This document shows, piece after piece, positions 1-64,000 of a DNA stretch of 64,000 nucleotides (its first letter is position 1; each line of letters begins with the position of its first letter). The position numbers and the translations under genes are program-made. Source of the stretch: an uncultured Caproiciproducens sp. (GTDB taxonomy: Bacteria > Bacillota > Clostridia > Oscillospirales > Acutalibacteraceae); contig NZ_OY761810.1 in NCBI RefSeq assembly GCF_963664915.1, forward strand, positions 62,001 to 126,000, given 5' to 3'. The notes under the pieces were generated by a model, which saw only the letters and a program-made list of their open reading frames with translations, was not told where the DNA came from and ran no database searches.

Positions 1-636
1 AACACTGTCACTCAATTCCATTACCTCACGCAGTTTGTGCGTGATGACAATGATAGTTTTCCCTTGAGTTCTCAATTCCCTTAGATTTACGAAAAGCTCG
101 TCTACCTCTTGGGGGGTAAGAACAGCTGTAGGTTCATCCAAAATCAAAATATCCACGTTACGGTACAGCATCTTAAGGATTTCCACCCTCTGGCGGCCGC
201 CGACTGAGATATCTTCAATTTTGTCGGTAGGGTTAAGTTCAAATTTATATTTTTGAATCAGTTTAGTAACTTCATCAATCTCACGGTTTTTATCAATAAA
301 CGGAGATTTGGAAGATTTTTTCAATTCGGTTCCAAGTAAAATATTTTCATAAACGGTGAGGCTGGGCACCAGCTTAAAATGCTGGTGCACCATTCCCAAT
401 CCGTAAGCGATTGCGTCCACCGGACTGTTAATCGTTACTTCTTTCTCTTGAATCAGTATTTTCCCGCTGGTAGGGCGTAGCAATCCATACAGCATATTCA
501 TCAAAGTGGATTTTCCAGCGCCGTTTTCCCCAACGATGCACTTAATTTCCTGTTTTTCCACCGAAAGATTAATTGCGTCATTTGCGGTGAAAGTTCCAAA
601 CTTTTTGGTTAGATCAACCATTCTAATGATGCTCAT
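1..636 (-). CDS. BMP-system ABC transporter ATP-binding protein (partial)
   Basis: This is the N-terminal part of a cytoplasmic ABC ATPase that powers import of a nucleoside- or sugar-like substrate; the rest lies beyond the left edge. The translated part shows Walker A (GENGAGKST), a Q-loop (VHQHFKLVP), the signature (SVGGRQRVEI), Walker B (ILILDEPTAVL) and the switch His (ITHKL). The GGRQRVEI signature and the GLGMVHQHF block are typical of the double-domain ATPases that work with BMP lipoproteins (NupO/YufO type), so a second ATPase domain and permeases are expected further left. The ATG at 636 begins MSIIRMVDLTKKFG. The gene lies 29 bases after the binding-protein gene in what looks like one operon. 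The substrate cannot be read from the sequence. Confidence 0.9.
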   Translation of the reverse strand, partial: MSIIRMVDLTKKFGTFTANDAINLSVEKQEIKCIVGENGAGKSTLMNMLYGLLRPTSGKILIQEKEVTINSPVDAIAYGLGMVHQHFKLVPSLTVYENILLGTELKKSSKSPFIDKNREIDEVTKLIQKYKFELNPTDKIEDISVGGRQRVEILKMLYRNVDILILDEPTAVLTPQEVDELFVNLRELRTQGKTIIVITHKLREVMELSDSV

Positions 637-665
637 TACAGTTTACGCCCCCTGCAGCATTTTAA

Positions 666-1892
666 TTATTTGATTGTTACATTAGGACACGTGGAAGGAT
701 TAAACTTTTCACCGGCGGCTGCGTTTACAACCTTAATATCTGTGCCGATTTTCCCCTTAATATCCTCAATCTTAGCTTGGATTTCTTTCCATTTTGCCTT
801 AGCTGCATCTGTTGAGGCGATGGATTTACTAATCTCAGAGAGATCCGTAATACCGGTAGCGCCTGAGGTCAAAGAATAGGACTGAAGGTTATTCATAGAA
901 GCAAGTTTCCCTTCGCTAAGCGCTTTGCAAATAGCATACACGGGAACGTCCGTGTTTTTCAGCACACTGGTAAGTACATATCCTGGCTGTTGAGCATCCT
1001 TGTTCGCATCGACTTGAATGGCAAGCTTACCAACTTCTTTTGCCTTGGAGGTTACGCCATCACCAACACTGCCAGCCACGCCGTACACAATATTAGCACC
1101 CTTGTCATAGTAAGTACCCGCTACTGTACTGCCAAGTGCGGAATCAGTGAAGCCTGCATCGTATTTTGCATAGTAGTCATATTTTACATTGAGTTCCTTC
1201 GCCATATAGTTGATTCCCTGAATGTAACCATATGAGAATACAGTGATGCCGTTGGAATTCGTACCGCCAATAAAGCCAATGGTACGGCCGCCGTTATCTG
1301 GCTTTGTGAATTTATAGCCTGTACTGAACAGCGTGGATGAATTCTCGTTTACCAGTACACTCAGTGCACCGGCAAGGAATGAGCCTTCATGTACATCAAA
1401 CATTACGGAAATAACATTTTTATACTTTACAGAGCCATCCGACTTAACGTTCGGATTGTCATTAAACACGACGAATGTGGTGTCCGGATACTGCTCTGCA
1501 ATTGGCTTGGAGCCGCCCACTCCTTTGATCAACGCATCGAAATCATACGGAAGGCTGAAGATAACATTGTAACCGTCGTCAGCAAGCGCTTCCAGTGTAG
1601 CCGGAACGCCATTCGTCGGCTCTACCACTTTGTATGCCATACCGAATTCTTCGGACACTTTCTTTGCGCCTTCTACGGCAGCATGATTGTAGCCATTATC
1701 ATTCTGTCCTGCGGAGTCGCATACGATTGCAATCTTCTTATCGCTTTTCGGGGCGGCAGCGGAGGTTACGCTTGCTGTTCCGGATGTTGCTGCGCTGCTG
1801 GCGGCATTACTGCTGCCGCAGCCTGCGAGGGCAGATAAAGTCACGACTGCTGACATTGCCAGACAAACTACTTTTTTAAAAGATCGTTTCAT
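666..1892 (-). CDS. BMP family ABC transporter substrate-binding lipoprotein
   Basis: This is the extracytoplasmic binding protein of the ABC importer to its left. The start at 1892 is preferred because AGGAG lies about 8 bases upstream and the product then begins with a lipoprotein signal, MKRSFKKVVCLAMS, ending in the lipobox LAGC near residue 25. A Ser/Ala/Thr-rich linker follows, then the two-lobed BMP fold (IAIVCDSAGQNDNGYNHAA, GRTIGFIGGTNSNG, IVYGVAGSVGDGV). At about 408 residues it has normal family length. BMP proteins bind nucleosides, riboflavin or other small ligands, and nothing here tells which. The GntR regulator upstream (56-base gap) probably controls it. Confidence 0.9.
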   Translation of the reverse strand: MKRSFKKVVCLAMSAVVTLSALAGCGSSNAASSAATSGTASVTSAAAPKSDKKIAIVCDSAGQNDNGYNHAAVEGAKKVSEEFGMAYKVVEPTNGVPATLEALADDGYNVIFSLPYDFDALIKGVGGSKPIAEQYPDTTFVVFNDNPNVKSDGSVKYKNVISVMFDVHEGSFLAGALSVLVNENSSTLFSTGYKFTKPDNGGRTIGFIGGTNSNGITVFSYGYIQGINYMAKELNVKYDYYAKYDAGFTDSALGSTVAGTYYDKGANIVYGVAGSVGDGVTSKAKEVGKLAIQVDANKDAQQPGYVLTSVLKNTDVPVYAICKALSEGKLASMNNLQSYSLTSGATGITDLSEISKSIASTDAAKAKWKEIQAKIEDIKGKIGTDIKVVNAAAGEKFNPSTCPNVTIK

Positions 1893-1948
1893 TTCAATTC
1901 TCCTCATATTTTTTATATTTAATTCATGGACGACAAATGTAATAGGGG

Positions 1949-2677
1949 TCACTTAACTTGATTAATATAGAATTTAAACTTATCGCTACGATAGCAACAT
2001 TTGAAGTTTTCAATCGGGATTTCCTTGCCGTTCACAACGCCATAAGTAACGCAGTTAAACAATAGGATAGGAATTCCGGCGGGAACCTCTAGGTATTCTG
2101 CGATTTCATCCTCTGCCAAAATAGCTTCAACCGTACGCTTTGCCTTAGTTATCTGTGCACCGTATTCGTTCTCCAAAACTTTATATAACGAATCTTCAGA
2201 AAAATCGTACTTTTCTATTCCCGGGAATAGCTTGTAAGGAAGATAGGTGGTAGTATGATTAATTGGTTCTTTGTCCGCATAATATACGCGCTCCATGCGG
2301 AATACCTTTTCGTTATCCCCAAGTTCCAAACTGCGGCTGTGCTTTTTGTCGGCGGTAACCACCTCTGCCGAAATCACTTTTCTACCCGGAGTCATTCCAA
2401 GTTTAATGACATCCTGTGTACAACTAGTAATTGAAAAGAGATCTTGGCTGTACTCATCCGACTTAACGTATGTTCCCTTGCCCTGTATTTTGTACAGATA
2501 TCCCTCGTTTACCAATTCGTCTATTGCCTTACGAACGGTAATGCGACTGACATTGTACATCTCAATCAGTTCTCGTTCGCTCGGAATTGTTTCATTTACT
2601 TTAAAATCCTCTTGGTCGATTTTCTCGATTAATTTTCGCTTTAAAATATAATATTTTGGCATCATCATCTGTTCCAT
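1949..2677 (-). CDS. GntR family transcriptional regulator with UTRA domain
   Basis: This is a DNA-binding regulator of the HutC/GntR subfamily. Residues about 5-75 form the winged helix (PSERELIEMYNVSRITVRKA, then the wing GKGTYVKSDE). The rest is a UTRA ligand-binding domain (VYYADKEPINHTTTYLPYKL, then ILLFNCVTYGVVNGKEIPIE). The start is supported by GGGAGG nine bases upstream. It is the first gene of the minus-strand operon with the BMP lipoprotein and ABC ATPase, so it most likely represses that transport operon and itself, released by the imported ligand or a derivative. The 242-residue length is normal. Confidence 0.9.
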   Translation of the reverse strand: MEQMMMPKYYILKRKLIEKIDQEDFKVNETIPSERELIEMYNVSRITVRKAIDELVNEGYLYKIQGKGTYVKSDEYSQDLFSITSCTQDVIKLGMTPGRKVISAEVVTADKKHSRSLELGDNEKVFRMERVYYADKEPINHTTTYLPYKLFPGIEKYDFSEDSLYKVLENEYGAQITKAKRTVEAILAEDEIAEYLEVPAGIPILLFNCVTYGVVNGKEIPIENFKCCYRSDKFKFYINQVK

Positions 2678-3424
2678 AGTACAAAGCCTCCCATATTTAT
2701 TATAACAGCATGACGTTATTGCCGGTTATGTTGTTATGTTGTCATTACCAGTTGCGATAATATTATTATATCCTAGTTTAGTTATAAGTCAATACGTATA
2801 AATTACTGAACAATTCATTAATAATTTGTTTAGTTTGTCGTAGTCTATTCTACTCTATATTAAAAACATGCTTGTATAAAATAAAAACCACCAGTTGAAC
2901 TGATAGCCAATCATTATTGATAAGCCTGTTCTTCATCCAGCATTCTTATCGGACCATTGTATAAAATACGCATAGCTCAAGACGTTCAAATTATGGTACT
3001 CCATAAACAGACTGCAAACCCAGCAGATGTTACAGTTTGCTCCTTATAAACTTCTAAATATAACGCCTTACTTTATTCATATAATTTATGTACTCCTCCC
3101 CAATTTTTTTTACACACCATCTTTCTTCCGATAGGATAATCCAATGTGCTGATATTTGGAAGACTATTAGCAATGCAAGCAATATCAATGACTGTGAAAG
3201 TAGCACTCTAAAGAAAAGACGGCTGGAACGATACCAGTGGGGGTATTATTTGTTGTACCCAAAAGTAAAAATTCTCTCCTCTCCACACGTTGAAAGCCCT
3301 GTTATTAAACGTTTTTCCGGATATTATGGTTTTTCAGAATTCAGGCAATAGAATTTGTATTTTCCCCATAGATGGCGGTTTCGTGCTATGGAATTATCCA
3401 AAGTTATGTGCAGTTGATTAGTGA
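2678..3424. other. Intergenic, no convincing gene
   Basis: Apart from the GntR promoter near 2700, I see nothing firm in these roughly 750 AT-rich bases. An open frame at 3088-3351 (plus strand) has no ribosome binding site, no recognisable domain and odd composition, so I do not call it. Confidence 0.5.
2699..2742 (-). promoter_or_regulatory. Extended -10 promoter with tandem repeat, GntR/BMP operon
   Basis: Read on the minus strand, TGTTATAAT (2699-2707) is an extended -10 element about 20 bases before the GntR ribosome binding site. No good -35 box is present at the usual distance. Just upstream, 2727-2742 holds two exactly adjacent 8-base direct repeats (tatgttgt twice on the plus strand), a plausible site for the GntR protein or an activator. 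The promoter call is direct; operator function is inferred. Confidence 0.5.
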
Positions 3425-3877
3425 TTATCTCAGTTTCCAACTTTGCAACTCAAGAATATTACCTTCTGGATCCCGAGCATAAACGAATACTGCATCCAGA
3501 TCTTTCGGATAAGACGCAGTAACTAATTCTCCAACAGCACTTCCACCTGCATGGATAATTTCTTCCAAAGTTGTTTCCACATCGTTTACTTCGAAAGCTA
3601 AGTGGGCTATACCTGGGCGATTGATTTCTGCAGGGATTATTTCCTTTAGGGTGTCATATGAAAATATTTCAAGTGTCGGATGATCTGTGCCATAGCCAGG
3701 TAAAAGAAGATGTTCTCCAGTAATATGTGCTCCGTTAAGCCCTGTCAGTCTATCGAGCCAATCCCCACGCAGGTCACGTGTCTCATCGATGCTTTTGCAG
3801 TGAAGGACAGTCTTATAAAAATTTATTAGTTTATTTACATCTTTTGCGATTACATTTGTATGGACATAGCGAAACAT
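3425..3877 (-). CDS. VOC superfamily (glyoxalase-like) protein
   Basis: This is a small metal-dependent enzyme or binding protein of the vicinal-oxygen-chelate fold. It has two beta-alpha-beta-beta-beta modules: MFRYVHTNVIAKDVNKLINF opens the first, and GIAHLAFEVNDVETTLEEII with the closing DPEGNILELQSW forms the second. His of HTN, Glu of LEIF, His of AHLAF and the final Glu of ILELQ are the likely metal ligands. The start at 3877 is favoured over the ATG six bases earlier because AAGGAG then sits 8 bases upstream. The substrate is unknown. A second VOC gene and a VOC remnant lie just upstream, suggesting a small local expansion of this fold. Confidence 0.85.
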   Translation of the reverse strand: MFRYVHTNVIAKDVNKLINFYKTVLHCKSIDETRDLRGDWLDRLTGLNGAHITGEHLLLPGYGTDHPTLEIFSYDTLKEIIPAEINRPGIAHLAFEVNDVETTLEEIIHAGGSAVGELVTASYPKDLDAVFVYARDPEGNILELQSWKLR

Positions 3878-3955
3878 GTTCATTACTCCTTGTTTTTAAG
3901 ATACACTAAACATTATGGGAAGCTCAAGAAGAAGAGAGGGCGATACATGTCCTCA

Positions 3956-4087
3956 TCATTTTACCCGGCGTGCCATTGGATGCGATTCTTCAAATTGAAC
4001 CAAATCCCATAAGTTACCGTATAAATCTTTAAATACTGCAACCGTGCCATATTCTTGCTTTTTAGGATTCCTACCCCGTGTGCTCAT
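3956..4087 (-). pseudogene. Remnant of a VOC protein (C-terminal end only)
   Basis: A 43-codon frame encodes the C-terminal signature of a VOC protein: GTVAVFKDLYGNLWDLVQFE, then a short tail and stop. The D-x-x-G-N-L-W-x-L pattern is the usual final beta strand of the family. The first roughly 90 residues of a normal VOC domain are missing and no ribosome binding site precedes its ATG, so it is best read as a decayed third copy between the two intact VOC genes. Confidence 0.6.
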
Positions 4088-4107
4088 ACTATTAGCCTTG
4101 AATCTTT

Positions 4108-4533
4108 CTATAGCAACGCAAAATCGGGGCTCTCAAAAACATGTTTCATTTGACATAAGCAAAAAGGGTGTCCGGCGGGGTCAAACATAACTGTCCAACT
4201 GTCAGAAAATTGTTTGTCTGAGATTGTTGCCCCGCAATGGATTGCGTATTGAACCGCTTTTTCTAAATCATTAACTGCGAAGTCGATATGTGCCATTTGC
4301 TGCTGAGCTTCAGGCTCTTCCGGCCACACAGGCGGTTTATACTCAGGGTTCCGCTGAAACGTTATACCGGGATACGCTCCCTGATTTGTCCCCGGAGCAC
4401 CCACGATTGCATATTCTTCATCATAGAACGGTATTTCCCATTTGAGCAGCTCCGCATAGAATTTCGATAATTCATGCGGGTCTTTGCAGTCCAGTGTAAA
4501 TGCACTCATTTTGATTTTCAGTTCATCATCCAT
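4108..4533 (-). CDS. VOC superfamily (glyoxalase-like domain) protein
   Basis: This is a 141-residue VOC-fold protein, apparently cytoplasmic. N-terminal module: MSAFTLDCKDPHELSKFYAE. C-terminal module: QMAHIDFAVNDLEKAVQYAI, closing with MFDPAGHPFCLCQ. The FDPAGHPFCLC ending is characteristic of the glyoxalase-like subgroup often annotated as bleomycin-resistance-like, although resistance is not implied. GGAGGG lies 8 bases before the ATG at 4533. It is only weakly similar to the neighbouring VOC protein at 3425-3877, so they are not recent duplicates. The substrate is unknown. Confidence 0.85.
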   Translation of the reverse strand: MDDELKIKMSAFTLDCKDPHELSKFYAELLKWEIPFYDEEYAIVGAPGTNQGAYPGITFQRNPEYKPPVWPEEPEAQQQMAHIDFAVNDLEKAVQYAIHCGATISDKQFSDSWTVMFDPAGHPFCLCQMKHVFESPDFALL

Positions 4534-4934
4534 AATGTTAACCCTCCGATAATATAAATAACTAGATTGTGGTCCCCGTTAATGTTATAAACATTGCGCT
4601 AAACCGCCTGCGGCGGTGGTAATAATCGAATGCTCAGATGATAGCAAACAAGTATCAAATACTCAATCAGAGTCTAATGGCTAAATTGATTGGTGATATT
4701 GTTCAAATGCTGTTTCTGATGTAGCAGACTTGAATATATCATGCCTCATTCTCTTTGTCATAGCAGCCACGACCACATTGTTGTATGCTTTGCTCTGGTA
4801 CAGCTTGTTTTGAACAACAAGCTGTTTGACAAGACCCTGAATTCCTCTCTTGTTAATAAGATACAAATGGTTTGAAGGACTGCCCTTGTTATCTCCCTGT
4901 TTACCCTAAAGTAGGTCGTGGTTTATATTGCCGA
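4534..4934. other. Intergenic with a short GC hairpin and an unassigned open frame
   Basis: The stretch holds a small perfect hairpin (arms ACCGCC/GGCGGT at 4603-4617, three-base loop) and a minus-strand open frame ending at 4681 whose longest reading starts near 4910. That product (segments YLINKRGIQGLVKQLVVQNK and AMTKRMRHDIFKSATSETAF) is polar and helix-like but matches no family I know, and it has no start codon with a ribosome binding site. It may be a gene remnant. Confidence 0.3.
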
Positions 4935-5717
4935 TTACTCATCAACACTTTCAAATCGAGCAACATAGTGGAATTTCAGCATAGACGTCATGCTTGGGTT
5001 AACAACCTCGATTTGGTCGAGTTGATCGAATCCGATGTCCGCCTCCAGCCGGATTTCTCTTTCTTCACCCTTTTTCAGGTCGTAATGTTCGGGCTGATCG
5101 TTTTGCAGCGGAGCAGACCATGTGCCTCCGTCCGGGTCATAAGCACTGTGGTTCAGGCGCAATTTACCCTCTAACACTGTGATTTTATACACACATTTCC
5201 CCGCCTGTACCGGAAGCAGACAGGAACTGGGCTTAAAGCTCATTTGACCGCTAAGCGTAACAATATCATCCATATGCCTGCATTTTAGTACATTTCCAGC
5301 CGATTTCTCACTGGGTATATTTTCCGGAACAATCATTACAATGCATTTTGCGTATTTTACAACATATGTTGCGACCGAACCGATTTTTTGGGACCAACCG
5401 GTCTTTGTGGATTTTGTCATCACGATAATATCAATTTCATCCTGCTCCGCACATTCAAGAATTTGATCACCTGCGCGCCCGAAAACGACTTGTTTTCGAA
5501 CAGTATAGTTTGGTAATTGTTCAGCTACTGCATCCAATGTAGATTTCAACTGCGCTTTGGATTTTTCCAATTCCTCTTCGGAATACATTGTTTCCGCATC
5601 TTCACGAACCATAAGAAGCACGATGGTCACATTTTCCGGAGTATAAAGTGACTTTGTTAATTCAACCGCTTTTAAACTTCGCACCGTCCCGTCAATCGGC
5701 AGTAAAACTTTTCTCAT
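4935..5717 (-). CDS. Universal stress protein with C-terminal extension
   Basis: The start at 5717 (MRKVLLPIDGTVRSLKAVEL) has GGGGGTG six bases upstream. Residues 1 to about 135 are a UspA domain: the beta1 strand with Asp (LLPIDG), the strand with MTKSTK, and the nucleotide-loop region GWSQKIGSVATYVVKYAKC followed by IVMIVPE. A further roughly 125 residues have no family I recognise; they read as beta-rich (TVLEGKLRLNHSAYDPDGGT, EIRLEADIGFDQLDQIEVV). It is the third gene of the operon behind the fluoride riboswitch at 8841-8932. uspA is one of the genes known to follow fluoride riboswitches, so a role in fluoride stress is likely. The extension could be a second sensory domain. Confidence 0.85.
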   Translation of the reverse strand: MRKVLLPIDGTVRSLKAVELTKSLYTPENVTIVLLMVREDAETMYSEEELEKSKAQLKSTLDAVAEQLPNYTVRKQVVFGRAGDQILECAEQDEIDIIVMTKSTKTGWSQKIGSVATYVVKYAKCIVMIVPENIPSEKSAGNVLKCRHMDDIVTLSGQMSFKPSSCLLPVQAGKCVYKITVLEGKLRLNHSAYDPDGGTWSAPLQNDQPEHYDLKKGEEREIRLEADIGFDQLDQIEVVNPSMTSMLKFHYVARFESVDE

Positions 5718-5784
5718 ACAAACACCCCCGTTTAAATAAATTATATTTGATTTCTCAATCAATTTCTACATAAAAAGACAATTT

Positions 5785-7284
5785 CTATATTGTTTCTTCA
5801 AATATTTTCTGATATAGATCTTCACCAAAACTTGTTTTCAAAGGCTCTCCCTGTGCCAATTCAAAAGTACGTTTTCCATCGTGCTGCCTTCCGGCTCTTA
5901 GAAAAATGGCATTGTCCAAGTTTTTATCGAATAAACTGTGCGCAAATTCGTATAAATGTGTTACAAATACAATTTTGATTTGTTTTTCCAACAAGGCACA
6001 AATAATTTGTCTTGCTATTTCTGAACCTTCTCTTTCATTTGTTGCAGCGAATGATTCATTGAATAATACGATTGCATTTGGTGATAAGTTGTCCACGATG
6101 CCACTCATTCTGCTTAGTTCTTCATCCAGCTTTCCACTGTTCATAGCGGAATCTTCCTCTCTCCTGTAGTGCGTGAAGATACCGTCGCATATGTTGGCGC
6201 AAAACGACTCGGCGGGAACAAACATACCGCATTGCATCATCAGTTGAGCAAGCCCGACGCTTCGTAAAAAAGTCGATTTACCGCCCTGATTGGCGCCTGT
6301 AATGATCATGATATCTTTGCTGTCGGCATTGATATCGTTCCCCACAACTTTTTGTTTTAAGGTCAAAGCAAGACAAGCATCATAAAGCCCTTTAAAAGAA
6401 TGTCTTCGCTCCTTGGGCGCAGCCGGTATGGGAAAAGATACCGGTTCCACCATTTGCGTCAGCTGGTCGTATAAATTTAGACATCCAACATAAAAAGCAA
6501 GTTCCGTGCGCAGCATGTTGAAAAAGCTGGTGATATGATCAACAGATTGAGCGAGAGCATTTGCAACAAGATTGACACCCCTGTCTCTGATTTGCGACAA
6601 CGCCTTCATACCGCTTTCATCGCGTTCAGCAATGAAGAAGGCGTACTCCGGCACTTTTTGAGAAAACATTCGTTTGACCCAGCTTTGTTTTTGCTCCGGA
6701 GACTTGCGCAGAATATAGTTCGTACCTTTATTGCCGTTTGCCAGCTCGGCGCTGATTAAAACTCCGTCACTGAATTTTAAATCCTTCAGGTGATTCCGGA
6801 TGCTTTCTAAATACTCGTCGTTCAATTCCTCATGAATCATTGCGAAAAACCTTTTGAATCCTTGTGATTCGAATTGATCAGCGTGCTCGTCGGCGATATT
6901 CTTCAATTTTTTAAGCGTCTCCATAAGGATTTGCATGATTTCAACCGAACCATACAGAATTGAATCGGGAGAATGGCTGAACATGCTCCAGTAAAGCCCT
7001 TTTTTGCTTTCAAGGGACTGTACCGCAATATCATAGAGTTTCCTTATGACGGAAGTGTTTTTTATGCAATCCTTTAGAATATCTTGACGGTATAAAATGG
7101 TATCGGAATTATTTAAACTTGTCAAAAGAGCTTCCTTTGCGACTTGGAGCAAAAAGTTATCTTCCAGTGCCATGGTTTCCAAAAGTGTGTTTAACTCCAA
7201 GTCCTGTGTCAATGCTTGTTCACCGGGCGGCAGCTCTTGATTTAAGTCAAAGTCACGATCACGATACATCAGGAAAACTTTCAT
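5785..7284 (-). CDS. MutS-family ATPase, second gene of fluoride-riboswitch operon
   Basis: This is a 499-residue relative of the core and ATPase part of MutS; the N-terminal mismatch-recognition domain is absent. The start is MKVFLMYRDRDFDLNQ at 7284, in an ATGA overlap with the upstream gene, which indicates translational coupling. Walker A is GANQGGKST near residue 327. The Walker B region reads IVLFNESFAATNEREG, with Asn in place of the usual Asp before the Glu. ITHY-type loop and the switch His (FVTHLYEF) are visible. It pairs with the gene at 7281-8816, presumably as a heterodimer, and has a paralogue at 15494-16987. mutS-like genes are known neighbours of fluoride riboswitches; the DNA substrate, if any, is unknown. 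Confidence 0.85.
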   Translation of the reverse strand: MKVFLMYRDRDFDLNQELPPGEQALTQDLELNTLLETMALEDNFLLQVAKEALLTSLNNSDTILYRQDILKDCIKNTSVIRKLYDIAVQSLESKKGLYWSMFSHSPDSILYGSVEIMQILMETLKKLKNIADEHADQFESQGFKRFFAMIHEELNDEYLESIRNHLKDLKFSDGVLISAELANGNKGTNYILRKSPEQKQSWVKRMFSQKVPEYAFFIAERDESGMKALSQIRDRGVNLVANALAQSVDHITSFFNMLRTELAFYVGCLNLYDQLTQMVEPVSFPIPAAPKERRHSFKGLYDACLALTLKQKVVGNDINADSKDIMIITGANQGGKSTFLRSVGLAQLMMQCGMFVPAESFCANICDGIFTHYRREEDSAMNSGKLDEELSRMSGIVDNLSPNAIVLFNESFAATNEREGSEIARQIICALLEKQIKIVFVTHLYEFAHSLFDKNLDNAIFLRAGRQHDGKRTFELAQGEPLKTSFGEDLYQKIFEETI

Positions 7285-8816
7285 GATTTGATACGCCCCT
7301 TTATGCAAACATAGGTAAGCTGATATTTTTCGGCAATAGATAGTGCGTATGCAAGCCCATCGGCAGGTTTTCTTACAATTTTGTAGGTTCTTTGCGCCGG
7401 GTTCTTCGGAACAATCGTGCTGGCCATGCTAACGGTCTTTTCACCTAATGAAGCCAATTCGTCAACAAAAGTGACACAGACACACAAGGTATCCAGTTCC
7501 ATTATTTTTTCAATTACCTTTCTTCCTAAAAGTATGGCGTCCTTTAAAGTCGTGGAAGAGAAAATTTCATTCATAATGATGATACTCTTCGGGGTTGCCT
7601 GATTCAGAATGTCATGAATCCGGATCAGGTCGTCCTGCAGCTTACCGCTCAGGTTTTTAATATCTTCTTCCCTTTCAAAATGGGTATAGATTCTGTCAAA
7701 CAGAAATAGTCGGGCGTCACTGCCCGGTACAGGGCAACCGAGTCCTGCAAGATAATGCAACTGCCCGAAAGCGCGGGCAAAAGTTGTCTTACCGCCCTGA
7801 TTTGGGCCGGATATAACAATAATACGTTCCTTGTCTTTCAAATAAAAATCATTGCACACGACAGCCGATTTTTGAGAAATCAGCTTATTTGCAAGAGCCA
7901 GGTCAAACCCTTCATTATCGTAAATTTCCTTGCATTGTTCAGAGACGGTGGGATAACAAAACTTTAATCCAATGTTTTTAAATGTAGATATATATTCTAA
8001 ATAGGAAATGTAAAATTGTATTTCACGGTCAAAATGTTTTATTTTACTGTCAATAAAATTATTCCTCTGCGAGCAAAAATTATCAAGATGCATAAAAATT
8101 TTAGGATATAATTTGGCAACTAAATCCAATGCCTTTGACTCAACTTCATGCATTCCTTTATCCGCCAAAAACTTAATCCGGTAATCGTTTACTTCTCCCT
8201 GTTTGAATTTTTCAAACGTTTTTTCTACATCTATGCTGTAATCGATTTCAGATTCATATTTACGGACTTTGACACAATTGCCCTTAATGAGCAAACAATA
8301 TTTTACGGTGGACAGCTCCTCTTCCAGTTTTTCCGTTTCAGACATAAGGGTTGTAAAGGAATCTGACTTAATATAATCATTTATATATTCACGAAAAGCT
8401 AAAAAGCCGCGCGATTTTAGGTCCACCAAAAATAAATCGCGGGCCAGGCCATTGACTGCGCCGCAATAAATACCAGCCGCGACCAAAAACCAACCTTGCT
8501 TGTTATAATGATAATAGAGCTTATCTGCCAATGCAAGATGTGAGCGCACATTGTGCATTTCCTGCGCAAAAACTTTGACATACTCAAATAAAGCTATGTT
8601 TTCAAGCTCCTTCATGATCTCCTGACGGTATTTGATCGTATCCACATCTTTTAGGGAAACATAAAAGAATGGTTTCAAGTTATATTCATCCTTGCCGGCA
8701 GTGACAGAGGCCACAATTTGGTCAAGATTCAGATCAGTAAAACAGGCAGGTTCCTCCTCTGTTTCTATTTCAGTACAATCATCCATTTTTTCAAACAGAA
8801 TACTGCGAAAAGTCAT
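7281..8816 (-). CDS. MutS-family ATPase, first gene of fluoride-riboswitch operon
   Basis: This is a 511-residue MutS-like protein without the mismatch-binding N-terminal domain. A long helical core (residues about 50-310) is followed by the ATPase: Walker A GPNQGGKTTFAR near residue 336, Walker B region SIIIMNEIFSSTTLKDA (again Asn-Glu where MutS has Asp-Glu) and the strand CVCVTFVDEL. GGAGG lies 10 bases before the ATG. The two adjacent genes are only distantly alike, so each pair probably forms an asymmetric dimer. The gene follows directly after the fluoride riboswitch and its terminator. Its closest relative in the window is 13897-15447, which shares the FxSILF opening and the NEIFSSTTLKDA block. 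Confidence 0.87.
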   Translation of the reverse strand: MTFRSILFEKMDDCTEIETEEEPACFTDLNLDQIVASVTAGKDEYNLKPFFYVSLKDVDTIKYRQEIMKELENIALFEYVKVFAQEMHNVRSHLALADKLYYHYNKQGWFLVAAGIYCGAVNGLARDLFLVDLKSRGFLAFREYINDYIKSDSFTTLMSETEKLEEELSTVKYCLLIKGNCVKVRKYESEIDYSIDVEKTFEKFKQGEVNDYRIKFLADKGMHEVESKALDLVAKLYPKIFMHLDNFCSQRNNFIDSKIKHFDREIQFYISYLEYISTFKNIGLKFCYPTVSEQCKEIYDNEGFDLALANKLISQKSAVVCNDFYLKDKERIIVISGPNQGGKTTFARAFGQLHYLAGLGCPVPGSDARLFLFDRIYTHFEREEDIKNLSGKLQDDLIRIHDILNQATPKSIIIMNEIFSSTTLKDAILLGRKVIEKIMELDTLCVCVTFVDELASLGEKTVSMASTIVPKNPAQRTYKIVRKPADGLAYALSIAEKYQLTYVCIKGRIKS

Positions 8817-8840
8817 GAAAAATAAGCCTCCTTTTAAATA

Positions 8841-8932
8841 AAAAAAAAGCTGACGGTATCTACATTATGTAGAAGCCATCAGCCGTTATCAGCAATTCGA
8901 ATTTTTCCAAAGGGGAGCTTCATCCCTTTTGC
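8841..8932 (-). promoter_or_regulatory. Fluoride riboswitch (crcB motif) before mutS-like/uspA operon
   Basis: Read on the minus strand, the aptamer starts with GGGATGAAGCTCCCC (hairpin and pseudoknot strand, about 8911-8927). It ends with GCTGATGGCTTCTAC, which begins a strong terminator hairpin (GCTGACGG arm) followed by eight T (8841-8848). This is the crcB layout: fluoride binding should prevent the terminator. One base differs from the other copies (GATGGCTT instead of GATGACTT). It lies between promoter 8935-8963 and the ribosome binding site at 8827-8831. Confidence 0.87.
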
Positions 8933-8934
8933 TT

Positions 8935-8963
8935 AGTATAGCACTATTAAATTCAGGTAGCAA
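8935..8963 (-). promoter_or_regulatory. Sigma-A promoter for riboswitch at 8841-8932
   Basis: On the minus strand a -35 box TTGCTA (8958-8963), a 17-base spacer and a -10 box TATACT (8935-8940) lie immediately before the aptamer. The -35 is 36 bases from that of the divergent promoter at 9000-9028, so the two fluoride operons fire back to back. Confidence 0.7.
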
Positions 8964-8999
8964 TAAAAAAATAGGTCGGATTACAGCTTGAATAAATAT

Positions 9000-9028
9000 T
9001 TGACTTGATGTTGACAACAGCTTATAAT
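9000..9028 (+). promoter_or_regulatory. Sigma-A promoter for MFS operon
   Basis: TTGACT (9000-9005), a 17-base spacer and a perfect TATAAT (9023-9028). Transcription would begin about ten bases before the aptamer of the riboswitch at 9043-9124. Confidence 0.8.
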
Positions 9029-9042
9029 GAACGAAAGTGAGA

Positions 9043-9124
9043 AACAATGGTGATGAAGTTCGCCTTAAATATCCATTGTTAGGATTAATGACTTCTATCA
9101 GAAATGGTAGTGGTCTTTTTTTAT
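9043..9124 (+). promoter_or_regulatory. Fluoride riboswitch (crcB motif) before MFS gene
   Basis: AACAATGG (9043-9050) pairs perfectly with CCATTGTT (9073-9080). Between them is the aptamer core TGATGAAGTTCGCC, the closest of the six copies to the classical GATGG-GTTCGCC core. Then come ATTAATGACTTCTATC and a hairpin (ACTTCTATCA/TGGTAGTGGT) followed by seven T, an intrinsic terminator. The adjacent MFS gene starts 30 bases later. Confidence 0.88.
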
Positions 9125-9153
9125 TCTAATACGCAGATAACGGAGGAATGTTT

Positions 9154-10345
9154 ATGCCAAATATCAAGAAGCGGGGAAAAGAAAAAAACAATGTTCGTGC
9201 ACTGGGGTGGGTAGCGTTCTTCGGCGGTTTTGGCCAGGATATGATTCAACCCATTCTTCCTGTATTTTACTCCTCTGTTCTCGGGCTCAGCAAAGAAACG
9301 ATCGGATTAATAGAAGGCAGTCTTACTACAATTGTCAGCGTCTTTAAAATTCTTTCAGGCTTTTTATCAGACAAACTGAGAAAACGGAAAAGTATTGTGT
9401 TTACCGGCTATTTATTATCAGTCGTCAGCCGCTTTTTATTTGGCTTTGTTTTTTCGGCATGGCAGGCTTTTGCGCTCCGCTTTATCGATGGTATAGGAAA
9501 AGGTACCAAAGACGCACCGAGACGCGTTAGTTGCTCAATCAGCCAAAGAAGGGAAAATGGGATTTTCTTTTGGCTATCAGCGCATGCTGGACACATTTGG
9601 TTCGGTTGTGGGTCCACTCGTAACAGCAGGGCTGCTGTATGTGCTTGCGAAAAATGCCATGCAATACAGAATTATCTTTTACATCGGCGGTTCAATTTCA
9701 GCCGTGACACTTCTGCTGATTGCGTTTTTTGTAAAAGAAAAGCCGCAGGCCGATTCAAAAGATCAGAATAAATTTGATTTTAGTCTTTTAAAAGGTAAAT
9801 TTCTGTTTTTCTTAGTCATCATGCTTGTGTTTACGCTTGGAAATTCCAGTGACTCCTACTTAATCCTGCGTGCCCAGGATGTCGGCGTCAGCGCAATTGC
9901 AATTCCCATCGTTTATGCCCTGTTCAATTTATTTTATGGATTGCTTGCGACTCCTGCCGGAATATTATCAGATAATATCGGGCGGATAAAAATCATGCAG
10001 GCAGGATGGCTGATTTATGCTTTATGCTACATTGGTTTCGCTGTTGCTCGCCAACCATGGCAAATATGGTTAATTTATATTTTTTACGGTATGTATTATG
10101 CAACGACAGAAGGAATCTCAAAAGCTTTGGTTGCCCGTGTCGTGCCTGAAAATCAGCGCGGAACTGCTTATGGGCTTTTTAACGCGTCGCTGGGTCTTAT
10201 GTCGTTACCGGCTAATCTGATCGCAGGGTATCTCTGGGACAGGGTTGCACCTTCTGCAACATTTTATTTCGGTGCCATATGCGCATTAGCCGCATTCGTA
10301 TTAATAAGCTTTTCAAAACTGGATAAACCGCAAATCTCGTCATAA
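9154..10345 (+). pseudogene. MFS transporter, frameshifted
   Basis: A 12-helix major facilitator gene split into two frames. Frame one runs from the ATG at 9154 (GGAGG 7 bases upstream; the ATG at 9148 is too close) to GIGKGTKDAPR. The continuation is in another frame: DALVAQSAKEGKMGFSFGYQ through to SFSKLDKPQISS at 10345. In related MFS proteins KDAPRD is uninterrupted; here CCGAGACGCG would read correctly as CCGAGAGACGCG, so two bases (GA) appear lost near 9519-9523. Without the shift it would be a normal protein of about 397 residues. It is the first gene behind a fluoride riboswitch, which makes it a candidate fluoride-stress transporter that is either inactivated, recoded or affected by a sequence error. 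Confidence 0.8.
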
Positions 10346-10358
10346 AGAAGGTTGCTGT

Positions 10359-10790
10359 ATGAATAGTGAAATAAATGCATCTGAGAACAAACAAAATGGT
10401 CTGAACGAGAATCACATAAGAGCTATTTCCATCACCCTTAGTGAGCTGGAAAAAAATATTGACGAAATAGAAGGTTTCATCAAAGACATGCATCGTGGAA
10501 GAATGTATGAAATTAAAAATGATTTAACAGATCTTCAAAAAGAAATTTTTCTGGAACAAATTCAGCAATTAAGGGAGAGTATCTGCCAATTTGCGGATGA
10601 ATTCGGCTTGGTTGCAGAAAGCGAAAGCTTGTCATATTTAATACGCGGTACTTTTTCAATAGAATGGGTTAATGTCTGCGAAATGGAGCCTAAACGGTTA
10701 AGTGGTTATGGAGACGTCGGGAAAGATATCTGGAATTCGTTGGATAATTATATTAAAAAATTAGAAAAGCTAATTAATAACATTAAATAA
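10359..10790 (+). CDS. Hypothetical helical protein in fluoride-riboswitch operon
   Basis: This 143-residue product matches no family I recognise. It is predicted to be soluble and almost wholly helical, with coiled-coil-like stretches (ISITLSELEKNIDEIEGFIK, DLQKEIFLEQIQQLRESI) and a Trp-containing segment near residue 105 (FSIEWVNVCEMEPKRL). It has no signal peptide or membrane segment. It begins 13 bases after the MFS gene, with a weak AGAAGG site, and ends before the terminator at 10874-10917, so it should be co-induced by fluoride with that transporter. Confidence 0.65.
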   Translation: MNSEINASENKQNGLNENHIRAISITLSELEKNIDEIEGFIKDMHRGRMYEIKNDLTDLQKEIFLEQIQQLRESICQFADEFGLVAESESLSYLIRGTFSIEWVNVCEMEPKRLSGYGDVGKDIWNSLDNYIKKLEKLINNIK

Positions 10791-10873
10791 AGAGCTCGTT
10801 CTGGCTGATTCAAAAAATATTGAATTCGATTAATCGACATGAGTTAGGAATGGCTCGCAATAAGAACTCTAAA

Positions 10874-10917
10874 AGGCTCGGATCAAGCGATTAACCGCTT
10901 CACCTGAGCTTTTTTTG
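10874..10917 (+). terminator. Intrinsic terminator of the MFS operon
   Basis: A hairpin with inner arms AAGCG/CGCTT and outer arms GGCTC/GAGCT is followed by seven T. It lies about 85 bases after the stop of the small helical protein. Confidence 0.65.
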
Positions 10918-11001
10918 TATTTTCAATCATTTTATTTTCAGCTGAAGGATAATGTGATCTGGTTGAAATTCATAATTCAATAATAGCGGCCTAAGTATTT
11001 A

Positions 11002-11514
11002 CTATTCACAACAGCAGTCAAAATTATCTAAGTCGCTTCTTTTTTCCAAGAGGACTGTTTTTCTCCATGTACCAAACCGATCTCGTGCTATTCTATCAAA
11101 ATATCCAACCTTACGGAAACCACATTTCTCATATAACAATATACACGAGTAATTATTTTGCATAATGTTTGCCTGCAAAGACCAGATGCCGTTTTTTTCT
11201 GACATTTCAACTATTCTATTTAATAGCAGTGTGCCTATCCCCTGGTGTTTTAATTTGTTGATTACATAGATATTTATTTCTGCCACACCAGAGTATATGC
11301 ATCTGCTTGAGACTGGTGACAATGCAGCCCACCCAACTACTTTGCCATCCTGCTCGCATACATAACGGCATATTTCATAATACGAGTTATTCCATTCCGG
11401 ATAGGAAGGACAAGTGGTTCGAAATGTAGCCAAATTTGTATTAATGCCCTGATGATATATTTTTTTAACGTCATCCCAATCATTTTCTATAAAAAGTCTT
11501 ATGTTTTTTTCCAC
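11002..11514 (-). CDS. GNAT N-acetyltransferase (phosphinothricin acetyltransferase-like)
   Basis: This is a single-domain 170-residue acetyl-CoA-dependent acetyltransferase. It opens with IRLFIENDWDDVKKIYHQGI. The central strand GKVVGWAALSPVS, the CoA-binding loop KLKHQGIGTLLLNRIV (Q-x-x-G-x-G/A) and the C-terminal block YEKCGFRKVGYFDRIARDRF with GTWRKTVLLEK are arranged as in the PAT/YncA subfamily, whose members acetylate phosphinothricin, methionine sulfone or related amino acids. The start is GTG at 11514, with AAGGTGG 7 bases upstream. It stands alone; the gene remnant and riboswitch at 11638-11935 lie upstream on the same strand. The true substrate is unknown. Confidence 0.88.
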   Translation of the reverse strand: MEKNIRLFIENDWDDVKKIYHQGINTNLATFRTTCPSYPEWNNSYYEICRYVCEQDGKVVGWAALSPVSSRCIYSGVAEINIYVINKLKHQGIGTLLLNRIVEMSEKNGIWSLQANIMQNNYSCILLYEKCGFRKVGYFDRIARDRFGTWRKTVLLEKRSDLDNFDCCCE

Positions 11515-11637
11515 TTTTAAACCACCTTCTTGAACAGTTTTCTTTTGGAAACCACAGCTAAATGAGAGTTGTTTCCGAAGCCTTCATTAGTTAGAGCCTA
11601 TATTCAACATCGAAAATTGACACGCATGAAAGAAAGG

Positions 11638-11827
11638 CTAAATTCTACGAAAAAGACACGCACTTCGTATTTTCCCCCAAAGGAGCTTCATCATTATTTG
11701 TACCAAAAAAAAATTACCTATTTCATAACCGACAAAAAAACAAATCAGTCCAATAGCTACCGACAAAGCAATAAACAATATCGATTCTTTGACTGCATCG
11801 TGTGCATTAGTTAGCTGAGGATAGCAT
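11638..11827 (-). pseudogene. Decayed membrane-protein gene behind a fluoride riboswitch
   Basis: Directly downstream of the riboswitch at 11843-11935 an ATG (11825-11827) opens a frame that stops after six codons (MLSSAN). In another frame the sequence continues as AHDAVKESILFIALSVAIGL, then ICFFVGYEIGNFFLVQ, a clear hydrophobic helix preceded by a charged segment. It then runs into unrelated residues and a stop at 11638. The pattern resembles the start of TerC/Alx-type membrane proteins (H-x-x-x-K-E-x-I then a helix), but the match is short. It is best read as a fluoride-induced gene that lost most of its body. Confidence 0.5.
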
Positions 11828-11842
11828 AAACCCTATAGATCC

Positions 11843-11935
11843 AAAAAAAGCTAATGATTTCTTTGCGTTTAATCAAAGAAGTCATTAGCCAGCATAGCGG
11901 TTTTGCATCATTACAAGGGAGAGCTTCATTCCCAT
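11843..11935 (-). promoter_or_regulatory. Fluoride riboswitch (crcB motif), orphan copy
   Basis: Minus-strand aptamer GGGAATGAAGCTCTCCC (11917-11933), then GCTAATGACTTCTTTG. The latter forms a long terminator hairpin with CAAAGAAATCATTAGC, followed by seven T (11843-11849). All elements are intact, although the gene behind it is decayed. Confidence 0.87.
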
Positions 11936-11939
11936 ATTT

Positions 11940-11986
11940 AATATATCATGCTATCATAATCTGTTAATGTAAATGATAGCATTAAC
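11940..11986 (-). promoter_or_regulatory. Promoter overlapped by nested inverted repeats
   Basis: On the minus strand TTAACA (11962-11967), 16 bases and TATATT (11940-11945) form a promoter for the riboswitch at 11843-11935. Two interlocking inverted repeats cover its upstream half: ATGCTATCAT/ATGATAGCAT (11948-11957 and 11973-11982, perfect 10-base arms) and GTTAATG/CATTAAC (11963-11969 and 11980-11986). They could be operators; none of the other five riboswitch promoters shows them. Confidence 0.45.
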
Positions 11987-12117
11987 AAATGTTTAATGTT
12001 ATTAACGCATTCAGCTTGAAAGATCACAATATTTTTGCTTTTTAGAAAAGAATAAGCACGCTTTTCACATCCGTTAGCACCACATTTCCTATTGCTAAAG
12101 TGATAATATGGCACGCA

Positions 12118-12651
12118 TTAAATATGGGAAAACTCTTTTAAATACCTGTTAATACTCTCCTGGATAATCTGCTTCGCTTCCTCTGAATTTTGAGTGTTTT
12201 CAACTGCGGTGGCCTTGCCTTCAAGCTCCTTGTAAAAAGAAAAAAAGTGCGACATTTCTTCAAAGACATGCTTTGGTAATTCTCTAATATCCTTGAATAC
12301 ATTGTAAGTGGGGTCATGAAAAGGAATGGCAATTATTTTTTCATCCTTAGTACCACTGTCTACCATGGTGATGACGCCAATAGGATAGCATCGGACAAGT
12401 GAAAGCGGCTGGATATCTTCGGAACATAGTACCAGTACATCCAGTGGGTCCTTATCTGCTGCGTAAGTGCGGGGAATAAAACCATAATTGGCAGGATAAT
12501 GCGCGGAAGTATATAGCACTCGATCCATATAAAGTAAACCGGTTTCTTTATCCAGCTCATATTTGGTTTTACAACCCTTAGGAATCTCAATAACCGCGCA
12601 AAAATCATCCGCCTGAATCCTGTCTTGAGAAATATCATGCCAAATGCTCAA
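12118..12651 (-). CDS. ppa: Inorganic pyrophosphatase, family I
   Basis: This soluble Mg-dependent enzyme hydrolyses pyrophosphate to two phosphates and drives biosynthetic reactions. Visible features: the EIPKGCKTKYELDKETGLL substrate-binding block, YPANYGFIPRTYA, and the family I signature DKDPLDVLVL, whose three Asp bind metal. The 177 residues are normal for the bacterial form. The start is TTG at 12651 (LSIWHDI) with GGAGGGAC just upstream. It lies right behind a fluoride riboswitch. Pyrophosphatases are classically inhibited by fluoride and are known in this regulon, so extra enzyme made during fluoride exposure is the likely purpose. Confidence 0.93.
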   Translation of the reverse strand: MSIWHDISQDRIQADDFCAVIEIPKGCKTKYELDKETGLLYMDRVLYTSAHYPANYGFIPRTYAADKDPLDVLVLCSEDIQPLSLVRCYPIGVITMVDSGTKDEKIIAIPFHDPTYNVFKDIRELPKHVFEEMSHFFSFYKELEGKATAVENTQNSEEAKQIIQESINRYLKEFSHI

Positions 12652-12684
12652 AAAAGTCCCTCCAATTTTGATTTGTTAAAAAAT

Positions 12685-12771
12685 AAAAAAGCTGACCACT
12701 TTCTGTATAAAACAGAAGTCATCAGCTTAAAAAGCAATTTTAGCAATGCTAAGGGAGAACTTCATTCCCTC
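12685..12771 (-). promoter_or_regulatory. Fluoride riboswitch (crcB motif) before ppa
   Basis: Minus-strand aptamer GGGAATGAAGTTCTCCC (12753-12769). Then GCTGATGACTTCTG forms the 5' arm of a terminator hairpin (3' arm AAGTGGTCAGC) followed by six T near 12685. It is placed between promoter 12779-12807 and the TTG start of ppa. Confidence 0.9.
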
Positions 12772-12778
12772 TCGCCGT

Positions 12779-12807
12779 ATTATAGCAAATTATGATTTAT
12801 TAATCAA
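12779..12807 (-). promoter_or_regulatory. Sigma-A promoter of ppa
   Basis: On the minus strand TTGATT (12802-12807), a 17-base spacer and a perfect TATAAT (12779-12784). Confidence 0.75.
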
Positions 12808-12957
12808 TAGTTTATTTTAAATCCGTTCAGATTGTATTTTCTTTGGTCGGGTTAATATCATCCTCCTCGGAAACAAGAGGGAAAGCCTTTCGATGTGTGA
12901 TCTGTTAGAAATATGTATGAAGAATAAATGAATTTTTTAATGAAATCTTGCGACCCA

Positions 12958-12986
12958 TTGATTTTTATTAAGGTTTGGCCTATAAT
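12958..12986 (+). promoter_or_regulatory. Sigma-A promoter of rex-like/mutS-like operon
   Basis: TTGATT (12958-12963), a 17-base spacer and TATAAT (12981-12986). The boxes are identical to those of the divergent ppa promoter 150 bases away. Confidence 0.75.
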
Positions 12987-12990
12987 GTTT

Positions 12991-13069
12991 TCGGGAATGA
13001 AGTACTCCCTCGGAAATAACCGAAACGCTTAAAAGCTGATGACTTCTATATAGAAGTCGTCGGCTTTTT
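12991..13069 (+). promoter_or_regulatory. Fluoride riboswitch (crcB motif) before rex-like gene
   Basis: Aptamer GGGAATGAAGTACTCCC, then CGGAAATAACCG and GCTGATGACTTCTATA. The latter forms a near-perfect terminator hairpin with TATAGAAGTCGTCGGC followed by five T. Confidence 0.9.
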
Positions 13070-13160
13070 GTTATCAGAAGGCTAAAAGTGATGCTTTAGC
13101 AGGATAAAGCTGTTGCAATACGGTGGCTTCTGCGTGATGAAAAGCAAAAGAGGGTGCAGT

Positions 13161-13781
13161 ATGGAGTTGACAAATCTAACCGCCGGCACGATGCAGCGGC
13201 TCACATTATATCTTAAGTATCTGCAGGATCTTTCGCCGGTGGTGCGCATGGTGACGCCGAAGATGATGGCGGATGGGGTGATGATCGACCCGAAGGTCGT
13301 TCGGCTGGATATGAAAGCCCTACTAGGAAAGAATAGGGTAAACGAGGAAGATCGGAAAGCACTTATTCATGAAATTATAAAAAAAACGGCTTGTCAGAAA
13401 ATAAATGTTGTAGTACTCGTTGGTGTCGGTAAACTGGGAAAGGCGCTCATGAGCTACGCAGGTTATACTGTATATAACCTTGATATTCTTGCCGGCTTCG
13501 ACGTTGACCCGAAAGTAATCAAAAAAGGAGCATTCGGAAAACCGGTATACCACTTTGACAGACTAAATGAAATTTGCCGCCGCCTGAACGCAAGAATCGG
13601 AGTCATAACAACGCTAGGAGATTGTGCTCAATCGGCATGCGACGCTTTAGTGAAAGCTGGAGTTGTCGCGATCTGGAATTACTCTTCGGTGAGACTGAAA
13701 ACGTCGCCGCATGTAATGGTGTATAACGAAGATATGACCTATTCACTCCGGAAACTTGCAGAATATGCGGCGACACACTGA
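13161..13781 (+). CDS. Rex-like redox-sensing protein with altered DNA-binding region
   Basis: Rex proteins are NADH-sensing repressors. The C-terminal Rossmann domain is clear: VVLVGVGKLGKALMSY (G-x-G-x-x-G), the strand LAGFDVDPKVIKKGAFGKPV and the ending NYSSVRLKTSPHVMVYNEDM typical of Rex. The N-terminal winged helix is recognisable but divergent (QRLTLYLKYLQDL, then TPKMMADGVMIDPKVVRLDM) and lacks the usual FG-x-FG-x-x-G wing. The start at 13161 is chosen over 13113 and 13137 because of GAGGGTG upstream and the fit to Rex N-termini. It is the first gene after the riboswitch at 12991-13069 and precedes the riboswitch at 13786-13879. It may adjust redox genes when fluoride blocks enolase; that is inference. 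Confidence 0.8.
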   Translation: MELTNLTAGTMQRLTLYLKYLQDLSPVVRMVTPKMMADGVMIDPKVVRLDMKALLGKNRVNEEDRKALIHEIIKKTACQKINVVVLVGVGKLGKALMSYAGYTVYNLDILAGFDVDPKVIKKGAFGKPVYHFDRLNEICRRLNARIGVITTLGDCAQSACDALVKAGVVAIWNYSSVRLKTSPHVMVYNEDMTYSLRKLAEYAATH

Positions 13782-13785
13782 AATA

Positions 13786-13879
13786 TACGGGAAAGAAGTA
13801 CTCCCGTGGTGAAAACCCAAACTGCTTTATGCTGATGACTTCTGTAAACAGGCAGAGACATCAGCTATTTTGTCTCTGT
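13786..13879 (+). promoter_or_regulatory. Intra-operon fluoride riboswitch with unusual expression platform
   Basis: It starts four bases after the rex-like stop. The aptamer core is GGGAAAGAAGTACTCCC (A where the other five copies have T), then GCTGATGACTTCTG. The hairpin with CAGAGACATCAGC (13831-13865) lacks a T-run. A competing perfect 8-base stem, CAGAGACA (13853-13860) with TGTCTCTG (13871-13878), ends five bases before the ribosome binding site GGGAG (13884-13888). The two hairpins exclude each other, so control may be at translation. No separate promoter was recognised, so it probably acts on read-through transcript. Confidence 0.78.
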
Positions 13880-13896
13880 GAAAGGGAGAGTGCAAT

Positions 13897-15447
13897 TTGT
13901 TTTACAGTATATTATTTCCGACGGAAGACCAATACAGGCAGTCAAGGCGGGAGACTGCACCGGACTGCTTCAAAGATCTTTATCTGGACCAGATCTTCCA
14001 GTCAATTTTAGCGGATAGAAAAGAATCTAAACTCGAGAGCTTCTTCTACACATCGCTTCGCGATGCGGATACCATTATCTATCGGCAAACGGTATTGCGT
14101 GAACTGGAAAATAATGATCTGCGAAAGCTTTTTTCCGATTTTTCACAGTCCATATATCGCCTTAGCCGATATATGGAAAACATAAAAAGATCGCTCGTGT
14201 CAAAAAACAGCTATGAAAACAATTATCTAACGAAAGGGCGTCTGCTGGATTACGCAGACAGATACTGCGCGGATATTGCCGGACTTATGGATAAACTGCG
14301 AGACAGGGTTCTTTGCTCAGACGGACTGCGGGATTTTATGGAATACCTGACCGCATACACTGGTACAGAGGCATTCACCGGGCTTCGGGGACATATCAGC
14401 CAGTTGCGCAGAGAGCTTTCTTCGGTAGAATACTGTATGCTTATTAAAAACGGGGCAATTCGTGTTCGAAAATATGAAGGTCAGGAAGATCACAGTAAGG
14501 AAGTTCTCCGATTGTTTGACAAATTCCGTCAAGGTGATGTTAATGATTACGGCCGTAAGCTATCCGAGGAACCGGCCGCGCAGCATGTAGAAGCTGCTGT
14601 ACTGAATATGGTTGCTTCATGGTACAAGGACACTTTTGCCGACATGGATGATTTTTGCTCAAAGTATCTGAATTTCTTGGACGAGATCCTTGCGCAGTTT
14701 TCCCGTGAAGTTCAATTTTATCTCTCATGGCTGGATTATATACAGCCGCAGCGTGCAAAAGGACTCCCGTTCTGTTATCCGAAAATGTGTAACGACACCG
14801 AACATCTCTATGACAGAGACGGCTTTGATCTTGCTTTAGCGTCATCAATTGAGGGAAGCGGGCATCCGGTAACGAATGATTTTGTGCTGGATACACCGGA
14901 ACGGATCATTGTTGTGACCGGGCCAAATCAGGGAGGAAAAACCACGTTTGCCCGTGCTTTCGGGCAGATACACTATCTTTCCTGCCTGGGATTATGTGTG
15001 CCGGGAAGCGAAGCTGCGCTTTTCCTTTTCGACAATATTCTTACCCACTTTGGACGGGAGGAAGATTTATCTACCCTAAACGGAAAACTGCAGGACGATC
15101 TCGAACGGCTTCATAAGCTCCTTGGGTACGCTACTCCGCAGAGTATCATCATCATCAATGAGATATTTTCCTCCACTACTTTGAAAGATGCGCTGCTGTT
15201 AGGCAATCGCATGATGGACGCAGTTGCAAAGCTTGGTACTCCTGCCGTATGCGTTACTTTTATCGATGAACTTGCGACTCACGGTGAGGAAACGGTTAGT
15301 ATGATGAGTTCGGTTCTGGAAGACGACCCGACAGTAAGAACTTTTAAAATTATTCGCAAGCCGCCCGATGGTCTTGCCTACGCAATGCACATTGCAGGGA
15401 AATACGAACTAACCTATGAGCAGCTCTGCGGGAGATTGCGCAAATAA
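13897..15447 (+). CDS. MutS-family ATPase, first gene of second pair
   Basis: A 516-residue MutS-like protein without a mismatch-binding domain, paralogous to 7281-8816. It shares the opening FYSILFPTED, the helical core, Walker A GPNQGGKTTFARAFGQ near residue 342, Walker B region SIIIINEIFSSTTLKDALLL and the late block KIIRKPPDGLAYAMHIAGKY. The start is TTG at 13897 with GGGAG 8 bases upstream, just after the riboswitch at 13786-13879. It overlaps no other gene and is followed by its partner. It is clearly diverged from the first copy, so the duplication is not recent or one pair was acquired separately. Confidence 0.87.
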   Translation: MFYSILFPTEDQYRQSRRETAPDCFKDLYLDQIFQSILADRKESKLESFFYTSLRDADTIIYRQTVLRELENNDLRKLFSDFSQSIYRLSRYMENIKRSLVSKNSYENNYLTKGRLLDYADRYCADIAGLMDKLRDRVLCSDGLRDFMEYLTAYTGTEAFTGLRGHISQLRRELSSVEYCMLIKNGAIRVRKYEGQEDHSKEVLRLFDKFRQGDVNDYGRKLSEEPAAQHVEAAVLNMVASWYKDTFADMDDFCSKYLNFLDEILAQFSREVQFYLSWLDYIQPQRAKGLPFCYPKMCNDTEHLYDRDGFDLALASSIEGSGHPVTNDFVLDTPERIIVVTGPNQGGKTTFARAFGQIHYLSCLGLCVPGSEAALFLFDNILTHFGREEDLSTLNGKLQDDLERLHKLLGYATPQSIIIINEIFSSTTLKDALLLGNRMMDAVAKLGTPAVCVTFIDELATHGEETVSMMSSVLEDDPTVRTFKIIRKPPDGLAYAMHIAGKYELTYEQLCGRLRK

Positions 15448-15493
15448 AAAGATAAAAAAATTATTGTTGTTATCGGTGGTCAGATGGGAGGCA

Positions 15494-16987
15494 ATGAATT
15501 TGAAGGTACATTTAATGCATTGTGATACGGATTTTAATTTACAAGCAAAGTCATGTTTTGGAAAAGACACGCTGATTGCTGATCTTGAATTCAGCCGCAT
15601 TATTTCCACTATGGCACAGGGCGATACAATCATACAGGATGTGTGTAATTCCGCCCTGTTCTGCCCGCTTCAAACTGCCAAGGAAATACGCTACCGCCAG
15701 GATGTTCTTCAGGACTGCATTGACAACCCTGAAGTTGTGAGAAAACTTTATGCGGTTACTATTGAAACGATGGAGCGGAAACACGAGTCCTGGTCATGGC
15801 TGTCAACAAGGCAGAATTTATCCAGCAATTTTTCAAGCGCTGTAAACTTATTGAAAATATATACCGAAATGCTGCAGAAAATGCGCAATGTTGCCGGAAT
15901 GAACATGCAAAATTTCCAATCGCAGGGGTTAAGGAACTTCTCATCCATGCTATGGAGCGAACTTGACGATCATTATTTTTCGCAAATTAGTTCTATTCTT
16001 AATGAGCTAAAAGATGGGACGGGGATGTTAATCAGCGCTAAACTCGGTAATTACAATCAGGGCATCAACTATGTCATGCGGCGAAAAGAAAAAACGCATT
16101 TTTGGCGTCACTGGCATTTCGCTCCGTCTTTTACGCTGGCACCCCGTGACGACGCTGGGGCTTCTGATTTGAGCAATCGCCGTGCCCGTGCGATTAACGA
16201 AAGTGTAAATGTACTGGCACAGTCGGCAGAACATGTGGAAAGCTTTTTTTCAATACTCCAGAAAGAACTCGCGTTTTATGTTGGATGCCTTAATTTATAT
16301 GATAAACTTCAAGCTCTCGGTATGCCTGTCTGCATTCCCAAATTGCTCCCCTCTGAATCGGAGAGCCGGGTGTATGATACGCTTTATGATGTGAGTCTTG
16401 CGCTAACAAAGGATTCAAGTGTAATGGGAAATGAGCTTCATGCCGAAGATAAGCGGCTTTATATCATTACAGGAGCGAATCAGGGTGGAAAATCCACTTT
16501 ACTCAGAAGTATAGGTCAGGCACAGCTTTTAATGCAATGCGGGATGTTCGTCGGCGCGGAGAGTTATCAAGCGCCTATACGCAACGGCGTATTTACACAC
16601 TTTAAAAAAGAGGAAGATACTACTATGACAAGTGGTAAACTGGACGAGGAACTTGCCCGTATGAGTGAGGTAGCCAATCATTTAATACCCGGATCTTTGA
16701 TGTTGTTAAATGAATCGTTCGCTGCTACGAATGAACGCGAGGGTTCCGAAATCTGCAGACAGATTACAAAGGCACTCGTAGACAATGGCGTAGAAGTCTT
16801 TTTCGTGACACATCTTTATACTTTCGCAGTTGCTTTTTTAGACATGAAATATTCAAATGTACAGTACCTGAGTGCACAGCGGTTGCAAAATGGAGAACGA
16901 ACCTTCAAAGTTATACCGGGAAAGCCTCTTCAGACAGCTTATGGAGAAGACCTGTATCAGAAAATATTCTGCTCTGAGGCGGTATAA
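15494..16987 (+). CDS. MutS-family ATPase, second gene of second pair
   Basis: 497 residues, paralogous to 5785-7284: start MNLKVHLMHCDTDFNLQAK (GGGAGG upstream supports the ATG at 15494 rather than earlier in-frame codons). Walker A is GANQGGKSTLLRSIGQ near residue 326. Walker B region LMLLNESFAATNEREGSE again has Asn-Glu. The switch strand is FFVTHLYTFA, and the ending YGEDLYQKIF is shared with the paralogue. Gene order within the pair is the same as in the minus-strand pair, suggesting that the two proteins act together. It lies in the Rex-like operon under fluoride control. Confidence 0.85.
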   Translation: MNLKVHLMHCDTDFNLQAKSCFGKDTLIADLEFSRIISTMAQGDTIIQDVCNSALFCPLQTAKEIRYRQDVLQDCIDNPEVVRKLYAVTIETMERKHESWSWLSTRQNLSSNFSSAVNLLKIYTEMLQKMRNVAGMNMQNFQSQGLRNFSSMLWSELDDHYFSQISSILNELKDGTGMLISAKLGNYNQGINYVMRRKEKTHFWRHWHFAPSFTLAPRDDAGASDLSNRRARAINESVNVLAQSAEHVESFFSILQKELAFYVGCLNLYDKLQALGMPVCIPKLLPSESESRVYDTLYDVSLALTKDSSVMGNELHAEDKRLYIITGANQGGKSTLLRSIGQAQLLMQCGMFVGAESYQAPIRNGVFTHFKKEEDTTMTSGKLDEELARMSEVANHLIPGSLMLLNESFAATNEREGSEICRQITKALVDNGVEVFFVTHLYTFAVAFLDMKYSNVQYLSAQRLQNGERTFKVIPGKPLQTAYGEDLYQKIFCSEAV

Positions 16988-17133
16988 TATCGAATAGTTT
17001 CGCGACTATACCCGTACGAAGCTCAATCATAGTATACTAACATCACATCGCATGCAATGATGGCACTAGGTCCTGATAAAAGTGTGGATGAATAAAATGA
17101 ACTCATCCAATGCTTATTAATTGTAAGGTTAGG

Positions 17134-17184
17134 TTGACACCACAGGATAAAAGTCGTATATTCATAAGGTAAGGTTAACATTAC
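17134..17184 (+). promoter_or_regulatory. Promoter and palindromic operator of xre-def
   Basis: TTGACA (17134-17139), 17 bases, TATATT (17157-17162): a near-consensus promoter. Over the expected transcription start lies the palindrome GTAAGGTTAACATTAC (17169-17184). A related half-site GTAAGGTTA (17123-17131) abuts the -35 box. This arrangement suits autorepression by the Xre protein encoded next. Confidence 0.65.
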
Positions 17185-17201
17185 AAAAGGATAGGGATAA
17201 A

Positions 17202-17465
17202 ATGAAAAACAGAATTAAGAAATTGCGAGAAGCATTGGGATTAACACAGGAACAACTGGGGGAACTTGTCGGTACATCACGGCAAGCTATTATTGCAATT
17301 GAAACAGAAAAAAATGAACCGTCGATCTGGATGGCCTACGATATAGCCCAAGTGTTCCACGAACCGATTGAATCTGTTTTTTTATTTGAAGAAAGTGAAA
17401 GAAAATCAAGATCACAGATAAGTAGGAGGGGAAGGCATGGCATTAAGAGAAATCAGAACATTTAA
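17202..17465 (+). CDS. Xre-family helix-turn-helix regulator
   Basis: An 87-residue DNA-binding protein. Residues about 3-62 form a compact HTH_3 domain (IKKLREALGLTQEQLGELVG, then TSRQAIIAIETEKNEPSIWM). The pattern with RQAI-x-x-I-E and EPSIWMAY is that of small YozG/YgzD-type regulators. The tail is basic and overlaps the start of def by 29 bases. GGATAGGGA precedes the ATG. The palindrome in its own promoter suggests it represses this two-gene operon; the signal is unknown. Confidence 0.88.
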   Translation: MKNRIKKLREALGLTQEQLGELVGTSRQAIIAIETEKNEPSIWMAYDIAQVFHEPIESVFLFEESERKSRSQISRRGRHGIKRNQNI

Positions 17466-17889
17466 TGACCCTATCCTCAGAAAAAAGTGTAAAACAGTTG
17501 ATGCCGTTAACAGTAGAATTATCAATATTTTAGATGATATGGCCGAGACGATGTATCACTCAATCGGAGGTGGGTTAGCCGCAAATCAAGTAGGAATACT
17601 ACGTTGCCTTGTTGTAGTTGACGTTGGAGATGGACTCTTAAAGCTTATTAATCCTGAGATCATTTCAACAGAAGGATTACAAATTGTAAACGAGGGCTGC
17701 CTTAGTTTTCCAGATGTATGGGGTGAAGTTAAACGTCCTAAAAAAGTAACCGTGAAATTTAATAATGAAAATGGAGAAACCAAATATATTGACGGAGAAG
17801 GTATATTAGCTCAATGTCTATGCCATGAAATAGATCATCTAAATGGAACCGTATTTATTGATAAAGTGATTGAATTTATTAAACTTTGA
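17437..17889 (+). CDS. def: Peptide deformylase
   Basis: This enzyme removes the N-formyl group from nascent proteins using a metal ion. All three motifs are present: GGGLAANQVG (near residue 45, G-x-G-x-A-A-x-Q), EGCLSFP (near 87, with the Cys metal ligand) and HEIDHLNGTVF (near 130, H-E-x-D-H). The 150-residue length fits the clostridial short form. AGGAGGGG lies 6-7 bases before the ATG. Its location behind an Xre regulator, not beside fmt/priA, suggests an accessory copy. Confidence 0.93.
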   Translation: MALREIRTFNDPILRKKCKTVDAVNSRIINILDDMAETMYHSIGGGLAANQVGILRCLVVVDVGDGLLKLINPEIISTEGLQIVNEGCLSFPDVWGEVKRPKKVTVKFNNENGETKYIDGEGILAQCLCHEIDHLNGTVFIDKVIEFIKL

Positions 17890-18150
17890 TATTACCTTAT
17901 TACTCATTTTATTGCATTAATTTTTATTTATGTGGTAGTCCCAACCTCGCATTATAGCCAGAATTATTATCCTACCGAAATTCCCATTTTTGCTGAGAGA
18001 AGCAATCGTCAACGAAATCATTGGTGAATATAGAGCATAAAGTTCACGAATAGCCGGGTCTTCGGCAAGTCCGAATATGATGCCATGATACAAAATTTTG
18101 GCAAATGGCAGCCTCTTCAACTTTAGCGGGATCAATCTCCTACATATTAT

Positions 18151-19320
18151 TTAACGCGGCATCCAATGCGCCAAGCTGATTATCAATGCCCTCAAGGCCA
18201 ACATGGAGCGTATACACCCACGTGCACAGCCAAGCCATGCAGCCTCACTGTCACTTGAATGGTAAAGCGGCATGCTTTTCAGACTTTCAAACCCACCCCA
18301 TGATACACCGGTTTTAAACACTTGAAGTGAATTGCACAGTTTAAGAGATTGTTCAAATGTGCCGTTCAGCTCAAAGCTGAGCAATCCGCTGCTTCCTTTT
18401 TGCTGCTTCATGATCAGATCATGCTGCGGATGAGATGCAAGGCCCGGATAATTTACTTTTCTGATTTTTGAATTCTTTTCAAGCAATTCAGCAACCTGAA
18501 GCGCCGCCGCTTGATGCGCCTCAAGTCTAACCCTTAATGTACGCATTCCCCGCACAAGGAGCCAGCCCTCCATAGGACCAAGGATACCTCCATACAGTTC
18601 CCTCTCGTTACAGGCTATACGCTGCATCAATTTCGTGTCTTTTGAAATCAGCACACCGGCTATAATGTCGCTGTGTCCTCCAAGGTATTTCGTAGCGGTA
18701 TGCATTACAAAGTCAATGCCCATATCCAAAGGTTTCTGAAATAAGGGCGTACAGTATGAGTTGTCAATAAGTGTTTTAATCTCTCTCGATTTTGCCAGCT
18801 CGGCAATTGCGGAAATATCACAGATGGAAAACACCGCAGTGGTCGGACTTTCGAACATGATTATTTTTGTATTAGGCCTGATCGCTGATTCAATTTCGCC
18901 AATATCGTCACCTTTGACATAAGTAGTCGATATGTTAAATTTAGGCTTGCAATAATTTTCCAGAAACTTTCTGTTGGGTCCGTATATATTTCTAATACAT
19001 ATGATATGATCATTCGCATTGCAAACAGACATAATAGCAGACGTTGTAGCCGCCATCCCCGAGGAGAAGCAAAGTGCCATGCTTCCGTGCTCCAGTGCGG
19101 CAATTTTCTTTTCAGCAATACTGATGGTGGGATTTGATTCCCTGCCATAACAAAAGCTGTCTTCACTGAATCTGTCGAGTAAAGCAAGTTCTTCAATACT
19201 CTTTTGTATGTGAAGTGAATTCATAAATATTGGAGGAATTACTGCACCAAAATATTTTTCATAATCGTCACCTAAATGCGTGATAATCATATCATCATTC
19301 AAAATCAGCACTTCTTTCAA
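18151..19320 (-). CDS. Cys/Met metabolism PLP-dependent enzyme, C-terminal frameshift
   Basis: A fold-type I PLP enzyme of the cystathionine gamma-synthase/methionine gamma-lyase family. Seen: the YGRESNPT opening block, ALCFSSGMAA, the substrate strand TLIDNSYCTP and the PLP lysine in HTATKYLGGHSDIIAG. Near 18206-18212 one base seems lost. The current frame ends SMLALRALIISLAHWMPR, while the next frame reads HVGLEGIDNQLGALDAALNN and stops at 18140, exactly the expected family C-terminus. About 20 residues are therefore scrambled. The start is uncertain: TTG at 19320 or ATG at 19290; neither has a strong ribosome binding site. It lies downstream of the opp operon, so the use of peptide-derived sulfur amino acids is conceivable. 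Confidence 0.78.
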   Translation of the reverse strand: MKEVLILNDDMIITHLGDDYEKYFGAVIPPIFMNSLHIQKSIEELALLDRFSEDSFCYGRESNPTISIAEKKIAALEHGSMALCFSSGMAATTSAIMSVCNANDHIICIRNIYGPNRKFLENYCKPKFNISTTYVKGDDIGEIESAIRPNTKIIMFESPTTAVFSICDISAIAELAKSREIKTLIDNSYCTPLFQKPLDMGIDFVMHTATKYLGGHSDIIAGVLISKDTKLMQRIACNERELYGGILGPMEGWLLVRGMRTLRVRLEAHQAAALQVAELLEKNSKIRKVNYPGLASHPQHDLIMKQQKGSSGLLSFELNGTFEQSLKLCNSLQVFKTGVSWGGFESLKSMPLYHSSDSEAAWLGCARGCIRSMLALRALIISLAHWMPR

Positions 19321-19487
19321 AAATTAATATATTAAGATGGATTTTCAAGTTTCTTCTTGTGATTGACGACTCAATCTTTTCCCTGATTGTTTACAGGAAT
19401 TTCTCTTTTTCTCAACGGAGTGCGGCATTCGCCGGTACACCTTGAAAAGTGTCTAAAGCCGCTCGGCGCAACTCTGCGTATTTCCTG

Positions 19488-20468
19488 TTATTGGTTTTTA
19501 CTGAACAAATGGCACGCCACAAAATGGTTTGGTTCCACTTCGCTCAGTTCCGGAGTAACACTGCCGCAAATTTCTTTCGCGTATTTGCAGCGACTCTTAA
19601 ACCGGCAGCCCTGGCCGCAGTTAATTGGGCTCCCGACTTCGCCTTCCAGCGGAATCATTGTTTTTGCCCGTTCAATGTCCGGATCTGGAACCGGGATTGC
19701 TGATAAAAGCGCTTTGGTATACACATGTAACGGGTTTGAATACAGTTCCTCGCTTTTGGCCACTTCTACCAAATGCCCCATGTACATAACGCCAACCCTG
19801 TCAGAAATATGTTTTACCATTGATAAATCATGCGCAATAAAGAGATAAGTCAGCCCCATTTCCTGTTGCAGACGCATTAACAAATTCACTACCTGTGCCT
19901 GTATTGAAACGTCAAGTGCAGAAATAGGCTCGTCACACACAATAAATTCAGGTTCAACAGCGAACGCCCGCGCGATGCCGATACGCTGGCGCTGCCCTCC
20001 GGAAAATTCATGCGGGAAACGGCTCGCATGTTCTTTGTTCAGCCCAACTATATCCAGGAGCTCATATATGCGCTCCTGCCGCGCTGTACCGGGATAAAGT
20101 CCATACACATTCATGCCTTCCGAAATAATGTCCCCAACCGTCATACGAGGATCAAGTGATGCATAGGGATCCTGAAAAATGATCTGGGCTTCTTTCATAA
20201 AGGCTTTTTTTTCACGCTTGCTTTGGTGCACCGGTCTGCCTTTAAAAAACACTTGCCCGCCGGTTGATTCATATAATCCGAGAATTGTGCGACCACAGGT
20301 GGTCTTTCCGCAGCCAGATTCTCCCACAAGGCCAAATGTTTCTCCCTTGTAAATTTCAAAAGAAACGTCATCAACTGCCTTCAGAACCTTTTCCCTGCCA
20401 ACATTGAAATATTTTTTCAAGTGTGTAACTTTGACAAGAGGCTCATTGCCGCTTTGTTTCTCAACCAT
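19488..20468 (-). CDS. oppF: Oligopeptide ABC transporter ATP-binding protein
   Basis: Cytoplasmic ATPase of a peptide importer, 326 residues. Walker [11 protein letters not shown]-loop [17 protein letters not shown], signature [14 protein letters not shown] and Walker [13 protein letters not shown], followed by the C-terminal oligopeptide domain with Cys-rich segment ([20 protein letters not shown]) that in this family can carry an iron-sulfur cluster. It is the last gene of the opp operon and overlaps oppD by 8 bases. The order A-B-C-D-F on one strand matches the classical Opp/Dpp systems. Confidence 0.93.
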
Positions 20469-21489
20469 GTTTCAGCACACTCCTTACATCATCAAATTCC
20501 AATGCTTCCTTTGCCATAGGATGATGAAGCCAACAGAGCACCCTGTGTGTGGGGGAAATATGGGTGTACTCGGGCTCCATGCCCTGACAGACCTCCATGC
20601 AATGTTTGCAGCGTGTAGAAAAGCCGCATCCCTTTGGAGGCTGAATCAAATCAGGCGGTGTACCGGGAATGGAAACAAGCTGCGATTTATTTTTTACATT
20701 CAGTTTCGGAATAGCATTGAGAAGAGCATAGGTGTACGGATGCATAGGGTTTTTAAAAATTTCGTCTACCGTGCCAAACTCCACAATTCTCCCCGCATAC
20801 ATTACCGCAATATTGTCAGCCATACCGGCTACCACGCCCAGATCATGCGTTATGATCATAATCGCCGTATTGGACTCCCGCTGGATATCCTTGAGCAAAT
20901 GCAGAATCTGCGCCTGAATGGTCACATCCAGCGCGGTTGTCGGCTCGTCCGCAATCAGAAGCTGTGGGTTGCAGGACAGCGCAACGGCAATCACAACACG
21001 CTGCCGCATACCACCTGAAAATTCATACGGGTACGCATTAATACGCTCCTCCGGATTGGGGATGCTGACTTTTTTAAGAAGCTCAATCACCTTTTCTTTT
21101 GCGGCACTATTTGATATTTTTTGATGAGTGCAAATTCCCTCGGCAATTTGCGCCCCTATTTTCATCGTCGGATTTAGGGAAGTCATGGGGTCCTGAAAAA
21201 TCATTCCGGCATCTTTGCCGCGAAAATTTTTCCATTCTTTTTTGTTAAACTTTAAGATGTTTACACCATTATATAAAATTTCACTGTCAGTTGTTATTTC
21301 ACCGGGCGGTGTGGCGACAAGGCCCATAATCGCCTTGGAAGTTACGGTTTTACCGCTTCCCGACTCACCCACAATGGCAAGCGTTTCCCCTTTATTGACT
21401 GCAAATGAAACGCCCCGTACCGCCTGTACTTCGCCGGCATAGGTATGGAACGAAACTTTTAAGTTGTTTACTTCAAGAAGTTTATCCAT
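20461..21489 (-). CDS. oppD: Oligopeptide ABC transporter ATP-binding protein
   Basis: The second ATPase of the importer, 342 residues. Walker A GESGSGKTV, signature FSGGMRQRVVIAVAL, Walker B LLIADEPTTALD, switch IITHDLGVV. The C-terminal oligo_HPY domain holds PPKGCGFSTRCKHCMEVC, again with four Cys. GGAGG precedes the ATG. It forms a heterodimer with OppF in the family. Its gene overlaps oppF and lies 12 bases after oppC. Confidence 0.93.
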   Translation of the reverse strand: MDKLLEVNNLKVSFHTYAGEVQAVRGVSFAVNKGETLAIVGESGSGKTVTSKAIMGLVATPPGEITTDSEILYNGVNILKFNKKEWKNFRGKDAGMIFQDPMTSLNPTMKIGAQIAEGICTHQKISNSAAKEKVIELLKKVSIPNPEERINAYPYEFSGGMRQRVVIAVALSCNPQLLIADEPTTALDVTIQAQILHLLKDIQRESNTAIMIITHDLGVVAGMADNIAVMYAGRIVEFGTVDEIFKNPMHPYTYALLNAIPKLNVKNKSQLVSIPGTPPDLIQPPKGCGFSTRCKHCMEVCQGMEPEYTHISPTHRVLCWLHHPMAKEALEFDDVRSVLKHG

Positions 21490-21501
21490 TTCTTTCCTCC
21501 A

Positions 21502-22425
21502 CTACTGTCTGAGTTTAGGGTCGAATGCATCGCGGAGCCCGTCCCCAAGCAGATTAAACGCTAGCATTGTAAGGCTGATGGCAAGAGCAGGGAAAATCAG
21601 TTCATGAGGGTAATAAGACATCTGCTGCTGTCCCACTGCCGCCATGGCGCCCCAGCTGGTGTCCGGAGGCTGAACACCCATGCCGATAAAGCTTAAAAAC
21701 GCCTCGGAAAAAATAAATCCCGGAATCGCAAAGGTGGTGTTCACAATAATCACGCTGAGGGTATTGGGCAGCAAATGCCTTAAGATGATTTTGATAGAAC
21801 TGACTCCAAGAGCCTTTGCGGCAAGCACATATTCACTTTCTTTCAAGCTGAGTACCTGTCCGCGCACAATACGCGCCAAACCCGTCCAGCTTGTGATACA
21901 AAGGGCTATAATCAGCGAGGTCATACCCTTATCAAGAACAATGGAGACAACAATTACAACAATCATGTAAGGAATTCCGACTAGAATCTCGACAATTCTC
22001 ATCATGGCATCATCCACAATGCCGCCGAAATAGCCGCTGATTCCCCCGTAAAGAACACCGATTAAAAGGGAAACCAGCGTGCCGACCAAGCCAATCGTCA
22101 GCGACACACGGCCGCCTATCCAAAGTCGGGTAAAGATATCGCGCCCGAGATCGTCCAGGCCGAAAATATGATCGAAAGTCGGTCCTTCATTTGTACGCGA
22201 GGTAAGCTGTTCCGTGTAGGAATGTGTGGAAAAGAGCGGTACGAAAATGCACATCAGAACAATAACGATTAGAAAAAACATGCATGTTATAGCAACCTTA
22301 TTCTCTTTCAGCCTGCGCCATGCATCCTGCCAATAGGTAACACTGGGACGGACAACGGCCTCTGATTTTTTCGTATCCAGTTCGACGCGCCTAAACATTG
22401 ATCGATTGATTTGGGAATTATCCAT
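21502..22425 (-). CDS. oppC: Oligopeptide ABC transporter permease
   Basis: Inner-membrane permease, 307 residues. It has an N-terminal cytoplasmic segment with a first helix (VAITCMFFLIVIVLMCIFVP), a long extracellular loop (HIFGLDDLGRDIFTRLWIG, a hallmark of OppC/DppC), and five further helices. The ATPase-contact EAA loop is AKALGVSSIKIILRHLLPNT. Six bases separate it from oppB. Confidence 0.93.
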   Translation of the reverse strand: MDNSQINRSMFRRVELDTKKSEAVVRPSVTYWQDAWRRLKENKVAITCMFFLIVIVLMCIFVPLFSTHSYTEQLTSRTNEGPTFDHIFGLDDLGRDIFTRLWIGGRVSLTIGLVGTLVSLLIGVLYGGISGYFGGIVDDAMMRIVEILVGIPYMIVVIVVSIVLDKGMTSLIIALCITSWTGLARIVRGQVLSLKESEYVLAAKALGVSSIKIILRHLLPNTLSVIIVNTTFAIPGFIFSEAFLSFIGMGVQPPDTSWGAMAAVGQQQMSYYPHELIFPALAISLTMLAFNLLGDGLRDAFDPKLRQ

Positions 22426-22431
22426 AATACG

Positions 22432-23391
22432 TCACCTCTTACTTTTTAAAAGACCTTTTCTAACCCGCGGGTCTACCAAAGTGTACATGATATCCATCAG
22501 CACAATGGAAGCAATAAAAAGGAAAGAAAAGAATACGGTGGTAGCCATAATAACCGGATAATCCCTGCCATTGACACTGTCCACGAAATATCGTCCGAGT
22601 CCGGGGACAGAAAATATTCTTTCAATAACAAAAGAACCGGTCACAATACCCGCAATCTGCGGCGCAACAATTGAAATAATCGGAGTAATACTGTTTTTAA
22701 TGACATGACTGCGGATAATCTGCCAGTCAGACAAGCCCTTCGCCTTCGCGGTAAGAATGTAATCATTGTTCATTACATCGAGAACAGATGACCGCATGAA
22801 ACGGGAATAGGTTGCAAGGCCGCCGATGGCAAGTGCAAGCGTCGGCAGAATTGTGTAACGCATGCCTTCAAAAAAGCCCATTCCCTCTTTTGTCCAACCA
22901 ACAATGGGAAAATATGTACCGCCCAATCCTTTTTGAAGCAGGGCGGCAAAGACAAAGCTTGGGACAGAAACGCCTACAATCGCAATAAAAATCGTAAGAA
23001 AATCGACCCAGGAATTCCGCCGCAAAGCTGCGATAATTCCTAAAATCAGCCCCAGCAAAAGTCCTAGTGCAACCGCTTGCAGCCCAAGGCGCACGGAAGC
23101 TGGGAAGCGTTCTTTAATAATTTGATTTGCCGTCAGCCCCGGGGTTTTATACGATTCGCCAAATTCACCGTGAAGCACTACGTTTTTTAAATATATAACA
23201 TACCGCTCGCCCACAGGCTTGTCAAGACCCCATTTCGCCCTCAGGTTGTTAGCAACAGCCGGAGGCAGGACCTTGGTCTCGGACTGGGCGGGGTCGCCGG
23301 GCAGAGTGTTCATTAAAAAGAAAGTTACCGTCAAAATGACCCACAGGGTAACAATCATATAAACAAGCTTTTTCAGTATATACTTAGCCAT
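22432..23391 (-). CDS. oppB: Oligopeptide ABC transporter permease
   Basis: Inner-membrane permease with six helices, 319 residues from the start at 23391 (MAKYILKKLVYMIVTLW), which has GGGAGG 8 bases upstream. The longer open frame back to 23493 runs through the intergenic hairpin and is unlikely to be translated. Typical OppB features: NTLPGDPAQ after helix 1, the EAA loop AKAKGLSDWQIIRSHVIKNS and the end TLVDPRVRKG. It pairs with OppC to form the channel. Confidence 0.93.
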   Translation of the reverse strand: MAKYILKKLVYMIVTLWVILTVTFFLMNTLPGDPAQSETKVLPPAVANNLRAKWGLDKPVGERYVIYLKNVVLHGEFGESYKTPGLTANQIIKERFPASVRLGLQAVALGLLLGLILGIIAALRRNSWVDFLTIFIAIVGVSVPSFVFAALLQKGLGGTYFPIVGWTKEGMGFFEGMRYTILPTLALAIGGLATYSRFMRSSVLDVMNNDYILTAKAKGLSDWQIIRSHVIKNSITPIISIVAPQIAGIVTGSFVIERIFSVPGLGRYFVDSVNGRDYPVIMATTVFFSFLFIASIVLMDIMYTLVDPRVRKGLLKSKR

Positions 23392-23430
23392 CCTGGACCT
23401 CCCATAGTTTTTATAATTGTATATGCTTTG

Positions 23431-23460
23431 GGCGCGGCTATCTTCTTTGACAGCCGCGCC
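23431..23460 (-). other. Hairpin between oppA and oppB
   Basis: GGCGCGGCT (23431-23439) and AGCCGCGCC (23452-23460) form a perfect 9-base GC stem with a 12-base loop. No T-run follows on the minus strand, so it is more likely an mRNA-stabilising or attenuating element that keeps oppA expression above that of oppBCDF than a full terminator. Confidence 0.6.
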
Positions 23461-23489
23461 GTATAAGCTATAATCAGTTGTGCTGAAAA

Positions 23490-25157
23490 TCAACCGACAA
23501 TAGAAGCGTATTTATATTCAATAATCGGGCCGCCCGAGCCGTTGATGATTGCGCCCTGAAGTCGTTTGCTGAAAAGATTTTTCGAGAATGTAAATGCAAG
23601 GGGTGCAATGCCGACATCCTGATCACAGAGGATTTTTTCAGCTTCTGTAAATTTTGTGAGGCGGACGTTCATATCGCTTTCTGTTTTGCAGGCGTTAACC
23701 AGCTCATCATACCTTGCATTGGAGAAGAATGCGGGATTGTTTCCGTCACCGGTCACATAGCACTGGAAGAATGTCATAGGGTCATTATAGTCGGCTCCCC
23801 AACCGGTTTGGCAAATTTGGTACAGTCCCTTAGAGACGGTATTGTTAAACGCGGAATTGTCTGAAGCAGCGTCAATTTTGACCTTGACTCCCAGCTTGCT
23901 TTCCCATTGGTTCTGGTAAAATTCGCTTTGAACTTTGACATTGTTGTTAGAGTTACTCTTAAGAAAAGTAACCGTGATTTGCTTTGAAGGGTCTAAGCCG
24001 AGTTCTTTCAGGCCTTCCTGCAGCAAATCTTTGGGGTCTTGTCCTTTGGAAGCTTCCAAAGGCTGTAGAACTTTATCCCTGTAGATCATATCTCCATTGC
24101 TCAGTCCATAAGGAATCAGACCGTATGCCACCTTATCCTTTTTAATAACATTTGTAACATAGGCGTCCCTGTCTATTGCAAGAGAAAATGCTTTTCTGAC
24201 TTTCACATTGGTAAAAATCTTATTGGGATCTTTATTATTGAAACAAATATAGGAAGAGGTAGGTGCTGGGCCTTCTTTAAGAATCATGTCGCCGCTGTCA
24301 ATTTTTGTTTTAAGCGTATTGACATATTCACTTCTTGCATTCCTCAAAATATCGAGTTCCCCCTGACCAAACATTTGCTCACGAGTTTGCTCTTCCTGTA
24401 CAAGTTTTACATTAATTTGTTCCAATTTTACATTTTTGGCATCCCAATAAGACTGGTTTTTCTTCATAACGATATCGGAGCCTCTGGTCCACGATGCGAT
24501 ATAGAACGGGCCGGAATAAAACATTTCTTCTGCGGTCGCACCGTACGATGAATTTTTAGAGCCTTGTGTAGCGGATGGTTTGATGGGAGACACATTTATG
24601 AAATTGGTAAGCTGTTCAAAATAAGGCAAAGCTTCTTTCAATGAAAATATCACCGTTTTATCGTCCGGTGCTTTGCATCCAACATCTTCTTTTTTGCCCT
24701 TTCCGGTATTGAATTCTTCGCCACCTTTTATGCAGTAGAAAATACCTGCATTATGGCAGTTGACCTCGGGGTCGAAAATTCTTTGAACGGCATTGACATA
24801 GTCTGCTGCTACTACCGCACTTCCATCGGAATATTTATTATCGCGGAGAGTGAAGGTCCAGGTAAGACCGTCTTTCGAGACTTTCCAGCTTTCGGCGCCG
24901 GCTGCTTCCAGCTTGCCGTCATGCATCCTTACAAGGCCTTCCTGAACTTCGCCGACGATTGCGCATTTTGTTGCATCATCCGATCTGGACGGGTCAAGCG
25001 TATCCGGGTCCGTCTCCATGCAAATATTTGCAGTTTGTTCTGAAGTTCCAACTGCGGGCTGCCCGCTTCCCATTGAGGATTTCGCTCCTCCTCCGCAGGC
25101 TGTCAGTGAGCTGATCATCAATGTGGCGGCTACTAAAATTGCCAGAGCTTTTTTCAT
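23490..25157 (-). CDS. oppA: Oligopeptide ABC transporter substrate-binding lipoprotein
   Basis: Extracytoplasmic peptide-binding protein, 555 residues, SBP family 5. Lipoprotein signal MKKALAILVAATLMISSLTAC (lipobox LTAC), then the fold: ETDPDTLDPSRSDDATKCAI, WTFTLRDNKYSDGSAVVAAD and FTNVKVRKAFSLAIDRDAYV are the family landmarks. The domain ends with LYQICQTGWGADYNDPMTFF, typical of OppA/DppE. GGAAGGAAGGA precedes the ATG. It is the first and presumably most expressed gene of the importer; the M42 peptidase upstream suits use of imported peptides. Confidence 0.93.
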   Translation of the reverse strand: MKKALAILVAATLMISSLTACGGGAKSSMGSGQPAVGTSEQTANICMETDPDTLDPSRSDDATKCAIVGEVQEGLVRMHDGKLEAAGAESWKVSKDGLTWTFTLRDNKYSDGSAVVAADYVNAVQRIFDPEVNCHNAGIFYCIKGGEEFNTGKGKKEDVGCKAPDDKTVIFSLKEALPYFEQLTNFINVSPIKPSATQGSKNSSYGATAEEMFYSGPFYIASWTRGSDIVMKKNQSYWDAKNVKLEQINVKLVQEEQTREQMFGQGELDILRNARSEYVNTLKTKIDSGDMILKEGPAPTSSYICFNNKDPNKIFTNVKVRKAFSLAIDRDAYVTNVIKKDKVAYGLIPYGLSNGDMIYRDKVLQPLEASKGQDPKDLLQEGLKELGLDPSKQITVTFLKSNSNNNVKVQSEFYQNQWESKLGVKVKIDAASDNSAFNNTVSKGLYQICQTGWGADYNDPMTFFQCYVTGDGNNPAFFSNARYDELVNACKTESDMNVRLTKFTEAEKILCDQDVGIAPLAFTFSKNLFSKRLQGAIINGSGGPIIEYKYASIVG

Positions 25158-25197
25158 AGATATTCCTTCCTTCCTAAAATTATATCAACAAATCGTT

Positions 25198-26229
25198 TTA
25201 TGAATCTGTTAATTGCTTTATAACAATTTCTGTTTCAATGGGAAGGGGCTCCTGTATGTAATTTCTAAGCAGATGGATACAGGCGTCCACGTCATCCAAA
25301 TTGATAATACTGTTTGGCGTGTGACCGTACCTTGTGGGAATCGAAATGCCCACCGTTTTCACTCCCTTGCCGGAGCGGTTGATGGCACCCGCGTCTGTGC
25401 CCCCGTTTGCCAGCACATCCATCTGATATTTAATATTATTTTTCCGTGCGCATTCAACCATTGCATTGACCAATTTTTCGTCACAGATTACAGAGGCATC
25501 GTTTACCTTAATCGCCGCTCCGCCGCCGTTTATCGCATTGCCGAGATCATCTGCCGGCACGTCGAACGATCCGGTGATATCAATGGCAATACCCAAATCA
25601 GGATGAATCGCTTCTGCCGCTACGGTCGCTCCGCGAAGCCCAACTTCTTCTTGAACGGTAAATACAAAATACACATCATGATACGGAACGCCCATATTCT
25701 GAATCGTACTTGCCATAATATAGCAGGCCGAGCGGTCATCAAACGCTTTGCTCATCACATTGCGCCCGACCAACTCCACATAGTCCCCAACAAATACGGC
25801 TGGCTCTCCAATTGCAACGTGCTGAAGCGCTTCTTCCCTGCTGGAAGCGCCAATATCAACATATAATTTATCGAGCCCGGCGAGTTTACCATCCGTAATT
25901 TTCTCAACCGCGGAAAGCGTACCGACGGCGCCGTTCTTAAACTTCACACGACTCATGTACGAAACAATTGCCGAAACGCCGCCCATTTGCTTGGCTTTGA
26001 TAAAGCCATCGTCGGTTACGGCAATGACGCACAACCCAATCTCATCCATATGAGCGGCGCACATAATTTTTTTTCTGTTCACACCGCTTCCCCGTTTTAC
26101 CATAATCAGATTTCCAATGGCATCCACCTTGACTTCGTCAACATAATCGCTGCACTTTGAGATTAAATAATCCGACACCTGGTTTTCGCTTCCGGATACA
26201 CCCCAAATCTGGGCGAGTTCTTCCAACAT
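25198..26229 (-). CDS. M42 family metallopeptidase (aminopeptidase)
   Basis: A 343-residue cytoplasmic aminopeptidase of the PepA/glutamyl-aminopeptidase/FrvX family, usually forming dodecamers with two metal ions. Visible ligands: His in MCAAHMDEIG, Asp in SKAFDDRSAC, Glu-Glu in FTVQEEVGLRG, Asp in LGIAIDITG and His in TRYGHTPNSI. GAGAGGAGC precedes the start. It is 40 bases upstream of oppA in the same direction, so it likely degrades the peptides taken up. An upstream 72-codon frame (26163-26381) overlaps its start and may be only leader sequence. Confidence 0.92.
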   Translation of the reverse strand: MLEELAQIWGVSGSENQVSDYLISKCSDYVDEVKVDAIGNLIMVKRGSGVNRKKIMCAAHMDEIGLCVIAVTDDGFIKAKQMGGVSAIVSYMSRVKFKNGAVGTLSAVEKITDGKLAGLDKLYVDIGASSREEALQHVAIGEPAVFVGDYVELVGRNVMSKAFDDRSACYIMASTIQNMGVPYHDVYFVFTVQEEVGLRGATVAAEAIHPDLGIAIDITGSFDVPADDLGNAINGGGAAIKVNDASVICDEKLVNAMVECARKNNIKYQMDVLANGGTDAGAINRSGKGVKTVGISIPTRYGHTPNSIINLDDVDACIHLLRNYIQEPLPIETEIVIKQLTDS

Positions 26230-26500
26230 TTCATTTGCTCCTCTCTTAAAACTAAATTCGGAAAGTTTTGATTTCGTGATATTTTGGAGGTCATTCGGTG
26301 CGTCTGTTCCAGTATGTTGGTGGATGATATTTTGTATACAACCAGTTCTGGCGCTTCCGTGCTATAATTATAGCAGTCCATAGCGATCTCCCTTCTTTGG
26401 CAGTTTAGGTGTGTAACAACTCCTTTCTACCATGTGGAAAATTACTATGGATTTTTCGGTTCAGCTTGATTTTATAATAGGTCAATTTAATAAATACCAA

Positions 26501-27343
26501 TTATAATGCTCTCAAAAATTTTATTGCTTCTGTAATATCCCTTTCGGGATTGTCTCCAACCTCCCTTTCTATTGTCAGATAGCCTTTATATCCTATATCA
26601 TCCAATGCATTTACATATGACTTAAAATCTACCTTTCCAAGTCCAAGAGGAACCTCATCAAAATAATCTTCCCATTTTGTAAAATCAGGCTCTTTGTTTT
26701 CTCCATAAAAATTTTCAGGATTAAATGGTTTATACATGATGCCATCTTTTGCGTGGGTATGCACAATATAGTCCTTAAGGTTGTATACAGCTTCCGCGGC
26801 ATTATCTCCAGATACCATGACCAGATTTGCCGGATCAAGATTGACCTTTACGCTTTTACATTTCAAACTGCCTAGAAAACTTTTTAAAACTGATGATTTT
26901 TCCGGTCCCGTTTCTATTGCAAAATATGCGCCTATGTTGTCTGCAAATTCACCGAGTTGTTCACATGCTTCCTGCAGTATTTTAAACCTCGGATTTTCCA
27001 TATCCTGAGGTACAACACCGATATGGGTTGTCACCACATTGGTTTCCAGGTCCTTTGCCAGTTCCATTATCCGCTTTGACTTTTCTATCTTTTTAGCATT
27101 ATCTTTGGCGTTTACAAAACCGCCCCCCATATCACCGCATAATGCTGATACTACAAGTCCATTGGATTTTATATAATCAAGGAGTTCCTTCCTACTGCTG
27201 GCATTTATGTTTTCAGGTGTCATCTCCCCCTTAACTGCATATATTTGAATACCCTCCGCTCCAACATCCTTTGCTTTTTTTACTCCCTCATGAATCCCGC
27301 ACCTGAAGGAATCTATAATTACGCCGATTTTTCTTTTATACAT
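26501..27343 (-). CDS. Sugar phosphate isomerase/epimerase (TIM barrel)
   Basis: An AP_endonuc_2-type TIM-barrel enzyme of about 280 residues, related to xylose isomerase and IolE/IolI. Start at 27343 (MYKRKIGVIIDSFRCGIHEG) with GGAGGTG upstream. Metal-site residues expected in the family appear as Glu in YFAIETGPE, Asp in VKVNLDPANL, His in YIVHTHAKDG and Glu in YLTIEREVG. It ends the three-gene minus-strand operon with two Gfo/Idh/MocA dehydrogenases, a common grouping for the oxidation and isomerisation of inositol- or hexose-like sugars. The substrate is not known. Confidence 0.9.
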   Translation of the reverse strand: MYKRKIGVIIDSFRCGIHEGVKKAKDVGAEGIQIYAVKGEMTPENINASSRKELLDYIKSNGLVVSALCGDMGGGFVNAKDNAKKIEKSKRIMELAKDLETNVVTTHIGVVPQDMENPRFKILQEACEQLGEFADNIGAYFAIETGPEKSSVLKSFLGSLKCKSVKVNLDPANLVMVSGDNAAEAVYNLKDYIVHTHAKDGIMYKPFNPENFYGENKEPDFTKWEDYFDEVPLGLGKVDFKSYVNALDDIGYKGYLTIEREVGDNPERDITEAIKFLRAL

Positions 27344-27358
27344 AAACAACACCTCCAT

Positions 27359-28417
27359 TTATTTTATTACTACTTCGTGTCCTGTCCTTGATGACTCGTA
27401 TATTGCATCGATTATCTTCATTATCTCCACTCCATCCTCCCCTGTATTGATACATGGAGTTTTATTAACCACACAGTCTACAAAATGCTTTATTTCCTCA
27501 TTAAATATGTGCTGGAACTTATTTTTCTGCAGCTCAATCGAAGGCCTGGCCTCTACAAGGTAGTCATCCTTTTCCTCATAAAATTCAAGTGCAGGCTCCA
27601 TCTGGGCTCCGGCTTTCTCACCATATATATCTAAATAATTGTGGGAATTCTTTACATAAAGAACCCAACTTGTCTCAAATGACAGTGTCATACCATTATC
27701 AAATTTGATTATCGCTGTTGCAGCGTCTTCAACGTCATTGTAATCGTCATAGTCTTGTGAACAGTATCTGGAAATACCTTTAATATTAGGCTTCATACCA
27801 AGATAATTGAATGTCGAAGCCATAACCGATACGGCCTTCGGTTTCCCATTTATATACCTGACAAGGTCTATTACATGCACTCCAAGATCAATGACGGGAC
27901 CTCCACCGGACCTTTTTTTATCGGAAAACCAGCCTCCCGGATTTCCCCATTTCCTTATGTAGCCTGTCTTAACATAGTAGACTTTCCCAAAATAACCAGA
28001 TTCAATGGAATTCTTCAGGAACTTCACATTATCCTCAAATCTTCGGACAAACCCGACCATCAAAATCTTTCCTGTTTCTTTTGCAATATCCACCATCTGC
28101 TGGGCCTCCACAGCATTCATGGCAAGAGGCTTCTCACAGAGCACATGTTTTCCAGCCTTCAGGGCTGCAATGCTGATTGGAGCATGTCCATTGTTCCATG
28201 TGGTAACACTTACGGCGTCAAGTTCATCCATTTTCAGCATTTCTCTATAGTCAGTAAACACATTGGGAATATTATATTTTTCTGCATAAGCTTCTGCTCT
28301 TTGCTCATTGATATCACATACTGCTGCTACTTTTACATTGCCGATATTTTTATATCCTTCCGTATGGCATTCGCTGATGCCTCCTGCACCAACAATACCC
28401 ACATTCAAGTATTTCAT
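27359..28417 (-). CDS. Gfo/Idh/MocA family oxidoreductase
   Basis: NAD(P)-dependent sugar dehydrogenase, 352 residues. Rossmann start VGIVGAGGISECHTEGY, then CDINEQRAEAYAEKY, the catalytic-lysine motif HVLCEKPLAMN (E-K-P) and the C-terminal Gfo/Idh domain with GGPVIDLGVHVIDLVRYI, where the Asp and His are family catalytic residues. GGGGGAG precedes the ATG. It is the middle gene of the operon, and about 25% of the sequence pattern is shared with the next gene, so the two are paralogues with different substrates. Confidence 0.92.
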   Translation of the reverse strand: MKYLNVGIVGAGGISECHTEGYKNIGNVKVAAVCDINEQRAEAYAEKYNIPNVFTDYREMLKMDELDAVSVTTWNNGHAPISIAALKAGKHVLCEKPLAMNAVEAQQMVDIAKETGKILMVGFVRRFEDNVKFLKNSIESGYFGKVYYVKTGYIRKWGNPGGWFSDKKRSGGGPVIDLGVHVIDLVRYINGKPKAVSVMASTFNYLGMKPNIKGISRYCSQDYDDYNDVEDAATAIIKFDNGMTLSFETSWVLYVKNSHNYLDIYGEKAGAQMEPALEFYEEKDDYLVEARPSIELQKNKFQHIFNEEIKHFVDCVVNKTPCINTGEDGVEIMKIIDAIYESSRTGHEVVIK

Positions 28418-28437
28418 GTTTTTACTCCCCCAAGCAT

Positions 28438-29466
28438 TTAATATATAGGCAATTCAACTATTGTTTTTTCTTTTGATGATTTGTATATTGCTTTTATGAT
28501 TTCAAGAGCTTTTCTTCCTTCAGTACCATCAATAAATACCGGGGCGTTACCGATTATAGACCTGTAAAAATCCTTTAGCTGAGTTATATGGCTGCATCCC
28601 CAATAATCCGGTCCTACGGAAAGTCCGTCAAAGCCATCCTTTATTTCATAGTAATCTTCGCCATCTATATCAACCCATGCCATATCCTGTTTAAGACCTA
28701 CTCTTCCCTTTTCTCCTACTATTTCAATTTGTATCGGTGCATCATAAGCATAAGTGTTACAAGCATACATAGTATAAATACAGCCTTTTTTGAACTTTAC
28801 CATTGCTTCAGCCGTATCCTCAACATTTACATATTTATGCCTTCTATTGCAAACTGTACCTTCTACCCATTCGACATCATCGCCCACCAACCACAGTACC
28901 CGGTCTATACTGTGGATAGCCTGGTCAATAAGCACTCCACCGCCTTCCTTGTCCCATGTACCCTTCCAGTCTGATTGTTTGTAATAGTCATCCGGGCGGG
29001 ACCACGTTAAAAATGAACTGGCTGATCGTATTTTCCCTATCTTTCCGGTTTCAATAATATTTTTTAGTTTCATACACCCTTTTACATATCGGGTTTGAAA
29101 AATCACTCCCAAAGCTACTTCGTTTTCTCTGGAAGTCCTAATCATTTCATCAGCATCTTTCAATTCTATGGATATTGGTTTTTCTGTAAGTACATTTATT
29201 TTATTTTTCATTGCATCAGTTGCAATAACTGGATGGAGATAATGGGGTGTGGCAATATGCATAACATCTATATGGGAATCAAAGCAAACTCTATAATCTG
29301 TTAAAGCCGTACACCCGCTAAAACTTTCTGCAAATCCTTCTGCCCTGTTTTTTTTTACATCAACTGCATATACAACCTGCAGAGTATCACTCAATTGTTT
29401 GAATACTTCCCTATATACTTGCGATATTCTGCCACATCCAACCATGGCAATTTTTAATTTATCCAT
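28438..29466 (-). CDS. Gfo/Idh/MocA family oxidoreductase
   Basis: Second NAD(P)-dependent dehydrogenase of this operon, 342 residues. KIAMVGCGRISQVYREVF is the nucleotide-binding start, NVLTEKPISIE carries the catalytic Lys, and GGGVLIDQAIHSIDRVLWLV is the C-terminal catalytic block. GGGAGC lies upstream of the ATG. It is the first gene of the operon and diverges from the AraC regulator at 29600 across 133 AT-rich bases that must contain both promoters. Confidence 0.92.
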   Translation of the reverse strand: MDKLKIAMVGCGRISQVYREVFKQLSDTLQVVYAVDVKKNRAEGFAESFSGCTALTDYRVCFDSHIDVMHIATPHYLHPVIATDAMKNKINVLTEKPISIELKDADEMIRTSRENEVALGVIFQTRYVKGCMKLKNIIETGKIGKIRSASSFLTWSRPDDYYKQSDWKGTWDKEGGGVLIDQAIHSIDRVLWLVGDDVEWVEGTVCNRRHKYVNVEDTAEAMVKFKKGCIYTMYACNTYAYDAPIQIEIVGEKGRVGLKQDMAWVDIDGEDYYEIKDGFDGLSVGPDYWGCSHITQLKDFYRSIIGNAPVFIDGTEGRKALEIIKAIYKSSKEKTIVELPIY

Positions 29467-29599
29467 AATATTAAGCTCCCATATACTGTACTTTACTTTA
29501 TATATCTATAAGTGTATTATAATGTTTATATATAAAACTTACATGAACCATCTTGTTTTATATTAGCACTGGATTGCTTTTTATTAAGGATGTGGCAAT

Positions 29600-30481
29600 A
29601 TGACAAAAGATTTATCGCTTCATGAGGAAATGACTATGCCGAATCCTTATTTCGCTGCTAAGCTAACCAGCTATTCATCAAATGAATATGGTTCTAAGAT
29701 TTTCGAAAACCACTGGCATGAGCAAATTGAGATTCTATATTTTGAATCCGGTTCCGCACTTATTGAATGCAATTCCACTCCCATATACGTAAAAGCCGGG
29801 GAACTAATAATAGTAAACAGTAACGACCTTCACCGGGGGATATGCCTGTCTAAAAATTTAAGTTATTACTGCATCATACTGGATACATCTATTTTGTACA
29901 GTAAAACAATCGATATATGTGATACTAAATATATAACACCCATCGTTCAAAATTATATAGTATTCAAAAATAAGATAGCCGATGATAAAGCTGTAAATGA
30001 ATGCATAGATACTTTCATAAAAGAATATAACGAAAAAGCGCTGGGGTTTGAACTAGCTTTAAAGTTCTGCCTGTATCAGCTTTTTACTCTTCTTTTACGA
30101 AACTATTCAGCATATACAATGAACTCACTGCAGTATAATAGAAGGACTAAAAACCTCGAAATATTTAATCCTGTACTGCAGTACATTGAAAGCCATTTTA
30201 ATGAAGGCCTTACGATCAGTATGCTGAGCAGAATGGCTAATATGAGCAAGTATTATTTCTGCCATTCATTCAAAGAGCTTACCGGAAAGGCATTCACAGA
30301 GTATCTGAATATTATCCGCATCAACAAATCTGAGCTTATGCTTAAAAGCACAAATATGAATGTTACCGAAGTAGCAACAGCTTGCGGATACAATGATCTT
30401 AACTATTTCAGTCGGTTGTATAAAAAACATAAAAGTGTCCCTCCTTCCAAAGTAAAACAGATAACGCAAGATGCCACGTGA
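29600..30481 (+). CDS. AraC family transcriptional regulator (cupin N-terminus)
   Basis: A 293-residue regulator. Residues about 10-100 form a cupin-like sensor (HWHEQIEILYFESGSALIEC, NSNDLHRGIC). Residues about 195-293 contain the double helix-turn-helix (LTISMLSRMANMSKYYFCHS, then MNVTEVATACGYNDLNYFSR and the PPSKVK end). It is divergent from the dehydrogenase/isomerase operon and so very likely activates it when the sugar is present. Confidence 0.92.
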   Translation: MTKDLSLHEEMTMPNPYFAAKLTSYSSNEYGSKIFENHWHEQIEILYFESGSALIECNSTPIYVKAGELIIVNSNDLHRGICLSKNLSYYCIILDTSILYSKTIDICDTKYITPIVQNYIVFKNKIADDKAVNECIDTFIKEYNEKALGFELALKFCLYQLFTLLLRNYSAYTMNSLQYNRRTKNLEIFNPVLQYIESHFNEGLTISMLSRMANMSKYYFCHSFKELTGKAFTEYLNIIRINKSELMLKSTNMNVTEVATACGYNDLNYFSRLYKKHKSVPPSKVKQITQDAT

Positions 30482-30751
30482 ATGGCGGCCTCTCCGACTC
30501 TTAGGACTCAAATCTTTGGATAGAGCGGTACTCATCTTTTGTTGATCATTAAAAAATATCTTTTCACCATCACCTACGTTAACCTCTTTCAAATCAATTA
30601 AGGTCACATAAATGCTATGATAATAAGCATTTGTCATTTGACAGGCCATAACATTCTTATGCGTGAAAAAGGCTGCGTTTTCTTACCCATTCGGATAAAA
30701 AAGTGCAGTCTTAATATGTTTTTATTGATAACATAAACTTACATGGATATA

Positions 30752-30796
30752 CATTCAAAGGCAACAGGATTTTGCTGTCCTGATGCCTTTGAATGA
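30752..30796. repeat. Long inverted repeat (bidirectional hairpin)
   Basis: CATTCAAAGGCA (30752-30763) is mirrored by TGCCTTTGAATG (30784-30795), with inner arms ACAGGA/TGTCCT around a short loop. No long T-run follows on either side. It may terminate the AraC gene or be the trace of a mobile repeat. Confidence 0.6.
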
Positions 30797-30981
30797 TTCT
30801 GTATGAAATTCCCATTTTGGAGGTCATATTACTCAAACTACCCTTTGTCATCTATGAAAACGAGCAAAAAATCGGACCAAAATTGCACTTTTTTGCTCCA
30901 AAACGACTATATACAGTATTCAAACCGTCTTGTTGTCTCTTTGAGCCACTATTCGTCATCATTATTATCGTTTCCACGGTA

Positions 30982-31259
30982 TTACCCTTTATCCCACAAA
31001 AGTTCCTGTACTTCCTGCCCATCTTTATACACGGGGAAGTTAACGGAAATGGACTTTAATGGCACTTCCTCTTCATCACGAGTGTATATCTGAATTTCTT
31101 TAATCAAAGAAGATACAAGAGCTTTTCTTCTCCATCCGGTGCAAAAATCCCTTCCATATATCCATAGTTGATCGGGTAATATATATCTGGATGTTCCGGA
31201 TGATACGCGCCCATTGCTCAATCAACCTTTACAGTAACAACATCTCCAATCACAAAAAC
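30982..31259 (-). pseudogene. Decayed pyrophosphatase-like gene
   Basis: On the minus strand the frame reads VFVIGDVVTVKVD, a TGA stop, then AMGAYHPEHPDIYYPINYGY followed by MEGIFAPDGEEKLLYLL and a stop near 31104. In the next frame it continues as EIQIYTRDEEEVPLKSISV to a stop at 30982. The G-x-YHP-x-H-x-x-IYYPINYGY pattern resembles small inorganic-pyrophosphatase-like proteins of clostridia. An internal stop plus a frameshift mark it as decayed. The family assignment is from memory of the motif and is not certain. Confidence 0.5.
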
Positions 31260-31333
31260 ACTTTCTTCTATTATTAATTATCTCTATGTCTGTCATAAAC
31301 ATTATGCGAAGCTCATTTTCACTGCATTACCCA

Positions 31334-32227
31334 CTAATTATTAATGGCATATACTCGTAGTCCGTTATTGTGCAAATTTTCAAACCAGATTTCACCGTTC
31401 CCCAGCATGATTCCCATATAATTACTAAACAAATATTTAATATAACTTTTTTTAATTTTTCCTTTCAATTCAGCTTTCATAATATCATCATATTTCTGTT
31501 CGAATTCTTCTTTATTACTTATCAATTCCTTCGAACCATTTATATTTACCTTAATTGGATAAGAAATAAGATCTGCAAGTCCTGTCTTATTGTTGTCTGT
31601 CACATATAATTTAATCTTTCCTGCGAATTCTTCGATATCCTTCGTATTTGCGTTGGTTAAAGGATAGCGTGATTCATATGTATTACCGATCGTATGTGAA
31701 AGCGTTAGTGTAAATTTAGTATCCTCTCCATTCATTGCAGACGTATAAGTTCCTTCAAATAATGTGCCTTCCTTGGTTTCAGGCTCTATTGTACCCATGA
31801 AAGTTGAACCATCTTTACTTTTTAAAACAAAACAAGCAGTATGGGTTTGAATAGATCCCTGCAAATTAATATCACTATCCTGATCATTTTGTGTAATATA
31901 GGAAGCAGTTAATAAGTCTCTATTTCTATAAATAGCGATGCAAATATTTTGGGCACCGATTTTACCTTCAAATACAGAATTACAATTATCGGCGATAACA
32001 GCTTCAACTTTTTCGATATCTGTATTATTTTTGTCTATTTCTGAACTGGGCATGAAGTCAACCTTACTACTGTTGGCTAAAGAGTTAGAAGATAAATTTG
32101 TCGAAACCCTGGAATCAGAAATTTTATCACTACCTGTACTTATGCTGTTCTTTATGTTGCTCGAACATCCAGTAATTGAAACGCTTAATAAAAAAACAAT
32201 AAATCCACTTATAATTTTAGTTTTCAG
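31334..32227 (-). CDS. Putative lipoprotein with CTG start
   Basis: The annotated-looking ATG at 32053 lacks a ribosome binding site, but the frame stays open upstream to CTG at 32227 (32225-32227), eight bases after AAAGGAG. The longer 297-residue product starts LKTKIISGFIVFLLSVSITG followed by Cys: a perfect lipoprotein signal with lipobox ITGC. A Ser/Asn-rich linker follows, then a beta-rich domain (KIGAQNICIAIYRNRDLLTA, FMGTIEPETKEGTLFEGTYT) and a C-terminal domain (DLISYPIKVNINGSKELISN, then MGIMLGNGEIWFENL). I do not know the family name. It is anchored outside the membrane; its function is unknown. Confidence 0.72.
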   Translation of the reverse strand: MKTKIISGFIVFLLSVSITGCSSNIKNSISTGSDKISDSRVSTNLSSNSLANSSKVDFMPSSEIDKNNTDIEKVEAVIADNCNSVFEGKIGAQNICIAIYRNRDLLTASYITQNDQDSDINLQGSIQTHTACFVLKSKDGSTFMGTIEPETKEGTLFEGTYTSAMNGEDTKFTLTLSHTIGNTYESRYPLTNANTKDIEEFAGKIKLYVTDNNKTGLADLISYPIKVNINGSKELISNKEEFEQKYDDIMKAELKGKIKKSYIKYLFSNYMGIMLGNGEIWFENLHNNGLRVYAINN

Positions 32228-32569
32228 CTAAAACACTCCTTTTAAAAGATCAGAATTATTGGTTTGCTTTTGGCACGAATATGAAATTTAATAGTATATG
32301 ATGAATGCTGTAAACAAAACAAATTTTCACCATCAAAGGTATTTGATAATGCCACTAATTTGCATGTCAAAAGCATTTTACACTCCTTAAATACCCGTAT
32401 GTCGGTATTTTTATAATGCTACGTAATAGTGAATTTGATTGTATTACTATATTTCCACACAATGTCAGAGACCCATAACCGTGTGCCGGTAGTCTTAGTT
32501 GCTTTGCGCAGCTTGAATCAAATATCCTCTGTCTATTACGGGAAAAACGCATATGTAAATCTTTTCAAC
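32228..32569. other. Intergenic, no gene seen
   Basis: AT-rich. It contains a short inverted repeat AAATACC/GGTATTT (32389-32395 and 32404-32410) that could end transcription of the MFS gene. No open frame here has a start with a ribosome binding site. Confidence 0.5.
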
Positions 32570-33754
32570 TTATATTGCTTCGTCTCTTTTGGCTAAAAAC
32601 CTGTTAATTGTTTCTGAGCTTATTATCATAATTAAAACGTATATAAATATTAAAACAGGAAACATAATAACGCTAAATTTTGAAGCTATTAACCCCAAAA
32701 TTAACGGCATAAACGTTGAGCCCATATATGCGAACGCCATCTGGAAACCGATAATCGACTGAGAAGCTGCTTTTCCGAATCGATATGGAGTGTCTTGAAT
32801 CATACAAGGAAATATCGGAGCACAACCTAGCCCTATGAGTAACAAACCGAACATAGAGAAAATGTTTGGTAGAGGTAAAACAAGCGATGTAATCCCTAAA
32901 ATACTAATGATTTGCCCAATCCTTATTAAGCACCGATTGCTTAATTTCATTGTAATAAATCCACAGATAAGACGTCCGACGGTTATTCCCATAAAAAACA
33001 AGGAAGTCCACCTAGCAGCAATATCTGTAGATAGCCCTTTATAGTTTACTAGGTAAGTACTTCCCCATAATCCGGTGGTGGATTCTACTGCGCAGTAGAA
33101 GAAAAATGAAGCCAAAGCAAATTTCACGCCAGGTATTTTGATAGGGTTTTCCTTGTTTTCGCTGGTTTCTTCTGGAATTATTTCAACATCTTTTGTCTCA
33201 AACTGTTTCCATATGGGTAAAGTAAATAATAATATTGCAGCAAGAAAAAATTGGACCATAGAGACCGTGAAATATCCGCTTCTCCAAGCGTTCCAGGCAT
33301 TGGTTCTTGAAATAAAAAATGACATTATATTGGGGCCAAGCGTAGCGCCGATTCCCCAGAAACAATGTAGCCAACTCATATGCCTTGACTTATAGTGCAA
33401 AGCGACAAAATTGTTCAAACCAGCATCTACTGCACCTGCTCCCAATCCCAAGGGGATTGAAAATAAGCAAATAATCCAAAAAGATGGGAAGATACAAAAC
33501 CCCAATAATGCGAAGGCTGTCATTGTAACGCTTATTAAGGTAAGTTTTCCTGTTCCGAATCTTCTAATTAATTTTCCGCTTAGAAGACTGGAGATAATCG
33601 TTGCGCCTGAAATAAACATTGAAATGGCACCGGCACTGGACAGCGGTACCGCCAAATCCAGTTGCATGACCGGCCATGCGGAGCCTAATAAAGAATCCGG
33701 CAGACCAAGGCTGATAAAAGAAATATAAATAATAATCAGAAGAGCTGTTAGCAT
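32570..33754 (-). CDS. MFS transporter (sugar transporter type)
   Basis: A 394-residue, 12-helix major facilitator. It opens with LIIIYISFISLGLPDSLLGS. The loop GKLIRRFGTGKLTLIS between helices 2 and 3 and LGAGAVDAGLNNFVALHYKS with HCFWGIGATLGPNI are typical of the FucP/glucose-galactose MFS branch. It ends in a short charged tail. A GGAGA site precedes the ATG. It is 18 bases downstream of the ROK regulator, so the two form an operon for uptake of an unidentified sugar. Confidence 0.9.
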   Translation of the reverse strand: MLTALLIIIYISFISLGLPDSLLGSAWPVMQLDLAVPLSSAGAISMFISGATIISSLLSGKLIRRFGTGKLTLISVTMTAFALLGFCIFPSFWIICLFSIPLGLGAGAVDAGLNNFVALHYKSRHMSWLHCFWGIGATLGPNIMSFFISRTNAWNAWRSGYFTVSMVQFFLAAILLFTLPIWKQFETKDVEIIPEETSENKENPIKIPGVKFALASFFFYCAVESTTGLWGSTYLVNYKGLSTDIAARWTSLFFMGITVGRLICGFITMKLSNRCLIRIGQIISILGITSLVLPLPNIFSMFGLLLIGLGCAPIFPCMIQDTPYRFGKAASQSIIGFQMAFAYMGSTFMPLILGLIASKFSVIMFPVLIFIYVLIMIISSETINRFLAKRDEAI

Positions 33755-33772
33755 ACTATAGTCTCCGATCTC

Positions 33773-34789
33773 TTACATACTTAATGATAATTTTGATTTT
33801 AATAAATCCAGAGCGCATTCTATAGCACCTGTTTGGAAATCTAAATCATAGTCGTCTGCAAGAAGAATTTTAGGAGCAAATGTTTCGGATAAAGTCTCCT
33901 TACAGTTCCATGTGATGGCATTCAAGTGTGCCTCTGTAAGAAAATTACCATAAAGAATGAACTGCTCCGGGTTAAGCATACACGTTATCGTAATAACCAT
34001 CTTGGATATAATGTCACAAGTCTTATCAAAATCTTCATATTCAGTGTTATCCCAATCAATATCCAGTGGCATATGCTTTATTTCCCCTTCAAAATTATTA
34101 TACCCCTTGTAAAGACTCCCGTTAATATAAATACCAGCGCCCGGCGGATAATTTTGAGGGAAATAAATATATACAATTGCGGCCGTGCTTTCAATTTTAT
34201 GTATATGACAGTAACCAATAGTTGCCAAATTTACATCATTTTCCAAGGATACCGGGACACTATATCGCATTCTATAGTGCTCAGTAAAAGACGTGCCACT
34301 CAAGTTTTTATAGTCACTAAAGGTTATTGTTTTATTATATTCCGCTGCCTGTAAACCAAAACCAATAGCTTTTATGGTTGGGTATTGTTCAATTAATTTA
34401 TCTATAATCGGTTCAAAGCTATTTAAACAAATATCTTCTGCATTTGTTCTTTCCTTATGAATACAATCGCCCAACAGATTCGCTACACAAATATATAATT
34501 TATCCTGACCATGATATTCATGAGCGTATATTACAAGTACGTGACTGTATTCACTATTGTAACAAAATCCGTGAGATGGACGACCACCATTAGAGGGAAT
34601 TAACTCATCCTCATAAACTTCATGTGTACTTGTAAGCTGTTGTAGGATAGAGCCTACTGTGACAGCACTAAGGCCTGTTAATTCAGACAGCCTTTGCTTT
34701 GTAGATATGCGTTCAGATCTTAAAGCATTCCTCACGATATTCGTATTAATTTCCTTCATAATTAGAGAATTACCATTTAAAAATGTCAT
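33773..34789 (-). CDS. ROK family transcriptional regulator
   Basis: A NagC/XylR-like repressor, 338 residues. The N-terminal winged helix (about 15-75: IVRNALRSERISTKQRLSEL, TGLSAVTVGSILQQL) is followed by a degenerate ROK domain: VPVSLENDVNLATIGYCHI, GAGIYINGSLYKGYNNFEGE with the IKH that follows, and MLNPEQFILYG. The Cys-rich zinc motif of classical ROK proteins is not seen and the phosphate-binding start is weak, so it is probably a sensor and not a kinase. It likely controls the MFS gene that follows. Confidence 0.87.
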   Translation of the reverse strand: MTFLNGNSLIMKEINTNIVRNALRSERISTKQRLSELTGLSAVTVGSILQQLTSTHEVYEDELIPSNGGRPSHGFCYNSEYSHVLVIYAHEYHGQDKLYICVANLLGDCIHKERTNAEDICLNSFEPIIDKLIEQYPTIKAIGFGLQAAEYNKTITFSDYKNLSGTSFTEHYRMRYSVPVSLENDVNLATIGYCHIHKIESTAAIVYIYFPQNYPPGAGIYINGSLYKGYNNFEGEIKHMPLDIDWDNTEYEDFDKTCDIISKMVITITCMLNPEQFILYGNFLTEAHLNAITWNCKETLSETFAPKILLADDYDLDFQTGAIECALDLLKSKLSLSM

Positions 34790-35217
34790 ACGTTACCTCG
34801 TTTATAAATGTCTTATTAAAAGGTCTTTAATAACTATAATATACTTTGGTGTTACAGTTGTCAATATGTAATAAAAAAATAATGCTTACAATATGAAATG
34901 ATATGATTGCGAATAGCCTAACCCGGCATTTTGTATAATCAACTACCGCCAAGAACAGCAATAAAAGTCTACCCCGAAAACCAGCCAAATTTTTAATTTG
35001 GCCCATTTTCGGGGTATGAAATAGTGATCGGAAAACCACAATATGTTGTGCCTCTGTTAAAAAATGCAATCTCTGGATTTAACATAACTTTGACAAAACA
35101 TCCATCCACAGTAAACATTGTTGGACCACTGCTCGTCACACAATAATCGCAGCATATCTCCAGTTAGGTGTTCATGTCCAACATTCATACGCTTCATATA
35201 CGCGCTTTTTGATGTTG
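34790..35217. other. Intergenic with long hairpin
   Basis: Holds a long inverted repeat at 34970-35017: TACCCCGAAAA is mirrored by TTTTCGGGGTA, with inner arms GCCAAAT/ATTTGGC. It may be the terminator of the arabinose operon or a dispersed repeat; no T-run follows. Open frames here lack starts and are not called. Confidence 0.55.
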
Positions 35218-36663
35218 CTAAGCATTTTTCCATACCATATCGCTTAGATTCAGGTCAAACTCCATCTTTTCCGGCGTACTGTTCTTATTGATGTGCACGA
35301 ATTCTATGCCCATAATCCTCGCCCAGTCACGCAAAATTTCCGCGTCAACGTCGTAGGACAGCACGGTGTGGTGCGCCCCGCCCGCGAGGATCCAACACTC
35401 TGCACCGACTTCAAGATTCGGTTCTGCTTTCCACATAACTCTTGCGACGGGCAGGTTCGGCATGACCTGCGTGGGCTTCACGCACTCTATGTCATGTACA
35501 ATCAATCTGAAATGAGCACCCATATCAATAAGGGTCGACACTGTGGCTTTCCCCGCCTTGCCTTCGAAAACGAGCCTTGCGGGCGGCTCACGATCACCAA
35601 TGCCAAGTGCGTGTACCTCTATGCGCGGTTGATCTTCCGCGAGTGACGGGCAGACTTCCAGCATATGCGCACCTAGCGACAATCCGTTTTTCAGGTCGCT
35701 GGTGTAGTCCTCCATAAACGCGGAATGTTCGCCCATTGACTTAATTATTGCGGTCATTGCCGCTACCTTCCAGTCGCCCTCGCCGCCATAACCATACCCT
35801 TTCGACATAAGGTTTTGCGTGGCAAGCCCTGGGAGCTGCTTCATACCGTACAGGTCTTGGAACGTGTTTGAAAACGCCTTGCATCCTTCCGCATCGAGCA
35901 TTTTTTTGATTGCGATTTCTTCTCGGGCCTGGTAACGGACGCTATCAATATGGTTTGTGGCAAAGATGTATTTAGACTTATACTCGTCTATCTGTGCGTC
36001 GATTTCGGCTTCCGTGACTGCATCCATCACCTCAACCAGAGCACCGACGGGGAACGTATTCACCTGCCAGCCGAATTTTACCTGCGCCTCTACCTTATCA
36101 CCCTCGGTAACAGCCACTTCGCGCATATTGTCCCCAAAGCGCATCACTTTGAGTGACCTTGACACTGCCGCGCCGACCGCCGCTTTCTGCCACTTGCCTA
36201 TACGTTTCTGAACGTCAGGATTACCCCAGTATCCAGCGATAACTTTCCTGCCAAGCCGCATACGCGTTCCGATAAACCCGTGCTCCCTATCACCGTGCGC
36301 AGACTGGTGCAGATTCATATAGTCCATATCTATCTCTTCATTAGGAATTTCAAGATTGAACTGCGTATGGAAGTGACACCAAGGTTTCTGCAACAGCGAC
36401 AGGCCGTTTATCCACATTTTCGACGGGCTGAACGTGTGGCAAAACGTGATTATCCCCACGCAGGCGTCGGAGTAGTTGGCTTCCTTGATGAGCGTCGTCA
36501 CACCCTCTGCGGTTTTTACTGTGTCCTTGTATACAAGCTTATACGGCAGGTTGCCGCTCGCGTTCAGCGTATCAACAATCTTAACGCTGTTCCGTTCAAC
36601 TTGTTTCAAAGTCTCCTCTCCGTAAAGCAACTGACTGCCGACAACAAACCAGAATTCGTACAT
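35218..36663 (-). CDS. araA: L-arabinose isomerase
   Basis: Converts L-arabinose to L-ribulose in the cytoplasm with Mn. The start at 36663 (MYEFWFVVGSQLLYGEETLK) has GGAGGAG upstream. Key blocks: ITFCHTFSPSKMWI, GLATQNLMSKGYGYGGEGDW, SFMEDYT-type loop HSAFMEDYTSDL, LGAHMLEVCPSL and the ending GAHHTVLSYDVDAE. The catalytic Glu and metal His are in these blocks. About 481 residues is normal. It is the last gene of the operon behind the FGGY kinase. No L-ribulose-5-phosphate 4-epimerase (araD) is visible in the window. Confidence 0.95.
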   Translation of the reverse strand: MYEFWFVVGSQLLYGEETLKQVERNSVKIVDTLNASGNLPYKLVYKDTVKTAEGVTTLIKEANYSDACVGIITFCHTFSPSKMWINGLSLLQKPWCHFHTQFNLEIPNEEIDMDYMNLHQSAHGDREHGFIGTRMRLGRKVIAGYWGNPDVQKRIGKWQKAAVGAAVSRSLKVMRFGDNMREVAVTEGDKVEAQVKFGWQVNTFPVGALVEVMDAVTEAEIDAQIDEYKSKYIFATNHIDSVRYQAREEIAIKKMLDAEGCKAFSNTFQDLYGMKQLPGLATQNLMSKGYGYGGEGDWKVAAMTAIIKSMGEHSAFMEDYTSDLKNGLSLGAHMLEVCPSLAEDQPRIEVHALGIGDREPPARLVFEGKAGKATVSTLIDMGAHFRLIVHDIECVKPTQVMPNLPVARVMWKAEPNLEVGAECWILAGGAHHTVLSYDVDAEILRDWARIMGIEFVHINKNSTPEKMEFDLNLSDMVWKNA

Positions 36664-36664
36664 T

Positions 36665-37990
36665 TTATTTCTCCTCCAAATATTCACTAAGCGCCTTTTT
36701 ACCCGCGTAATTCAAATAGTCCGCAAGAAGTGCTATTCCCCAAGCTCCGCCCTCTGCTGCAGTTTCCGAGAGTTCTATCGGAATTCCCAGCATCTCGGAC
36801 ATTATCTGTTTTCCCGCGTTTCCCGACTTGAAGAACCCGCCGTGCCCCGCGAGCTTCTCGATTTTGACTTGCTCCTCTTCGGTAAGTATCCGCATACCGT
36901 TCGCCAAGTCGGATACGGCGGAAGTTATCACCCCACGCATAAACTCCGAGAGTTTTGTGTCTCTTTCAAGCGCAACCTCATACATCTTATGGAACAACTC
37001 CCCGCTGTCTACCGTTACGCCAAACAAGTCAAGCGCTTCTCCGAACAGCTTTACCCACGGGTCAATCTTTGATGTGCACTCGTTATAATGCACCATTGCC
37101 ACATCCCGGCCGTCAGGTGTTGTGACTATGTCTATCTCCTTATGCAGGCTTTTCAGCGGCTTGTCAAGCACAACCATAGCAAAAATACTTGTACCCGCGC
37201 TGACATTGCCCGTTCTCGGAACGACTGCGTTACATGAAACCATACCTGTGCCCGCGTCCCCCTCAGGAGGAGGGCAGAGGATGCAGGACGATGGACACAG
37301 GTTGAACGATTCGCCGAACAAGTATTGCCTGCCTTCGGCTGTGAGTGTACCTGCGTCTTGACCGGCAAGAAGGACTTTCGGCGCGATACTTGGCCAGTCT
37401 ATACCTGTGAGACGCTTGAATTTCTCAACGAACTCAGGGTTCCAATTCTTATCCTTGACTGGAAACATTCCACTCGCGTCACCGATGCCGATGACTTTTT
37501 CGCCTGTGAGTTTCCAATGTACATATCCTGCGAGCGTTGTAATGAATGCTATGTCCTTGACGTGTTCCTCACTGTTCAGTATAGCTTGGTACAAATGTGC
37601 CACGCTCCAACGCTCGGGAATGTTGAAGTTGAACAGTTCCGTCAATTTCTTAGCCGCTTCGCCTGTAGTGGTATCCTTCCACGTCCTGAACGGAACGAGC
37701 AAATTATCGTCCCTGTCGAATACAAGATACCCGTGCATCATTGCGGAAACACCAATAGTCGACAGTTGACAGTTGACGGCTGCCAGTTTGGAAACAGCGT
37801 CGCGCAAACCGGATCGTACGTCGTCAAGCGAATATGTCCAATGACCGTCAATCAACTGACTTTCCCAATTGTGACTTCCGCTCGCAATGATTTTACGGTT
37901 TTCATCAATAGCAACCGCTTTTATACGGGTTGAGCCGAGTTCTATACCGAGTGACGCTTTTCCGGCAGATAATTGTTCAGCGATACTCAT
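36665..37990 (-). CDS. FGGY family carbohydrate kinase (ribulokinase candidate)
   Basis: Phosphorylates a sugar, here most likely L-ribulose, with ATP. The start at 37990 (MSIAEQLSAGKASLGIELGS) has GGAGG upstream; the longer frame to 38107 is inside the permease gene. FGGY landmarks: LGIELGSTRIKAVAID (phosphate 1), GVSAMMHGYLVFD, GIGDASGMFPV and NVSAGTSIFAMVV, with GHGGFFKSGNAGKQIMSE in the second domain. At about 441 residues it is shorter than AraB (about 560) and lies nearer to a separate clostridial FGGY branch, so the araB role rests on its location immediately before araA. Confidence 0.85.
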   Translation of the reverse strand: MSIAEQLSAGKASLGIELGSTRIKAVAIDENRKIIASGSHNWESQLIDGHWTYSLDDVRSGLRDAVSKLAAVNCQLSTIGVSAMMHGYLVFDRDDNLLVPFRTWKDTTTGEAAKKLTELFNFNIPERWSVAHLYQAILNSEEHVKDIAFITTLAGYVHWKLTGEKVIGIGDASGMFPVKDKNWNPEFVEKFKRLTGIDWPSIAPKVLLAGQDAGTLTAEGRQYLFGESFNLCPSSCILCPPPEGDAGTGMVSCNAVVPRTGNVSAGTSIFAMVVLDKPLKSLHKEIDIVTTPDGRDVAMVHYNECTSKIDPWVKLFGEALDLFGVTVDSGELFHKMYEVALERDTKLSEFMRGVITSAVSDLANGMRILTEEEQVKIEKLAGHGGFFKSGNAGKQIMSEMLGIPIELSETAAEGGAWGIALLADYLNYAGKKALSEYLEEK

Positions 37991-38016
37991 AGTAATTCCT
38001 CCGTTCTGTAAAGTTC

Positions 38017-39090
38017 TTAACGCTGCTTCTTCTTCCGTGAACAAATGACACTCTGAAGTACGATAAAGAAGCAGAGCATTGCCGCGCGTGTGATCTGCGG
38101 CCACCACGGATCCTGACTGCCTATTGCGGTAACGATCAGTAATACGGTTCCGCTTGCTAATACGCCGAATAAGGTACCGACGATATTGCCTACGCCGCCG
38201 GTAAGCAGCGTTCCGCCGATAATGGATGCAGCAATAGCGTCCATTTCAAGGCCGGTTGCCTGCTGGACCGAGCCGGACCGCGTGTGAAAAAGGTACAGAA
38301 ACCCGCCGATACCTGCAAGTAACCCGCAAAGCAAATGGGCATAAAACCTGGTTCTCTTAACGTTTATGCCAAGCATCAGGGCGCTTTGCGGGTTCCCGCC
38401 CACAGCATAAAAGCTGCGTCCGAGACTTGTCTTCCTGAGCAACCAGAACATTAAACCGACAATAATAAGCGCTACGATAACGCCGTATTCCAGCTTTGAT
38501 TGTATGAAAACACCCTTCCTGTTGACGTCGCCTAAAAAGGGTATTAGTATCCGCGCACCTGACAACACCTCAAAGCCCTTATTGTCAACCTGTATCTGAT
38601 TGACTTCTATCAGGGCAACTAAACCTCGACCTAAGAACATCCCTGCCAGGGTAACGATAAAGGGCTGCATCTCCAGATACGCGACAAGAAACCCTTGAAC
38701 CGCGCCAAACGTGAGACCGATTGCCAAGGCCAGAATAAGCGATGTAAAAAAGTCGAAGCCATAATTGTTAAGACAAACAATACAGGCCGTACAAATAAGT
38801 GCGGTGGAGCCGCCGACGGAAATATCAATACTTCCTGTTATCATAACAATCGAAAGTCCGCAGGCAATTACGATCAGCGCGGCGTTTTCATTAAAGAGGT
38901 TAAAGAACATCTGTATCTTGCTGAAACCTTTATCTCCAAGGAAGACAATGGAGAGCGCATAGATTACAATGAACAGTGAAACAGTAATTGTCAGCAAGAA
39001 AGCTGTATCGGTCAGAGGTTCTTCGCGTTTCAGCTTATTCTGAATAACTCCGGTACTGTCGGTACCTGGGGTTTTATTCAAGAATGACAT
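38017..39090 (-). CDS. Sugar ABC transporter permease (RbsC family)
   Basis: A 357-residue permease with about nine to ten helices. ALIVIACGLSIVMITGSIDI with VGGSTALICT and the ATPase loop MLGINVKRTRFYAH are typical of the BPD_transp_2 family. One of two adjacent permeases, as in YtfT/YjfF and related furanose or arabinose importers. GGAGCGAGG precedes the ATG. Its stop is 27 bases before the kinase start. Confidence 0.92.
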   Translation of the reverse strand: MSFLNKTPGTDSTGVIQNKLKREEPLTDTAFLLTITVSLFIVIYALSIVFLGDKGFSKIQMFFNLFNENAALIVIACGLSIVMITGSIDISVGGSTALICTACIVCLNNYGFDFFTSLILALAIGLTFGAVQGFLVAYLEMQPFIVTLAGMFLGRGLVALIEVNQIQVDNKGFEVLSGARILIPFLGDVNRKGVFIQSKLEYGVIVALIIVGLMFWLLRKTSLGRSFYAVGGNPQSALMLGINVKRTRFYAHLLCGLLAGIGGFLYLFHTRSGSVQQATGLEMDAIAASIIGGTLLTGGVGNIVGTLFGVLASGTVLLIVTAIGSQDPWWPQITRAAMLCFFIVLQSVICSRKKKQR

Positions 39091-39091
39091 A

Positions 39092-40198
39092 CTAACCTCG
39101 CTCCTTTCCCTCGCCTACAGCCGATTTTGAGAATGTGACTTTATTGTTGAAGAAATTTTTGAAAATTGGCGTTTGAATGACTACAAGTATAATAATTATC
39201 ACAGCCTTGAAGACAGGAACGGCATTTGTGTTGACATTAAGCGTGGTCAGCATAGATGTCAGAGTCTGGATGGTATACGCTCCGATTATTGAGCCCGCCA
39301 TATTGAACTTGCCGCCGCCGAGTGAATTGCCGCCAAGGGCAACTGCCAAAATAACGTCCATCTCAATGCTAGGCACTATTGTGTACGGATTTACAGTTTG
39401 CACCCTGCTTGCCTGGACGAATCCTGCGATACCGACGCAAAGGCCCAAAATAACAAATGTCAAAAACTTTATCAGCGCAGGATTGAGGCCGTTCAGGCTT
39501 GAGGATTTATCATTGATACCTACGGCTCGGGTGTACAGACCAAGGTTCGTTTTTTTCAACGCAAGGAATGTTACCGCAACAACAGCAATCGTTATGAGTA
39601 TTGGCGTCGGAACGGGGAACCCCGGAATAAAGTTTCCGTAGTACCCGAAGGTCGCTACAGCTTTGGGCTTAAGTCCGCCCATAGCCATAGAGCCTATCGA
39701 ACGGCCTGCCGTAAAGAGGATGAGCGTTGCTACCATAGGCTGTATGTTGAATTTCGAAACAAGTATACCGTTAAAGGCTCCGCAAGCCATACCGGCAAGG
39801 CAGCCAAGTAAGAACGCAACGATGATCGGCGCATGCAATACGGCCGGCTGGGTTTCGTTGCCGCACAGGATTCGCATAATCACTCCGCCGGCTATTGCGA
39901 CAGTAGCGCCCACGCTGATGTCCTGACCTCTGGAAGAGGCCGTAACGAGAGTCATTCCGATAGCAAGAACAACAAGTTCAGTCGCGTTGTTCAGAATATT
40001 GATTAAATTGCCTATCAAGACAGGATTTCCGTTGCTGTCTCTGCCCAAACTGATTCCCAGAAAGCCCGGATTGATGAACACATTGATTAGCAAAAGAAAG
40101 ACAAGAAATGCAATGGGAATAAATAATCCGTGCCTGATAAATGCTTTCAGAACCGATGTTGAACCGTCGGTATCAAGTTTGTTACTGATTCTGGACAT
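39092..40198 (-). CDS. Sugar ABC transporter permease (RbsC family)
   Basis: A 368-residue permease paralogous to its neighbour: LVVLAIGMTLVTASSRGQDI, SVGATVAIAGGVIMRI, the loop AVGINDKSSSLNGLNPALIK and AVALGGNSLGGGKFNM. Two different permeases with one double-domain ATPase indicate a heterodimeric channel of the YtfQRT-YjfF type. The start lies inside the end of the ATPase gene (17-base overlap), indicating translational coupling. Confidence 0.92.
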   Translation of the reverse strand: MSRISNKLDTDGSTSVLKAFIRHGLFIPIAFLVFLLLINVFINPGFLGISLGRDSNGNPVLIGNLINILNNATELVVLAIGMTLVTASSRGQDISVGATVAIAGGVIMRILCGNETQPAVLHAPIIVAFLLGCLAGMACGAFNGILVSKFNIQPMVATLILFTAGRSIGSMAMGGLKPKAVATFGYYGNFIPGFPVPTPILITIAVVAVTFLALKKTNLGLYTRAVGINDKSSSLNGLNPALIKFLTFVILGLCVGIAGFVQASRVQTVNPYTIVPSIEMDVILAVALGGNSLGGGKFNMAGSIIGAYTIQTLTSMLTTLNVNTNAVPVFKAVIIIILVVIQTPIFKNFFNNKVTFSKSAVGEGKERG

Positions 40199-41708
40199 TT
40201 TGATTTACTCCCCCCGCTATGGTATACATAATTTTATCCTGTGTCATATCATCCTCCTTTAACTCTCCAACTACATTAAGGTCACGCATAACAATCAGTC
40301 TGGAACAGGTGCGCAGCATTTCCCCAATCTCGGACGAAATGAATGTGATACTCATACCCTCGGAGGCAAGCTTTAGCACCAGTTTTTGAATTTCCACCTT
40401 CGTGCCAATATCAATTCCGCGTGTCGGCTCGTCAAGAATAAGATAATCGGGATGAGTGAGCAGCCAACGGGCAAGAATTACCTTTTGCTGGTTGCCCCCG
40501 GACAACGAGTTGGCGGGGGTGTCCGCCGAAGCGGTTTTTATGCCGAGCAGGCTGATATACTCATCGGCAAAGGCCTGCGCCTGCGCATTAGTGAACGGCT
40601 TGAAGAAACCTCTCATAACCTGCAGCGCAAGTATAATATTCTCGCGCACTGACAAGTCGCCAATAATCCCGTCCCGCTTCCGGTCCTCAGAAAGATATCC
40701 GATTCCTTTCTTCATGGCTTTTATTGGCGCTGTAATGTTGACATTCTCGCCTTTAATTCTCAACTTGCCATTCGTGACCTTGTCTGCACCGAAAATTGCA
40801 CGCACACACTCGCTGCGGCCAGAGCCGAGCAGCCCGGCAAAGCCCGTTACCTCGCCCTTGTACGCAATGAAATTGAACGGCTTTATCCCGGAAGTGCTTG
40901 AAAGCCCTTCCGTTTCGATGATTACGTCTTTCGAATCACCGGTGCTCAATTGTGCTTCGTTATGTATGTCAGCCAAATCGCCAAGTTCCTTGCCCATCAT
41001 TTTGGCAACAAGCTCTACCCGGGGCAAGTCCTTAATTTGATATTCTCCGACAAGCTCGCCATTGCGCAAAACTGTAATTTTATCACATAACTCGTACACT
41101 TGATCAAGAAAATGAGTGACAAATATTATGCCTACCCCTCTGCCCTTAAGCTCACGCATCAGTGCAAACAGTTTGGTGACCTCCTGTTCGTCCAACGAGG
41201 AGGTGGGTTCGTCAAGTATCAGCACCTTGCAGTCCATATCAACGGCACGGGCAATCGCTACCATCTGCTGAACCGCTATGGAGCAGTTTGACAATTGCTG
41301 AGTTGGCTTTGCCGGTATTCCCAGACCTTTGAGAATACTTTCTGCACTGTTGTTGCTCTTCTTCCAATTAACGAATAAATCGCTGGTTCTGCCAATAAAC
41401 AAATTTTCGGCAACCGTCAGGTTCGGGCACAATGTGATTTCCTGATACACTGTGCTGATCCCGAGCTTTTGAGCCTCCTGAGGCGACTTGATGTGAACCG
41501 GTTTATTGATTTCTTTTATACAGATCTCTCCGGCATCCTTTGAGTAGACTCCGGTCAAAACCTTAATTAAGGTGGATTTTCCGGCACCGTTTTCGCCCAT
41601 CAAAGCGTGGATTTCACCCTCACATAACGTGAAATCCACGCTTTGCAAGGCCCGTACACCGGGGAAGCTTTTATAAATACCCCGCATTGTAAGTACTGTG
41701 TCTTTCAT
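40182..41708 (-). CDS. Sugar ABC transporter ATP-binding protein (two domains)
   Basis: A 508-residue double ATPase of the AraG/RbsA/YtfR class. First domain: Walker A GENGAGKST, Walker B VLILDEPTSSLDEQE. Second: degenerate P-loop GLLGSGRSE, signature LSGGNQQKVILARWL and YLILDEPTRGIDIGTK. It energises the permease pair downstream. The ribosome binding site GGAGG lies 16 bases before the ATG at 41708, unusually far. An in-frame ATT stands 7 bases after it and could be the true start, adding three residues. Confidence 0.93.
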   Translation of the reverse strand: MKDTVLTMRGIYKSFPGVRALQSVDFTLCEGEIHALMGENGAGKSTLIKVLTGVYSKDAGEICIKEINKPVHIKSPQEAQKLGISTVYQEITLCPNLTVAENLFIGRTSDLFVNWKKSNNSAESILKGLGIPAKPTQQLSNCSIAVQQMVAIARAVDMDCKVLILDEPTSSLDEQEVTKLFALMRELKGRGVGIIFVTHFLDQVYELCDKITVLRNGELVGEYQIKDLPRVELVAKMMGKELGDLADIHNEAQLSTGDSKDVIIETEGLSSTSGIKPFNFIAYKGEVTGFAGLLGSGRSECVRAIFGADKVTNGKLRIKGENVNITAPIKAMKKGIGYLSEDRKRDGIIGDLSVRENIILALQVMRGFFKPFTNAQAQAFADEYISLLGIKTASADTPANSLSGGNQQKVILARWLLTHPDYLILDEPTRGIDIGTKVEIQKLVLKLASEGMSITFISSEIGEMLRTCSRLIVMRDLNVVGELKEDDMTQDKIMYTIAGGVNQNVQNQ

Positions 41709-41779
41709 AGTGATAATACTTAAACCTCCGTTCAGGCACGATATCCGGGCATTATCCGATCATTTCTGTGACTAGATAA

Positions 41780-41884
41780 ATGCGCGGTACCAGGATCTGC
41801 AGACGATATCCACATACTCGGCGCCGCGCATTTCGATCAATATCTTACCTTGTTTGCTTGCTGAAAATCGTCGGATTTTCAGCA
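41780..41884 (-). other. Two hairpins between binding-protein and ATPase genes
   Basis: A GC-rich stem TGCGCGG/CCGCGCA closes 41781-41830, and a second perfect stem TGCTGAAAATC/GATTTTCAGCA lies at 41859-41884. No T-run follows either one on the minus strand. Their position suggests transcript stabilisation or attenuation that favours the binding protein over the membrane components. Confidence 0.5.
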
Positions 41885-41899
41885 GAACCGATTTCTCAA

Positions 41900-42886
41900 T
41901 TAATAAGGACGTGCATCAACAATGTCTTTTGTGATGGTAGCGCAGTCAAACATTTCCTCATCAACGTAGGCATTCTTTTCAACAGTCTCGCCGGCTTCAA
42001 GGCTATTAATAAGCTTAACAATACGCGGGCCATGGAGAGGATTGCACTCTACGTCAAGGTTGAATTTTCCGTCGAGAACCTTCTGAAGTGCCCACTTGTT
42101 CGCGTCAAAAGCAATAACCTTTACATCGCCGCTCTTGCCATATGTAATACCGGCAGCGTCCATAGCGTCACAGGCGCCGCGAGCCATGTTGTCGTTCTCG
42201 GCGTAGACAACGTTGAATTTTGTTCCGGAAGCGATAAGATCAGCGACGGCCTGCTTTGCAAGGGTTTCGTCCCAACCCTTCATATTTTGGTTGAATACAA
42301 TATTCCAGCCGTTTGCCTTTGCGCCGTCTTCAATAGCTTTGGAACGGCCGAGCTGAGCGGAGGAGCCTGTGTCGCCGCCAAGCACGACAATCTTGTTGTC
42401 CTTGAGTGCCTGACTCTTCAGCCAATCAACAGCCTTATTTCCTTCGGCGCCGAAATCAGAGCACACCATTGCGGTGTAAAGATCTTCGGACAGGTCAAGT
42501 TTACGGTCAGCCATAATAAAAGGTATTCCGGCTTTCTGAGCAGCCTTTGCCACATCTTCCCAACCTGCCGACTGAAGTCCCAAGACAACAAGATAGTCAA
42601 CTTCTTCTTGGATGAGCTGCTGTGCCTGTGAGATCTGTTTTGCATGGTCACCCTCACCGAAAACCATTTTTGTCGTAAAACCCGCAGCCGAGAAAGCCTC
42701 ATTGAATGATTTTGTGTTTGCCGTGCGCCAGTCTGATTCGTTTGCGTTTGTCTGCACAACGCCAACAGTAATCTTGCTAGGTCCTGCTGAAGCCGCGCTC
42801 TTTCCGCTGCCAGCGGAGTTCCCGCCACACGCTGCAAGCGCAAACACGAGCACCAATGCCAGAACAAAAGAAACCAGTTTTTTCAT
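41900..42886 (-). CDS. Sugar ABC transporter substrate-binding lipoprotein (YtfQ-like)
   Basis: Periplasmic-binding-type protein of the ribose/galactofuranose cluster, about 328 residues. The start at 42886 has GGAGGAG upstream; the signal is MKKLVSFVLALVLVFALAAC with lipobox LAAC. The body: ITVGVVQTNANESDWRTANT, AGIPFIMADRKLDLSED and VIAFDANKWALQKVLDGKFN. The QTNAxESDWR opening is that of YtfQ-like proteins that bind furanose sugars. With araA and AraR alongside, L-arabinose is the best guess. It is the first gene of the operon. Confidence 0.9.
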   Translation of the reverse strand: MKKLVSFVLALVLVFALAACGGNSAGSGKSAASAGPSKITVGVVQTNANESDWRTANTKSFNEAFSAAGFTTKMVFGEGDHAKQISQAQQLIQEEVDYLVVLGLQSAGWEDVAKAAQKAGIPFIMADRKLDLSEDLYTAMVCSDFGAEGNKAVDWLKSQALKDNKIVVLGGDTGSSAQLGRSKAIEDGAKANGWNIVFNQNMKGWDETLAKQAVADLIASGTKFNVVYAENDNMARGACDAMDAAGITYGKSGDVKVIAFDANKWALQKVLDGKFNLDVECNPLHGPRIVKLINSLEAGETVEKNAYVDEEMFDCATITKDIVDARPY

Positions 42887-42927
42887 CGATATCTCCTCCA
42901 ATCTTTTTTTAACTCACAATAGAGCTT

Positions 42928-42966
42928 ACTTATATGTACAAGTATATTTAACTTATACGCATAAAT
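42928..42966 (-). promoter_or_regulatory. Two tandem AraR-like operators
   Basis: Read on the minus strand, 42928-42943 is ACTTGTACATATAAGT and 42951-42966 is ATTTATGCGTATAAGT. Each is an imperfect 16-base palindrome; the second matches the known AraR box ATTTGTACGTACAAAT at 12 of 16 positions. They lie between the transport operon start (42886) and the AraC-type gene, as expected for AraR repression of arabinose uptake. Confidence 0.65.
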
Positions 42967-43019
42967 CTATAGAATATCTTTAGCTGAATGTACACTATTT
43001 TTAGTTTTTGATATTATCA

Positions 43020-43739
43020 CTACCTGCTGTTCAATTTTCTGAATTCGCAGGGCGTAATTCCGTTCAGCTTCTTAAATAGACCGGTGAAGTAATGGTAATC
43101 GTTGTACCCAACCTCGTCTGCGATCTGTGTGATCCTTTTTGACGAGCAGCAAAGCAGTTCCTTCGCTTTGTCCATTCTAACATTTGTCAGATAGCCCACA
43201 AAAGTTTCTCCGACCTCCTTTTTGAAAAGGAAGCAAAAATACGGAGCGCAGATATTAGCAGAGGCCGCTACACTGCCAAGAGAGATATCGGGTTCGTGAA
43301 AATGCTCGGAGATATAGCTTTTTGCCTGATTGATTGCCGTCTTGCTCGTGTCAATTCGTATATTGCGCATGTCAACACATTTTTCAAGCAGGTCAATCAT
43401 ATAGCTTTTTGTACTTTCTGGTGTCCTGAATTGTTCGATAACAGTGTCGGCGTCGCCTACCGCCTCAACATATATCTCTTTAGATATTCCTATCGATTCC
43501 ATAAACATTTTTGCATTTAGATAAATATCGGTGACTATGTAGAGCCGAATCAGGGAGGACTTAATCTGCTCATCGCCAATATGGGTAAACAAGTCCTCTA
43601 TCACACGCTTCGCTCCGCCCGAAGTACCGCTGTGCAGGAAAGATTCAATCTCAGATTTGTCTATCCAGTTGAGATCCGAGACATGCGAATTGGCCATTTC
43701 CGAGCCGCTGAGTATTACACTTTCATCCGAACTGTTCAT
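43020..43739 (-). CDS. AraC-type regulator with unknown N-terminal domain
   Basis: A 239-residue protein. The last roughly 100 residues are a clear AraC double helix-turn-helix (DISLGSVAASANICAPYFCF, then KRITQIADEVGYNDYHYFTG and GITPCEFRKLNS). The first 130 residues are helical (IGDEQIKSSLIRLYIVTDIY), like the linker region of YesN-type response regulators without their receiver domain. It starts directly after the araR stop (TAAATG), so the two are coupled. It may be a second regulator of arabinose genes or a truncated relative of a two-component regulator. Confidence 0.82.
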   Translation of the reverse strand: MNSSDESVILSGSEMANSHVSDLNWIDKSEIESFLHSGTSGGAKRVIEDLFTHIGDEQIKSSLIRLYIVTDIYLNAKMFMESIGISKEIYVEAVGDADTVIEQFRTPESTKSYMIDLLEKCVDMRNIRIDTSKTAINQAKSYISEHFHEPDISLGSVAASANICAPYFCFLFKKEVGETFVGYLTNVRMDKAKELLCCSSKRITQIADEVGYNDYHYFTGLFKKLNGITPCEFRKLNSR

Positions 43740-44855
43740 TTATTCTATCACCTCGAACGGTTCACAGTCCTGCAGCACAATGGAAGCAGAGGAAGCCCTT
43801 TTGATCAGTTTTGGGAGGAATAGCGTGTCCTTTGCTTTGAATGAGGGGTTAGACATCTGCTCAAGCAGGATCGTAGCGGCGGTTTCACCGAGCTGCTGCT
43901 TCGGATGTTGGACAGAGGTAAGCGGAATTTCGCATATTTTGGCCATATTTGAGTCGTCAATACCCACTATAGACAAATCACCGGGAACATTGCGCCCCTG
44001 ATGCTTGCAAAACCCTAACAGTTTGACAGCTAAGCTGTCGTTATAACAAACTACCGCCGTGCTGTCGTCCAGAATTGACGATAGTTCGGCACCGGAATTT
44101 GCAAACAAGGCGGACTGTTCGGCTGCCGGAAACCACAAAACTCTTTTCTCAGGCATGGGTATGTTATGTTCAATAAGGCTGTTCATAAAGCCTTGATACC
44201 TTTTATGCCCCTGCATATTGTCAAAGACGAAGATCCCTGTGATTTTCCTGTGTCCAAGTGATATAAGGTGCTCGGTTGCGATTTGTCCGGCGGCATAATC
44301 ATCCATAGCGACCAAGGGACTACATGACCACGAATATTTCGCGTTAAAGAATACTAACGGGATCTCTCTTGCTCGAATTTCTTTATAAAGGGCCATATTC
44401 GGGTTTGGCAGAGCACTCTTAGAAGGCTCTACAATAAGCCCGCCGACATTTTGCGCCAGCATTTTCTCAAGCGCGCGCGCTTCTTCAGCAATCTGATTGG
44501 ACGTAGTCATCAGTTGCATGGACACATTATTATTCGTCAGCACGCGCTCAATGCCCGTAACAATGCTCGGAAATATATAATCACTAAAATATGTTGACAC
44601 AATACCTACCAATTTGCTGTTCTTCTCGGTAGGCAGCGCGTTAGGGCTCTGGATAAATGTGCCGCTGCCCTGTTTGCGGCTCAGGATTCCCTGCCTTTCC
44701 ATATAGGCAAAGGCCTGCCTGACTGTCTGCCGGCTCACCTTGTGAATGCCGCACAGCTCAGTCTCCGAGTAGAACTTATCTCCGGCGGATAGATGTTTCT
44801 CTTTGATTACTTCCTTCGCCCAGTTGACTATACCTAAATATTTATACTCATCCAT
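43740..44855 (-). CDS. araR: Arabinose operon repressor (GntR-type DNA-binding, LacI-type sensor)
   Basis: A 371-residue chimera that is diagnostic for AraR: residues about 1-70 form a GntR winged helix (FYSETELCGIHKVSRQTVRQ, GILSRKQGSGTFI), and residues 80-371 are a LacI/GalR sugar-binding domain (LVGIVSTYFSDYIFPSIVTG, GLIVEPSKSALPNP, LSIVGIDDSNMAKICEIPLT). GAGG precedes the ATG. It should leave DNA when L-arabinose binds. AraR-like boxes lie in its own promoter and before the transport operon. Confidence 0.9.
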   Translation of the reverse strand: MDEYKYLGIVNWAKEVIKEKHLSAGDKFYSETELCGIHKVSRQTVRQAFAYMERQGILSRKQGSGTFIQSPNALPTEKNSKLVGIVSTYFSDYIFPSIVTGIERVLTNNNVSMQLMTTSNQIAEEARALEKMLAQNVGGLIVEPSKSALPNPNMALYKEIRAREIPLVFFNAKYSWSCSPLVAMDDYAAGQIATEHLISLGHRKITGIFVFDNMQGHKRYQGFMNSLIEHNIPMPEKRVLWFPAAEQSALFANSGAELSSILDDSTAVVCYNDSLAVKLLGFCKHQGRNVPGDLSIVGIDDSNMAKICEIPLTSVQHPKQQLGETAATILLEQMSNPSFKAKDTLFLPKLIKRASSASIVLQDCEPFEVIE

Positions 44856-44893
44856 AAGGTAACCTCGTTTTTTCAGTGTTTTATTTGATTAAG

Positions 44894-44966
44894 ATAATAG
44901 CACAAAAAATCAATTTGTCAATACAAGTTTAGGATATTTTTATAACTTGTCCGTATATCTTGTCCG
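44894..44966 (-). promoter_or_regulatory. araR promoter with AraR-like boxes
   Basis: On the minus strand TTGACA (44916-44921), 16 bases, TATTAT (44894-44899). A box reading ACTTGTATTGACAAAT (44913-44928) covers the -35 and matches the AraR consensus at 12 of 16 positions. A second, weaker box lies at 44945-44960 (plus strand ACTTGTCCGTATATCT), overlapping a direct repeat of CTTGTCCG at 44946 and 44959. Autorepression is likely. Confidence 0.65.
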
Positions 44967-45051
44967 GGCAAGTAAGCCGGAACTGTTTAGGTTGCGCCGA
45001 CTCATGGCTTATCCACATCAAAAAAAGGATTGCACTTCAGACCGGTTACTT

Positions 45052-45099
45052 CAAAAGAGGCACGGGAAATCGAAAACGATTCTCCCGTGCCTCTTTTGT
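45052..45099 (-). terminator. Terminator hairpin after DUF4183 repeat protein
   Basis: CAAAAGAGGCACGGGA and TCCCGTGCCTCTTTTG form a perfect stem of about 15 bases. On both strands the arms end in four T, so it can terminate in either direction; it separates the glycosylation island from the arabinose locus. Confidence 0.7.
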
Positions 45100-45106
45100 G
45101 CTGATT

Positions 45107-46558
45107 TTATTTTACCGCTTTTGGGGGTCCTTCTAACGGCTGGGCCGGTAAGCAAGGCTCTTTGATATGCGCGTACTCTTTTTTCCACTGCACAAGCGCT
45201 GCGTCGGACATCTTCACTTCGCAGCAGAGCGGAACGGGGCTGTTGCCGACAAATTGCAGAGAAATCGGGGCTCCGACAGTTGGGCTGTCCTCTGTCTCCA
45301 GAACAAGATATCCTGTTTGCACCATATAGTTCACATCGGGCTGAAGAACGCCGTTGACAAACAAGTTTTGATAAAAGCTCTCATCCGGGTTTAAAATTCC
45401 CTGGTTGCCGTACATTTTTATTTCATTCTGGCCGGTGTAAATTTTACCTCCATCGGAACGGGCATTATAAGCGTAGGTTTCCATGCGAAAAAGCTGGCCC
45501 GCCGAGTCTCGGATGACAATGGATTCCAGAATGACAATGGCTCCTTTCACAGGAGCATTTGTGGTGTTTAGTTGCAAAACACCCTTTCTTACTTGATAGT
45601 TTACTTTTGGCTGAAGAACGCCGTTGATATAAAGATTGAAATACGATACTTCGCTTGGAGATGGGATTCCGTGATCTCCATATTCTGTTAATTCGTCATC
45701 ATTGGTATAGACTTTTTTCTCACCGTTGGAACTGGCATTGTAGTGCCAGTCAGTAACATCCATGATTTGGCCGTCAATATTCTTCAGTGTGGTGAACAAA
45801 ATCATGACAGTTTGTCCTTTGGAGGGAATATTCTGTGTTGTAAAGGTCAACTCGCCCTTTCTCAGAATATAATTTGCCTTTGGCTGCAGCATAGCATTTA
45901 CGAACACATCGTAATAGGAAACCTCCTGAGGGGAAAGAATTCCTCTGCCGCCGTATTCCTTCATCTCGTCACTGTTGAGGTAAGTTCGCTTTACCCCGTC
46001 AGCAATAGTGCTGTATTGAGAAATGTCTGCTTTGAGTGAGGCGTTTTTATAACAGATACAGCATCCGTTGCGGAACCGGGCACTATCGCAGATCTGAGCG
46101 GTGCGGATGCAGATACGGTCAATTACATTGAGGCAGGAGTCAACTTGTGGAACCTGCAGAGTTACCGTTGATTTGGAGAAAACGACTGTTTCCATACTGA
46201 TCAGCAGCTTAATCCGCTCTGTTTTCGAGTTGTCTCCGCACCAATCGGAAACTGCCCAGCAGTGGAAGCATTTTATCTGAAAGGTTAAAGTGCTTCCTTT
46301 TGGAACAGAAAGGCAGAGCGACTCAATTATACAGAATGGAATCGGAGACGAAATACTTTTTTCTTCCGAATAAACGACAACATAGCCTTCCATTGCAACC
46401 TGCAGATTACTTGGTACGGAGCGGTTCCCGCATTGATCCCTGTGTGAAGGAAGAACAAATACGGTATATGTAATGGAGTCGGGTTCGTATGGATTTATGG
46501 GATTTCCGTACCGGTCGGTCAACCGGCAAGTAATCAGAGGACTACAGTGTTTTATCAT
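45107..46558 (-). CDS. Protein with three DUF4183-like repeats (spore-surface candidate)
   Basis: About 483 residues; the start at 46558 ([20 protein letters not shown]) has GGGGTG 7 bases upstream. The N-terminal 180 residues are Cys-rich ([23 protein letters not shown]). Three repeats of about 85 residues follow, each with a YTN/YTG-x-x-E-x-x-x-YG block, a [18 protein letters not shown]-type core and a terminal strand. The repeat core INGVLQP-x-x-x-Y is the DUF4183 signature, common in exosporium and spore-surface proteins of Bacillus and clostridia. No signal peptide, as usual for spore proteins assembled from the mother cell. It diverges from the legionaminic-acid operon, so it may be one of its targets. 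Confidence 0.75.
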
Positions 46559-46631
46559 GGTATTCACCCCAGATCAATAAAGGTTCTGTTGAAACGGTCA
46601 CGTCATTAAATTCAGTTTGAAAAAGCTCTGC

Positions 46632-46671
46632 GGCATTCCGCCGCTTCTATTTTGAAAGCGGCCGGAATACC
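46632..46671. other. Hairpin in the divergent region of the glycosylation island
   Basis: GGCATTCCGCCGCTT and AAGCGGCCGGAATACC form a long, nearly perfect stem between the DUF4183 repeat gene and legB. AATATATT occurs twice just to its right (46672 and 46685). It may be a leader structure or a protein-binding site. Confidence 0.4.
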
Positions 46672-46743
46672 AATATATTGTGAAAATATATTACAGACTT
46701 GGCGTTCTTTTCGTAAGCCAGTCTAATTTACGGGGGGTGTGAA

Positions 46744-47754
46744 ATGAATTTCGAAGGAAAGAAAGTTCTGGTTACGGGCGCTGACGGTTTTATCGGTTCT
46801 CACTTAACGGAAGAACTGGTTCGAAGAGGATATTCCGTACGTGCCTATGTCTATTACAATTCGTTCAATTCATGGGGATGGTTAGATCAATCCCCCAAAG
46901 AAATTCAAAACAATCTGGAAGTATTTCAAGGGGATATTCGTGACTCTTACCGGGTAAAGGCCGCGATGCAGGGGTGTAGTACGGTATTTCATCTGGCCGC
47001 TTTGGTAGCGATACCTTATTCATATTATTCCCCACATGAATATATTGACACAAATATAAAAGGGACGCTTCATGTTTTGCAGGCTGCACGGGAACTGGAA
47101 ACCGAACGGATCGTTCAGACTTCAACCAGCGAAGTTTACGGAACAGCGCAATATGTGCCGATTCCGGAAACACACCCGCTGCAGGCGCAGTCCCCGTATG
47201 CCGCATCAAAAATCGGAGCTGACCAGCTGGCTCTATCGTTTTACCGCTCTTTTTCCACTCCAGTTGCCGTTATCCGTCCGTTCAACACCTATGGGCCACG
47301 GCAGTCGAACCGTGCGGTGATTCCGACGGTGATTACCCAGATTGCGCGTGGAAATCGGAAGATTCAACTGGGTTCCTTAACTCCGACCCGCGATTTTAAT
47401 TTTGTGCACGATACGGTTCGGGGATTTTGTGAAGTTGCGCACTGTGACGCGGCGGTAGGGGAAGTTGTCAACATTGGCAGTAATTTTGAGATTTCCATTG
47501 CTGAGACAGTGCAGATGATTGCGCAGGTTATGAATACAGACGTGGAGGCAGTTACCGAAGCAGAGCGGGTTCGCCCAGAAAAAAGCGAAGTGAATCGCCT
47601 ATGCGCCGATACTTCAAAGGCTTCGCGACTGTTCAATTGGAAGCCGGAATTCGGAGGAAAAGACGGTTTTCGAAAGGGACTTGCGCTGACTGCGGAATGG
47701 TTCTGCAATGCGGAGAATCTTAAGCGTTATCAGGCCGACAGGTATGTGATATGA
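46744..47754 (+). CDS. legB: Nucleotide-sugar 4,6-dehydratase for legionaminic acid
   Basis: An extended SDR enzyme, 336 residues. The NAD-binding motif is VTGADGFIGSHLTEEL. The active-site region is TSTSEVYGTAQYVPIPE (T-S-E in place of the usual T-D-E), followed by SPYAASKIGADQLA with the Y-x-x-x-K pair; IRPFNTYGPRQS is typical of dehydratases. In the Campylobacter pathway LegB makes GDP-4-keto-6-deoxy-GlcNAc. GGGGGGTG precedes the ATG. It is the first of seven tightly packed genes, each overlapping the next by a few bases except for a gap before ptmE. Confidence 0.88.
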   Translation: MNFEGKKVLVTGADGFIGSHLTEELVRRGYSVRAYVYYNSFNSWGWLDQSPKEIQNNLEVFQGDIRDSYRVKAAMQGCSTVFHLAALVAIPYSYYSPHEYIDTNIKGTLHVLQAARELETERIVQTSTSEVYGTAQYVPIPETHPLQAQSPYAASKIGADQLALSFYRSFSTPVAVIRPFNTYGPRQSNRAVIPTVITQIARGNRKIQLGSLTPTRDFNFVHDTVRGFCEVAHCDAAVGEVVNIGSNFEISIAETVQMIAQVMNTDVEAVTEAERVRPEKSEVNRLCADTSKASRLFNWKPEFGGKDGFRKGLALTAEWFCNAENLKRYQADRYVI

Positions 47755-48959
47755 ACCTTGATGAGAAATTAAATCCCGCGAAGATCACAACTGCCCTCAA
47801 GAAAGTTCTGAATCCGGGGGAAGATCCGGTACCCCTGCATGAACCCTGCTTCACAGGGCGCGAATGGGACTATGTAAAAGACTGTCTGGATTCCGGCTAT
47901 GTCTCTTCCGTCGGGCAGTATGTCGGGAAATTCGAGGAGGAAATAACCCGGTTTACAGGAGCGAAATATGCCGCGGCGGTGGTTAACGGTACTGCTGCCC
48001 TGCAAATTTGCTTAAAACTGGCAAATGTGCGGCCGGGGGATGAAGTGCTGATTCCGGCGCTGACGTTTGTCGCCACGGCGAACGCAGTGTGTTATTGCGG
48101 CGCGATCCCGCATCTGGTTGACAGCGAGATGGATTCGCTTGGGGTGGACGGGGAGAAGTTGTCCGGCTACCTGAAAGAAATTGCTGCGTTCAAAAGCGGA
48201 ATCTGTTACAACAGGCATACACACAGACCCATTAAGGCTTTGATCGCCATGCATACCTTCGGGCATCCTGTGAATCTCGATCTTCTTTTACAAGTGTGCG
48301 GAAAATATGGGCTGGAACTAATAGAGGATGCGGCGGAATCGCTGGGCTCGTATTACAAAAATGTTCACACTGGGAATTTTGGCAAGACCTCTGCCCTCAG
48401 CTTTAACGGAAATAAAATTGTGACAACGGGCGGAGGCGGCATGATTCTTACCAATGACGAAGCTCTTTACCGGGAAGCAAAGCACCTGACCACAACGGCG
48501 AAGCTGCCGCATCGGTGGGCGTTTGTGCATGACGAGATCGGTTATAATTACCGGATGCCCAACCTCAACGCAGCGCTGGGCTGTGCCCAATTGGAACAGA
48601 TTGAGCAGTTTCTTCGCCAGAAGCGCGCATTGGCAGAAGAATACCGAAAAGCTTTTGCAGACATACCGGGAATCAAGTTTTTTACGGAGCCGTCCTGGGC
48701 GAGGAGCAATTACTGGCTGAACACGCTGATTTTATCGGAGGAAAACGCGCCGCTGCGCGATCTGATTTTAGAAGAATCGAACAATCTGGGAATTCAAACG
48801 CGGCCTGCGTGGGTTTTAATGAACTGGCTAACTATGTTTATGGACTGTCCCCGCATGGATTTATCCGCAGCGGAAAGTCTTGCTCAACGCATCATTAATA
48901 TCCCGAGCGGTGCGCGGCTGGGAGAGCGGTACTGCACGCCCGGGAACAGCGCGCCATGA
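47751..48959 (+). CDS. legC: PLP-dependent nucleotide-sugar aminotransferase
   Basis: DegT/DnrJ/EryC1 family, 402 residues. The PLP lysine is in SFNGNKIVTTGGGGMI (near residue 221), and EDAAESLGSYYKN carries the Asp that holds the cofactor. The N-terminal GYVSSVGQYVGKFEEEITRF matches the LegC subgroup. It would add the C4 amino group to the keto sugar made by LegB. It overlaps legB by four bases (ATGA). Confidence 0.9.
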   Translation: MNLDEKLNPAKITTALKKVLNPGEDPVPLHEPCFTGREWDYVKDCLDSGYVSSVGQYVGKFEEEITRFTGAKYAAAVVNGTAALQICLKLANVRPGDEVLIPALTFVATANAVCYCGAIPHLVDSEMDSLGVDGEKLSGYLKEIAAFKSGICYNRHTHRPIKALIAMHTFGHPVNLDLLLQVCGKYGLELIEDAAESLGSYYKNVHTGNFGKTSALSFNGNKIVTTGGGGMILTNDEALYREAKHLTTTAKLPHRWAFVHDEIGYNYRMPNLNAALGCAQLEQIEQFLRQKRALAEEYRKAFADIPGIKFFTEPSWARSNYWLNTLILSEENAPLRDLILEESNNLGIQTRPAWVLMNWLTMFMDCPRMDLSAAESLAQRIINIPSGARLGERYCTPGNSAP

Positions 48960-50119
48960 AGCGGAAACTATGCGCAGTAACGGGAACCCGTTCCGAATAC
49001 GGCCTGCTGGGCCCTCTGCTGAAAGCAATTGAAAAAGAACCGTGCTTTCAGATTCAGTTGGTTGTGACGGGTGCGCATCTTTCCCCGGAATTCGGTCTAA
49101 CCTACCGGGAAATTGAGCAGGATGGTTTCGCCGTTGAACGGAAAGTGGAATTGCTCCTTTCCAGTGATACTCCTGTGGGAATCGCGAAATCCATCGGACT
49201 GGGGATTATCGGTTTTGCGGAGGTCTTTGATCAGCTGCGGCCGGATCTTCTTATATTACTCGGCGACCGGTATGAAATTCTGGCAGCGGCACAAGCGGCG
49301 CTGGTCGCAAAAATTCCGATTGCCCATATTGGCGGAGGGGATACCACTGAGGGCGCGTTTGACGAAGCCATTCGCCACAGCATTACTAAAATGGCACATT
49401 TACACTTTGTTACCAATGAAGAATCCGCCCTGCGAGTCAGGCAGATGGGAGAAAATCCCGCACAGATTTACAATGTGGGAAGTCTTGGCATTGACGGGAT
49501 CCTCAGTCTGCCGCGCATGAGCCGTGCCGAACTGGAGCAGTCGCTGGGCTTTTCCCTCCGAAGCAAAAATCTTCTAGTCACGTTTCACCCGGCTACTCTC
49601 GATACAGAGCCTTCCACCCGCCAGTTTCAAGAACTTCTACAGGCGCTGAATGAGCTTGGAGAGGAATTTGGCTTAATTTTTACGAAACCCAATGCAGACC
49701 CGCAAAGCCGGGAACTAATTCGCCTGACAGAGAATTTTACAGCTGCGCATTCTAACGCCGCTGTGTATTCCTCGCTGGGGCAGATCCGATATTTCAGCCT
49801 GATTCAGCAGGTGGATGCGGTCGTGGGGAATTCCTCCAGCGGACTGTATGAGGTTCCCTCGTTTCATAAGCCGACGGTCAATATCGGCGATCGCCAGAAA
49901 GGGCGGCTGCTCGCGTCCTCCGTGCTCAGCTGTTCGCCTAAACAGGAGGAAATCCTGCGGACAATATGGAAAGCTTTATCCCTAGACTGTACTGCGGCGG
50001 TGAATCCCTATGGGAAAGGTGACAGTGCGAATAAAATCCTGACGGTATTAAACTCGGTTCCCGATTATAATACTCTGCTCAAAAAACGGTTTTATATAAA
50101 CAAAGCAGGTGAACTATGA
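48956..50119 (+). CDS. legG: Hydrolysing UDP/GDP-sugar 2-epimerase (NeuC-like)
   Basis: 387 residues. The opening CAVTGTRSEYGLLGPLLKAI and the blocks LLILLGDRYEILAAAQAALV, IAHIGGGDTTEGAFDEAIRH and VVGNSSSGLYEVPSFHKPTV define the NeuC/LegG family. It removes the nucleotide while inverting C2 to give 2,4-diacetamido-2,4,6-trideoxy-mannose. It overlaps legC by four bases. Confidence 0.92.
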   Translation: MKRKLCAVTGTRSEYGLLGPLLKAIEKEPCFQIQLVVTGAHLSPEFGLTYREIEQDGFAVERKVELLLSSDTPVGIAKSIGLGIIGFAEVFDQLRPDLLILLGDRYEILAAAQAALVAKIPIAHIGGGDTTEGAFDEAIRHSITKMAHLHFVTNEESALRVRQMGENPAQIYNVGSLGIDGILSLPRMSRAELEQSLGFSLRSKNLLVTFHPATLDTEPSTRQFQELLQALNELGEEFGLIFTKPNADPQSRELIRLTENFTAAHSNAAVYSSLGQIRYFSLIQQVDAVVGNSSSGLYEVPSFHKPTVNIGDRQKGRLLASSVLSCSPKQEEILRTIWKALSLDCTAAVNPYGKGDSANKILTVLNSVPDYNTLLKKRFYINKAGEL

Positions 50120-51198
50120 ATCAAAAGGTTACCGTTATTGCCGAGGCAGGGGTGAACCATAACGGCTCGCTCGAAACGGCAAAGCAGCTGATTGACTCTG
50201 CCGCTCAGGCGGGAGCGGATGCGGTTAAATTCCAGACATTCCGCACAGATCGGGTTATGGTGCCGGACGCGCCGAAAGCCGCTTATCAAAAGAAGAATAC
50301 AGCGCAGGGCGAAACCCAGTATGAAATGGTAAAAAATTTTGAACTAAACGAACCGGCTCATCGGATTTTAAAGGAATACGCGAAAACAAAGGGAATCACG
50401 TTTATTTCTACCGCTTTTGATCTGGAAAGCCTTGATCTTCTCGTGTCATTGGATGTTCCACTGCTGAAAATCGCTTCCGGGGAAATTACCAACGCGCCCC
50501 TTTTATTGAAAGCGGCACGCTCCGGTAAAAGAGTCCTGCTGTCTGTCGGCATGGCTGATTTGGGGGAAATCGAAGAAGCACTCGGCGTTCTTGCCTTCGG
50601 CTATCTGGAGCACACAGAAGAAAATGGCATCCCCTGCCGGTCGGCTTTCCGGCAGGCCTATTATTCCGACGCAGGTCAGGCCGTTCTGAGCCGGCATGTA
50701 AGTCTGCTGCATTGTACAACGGAATATCCCGCCCCATTTCAGGAAGTGAACCTGCGCGTGCTTCAAACCCTGCGGCAATGCTTTGATCTGCCGGTCGGGT
50801 ACTCCGACCACACCCCGGGTATCGCGGTTTCACTTGCAGCGACGGCGCTGGGCATCTCTATATTGGAAAAGCACCTGACACTTGACCGCAATCTGCCCGG
50901 ACCTGACCACAAAGCCTCGCTGGAACCATTGGAATTTGCTCAAATGGTACAGGGAATCCGTCAGGTAGAGCAGTCGCTCGGCAGACCGGTTAAACTGCCT
51001 TCCTACTCCGAACTGAAGAACCGGCAGATTGCCCGGAAAAGTATTGTTGCGGCGTGCCCAATTGAACGGGGAGAACGCTACACTGACCGAAATTTAGCTG
51101 TTAAGCGGCCGCAGGGAGGTCTTTCACCTATGGAATATTTCGACCTTTTGGGCGAAACAGCCGGTCAGTCCTATCGCGAAAACGAGGTGATTCTGTGA
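50116..51198 (+). CDS. legI: N,N'-diacetyllegionaminate synthase (NeuB family)
   Basis: 360 residues. It condenses the trideoxymannose with phosphoenolpyruvate. A NeuB TIM barrel (VIAEAGVNHNGSLETAKQLI, GADAVKFQTF, LHCTTEYPAPFQEVNL, VGYSDHTPGI, EKHLTLDRNLPGPDHKASLE) is followed by a C-terminal SAF antifreeze-like domain (RKSIVAACPIERGERYTDRN). Overlaps on both sides tie it to legG and legH. Confidence 0.95.
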   Translation: MNQKVTVIAEAGVNHNGSLETAKQLIDSAAQAGADAVKFQTFRTDRVMVPDAPKAAYQKKNTAQGETQYEMVKNFELNEPAHRILKEYAKTKGITFISTAFDLESLDLLVSLDVPLLKIASGEITNAPLLLKAARSGKRVLLSVGMADLGEIEEALGVLAFGYLEHTEENGIPCRSAFRQAYYSDAGQAVLSRHVSLLHCTTEYPAPFQEVNLRVLQTLRQCFDLPVGYSDHTPGIAVSLAATALGISILEKHLTLDRNLPGPDHKASLEPLEFAQMVQGIRQVEQSLGRPVKLPSYSELKNRQIARKSIVAACPIERGERYTDRNLAVKRPQGGLSPMEYFDLLGETAGQSYRENEVIL

Positions 51199-51818
51199 AA
51201 TTGGCCATTTTTGGGACATCCGGTTTTTCTCGGGAAGTACGCGACATTGCAGTACTGGCCGGGTACGATGAAATTGTTTTTGTCGGGGAAACAGAGGAGC
51301 AGCCAATTCAAGGCTTTACGGTTAAGACGGAGGACGAGATTTTCTCTCTCGTTCAGGAGGGCTTTGCATTTATTATCGGCATTGGAAATCCGAAAACACG
51401 AAAGGCGGTTTGGGGGAAATATTCCGATTTGTATTTTGTAAACCTGATTCATCCCTCGGCAACATTCGGTTACCGGCAGCAGGAAGAAACGGAGAAAATG
51501 GCCGGCAATATCGTCTGCGCCGGGGTGAGAATGACCAACCAGATTACACCGGGAGACTTCGGAATTTACAATCTGAACTGCACGGTTGGGCATGACTGTA
51601 TTATCGAAGATTTTGTCACTATGTCCCCCGGAGCCAGTATCTCCGGCAATGTGCTGCTGCAGGAGGGTGCTTATCTCGGCGCGAATTCGTGTGTCATACA
51701 GGGAAAATCCATCACAGAGAAAATAACGGTCGGCCGTTACGCCACAGTGGGCGCGGGCGCGGTTGTCACCAAAAATGTCTCCGATAATATAATAGTAAAA
51801 GGCGTTCCGGCTAAATAA
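51195..51818 (+). CDS. legH: Sugar O/N-acetyltransferase (NeuD/PglD-like)
   Basis: 207 residues. An N-terminal nucleotide-like domain (KLAIFGTSGFSREVRDIAVL) is followed by a left-handed beta-helix of hexapeptide repeats (GIYNLNCTVGHDCIIEDFVT, SPGASISGNVLLQEGAYLGA, VTVGAGAVVT-type turns). The catalytic His is in VGHDC. It would acetylate the C4 amino group between LegC and LegG. The start is GTG at 51195, overlapping legI. Confidence 0.85.
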   Translation: MKLAIFGTSGFSREVRDIAVLAGYDEIVFVGETEEQPIQGFTVKTEDEIFSLVQEGFAFIIGIGNPKTRKAVWGKYSDLYFVNLIHPSATFGYRQQEETEKMAGNIVCAGVRMTNQITPGDFGIYNLNCTVGHDCIIEDFVTMSPGASISGNVLLQEGAYLGANSCVIQGKSITEKITVGRYATVGAGAVVTKNVSDNIIVKGVPAK

Positions 51819-51869
51819 TAAACTATATGTTTATTATAAAAACGTTACACGGAACGTCAGGGGCGCGCC

Positions 51870-52964
51870 ATGAATGAATGGAAACACACACTTATCCTTC
51901 CCAGCATGAAAATTCATGATGCGATTGAAATCATTGACCGGAATTCCCTGCAAATCGCCGTTGTGGCAAACGAAGATGGAACATTGCTTGGCACCGTTAC
52001 CGATGGCGATATCCGCCGCGGTATTTTAAAAGGGATTCCCCTGAACAGTCCCGTCAATCAGATAATGAATCCGCATCCGGTCACGATTCCAAAGCTGAAT
52101 GACCGAAAAAGTATTCTTAATATATTAAAAGCGAATAAAGTCCGTCACCTTCCGGTAGTAGATGACGCGAGGCATATCATAGGCATTGAGCGGCTGGATG
52201 AATTGCTCATTGAATCCCACCGCGACAACTGGGTCGTGGTAATGGCAGGCGGGCTAGGCAAACGGCTGGAACCGCTGACCAACGACTGCCCCAAACCAAT
52301 GCTGAAAATCGGCGAAAAGCCGATACTGGAAACCATTATGGAACAGTTCGTCCGGCAGGGCTTTTGCAGATTCTGTTTTTCCGTCAATTATAAATCAGAG
52401 CAGATTATGGATTATTTTGGGAATGGTTCGAAGTGGGGAGCGGAGATCCATTATATTGACGAAACAGACCGTATGGGAACCGCCGGTTCCCTCAGCCTGT
52501 TTCCGTTTGAAACGACAGAACCGATTCTTGTTATCAACGGCGATATTCTGACAAAGCTGAGCTTTGAACAGATGGTCGGCTTCCACATGGAACATCAGGC
52601 CAAAGCCACAATTGCCGTGACCACCTATGACTATCAGGTGCCATACGGGGTCATCAAAGCGAACCGAGACCGCCTGGTTGGATTCGAGGAAAAACCCGTC
52701 TATGCCAGCTTTATCAGCGGCGGAATTTATGTGCTCAATCCGGAAATTCTGAACCATATCCCCAAAAACTCCTATTTCGACATGAACAGCCTGTTTGAGG
52801 TGATGCTTCAGAATAACGAATCGGTCTGTATTTTCCCAATCCGTGAATACTGGATTGATATTGGCTTAATGAAGGATTTCTATCAGGCTTCCATAGATTT
52901 CAATGAGGTGTTTCAATTTGATGCCGAACGGTCGGATGTACAGGAAAGCGGAGTGACACCATGA
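51870..52964 (+). CDS. ptmE: Nucleotidyltransferase with CBS pair (PtmE-like)
   Basis: 364 residues. Two CBS motifs (about 10-125: LGTVTDGDIRRGILKG, HLPVVDDARHIIGIERLDEL) precede a sugar nucleotidyltransferase (VVMAGGLGKRLEPLTNDCPK, GTAGSLSLFPFE, LVINGDILTKLSFE). This architecture is that of PtmE, which makes GDP-glucosamine in the Campylobacter legionaminic-acid route, so the pathway here is probably the GDP-linked type. A gap of 51 bases separates it from legH. Confidence 0.85.
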   Translation: MNEWKHTLILPSMKIHDAIEIIDRNSLQIAVVANEDGTLLGTVTDGDIRRGILKGIPLNSPVNQIMNPHPVTIPKLNDRKSILNILKANKVRHLPVVDDARHIIGIERLDELLIESHRDNWVVVMAGGLGKRLEPLTNDCPKPMLKIGEKPILETIMEQFVRQGFCRFCFSVNYKSEQIMDYFGNGSKWGAEIHYIDETDRMGTAGSLSLFPFETTEPILVINGDILTKLSFEQMVGFHMEHQAKATIAVTTYDYQVPYGVIKANRDRLVGFEEKPVYASFISGGIYVLNPEILNHIPKNSYFDMNSLFEVMLQNNESVCIFPIREYWIDIGLMKDFYQASIDFNEVFQFDAERSDVQESGVTP

Positions 52965-53680
52965 GACGATTATGCACCATCTGTGTTCGCGCGGGCTCCA
53001 AAGGAGTCCCCAGTAAAAATATCCGCAGCCTTCTGGGAAAGCCGTTGCTTGCGTACAGTATTTTACAGGCGAAACAGTGCGGATTGTTTGAGGCAGTCGC
53101 AGTCAGCAGCGACGGAGAAGCAATTTTACAGGCCGCAAAGGAGTGGGGTGCGGATTTCTGCATTGCAAGGCCCTTGGAACTGGCTTCCGACAGTGCGCCA
53201 AAGATACCAGCCATCCGTCACTGCCTGACAGAAACGGAAAAGCGAGCCGGACATGAATTTGATGTCATTGCGGATCTGGACGCCACCTCTCCCCTGCGCT
53301 TTGTCTCCGATATTGCCGGCGCGGTGGCGCTTCTTGAGGCCGGCGGGATTTCCAATGTGATTACCGGGGCGCCCGCGCGCCATTCTCCATATTTTAATCT
53401 GGTAGAAGTCAATGAAACGGGAGCGGTGCAGCTTTCCAAGCAGCTGGCTGCCCCCATCTTTTGTCGGCAGGATTCGCCGAACTGTTATGATTTGAACGGT
53501 TCCGTCTATGTTTGGCGGCGGGAATCGCTGCTCAGCTGTCATTCAGCTTTTGCGAAGAACACACAGCTTTATGTAATGCCGCCGGAACGTTCCGCAGACA
53601 TTGATTCGGAACTGGATTTTGAATTTGTAGAATTCTTAATGAATAAGAGAGTCCAGCAGCATGGTTCAGCTGTTTTATAA
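52961..53680 (+). CDS. legF: CMP-legionaminic acid synthetase (NeuA-like)
   Basis: 239 residues. It activates the nonulosonic acid with CTP. Motifs: CTICVRAGSKGVPSKNIRSL (R-x-G-S-K-G/ and N), LGKPLLAYSILQAK, DLDATSPLRF and NCYDLNGSVYVWRRESL. It overlaps ptmE by four bases and closes the biosynthetic set. Its product is the donor for the Maf enzyme at 54318-56246. Confidence 0.92.
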   Translation: MRRLCTICVRAGSKGVPSKNIRSLLGKPLLAYSILQAKQCGLFEAVAVSSDGEAILQAAKEWGADFCIARPLELASDSAPKIPAIRHCLTETEKRAGHEFDVIADLDATSPLRFVSDIAGAVALLEAGGISNVITGAPARHSPYFNLVEVNETGAVQLSKQLAAPIFCRQDSPNCYDLNGSVYVWRRESLLSCHSAFAKNTQLYVMPPERSADIDSELDFEFVEFLMNKRVQQHGSAVL

Positions 53681-53759
53681 GAAATCATATAACTTGAAGG
53701 ATACAATCGGACGATAATTTATATGCGAATGATAAACACTTCAGACAGGAGGGATATGG

Positions 53760-54032
53760 ATGGAACAGGAAAAGAATATGGAAATTACCGAATTCCGCAG
53801 CCTGATGGCAGCGATCCGGACGGAATCCGCATTGCTCGGAAAGGTAATTTTGGCGGAAGATGAAGCGAAAGAAGAAAGCAAGATACTCAGTGAATTTGAC
53901 AATACAGTCCAAGCCCAAGTTTTCGGCACGCTAAATCATTTAGTGGGGTATCAGCTGGCTGGCTGGATGGATTTAATTGATGATGGAGATGATGGTGATG
54001 ACATCGACGGAACTGACCCCGCTCAAAACTGA
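53760..54032 (+). CDS. Small acidic helical protein, unknown
   Basis: 90 residues, no family known to me. The N-terminal part is helical (ITEFRSLMAAIRTESALLGK), the middle holds a Gly/Trp segment, and the end is strongly acidic (LIDDGDDGDDIDGTD). AGGAGG precedes the ATG. The last 35 bases overlap the next small gene. Its place between legF and the Maf gene suggests a chaperone or regulator of the glycosyltransferase. Confidence 0.6.
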   Translation: MEQEKNMEITEFRSLMAAIRTESALLGKVILAEDEAKEESKILSEFDNTVQAQVFGTLNHLVGYQLAGWMDLIDDGDDGDDIDGTDPAQN

Positions 54033-54321
54033 AATTGAGCGTCTGCAGGAATTTTTGCAGGCGACAGTCGGTCATTTTAGAATCGGAGAAGATGCCGCAG
54101 GCATGGAAAATTACTTAAGCACCATGCAAGAACTGGAGCGAACGGTCGAAACCGACCGGAATTCACGGCAGCCGCGGATTGATCTGAACAAGCTGCTGCC
54201 TGTTGTGAGGAAACTGTATTTTTTTGTGAAAAATCAGGATATAACTGGTATCACCGATTTGTTGGAGTATACGGTTTTCCCTCTGACAAAAGAGTGGCTT
54301 AAGGGGTGTGACGACACATGA
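53998..54321 (+). CDS. Small helical protein upstream of Maf, unknown
   Basis: 107 residues from the ATG at 53998, chosen because GGAG stands 9 bases upstream (the frame is open a few codons further). All-helical and coiled-coil-like: LTPLKTEIERLQEFLQATVG, then LNKLLPVVRKLYFFVKNQD. It resembles flagellar export-chaperone-sized proteins only in length and composition. It overlaps both neighbours by a few bases, so all three are translated together. Confidence 0.6.
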   Translation: MTSTELTPLKTEIERLQEFLQATVGHFRIGEDAAGMENYLSTMQELERTVETDRNSRQPRIDLNKLLPVVRKLYFFVKNQDITGITDLLEYTVFPLTKEWLKGCDDT

Positions 54322-56246
54322 CGATTGCAAATCAGGGTGAAACAAAAGCCATGTATGAAAAAAATATGAAGCTGCTGACACCGTGGCTGAGAGAATCGGT
54401 GTCCAAAATTACAGAAGAAGAGCTCAGGGAAAAAGTGGAAGTCACCTACAATGACGAAGGGTATCCCGTCTGCCTCTACCAAGAGGGGGATGTCTGCTTC
54501 CATATTACAAGCGAAAACCCGGTTCAGGAAGCGGAAAAATTGTGTAAATCAATTCACCAGCAGGGTTCGGCCGAAATTTTTCTTTACGGCTGCGGATTCG
54601 GATATACGCTGTTTGAACTGTTCGCGCACAAAATGCCCCACACTCTGGTTGTTGTGTTTGAGCAGAATCTTTATCTGTTCAAGGCGATGCTGTATTATTT
54701 CGATCTGTCGCCCATCATGGAAACGCAAAAAATAATATTTTTCATTGGGGACAGTTCTTATTTTAAAAGAGCATTTGAAGATTTGTTCTTCAGCATGCTC
54801 TTTTTCAGTACGACATATCCAACTACGGTGTTTACCCTGCCCGCAGTGCGGAATTTCAAAAAGGAGTATCTGGAAATTCACCGGTTTATTTTTAAAGAAC
54901 TGACTTTCCTGATGTCCTGCATAGGAAACAGTCATCAGGATAATATGATCGGCCTGCAAAATTTAGTGGCCAATACCAAAGAGATTTTGAAAAATCCATA
55001 CGTGAGCTGTCTGGAGGAGAAATACCAGAATGTTCCGGCGTTTATCATTTCAAACGGGCCGTCGCTGGACGCCAGCATGCCCATACTAAAAGAAATTCAA
55101 GGCAGGGGTCTGATAATCGCCGTGGAATCGGCCATTGTGCCGCTTACAAAAAATGGCATCATCCCGGATATTCTAGTGATTGTGGAACGGACGAAATACA
55201 CCTACCTGTACCATTTTCAAGGCCGAAACTATTCGCCGGACATTGCCCTGCTTGCGCTTGCGATAGCTGACTCGAGGATCTTCCCTTCTTTCGCCGGCGA
55301 GAAAATTCCCATCTTCCGCAAGGGAGAGGATTTGAACCGTTGGTTCAACCGGAATCTGGGCGACGGGAGCGCGCTGGACGCGGGCGCGAATGTGTCGCAT
55401 CTTGCGGTGGGCACAGCCATGCACCTGGGCGCCGACCCCATTATTTTAGTCGGGCAGGATCTTGCTTACGGCCCCGGGGGCGTTACACACAGCAGGGACG
55501 CGGTTGCCTCGCAGAAAAAAGGAGAACGGGCAAGAAATCTGTTACACTCCATCCCCACGGTTTCTGTGGAAGGAAATAACGGGGAAATGCTTCCCTCCAA
55601 CCAACTTTGGGAGAATTTCCGGCAGGGTCTGGAACACATCATCGAAGTGCATCCAGAGCATCATTTTTATAACGCCACGGAAGGCGGAGCAAAAATACAT
55701 GGAACCGAGCGAGCAACGCTTAGTCAACTGATCAAGCAATACTGCACGGAACCGATTCCCCGCCGGGTAAACGAACTGATTTCGGAAAACAGAGCAATTG
55801 TCCCTCTTGCAGAACGCAGAACGCTGCTCGAAAAATTCATTGTAGATGTGGAGCGTTATGCAGCTTTGTTCCGAAGTCTGGCTGATGAAACAAATCTAAA
55901 AAGGATGGAATGCGAAAAAATGATTCATTTGTGCGCTGTGGAGGACAATGAAAAATATTACAATATTCTGAATGAAACCTATCAGAATAATATTACCTCA
56001 TTTTATCAATATGCTGATGATAACTTATGCCGCTACTTTTTTCAGCAACTGAACTGCGCTTATTTCCACCAGTTAGACCGGCTGGGTGCGATTGATACAC
56101 TGGAAAAAACAGCACAGGCCTTTGGCGTTCAAAGCCAGTTTTACCATGATCTGCGCGTGGTCAGCCAAAGCCTGTCCGTTACTTTTGAAGAAGCGGCGGA
56201 TACTCTAAAAACTCTATTGGAAGAGTTGCGCAAAAAGGGGGAGTAA
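54318..56246 (+). CDS. Maf-type nonulosonic acid glycosyltransferase (DUF115)
   Basis: 642 residues. Maf (motility accessory factor) proteins transfer pseudaminic or legionaminic acid from CMP to Ser/Thr of a surface protein. The central DUF115/6-HPPK-like domain is clear: VPAFIISNGPSLDASMPILK, GLIIAVESAIVPLTKNGIIP, HLGADPIILVGQDLAYGPGG and TVSVEGNNGEMLPSNQLW. An N-terminal helical domain and a C-terminal helical domain (from about 460) flank it, as in Gram-positive Maf. In known systems the acceptor is flagellin; none is present here, while DUF4183 proteins flank the island. Confidence 0.9.
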   Translation: MTIANQGETKAMYEKNMKLLTPWLRESVSKITEEELREKVEVTYNDEGYPVCLYQEGDVCFHITSENPVQEAEKLCKSIHQQGSAEIFLYGCGFGYTLFELFAHKMPHTLVVVFEQNLYLFKAMLYYFDLSPIMETQKIIFFIGDSSYFKRAFEDLFFSMLFFSTTYPTTVFTLPAVRNFKKEYLEIHRFIFKELTFLMSCIGNSHQDNMIGLQNLVANTKEILKNPYVSCLEEKYQNVPAFIISNGPSLDASMPILKEIQGRGLIIAVESAIVPLTKNGIIPDILVIVERTKYTYLYHFQGRNYSPDIALLALAIADSRIFPSFAGEKIPIFRKGEDLNRWFNRNLGDGSALDAGANVSHLAVGTAMHLGADPIILVGQDLAYGPGGVTHSRDAVASQKKGERARNLLHSIPTVSVEGNNGEMLPSNQLWENFRQGLEHIIEVHPEHHFYNATEGGAKIHGTERATLSQLIKQYCTEPIPRRVNELISENRAIVPLAERRTLLEKFIVDVERYAALFRSLADETNLKRMECEKMIHLCAVEDNEKYYNILNETYQNNITSFYQYADDNLCRYFFQQLNCAYFHQLDRLGAIDTLEKTAQAFGVQSQFYHDLRVVSQSLSVTFEEAADTLKTLLEELRKKGE

Positions 56247-56251
56247 AAGAT

Positions 56252-57238
56252 ATGGCGGACAAAAAGCAACTAAGCCTGTGCGTCATCACAAAGGATGAAG
56301 AAGCATTTCTGCCCAACTGCCTGAACGATATGAAAGAGGTCGCCGATGAAATGCTGGTTGTCGACCTCGGTTCCAACGACCATACTCCCGAGCTGGCTGA
56401 ACAGGCGGGGGCGACGGTGTATCAACCGGGATGGGAGAATGATTTCAGTAAAATCAAAAATTTTTGCATGGAGCACGCATCCGGAAAATGGGTACTGTTC
56501 CTGCAGGCGGATGAGGTGATTTCTCCGGAGCAGCGGAAAAAACTAAAACTTCTGTTAAAAAATCCCAATGCGGAGGGGTACCTCATTTATGTTGACTACA
56601 GTCAGAAAGAGCGTGGCATTTCTTCCCCCACACAGTTTCTCCGATTGATCCGTAACCGGAGGGAGTATCGCTTTCTCTGCCGCTCCTTTGCGTATATTCC
56701 GGATGAGACATTGTATTCTTTGCAGGATTCCCGCCTCCGCATTACACACCGCGTGGAGAAAACCGTCGGGTGGCAGATGGAGGAACGGGTACGGCTGCTG
56801 AAAGAGGATTTGAAAGAACATCCGCAGGACAGCTACCTGCAGTATCTGGAGGGAATTGAACTCCTGAATCAGGAAAAATATGAAGAAAGTATCGTTCCAT
56901 TCGAACTAGCGCGCCAAACGGTCAATTTGGGAGATCTTTATGGTCCACACCTGTATAAGTGCCTTGCCTATTCCCTCTTGACCCTAGAACAGTATGAAGA
57001 AGCCGAGAAAGTCTTAAATGAAGGCATTCAAAACTTTACTTTCTACAACGACCTGCTGGTCCTGCGCGCGGAACTGTACCGCCAGCTTAGCCGGAACCGG
57101 GAAGCGCTGGAGGGTCTGGAAACCTGCCTGGCTCTTCGGAAAAGGCCGAATTCTTACGTGCCTGGACCGGAAATCGCTCTTTCCTTTCTTCAGGAAATGT
57201 GGGATGAAATAAAAGCAGATCAGAGGCAGGAACCATAA
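56252..57238 (+). CDS. Family 2 glycosyltransferase with TPR-like tail
   Basis: 328 residues. The GT2 domain (1-190) opens with LSLCVITKDEEAFLPNCLND, then VVDLGSNDHTPELAEQAGA, and has the metal motif region in VLFLQADEVIS. The rest contains TPR-like helices (YLEGIELLNQEKYEESIVPF, YSLLTLEQYEEAEKVLNEGI). This SunS-like architecture is typical of protein-glycosylating enzymes that act on serine or cysteine of small proteins or on a primed glycan. It lies five bases after the Maf gene, so it may add a sugar before or after legionaminic acid. Confidence 0.85.
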   Translation: MADKKQLSLCVITKDEEAFLPNCLNDMKEVADEMLVVDLGSNDHTPELAEQAGATVYQPGWENDFSKIKNFCMEHASGKWVLFLQADEVISPEQRKKLKLLLKNPNAEGYLIYVDYSQKERGISSPTQFLRLIRNRREYRFLCRSFAYIPDETLYSLQDSRLRITHRVEKTVGWQMEERVRLLKEDLKEHPQDSYLQYLEGIELLNQEKYEESIVPFELARQTVNLGDLYGPHLYKCLAYSLLTLEQYEEAEKVLNEGIQNFTFYNDLLVLRAELYRQLSRNREALEGLETCLALRKRPNSYVPGPEIALSFLQEMWDEIKADQRQEP

Positions 57239-57266
57239 ATATACGTAATTCGACAGTACCAGTGTC

Positions 57267-57293
57267 ACGGGGGAAAGCCTGCGGCATATACTA
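57267..57293 (+). promoter_or_regulatory. Candidate sigma-K promoter for DUF4183 gene
   Basis: AC (57267-57268), exactly 16 bases, then CATATACTA (57285-57293), fitting the sigma-K pattern AC-N16-CATANNNTA known from Bacillus. No sigma-A boxes of similar quality lie in the 176-base gap. This would place the DUF4183 gene in late mother-cell expression. Short motifs can occur by chance. Confidence 0.45.
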
Positions 57294-57414
57294 GATTAAC
57301 TTAGTACGGAGATCCTGTTTCCGATAAGCCGGATGACTACAGTAAACAGTACTGACTATGAAAATCGGTTCGAGTTTAATCCGTATTAAAATATGAAAAG
57401 GAAGGAGAAATAAT

Positions 57415-57780
57415 ATGGCTATTAAACTATTCCAACTGGCAGCCACAACTCCTGTTGAAACTCTTACAGATACCAATTACTTTTATACGGTAACTGCAGC
57501 GATACCGATAGCGTCAGGTTCCAGTTTTGCGCTTCTAAGAACGAAATGGTCTACCGGAAGCGGTGCTATCCCTAGTTCTTTCGAAGTAATATCAAACGGT
57601 TATTACAATCTGTTCATTAACGGCGTACTGCAGCAAAGTATTCTATATTCAGTCATTCCAACTTCCAATGTTCATTTATTAAATCCGGGCACGGGTAGTT
57701 ATACAGTTCCACAAAGCGCTCCTATCACGCTAAGTCTTGCGAAGAGCAGCCTCACCCCGGCTGCAGTTGTTATTCCTTAA
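57415..57780 (+). CDS. DUF4183 domain protein (spore-surface candidate)
   Basis: 121 residues: one DUF4183 domain, with the core NGYYNLFINGVLQQSILYSV. It is rich in Ser/Thr (SAPITLSLAKSSLTP), offering many O-glycosylation sites, and lacks a signal peptide. AAGGAAGGAG precedes the ATG. It is located right behind the Maf and GT2 genes in the same direction, with its own promoter candidate, and ends before the hairpin at 57788-57812. Best candidate acceptor of the legionaminic-acid system by position and composition; this is inference. Confidence 0.8.
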   Translation: MAIKLFQLAATTPVETLTDTNYFYTVTAAIPIASGSSFALLRTKWSTGSGAIPSSFEVISNGYYNLFINGVLQQSILYSVIPTSNVHLLNPGTGSYTVPQSAPITLSLAKSSLTPAAVVIP

Positions 57781-57787
57781 TTTTAAT

Positions 57788-57812
57788 GAGGCTGCCCCGA
57801 AAGGGCAGCCTC
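57788..57812 (+). terminator. Hairpin ending the glycosylation island
   Basis: GAGGCTGCCC and GGGCAGCCTC form a perfect 10-base stem with a five-base loop, seven bases after the DUF4183 stop. There is no proper T-run, so termination may be partial. Confidence 0.6.
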
Positions 57813-57913
57813 ATGCTAATGGTAAATCAGGCAAAAGCTTCGACTATATCTTCGATTTGTCACCCGTCCGTCCGGTGGATTTTGGGAAAGGCTGTTAAAC
57901 TTCACATTAGAAG

Positions 57914-58435
57914 CTAAAGCATCTTTTCATATAACTTAAAGTGATCTAACCCATATCTTCCAAGGCCCAGATCTACCGTATCAACATATTTAAACCCGCA
58001 TTTTTCATACAGCCTGATTGCCGGGATGTTATTTTCAAAAACATCAAGTCGAATGGATTTAATATGCTCAATAATACTAAGTTGTGTTGCAAAATCAAGT
58101 AATTGTGTACCAATTCCTAGTTTTAAGTAGGAAGGATTCACGGCAAAAGTATGTATGACAAAAATATCCGAATAAGCAGAATCAATATTCCATTTTGCTT
58201 GATGATATGCAGCTTCCGGTTTATGACTTAAAATGATGGATCCCGCTATTATATTGTTTTGCTCAGCAACATAAAGATTCCCGTTTGAAACACCATTTAC
58301 TGCATCCTCACGAACAGGATATACGCCCTTTATCCACCCTGGATAATTGATATTACTGTTAAGATAGTCATTTAAATCGTCATAGAGTTGTGCCAATTGT
58401 TCAATATCAGATTTTATACCCTTTCTAATTTCCAT
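57914..58435 (-). CDS. GNAT N-acetyltransferase
   Basis: 173 residues, single acetyl-CoA-dependent domain. It opens with MEIRKGIKSDIEQLAQLYDD; strand NGNLYVAEQNNIIAGSIILS; the CoA loop is PSYLKLGIGTQLLDFATQLS (Q/R-x-x-G-x-G/A variant L-G-I-G-T); the end is NIPAIRLYEKCGFKYVDTVD. GGAAAGGGA precedes the ATG. It stands alone with no link to the neighbours visible; the substrate is unknown. Confidence 0.88.
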   Translation of the reverse strand: MEIRKGIKSDIEQLAQLYDDLNDYLNSNINYPGWIKGVYPVREDAVNGVSNGNLYVAEQNNIIAGSIILSHKPEAAYHQAKWNIDSAYSDIFVIHTFAVNPSYLKLGIGTQLLDFATQLSIIEHIKSIRLDVFENNIPAIRLYEKCGFKYVDTVDLGLGRYGLDHFKLYEKML

Positions 58436-58894
58436 TAATATCCCTTTCCAAACTGTAAATTATAACGTGCAATTGCCGCAATCAGTCAGAAACTCCAAGC
58501 CGACCAACCGTGAATATTGAAGTCGGAAATAGAAGAGCCATACAGGTAACGAAAACTTGTCCTACTCTTTCAAAAACAAGCAAAACTTTATTTTCATTCT
58601 GACAATCGTATCCTTTGGGCTGATGCTTTGTCATATCGGGTTATAAACTTCTCATAACACAGAGCAGTGGGAAACGCTTATTGATTATAATTCAAAAACT
58701 GCTAGATTTCAACATAATCCTTGTTCCGTTTATTCGAATTTCTTGTCCGTCCTTAATTTCTTTGAAACCCGGTGATATTTTGAGGATTCAATCAATGAGA
58801 AAACTGCTGGTGTTGCTTTCATAAATAGTATCTGGTATCATATAATCCGTAACCAACTCTATACAAAAATGTCTTAAAAAAGTGGGGAGAGAGA
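58436..58894. other. Intergenic, possible gene remnant
   Basis: No gene can be supported. A plus-strand stretch near 58560-58645 reads NKQNFIFILTIVSFGLMLCH, which looks like a transmembrane helix, and the same frame continues after a TAA for about 40 codons, so a decayed small membrane-protein gene is possible. Confidence 0.35.
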
Positions 58895-59959
58895 ATGAGC
58901 ACAGATTCCATAACGGATGAGAAAGAGCCCGAACATCAGCGGCGTATTCGATATAAAGGCACTCACCCTAAAACTTTTAAAGAAAAATACAAAGAACTGC
59001 AGCCGGAGCATTATGCTGCCGATGTGACAAAGATGATTCAGAAGGGCCGTACTCCTGCCGGTATGCATCTTCCAATTTGCGTTAAGGAAATATTGGAATT
59101 CCTGCAAATCACACCGGGACAAACCGGATTAGATGCGACATTAGGTTATGGCGGCCATACTTTAGAGATGCTGAAATGTTTGGATTCAAGGGGGCACTTG
59201 TATGCAATTGATGTTGATTGCCTTGAGCTGCCTCGCACCAAAGACCGGTTAGAGCGTCTGGGTTACGGCCCCGAGATTTTAACGATCAAACAGCTGAACT
59301 TTTCAAAAATCGATCAAATTGCTTCCGAATCTGGTCCATTAAATTTTGTATTGGCAGATTTGGGCGTTTCTTCTATGCAAATAGACAATCCAGACAGAGG
59401 ATTTTCATTTAAGGTGGAAGGGCCATTGGACTTACGGCTTAATCCGAAGATGGGCGAATCTGCGGCAAGTCGCTTAAAAACGATTTCATGCTATGAATTA
59501 CAAAATATTTTGATAGAAAATTCTGACGAGCCTCAAGCCGCAGCGATCGCTCGCGCCATTATGTCCAACATAAAAAAAGGAAACGATATATCAACAACAA
59601 CACAGCTTCAAAAGATCATCAAAGATGCTCTGAAATATATTCCGCATATGACTGATGATGAGATTAAAAAATCCTGCCAGCGATGCTTTCAGGCACTGCG
59701 TATTGATGTCAATCATGAGTTTGAAGTGTTAGATGAATTTTTAGAAAAGCTTCCTGATGCCCTCGCTAACGGTGGGCGCGCTGCCATCCTTTCGTTTCAT
59801 TCAGGAGAAGATCGCCGTGTTAAAAAATCTTTTAAACGCTTTTTTAGTGAAGGTGTTTATCGCGAAATAGCGCCCGATCCTATTCGGCCGTCATCAGAAG
59901 AATGTCATGCCAATAGTCGTGCGCGTTCTGCTAAATTGCGCTGGGCGATTAAAGCTTAG
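58895..59959 (+). CDS. RsmH-like 16S rRNA methyltransferase, stand-alone copy
   Basis: 354 residues. SAM-dependent N4-methyltransferase family that modifies C1402 of 16S rRNA. A basic N-terminal extension of about 50 residues (QRRIRYKGTHPKTFKEKYKE) precedes the RsmH fold: DATLGYGGHTLEML, NFVLADLGVSSMQIDNPDRG, GFSFKVEGPLDLRLNP, CFQALRIDVNHEFEVL and AILSFHSGEDRRVKKSF. Canonical rsmH lies in the dcw cluster beside ftsL; this one stands alone and carries the extension, so it is probably a paralogue. GGGGAGAG precedes the ATG and a terminator follows. Confidence 0.88.
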   Translation: MSTDSITDEKEPEHQRRIRYKGTHPKTFKEKYKELQPEHYAADVTKMIQKGRTPAGMHLPICVKEILEFLQITPGQTGLDATLGYGGHTLEMLKCLDSRGHLYAIDVDCLELPRTKDRLERLGYGPEILTIKQLNFSKIDQIASESGPLNFVLADLGVSSMQIDNPDRGFSFKVEGPLDLRLNPKMGESAASRLKTISCYELQNILIENSDEPQAAAIARAIMSNIKKGNDISTTTQLQKIIKDALKYIPHMTDDEIKKSCQRCFQALRIDVNHEFEVLDEFLEKLPDALANGGRAAILSFHSGEDRRVKKSFKRFFSEGVYREIAPDPIRPSSEECHANSRARSAKLRWAIKA

Positions 59960-60003
59960 GTTGATTTGTGGCACTTTATTTCCCAAAAAGAAGACTTTCT
60001 TGA

Positions 60004-60038
60004 ACTGGATTCCGTCAAGTACGGAGTCCAGCTTTTTT
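60004..60038 (+). terminator. Intrinsic terminator of rsmH-like gene
   Basis: CTGGATTCCGT and ACGGAGTCCAG form an 11-base stem with a five-base loop followed by six T, 45 bases after the stop. Confidence 0.88.
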
Positions 60039-60088
60039 ATGAGACAAGCCGCCAACCTTATACCTGGGTTGCCTACATTGTACCCCGA

Positions 60089-60562
60089 TCAATTCGTTTT
60101 TGAGTGGTTAATCTCATTGATGATGTCAGTAATCATTTTTTCTTTATCGACAGAATCCATTCCGGCAGTATTAGGAGCTTGAGGCATAAATTCATCGAAA
60201 TCAGATAAACTGATTACGTAGGATCTGGCTGGTGTTTCACTGACCTCAATCTGAAGTAATTTCCAGCCGCTGTTTTTTAAAATATCATTAACCTTATCTT
60301 TAAATACCTCACTGATATTCTCTAAAGTAGGATTAATCATATTAAATGGTTCAATTTCATTCATAAATTTATCTTGATATTGATCAAACATTTTATCAAC
60401 AACCGTTTCTATATCGTTAAAACGGACAAAGTTGTCATTCAACTTGATCGTTACGATGCTGATTTCCCATGTATGCGGGTGAACCTGGCCTGTATGGCCG
60501 TTAATTTGGATTGCATGGTTTGCATTCAAATAAAACTTAAATTTGTACTGTTCAAATTTCAA
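60089..60562 (-). CDS. Pterin-synthase-like protein of exosortase-G locus
   Basis: 157 residues, distantly related to 6-pyruvoyl-tetrahydropterin/QueD enzymes: FKFYLNANHAIQINGHTGQV followed by HPHTWEI, where QueD has its three zinc His, then NPTLENISEVF and the ending VSETPARSYVISL. The histidines His-x-x-x and H-P-H are kept, but the catalytic Cys region is not evident. Such proteins are known companions of Gram-positive exosortase XrtG; their task is unknown. TTG start at 60562, overlapping the glycosyltransferase stop. A paralogue lies at 63365-63742. Confidence 0.82.
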   Translation of the reverse strand: MKFEQYKFKFYLNANHAIQINGHTGQVHPHTWEISIVTIKLNDNFVRFNDIETVVDKMFDQYQDKFMNEIEPFNMINPTLENISEVFKDKVNDILKNSGWKLLQIEVSETPARSYVISLSDFDEFMPQAPNTAGMDSVDKEKMITDIINEINHSKTN

Positions 60563-61953
60563 AACTCACTTCCCCTTTCGGCCGCTTGATAATGAACTCG
60601 CTTATTTTTATGAACGAAAAAGCAAGATAAAGCAAAACTGTCTGATTTGATTATTGACGAAAACTTTCCGCACTCTTCTGTTAAATTATTTGTCTTCCAG
60701 CTGTTTGATCCTTTGATACTGTTTATGATTCCGGCAACACGGATCCAGAAAACAACAAAATTGTAAATCGGCAGCAAGAAGACCAGGTATAGTTTTGTGC
60801 GGTAAAATTTTTCTAACTCAGGAAATTCCGAGAAATACATGTTCACATTAATATAATATAAAAACGAAGTAAAAACATACATGCCATATAAAATTAAGAT
60901 GGAAGTAATAATATGATTCCCCTGAGATCCCCAAAAGGCCAAAAAAATCAATGCAAAGCACCATATCATTCTGGGGAAAACAAAGGTATGGTCAAACAGT
61001 AAAACCCGAGTCATAAAATTTGAGAAAAAGCCAACCAGCGGGGAGGATTTTTCCAGGTGAAACATATGTGCAACTTCCAATTCCCCCCGCTGCCAGCGTT
61101 GGCGCTGAACATACAATTTATCCAGATTATCGATTGGGTCCACCATGAAAAAAGCATTTTCACAGATATGAATTTTTTGACTCAGCAGCTTTCGAACTTG
61201 AAATGTCAGATGGGTGTCTTCACTGACCGTATCCGTATTATATAATTGCGTTTTTAAAATCGTTGATTTGCGGAAAGCCGAAAATGCGCCTGATAAAGTA
61301 AAAATACTGTTTAATTCAGATTCAAAATTTCTCCCCACCAAAAACGCCTGACAATATTCCATGAATTCCAACTTCCGAAACAGCCTTTTCATAGGGCTTT
61401 TTGTATTGTTAATTAGTTGAGGATTCGTTAAAATACTCCCCGTCATACAATGAACATTAGAATTTTGTTCAAATCGCAAAATAATATTTTTCAAGGCATT
61501 CGGATGCAGCTTTCCATCACTGTCAATATGGATAATGTATTTGCCTTCACTATTAAATAAAGCCATATTCAATGCTTTGGATTTCCCCTGTTTTGCATTA
61601 ATCCATTGCATGGATAAGTTGCAGAATTTAGCCTGCGCCCTTTGATATGCTTCAAAACTGTTGTCGGTACTTTTGTTGTTTACCAGCAAAATATCGATCA
61701 GATCAATCGGATAGTCTGAATGATAGACGGACTCCAAACATGCTTCTAAAGTATCCCCCGAGTTGTAAACCGGTATGATAAGCGATATTTCCGGAAAGCG
61801 GATAGGGTCCTTTTCCTTTTTACGCTGTAATCCTTTTTTCAATAAAATGATAAATCCAAAAACAGAAGGGATAATTTCCATCACAAGAGGAATGGCAACC
61901 CATGCAAGCCAAAAAATGAATTGACTTGACAGTATTTTAATGATTGCCAGCAT
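60559..61953 (-). CDS. Membrane glycosyltransferase of exosortase-G locus
   Basis: 464 residues. An N-terminal membrane anchor is followed by a GT2 domain (ISLIIPVYNSGDTLEACLES, IDILLVNNKSTDN, IIHIDSDGKLHPNALKNI with D-x-D, and the processive-type block VQRQRWQRGELE, i.e. Q-x-x-R-W) and three or four C-terminal helices. Cellulose/hyaluronan-synthase-like architecture; matches the glycosyltransferase family associated with XrtG. The start at 61953 has GTAGGAGG upstream. It overlaps XrtG by 17 bases and the pterin-like gene by four. Confidence 0.9.
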   Translation of the reverse strand: MLAIIKILSSQFIFWLAWVAIPLVMEIIPSVFGFIILLKKGLQRKKEKDPIRFPEISLIIPVYNSGDTLEACLESVYHSDYPIDLIDILLVNNKSTDNSFEAYQRAQAKFCNLSMQWINAKQGKSKALNMALFNSEGKYIIHIDSDGKLHPNALKNIILRFEQNSNVHCMTGSILTNPQLINNTKSPMKRLFRKLEFMEYCQAFLVGRNFESELNSIFTLSGAFSAFRKSTILKTQLYNTDTVSEDTHLTFQVRKLLSQKIHICENAFFMVDPIDNLDKLYVQRQRWQRGELEVAHMFHLEKSSPLVGFFSNFMTRVLLFDHTFVFPRMIWCFALIFLAFWGSQGNHIITSILILYGMYVFTSFLYYINVNMYFSEFPELEKFYRTKLYLVFLLPIYNFVVFWIRVAGIINSIKGSNSWKTNNLTEECGKFSSIIKSDSFALSCFFVHKNKRVHYQAAERGSEF

Positions 61954-62533
61954 AACTAAATCCTCCTACCTTTTGTCTTATTATTTGAGACTTTGTAAAA
62001 ACGATAAAATATAAAATAATGGATAAAGCATAAAATACAAGCCGGCCAACAATTGAATGGGCAAAATAGAATATGCCGCTGCCATAGTAATAAACCATCA
62101 TGCAAATAATAAATACGCGCAGAATGTTGGCAGCAAAAATCCATACAACCGCGCCGATGTTGATGCTCAATTTTTCAATCGTGCTATAGACGGGGAAAAA
62201 CCAAAGCATAGCGGTAAATGCCATAATTTCAATAATTCCGGAACATTCCAAATCTATGTATAAGGAAATTACGGCCGACCTGGCATTGGGAACAAATAAA
62301 ACCCCCAACTGAGTCGAGGCTTCGTATAAATGGGTAGCTTGTCCCAATAGCCCTGAAACATAGGCAACCAATCTCGAAAATGGAATCGTAACAGCAGGGC
62401 TAATCCAAATCATCATAAAAATAAAGAACCCTACGCTTCCCCAAACGAAGGTAAAAAAATCCAATCTGGATCGATATCCTACCCTGAGAAAATAGAGCCA
62501 TATGACAAAACAAATGATCGATATTGTCATCAT
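61937..62533 (-). CDS. xrtG: Exosortase family protein XrtG
   Basis: 198 residues with six or more membrane helices. Exosortases are proposed membrane transpeptidases that cut a C-terminal sorting signal. The catalytic triad expected for the family is visible: Cys97 in DLECSGIIEIMA, Arg139 in NILRVFIICMM and His159 in YFAHSIVGRLVFY. The short length and the neighbours (glycosyltransferase, pterin-like proteins, Firmicu-CTERM protein) identify the Gram-positive XrtG form. It begins inside the last codons of the CTERM protein (ATGA), so the two are coupled. Confidence 0.9.
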   Translation of the reverse strand: MMTISIICFVIWLYFLRVGYRSRLDFFTFVWGSVGFFIFMMIWISPAVTIPFSRLVAYVSGLLGQATHLYEASTQLGVLFVPNARSAVISLYIDLECSGIIEIMAFTAMLWFFPVYSTIEKLSINIGAVVWIFAANILRVFIICMMVYYYGSGIFYFAHSIVGRLVFYALSIILYFIVFTKSQIIRQKVGGFSYAGNH

Positions 62534-63321
62534 ACAGTCAGCTTCCCTTTCTTTTTATAAAATAAATATCCAACCCCGGCTATAGCGGCGCAAACGGTAA
62601 TCCCGATGTAAGGCGCTGTATCCGTACCGGCACACGCAATGCGCCTGTACATTAAATTGGGTGTAAAAAATTCCAATACCCGGATATTTCCCGGGTCAAT
62701 ATTTTGATTTTGTCTTTGAAATTCCGAATAGGGAATTTTCAACTCAAGCTCATCGTTAATGCCGCCCGCATTTCGTTTCAGCATCGCCAGAGAATCTTTT
62801 GCAATAGAATTTGAAATGCCCGAGTCACGGTGTCTGACTTCCACCGGATGAAGCCCTGCGCCAAACGAACCGTTCGTTATGGTGCCCCCGCCCGGCAGTA
62901 CAACTTGAAATGCGGCCATTTGTCCGTCACACCAAAATTGATAATCATAACCATTCAGGCTGGTGTACCAGTTTTTTGCCATAATAATATGTACATATAC
63001 ATATTTGTCATCTCTGTAAAGTGACATCTTATGACGAATGGTAGTGTTATAGGGTTTTCCGTTTTCATCGGTGATCGTAACTGTTTCATTTTTTTGCGTA
63101 ACCGGATTCCATTGATTTTCGAATATGTAAGGATTGTCCCAATTATATTCATATGAATACGGGACATTTACCCAATCATCAAAAGACCCGTCAATCTGAA
63201 TGACTTGATTACCGGAATCAGCGGGAATACTATGATCGGCAGCCGCAGCGTAAACTGGCGTCAAATTACTCAGAAAAATGAAGGAAATAAAAAACATTAT
63301 CAATACTTTTAATTTTTTCAC
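62530..63321 (-). CDS. Secreted protein with Firmicu-CTERM-like sorting tail
   Basis: 263 residues, GTG start at 63321 with GGAGG upstream. Signal peptide LKVLIMFFISFIFLSNLTPV ending at VYA. The body is a beta-rich extracellular domain (IQIDGSFDDWVNVPYSYEYN, then a Tyr-rich KNWYTSLNGYDYQFWCDGQM segment) resembling carbohydrate-binding or DOMON-like folds. The C-terminus has the tripartite sorting tail: a short motif GTDTAPYIG, a hydrophobic helix and KKKGKL. It is the presumed substrate of XrtG next to it. Confidence 0.85.
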   Translation of the reverse strand: MKKLKVLIMFFISFIFLSNLTPVYAAAADHSIPADSGNQVIQIDGSFDDWVNVPYSYEYNWDNPYIFENQWNPVTQKNETVTITDENGKPYNTTIRHKMSLYRDDKYVYVHIIMAKNWYTSLNGYDYQFWCDGQMAAFQVVLPGGGTITNGSFGAGLHPVEVRHRDSGISNSIAKDSLAMLKRNAGGINDELELKIPYSEFQRQNQNIDPGNIRVLEFFTPNLMYRRIACAGTDTAPYIGITVCAAIAGVGYLFYKKKGKLTV

Positions 63322-63364
63322 TTATAATCCTCCAATTTATTAACACGGATAATCGATCGATTAA

Positions 63365-63742
63365 TTAACATGATAATAATATTTTATCTGAAATCGTAAA
63401 AACTCTGGTTGGAGACTCGCTGATCTCAAGCTTTAGCAAATCGTAATGATTTGTCAAGACGATTGACTGAAGATCGTTATAAAACAAAGTCCCTATATTT
63501 TCTACAGTTGGACTGGAATTTGCGAATGGTACCGTATTGTTTAAATACTTCCCTTTGTATTGTTCCAGATAATCGTCAATAATTTTTTCGATATATTCAT
63601 AACTCGCAAATACATTCCCCTGTTTTTCAAGATAAAGGACTATTTTCAAGGTGTGAAAATGTGCTTGCTGTTCGGATAACGATGTGTTCAAGTTATGAGC
63701 AATGTGGAGCTTAAATGTATATTTATATGCTCTGTAAGCCAT
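63365..63742 (-). CDS. Pterin-synthase-like protein, second copy
   Basis: 125 residues. Same family as 60089-60562: YKYTFKLHIAHNLNTSLSEQ followed by QAHFHTLKIVLYLEKQG, then SSPTVENIGTLFYNDL and SESPTRVFTIS. The conserved His are His of IAHN and H-F-H. It is the first gene of the exosortase operon, while its paralogue is the last. GGAGGTAAT precedes the ATG. Function unknown. Confidence 0.82.
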   Translation of the reverse strand: MAYRAYKYTFKLHIAHNLNTSLSEQQAHFHTLKIVLYLEKQGNVFASYEYIEKIIDDYLEQYKGKYLNNTVPFANSSPTVENIGTLFYNDLQSIVLTNHYDLLKLEISESPTRVFTISDKILLSC

Positions 63743-63869
63743 ATTACCTCCAGCTTCATTATAAATTCTTTAATATATAAAGATTATATCATTGATTATA
63801 CATGCTTCTATTAAGTTAAACGAATTACCTTAATGTTACAGATTTAATTTCCAAAAGGAGTTGCCAACC

Positions 63870-64000
63870 TTGAACCAACAGCTTGGACCGTCTTTACTCA
63901 AACGAATACAAAGCTATTTATTTGAAAAACCAAATTCTTTGCCGGAATTATTATTTATGATTCTACGGTACTTGTTTCTTTTCACTTTTTTATGGATTTT
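63870..64000 (+). CDS. Membrane protein start at right edge (partial)
   Basis: TTG at 63870 with AAAAGGAG nine bases upstream begins NQQLGPSLLKRIQSYLFEKP, followed by LPELLFMILRYLFLFTFLWI, the first transmembrane helix. The gene runs off the window. It diverges from the exosortase operon. Large integral membrane proteins are known beside XrtG loci, so it may belong to that system, but the visible 43 residues do not prove it. Confidence 0.65.
   Translation, partial: MNQQLGPSLLKRIQSYLFEKPNSLPELLFMILRYLFLFTFLWI

Follow-up and report, generated by a model that had tools for sequence, protein, structure and literature searches.

Within the 64,000-nucleotide stretch of DNA analysed here (the window), a region of approximately 5 kb very probably represents a composite fluoride-response island, in which several riboswitches would antiterminate separate operons. 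According to passages of three papers (PMC2864571, PMC5533749, PMC11139923), fluoride riboswitches increase transcription and are found ahead of mutS, usp, and pyrophosphatase genes. In agreement with the gene types named in the preliminary description of this DNA, mutS-like, usp, and pyrophosphatase genes adjoin the switches, and the genes behind most of the six switches plausibly help the cell to survive fluoride.

All six sites that had been described as crcB-type copies within about 5 kb were recovered with the Rfam covariance model RF01734, which has a curated cut-off of 34 bits. RS1 (8863..8936, minus strand, 35.9 bits), the short-form RS2 (9040..9104, plus strand, 40.9 bits), RS3 (11869..11942, minus strand, 37.5 bits), RS4 (12706..12778, minus strand, 41.3 bits), and RS5 (12984..13055, plus strand, 41.0 bits) scored above this cut-off, whereas RS6 (13780..13851, plus strand) remained below it with 29.7 bits, at an E-value of 4.9e-5 for 10 kb. 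The preliminary description had expected six matches above the threshold and had named fewer than four as a count that would speak against it; the expectation held for five of the matching sites, and with five matches above 34 bits plus one below, the adverse count was not reached. As described, the candidates occupy both strands, with RS1/RS2 and RS4/RS5 forming divergent pairs and RS3 and RS6 standing apart. With the pairing columns for the pseudoknot and P3 set by us from RS4, standard pairs were found in 98.1% of 156 cells (20 distinct aptamer sequences), dropping to 22-61% when the columns were slid by 1-3 as a control, and in all 21 aligned aptamers P1 formed four pairs, in one or the other of two registers. 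RS1, RS2, RS4, and RS5 retained every tested P1, P3, and pseudoknot pair.

For each of the six candidates, the 3' strand of the aptamer is reused in a downstream hairpin that is more stable than its shuffled counterparts on average, with z-scores of -9.2 (RS5), -8.2 (RS1), -6.6 (RS4), -6.2 (RS3), -4.1 (RS6), and -2.8 (RS2). The claim of a hairpin behind every copy, five of them with a T-run, was thereby confirmed, the exception being RS6, which has TATTTTG. A generic terminator scan yielded 5 terminators against 5.1 expected, the riboswitch hairpins not being among them. Promoter-like sites in the region showed no excess (18 found, 17.9 expected); four of the five best are located directly ahead of RS2 to RS5 (11/12 positions for RS2), and a weaker one (9/12) precedes RS1. 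Overall, the sites are supported as good fluoride-riboswitch candidates with terminator-type expression platforms.

On the minus strand, RS1 with its terminator hairpin and T-run is followed by mutSb (7281..8816), mutSa (5785..7284), and, as the last gene, a universal stress protein gene (usp, 4935..5717; PF00582). RS2 precedes a gene encoding an MFS transporter, of which an N-terminal piece (9148..9771) and a C-terminal piece (9557..10345) were found in different frames of the plus strand; the frame of this gene is broken unless there is an assembly error at this place, and intact relatives are present in L033 and L045. The adjacent gene (10359..10790, plus strand) encodes a protein of 143 amino acids without Pfam or NCBIfam match, of which a 45% identical relative is encoded within the riboswitch island of L079. 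A GNAT acetyltransferase gene (11002..11514, minus strand; best NCBIfam match ArsN1 family A, below cut-off) was also found, the relatives of which in L033 and L045 immediately follow a fluoride-riboswitch match. RS4 is located ahead of an inorganic pyrophosphatase gene (12118..12651, minus strand; PF00719), and RS5 ahead of a gene for a Rex-type redox regulator (13161..13781, plus strand). RS6 lies directly behind the latter gene and ahead of mutSc (13897..15447) and mutSd (15497..16987, in a frame open from 15416), both on the plus strand. No intact crcB was found inside the island; the intact crcB genes are situated elsewhere in the genome, in which a crcB pair and a second pyrophosphatase gene each have a riboswitch of their own.

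The designation as a dedicated fluoride-response island is supported by the density of the candidates and by the regulon-type genes that they adjoin, but its corollary, a separate sensor for each target operon, was not supported. RS3 is devoid of its crcB operon, and one of its pseudoknot pairs is broken; RS6, which lacks a promoter-like site, seems to lie inside the Rex-mutS transcript; and RS2 precedes an MFS gene with a broken frame. Intact crcB is situated elsewhere in the genome.

The claim of unusual density was borne out, since the genome total of eight fluoride-riboswitch candidates (RF01734) is the highest count in a sample of approximately 1,050 genomes from the phylum, where counts from searches of more than 40 genomes are lower bounds because of the stricter filters applied there. 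The statement that such riboswitches occur once or twice per genome is correct for most of the sampled genomes in which any were present, but larger numbers have been described, as exemplified by Methylobacterium extorquens DM4, for which a passage of PMC6785547 gives at least 10 and which thus resembles the present genome in harbouring many. Dense islands are also found in other bacteria: the stretches examined of Lucifera butyrica (L086), Ca. Formimonas warabiya (L079), and G997 (L148) each contain four RF01734 matches above the cut-off, and a 4.7-kb stretch of G002 contains five matches, of which two score below it. A unique island is thereby ruled out, and because comparable islands exist in sister and unrelated bacteria, the present one is regarded as belonging to a known kind, within which it is dense and composite. 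The same gene-riboswitch units recur in G002, G221, G004, and G010 in a different order, and distant genomes have the same genes behind fluoride-riboswitch matches. Model R1 drew on 31 sequences, of which 11 came from the genome of the window and its relatives and none from loci L047-L126. A TraG/VirB4-type gene is located beside the island of G221, the only place where conjugation-type genes were seen.

The candidates share with the crcB RNA motif (RF01734) the aptamer sequence, the two stems and pseudoknot, the terminator overlapping the 3' strand, and the downstream gene types; they depart from its norm in that six occur within 5 kb, RS6 has AAG for AUG, and RS3 is orphaned and has a broken pair. 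Among described systems, genomic island GI3 of Enterobacter cloacae FRM, a fluoride-resistance island thought to be horizontally acquired, likewise has fluoride genes, pyrophosphatase and usp among them, that are controlled by RF01734; as far as the relevant passages of PMC5533749 describe it, a single riboswitch there governs one operon of six genes, crcB and enolase included, in contrast to the present island, in which several switches serve separate operons that contain MutS pairs and Rex, and from which crcB was lost. The open-licence papers listed yielded no account of such a riboswitch cluster or of the Rex link.

We infer a fluoride response with the following direction, order of events, and protein roles. 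At low fluoride, transcripts begun just before the aptamers would stop at the built-in terminators. Upon a rise in fluoride, the Mg-bound ion would lock the pseudoknotted aptamer, so that its 3' strand is not free for the terminator hairpin and the downstream operons (mutSb-mutSa-usp, MFS with the 143-amino-acid protein, pyrophosphatase, and Rex with mutSc-mutSd) are transcribed. Their products may then replace or protect poisoned functions, and export by CrcB would be supplied by the separate, riboswitch-led crcB pair, which is located about 1 Mb from the island. The island may have grown by the joining of a core common to genus-mates (usp, Rex, and mutSc-mutSd, once with crcB) to a second module (mutSb-mutSa, MFS, and GNAT) that is situated next to a conjugation-type gene in a related genome.

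The state of RS3 and RS6 raises the question whether repeated duplication merely left six aptamers of which only some regulate, the density reflecting drift and not a coordinated response. RS3 is an orphan because the crcB pair or operon behind it was deleted: the junction lies near 11811/11812, the C-terminus of crcB2 persists as a remnant (11707..11802, minus strand), and one pseudoknot pair of RS3 is broken (C-A), the sole such case among 21 aligned aptamers. This scar rules out RS3 as the sensor of an operon of its own, and the best explanation is that RS3 is what remains of the crcB operon after its deletion; at most, it could serve as the leader of the GNAT gene, which follows at a distance of about 350 bases. 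RS8 in the same genome is its intact sister copy, and the two offer an example of how a riboswitch may decay after loss of its genes. By eye only, a possible second aptamer fragment was seen near 11680. The low score of RS6 and its changed common base, the broken MFS frame, and the lack of excess of promoter-like sites are also as expected under drift. Against this stand the intact pseudoknot and P3 pairs and stable hairpins of RS1, RS2, RS4, and RS5, as well as the recurrence of the same genes behind matches in distant genomes, which make drift quite unlikely. Moreover, RS6 retains all tested pairs except one gapped P3 pair, and it may be more than a broken copy because its AAG form recurs, being present in 8 of 136 aligned matches (a set with at least six doubles, as L047 is the contig of L034 and L063 that of L149). 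Such AAG or AGG aptamers at mutSc or Rex might alternatively constitute a variant with altered affinity or ligand, providing two response thresholds. In favour of this, mutSc or Rex is preceded by an AAG aptamer in the case of RS6, L049, L051, and L057 and by an AGG aptamer in L052. ATG is nevertheless retained by the corresponding switches of G002, G004, G010, L048, L050, and L053, and AAG is also present in L079, L098, L107, and L152, as would be expected if the change is tolerated, so that a distinct variant appears very improbable.

Within the composite island, the MutS-like pair constitutes the strongest new lead. To our knowledge, the link between fluoride riboswitches and 'mutS' dates from the first description of the motif, and we know of no reason for it; an island with two MutS pairs provides a compact gene set for addressing this question. 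Among the best 80 loci listed, MutS-I and MutS-II homologues are encoded in tandem in 79, and an RF01734-type match is present within 2.5 kb upstream of the pair in 52, a count based on 102 of 109 riboswitch rows and lowered by leaving out the seven weakest (E 0.025-0.093), since three of these are directly ahead of MutS-I. The other 28 listed loci, one of which starts at a contig end, lack a same-strand match in the 2.5 kb upstream, and 23 of the 80 have none whatsoever among the 102 rows. In the window, mutSb and mutSc are of the MutS-I type and mutSa and mutSd of the MutS-II type. In a tree for which bootstrap values are not settled, mutSb groups with G221 and mutSc with G004, suggesting that the two pairs represent separate lineages.

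Domain V (PF00488; E up to 0.001) is the sole Pfam MutS domain in the four proteins, and no Smr domain match was found in them. Their best scores were 82.6 bits for MutS1 (NF003810, cut-off 480), 84.8 bits for MutS2 (TIGR01069, cut-off 400), and 77.6 bits for KamC (NF052383, cut-off 300), and these three families were therefore rejected as the identity of the pair. The pair shares with them the domain V ATPase, and the nearest solved folds to predicted models of mutSa and mutSb are MutS-family structures, over most of the length at moderate TM-scores; it differs in its tandem arrangement, its typical P-loop NQGGK, and NE for DE in Walker B. In alignments A5 and A6, with 49 homologues each as chosen by us, Asn replaces the usual Asp in 97 of the 98 proteins, whereas Asp is found in 11 of 11 KamC matches above the cut-off. 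That the pairs are true mismatch-repair proteins acting on fluoride-caused DNA damage would agree with these models and with the first annotation as DNA repair (in a passage of PMC2864571), but appears unlikely given the restriction to domain V, a clamp region that in our reading of the models looks reduced to a short hairpin, and the presence in the genome of three further MutS-type genes that have the usual DE in Walker B. A similarly doubtful proposal is that the pair is a dedicated ATPase machine, hardened against fluoride and outside mismatch repair. In that case, Asn in both partners would weaken the hold on Mg in the nucleotide site and prevent ADP-metal-fluoride transition-state mimics from jamming it, a concrete biochemical prediction, and the heterodimer would remain active in fluoride, where it might release enzymes or nucleoprotein that are blocked. 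An analogy would be KamC, named lysine 5,6-aminomutase reactivase ATPase in NCBIfam and thus for such a role on its enzyme; nothing on KamC was found in the open-licence papers listed.

The same proposal would tie the pair to redox state through the Rex gene in its operon. The encoded protein passed the cut-off of NCBIfam NF003994 (146.3 versus 130 bits), and the Pfam domain of its DNA-binding part scored 20.5 bits against a cut-off of 27. This part is unlike that of the other Rex of the genome, the Gly-rich wing of which is not matched in any of four linked Rex rows, and in the Rex of L034 the DNA-binding part is missing altogether.

The window carries a real, dense and composite island, of a known kind, for a predicted fluoride response. 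Searching it with the Rfam fluoride riboswitch model RF01734 (cut-off 34 bits) located all six candidates of the preliminary description where that had placed them, while its expectation that each would exceed the threshold was borne out for five: RS1 (8936-8863, minus strand, 35.9 bits), RS2 (9040-9104, plus strand, 40.9 bits), RS3 (11942-11869, minus strand, 37.5 bits), RS4 (12778-12706, minus strand, 41.3 bits) and RS5 (12984-13055, plus strand, 41.0 bits). RS6 (13780-13851, plus strand) scored 29.7 bits, below the cut-off. The whole genome contains eight RF01734 matches, the other two being RS7, upstream of a second pyrophosphatase gene (protein 77% identical to that of the window), and RS8, which precedes a crcB pair; for another crcB pair, located at 2093 kb, our own aptamer model gave only an 18.4-bit match ahead of the genes. 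Genomes with an RF01734 match numbered 9 of 11 in the genus sample, 60 of 300 in the family, 80 of 394 in the order and 156 of 398 in the phylum. Across these four samples, which all contained the window's genome and together covered approximately 1,050 different genomes, that genome had the highest count, followed by G002 (7), G806 (6), and G221, G779, G817, G896 and G997 (5 each); most of the genomes with a match had a single one. Outside the sampled phylum, a passage of PMC6785547 credits Methylobacterium extorquens DM4 with at least ten fluoride riboswitches.

In all six window switches, a hairpin using the 3' strand of the aptamer was more stable than in shuffled sequences (z-scores of -8.2, -2.8, -6.2, -6.6, -9.2 and -4.1 for RS1 to RS6); a generic terminator scan of the region gave no excess (5 versus 5.1 expected) and did not report these hairpins. 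Promoter-like sites were not in excess in the region either (18 versus 17.9 expected); of the five best, scoring 10 or 11 of 12, four immediately precede RS2, RS3, RS4 and RS5, and RS1 is preceded by a site with 9 of 12 matches. Pairing was assessed in 21 aptamers (20 distinct) from the window's genome and its relatives G002, G004, G010 and G221, using five pseudoknot and three P3 pairs that we chose on RS4. Standard pairs occupied 98.1% of 156 cells, with both sides changed in 14, and sliding the columns lowered this to 22-61%. At the variable pseudoknot pair, 12 distinct sequences have U-A and 7 have C-G, the sole failure being C-A in RS3; one P3 pair fails in the MFS switch of G221 and the mutS switches of G004 and G010, P3 being gapped in some alignment rows. 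All 21 aptamers have four P1 pairs, using either of two registers.

RS3 is an orphan, relic switch. The DNA around it is 89% identical to the RS8 locus over 219 columns and, farther on, 85% over 108, and the approximately 680 bases absent between these blocks correspond at RS8 to crcB1 and most of crcB2, the C-terminus of which is left over at 11802-11707, behind RS3. The broken pseudoknot pair is not found in the sister copy RS8. A residual role for RS3 is possible, since a GNAT gene begins about 350 bases behind it and the GNAT relatives in G002 and G221 directly follow riboswitch matches (that in G002 below the cut-off, at 31.5 bits). Between the crcB2 remnant and the GNAT gene, a short stretch (11670-11700, minus strand) resembles by eye the 5' half of a fluoride aptamer. 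The GNAT (11002-11514) is nearest to the arsinothricin N-acetyltransferase ArsN1 (108.8 bits, cut-off 170), and an amino-acid acetylase linked to fluoride would be odd.

RS6, the unusual switch of the island, begins immediately after the Rex stop codon, with no promoter-like site ahead of it in the region scan or in a second analysis. It carries AAG, the common form being ATG (125 of 136 aligned matches, at least six rows being doubles) and the others AAG (8), AGG (2) and TTG (1). Several non-ATG aptamers precede mutSc or Rex in other bacteria (loci L049, L051, L052 and L057); ATG is kept in the matching switches of G002, G004, G010, L048, L050 and L053. RS6 may represent a tolerated variant within a Rex-mutSc-mutSd transcript. 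It precedes mutSc and mutSd, RS5 the Rex gene, RS4 a pyrophosphatase gene, RS1 mutSb, mutSa and usp, and RS2 an MFS gene in two frames, followed by a gene for a 143-aa protein; a frameshift near 9530, placed by eye, breaks the MFS gene, intact relatives of which are present in G002 (L033) and G221 (L045). The window's Rex passes the NCBIfam Rex model, and its BLAST match to another Rex of the genome, encoded at 2139 kb, spans just 91 residues at 23% identity; the Gly-rich wing of the latter is absent from four linked Rex proteins. The Rex relative in G004 (L034:8405-8962) lacks the DNA-binding part, yet still lies ahead of mutSc-mutSd.

The pair of MutS-I (mutSb, mutSc) and MutS-II (mutSa, mutSd) type ATPases is widespread and fluoride-linked. 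Of the best 80 loci of a capped list, all encoding MutS-I relatives and by their titles spanning many phyla, among them archaeal ones, 77 have a MutS-II gene no more than 400 bases behind (script rule); two of the others have a few-base overlap and one ends at a contig end. On the basis of 102 of 109 riboswitch matches, 57 of these 80 loci hold at least one match; it lies at most 300 bases upstream of MutS-I in 40, and at most 2.5 kb upstream on the same strand in a further 12, the remaining 28 having none in that range. The Walker B motif is NE in all 49 MutS-I and in 48 of 49 MutS-II proteins (one DE), and in profile alignments the MutS-I asparagine is matched with the aspartate of a solved MutS2 and of Msh3. 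The three other MutS-type proteins of the genome have DE, and the pair likewise differs from KamC, with DE in 11 of 11 matches above the cut-off (119 genomes). Predicted models of mutSa and mutSb (pLDDT 85.8 and 86.1; pTM 0.84 each) found MutS-family chains as best Foldseek matches; TM-scores were about 0.4-0.6 and rmsd was high, pointing to a different arrangement of the domains or to inexact models. The matches include a solved E. coli MutS mutant that by its title, D693N, bears the same D-to-N exchange. The asparagine may weaken Mg binding in this pair, and the active-site signature deserves to be tested.

Related islands combine similar parts. That of G002 (crcB / GNAT, two MFS / usp, Rex-mutSc-mutSd) packs five matches, of which three exceed the cut-off, into 4.7 kb; that of G221 (usp-mutSa-mutSb / MFS, GNAT / crcB), adjoined by a TraG/VirB4-type gene, has four above the cut-off in 2.4 kb. 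G004 has truncated Rex-mutSc-mutSd / crcB-crcB-usp and G010 usp-crcB-crcB / mutSc-mutSd. Identity to G004 and G010 is 78-90% for the window's usp, mutSc and mutSd, and identity to G221 is 62-65% for its mutSb and mutSa. In the MutS-I tree, with bootstrap values not settled, mutSb groups with G221 (100/98) and mutSc with G004 (99/97), on opposite sides of a long branch (100/100). Because of these identities and this split, we read the island as the combination of a genus core with a second module; in what order its parts came together is a matter of inference.

Riboswitch islands farther afield showed other features. In Lucifera butyrica, genes with NADHdh and Proton_antipo_M domains, which may encode a hydrogenlyase-type complex, are preceded by three tandem fluoride aptamers within 286 bases (L086:6650-6935, minus strand; our model R1), two of which exceed the Rfam cut-off. 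Dynamin-family GTPase genes (PF00350) occur in the islands of three genomes, Ca. Formimonas warabiya (L079:14252-15913), L. butyrica (L086:6977-8758 and 13051-14955) and G997 (L148:1378-3141); two of these islands also have DUF6062 genes, and the third has one dynamin-like protein with DUF6062 fused to it. At L079:5633-7036 in Ca. Formimonas warabiya, a fluoride riboswitch is followed first by an IS200-type transposase gene (PF01797) and then by the gene for a protein related to the 143-aa one of the window.
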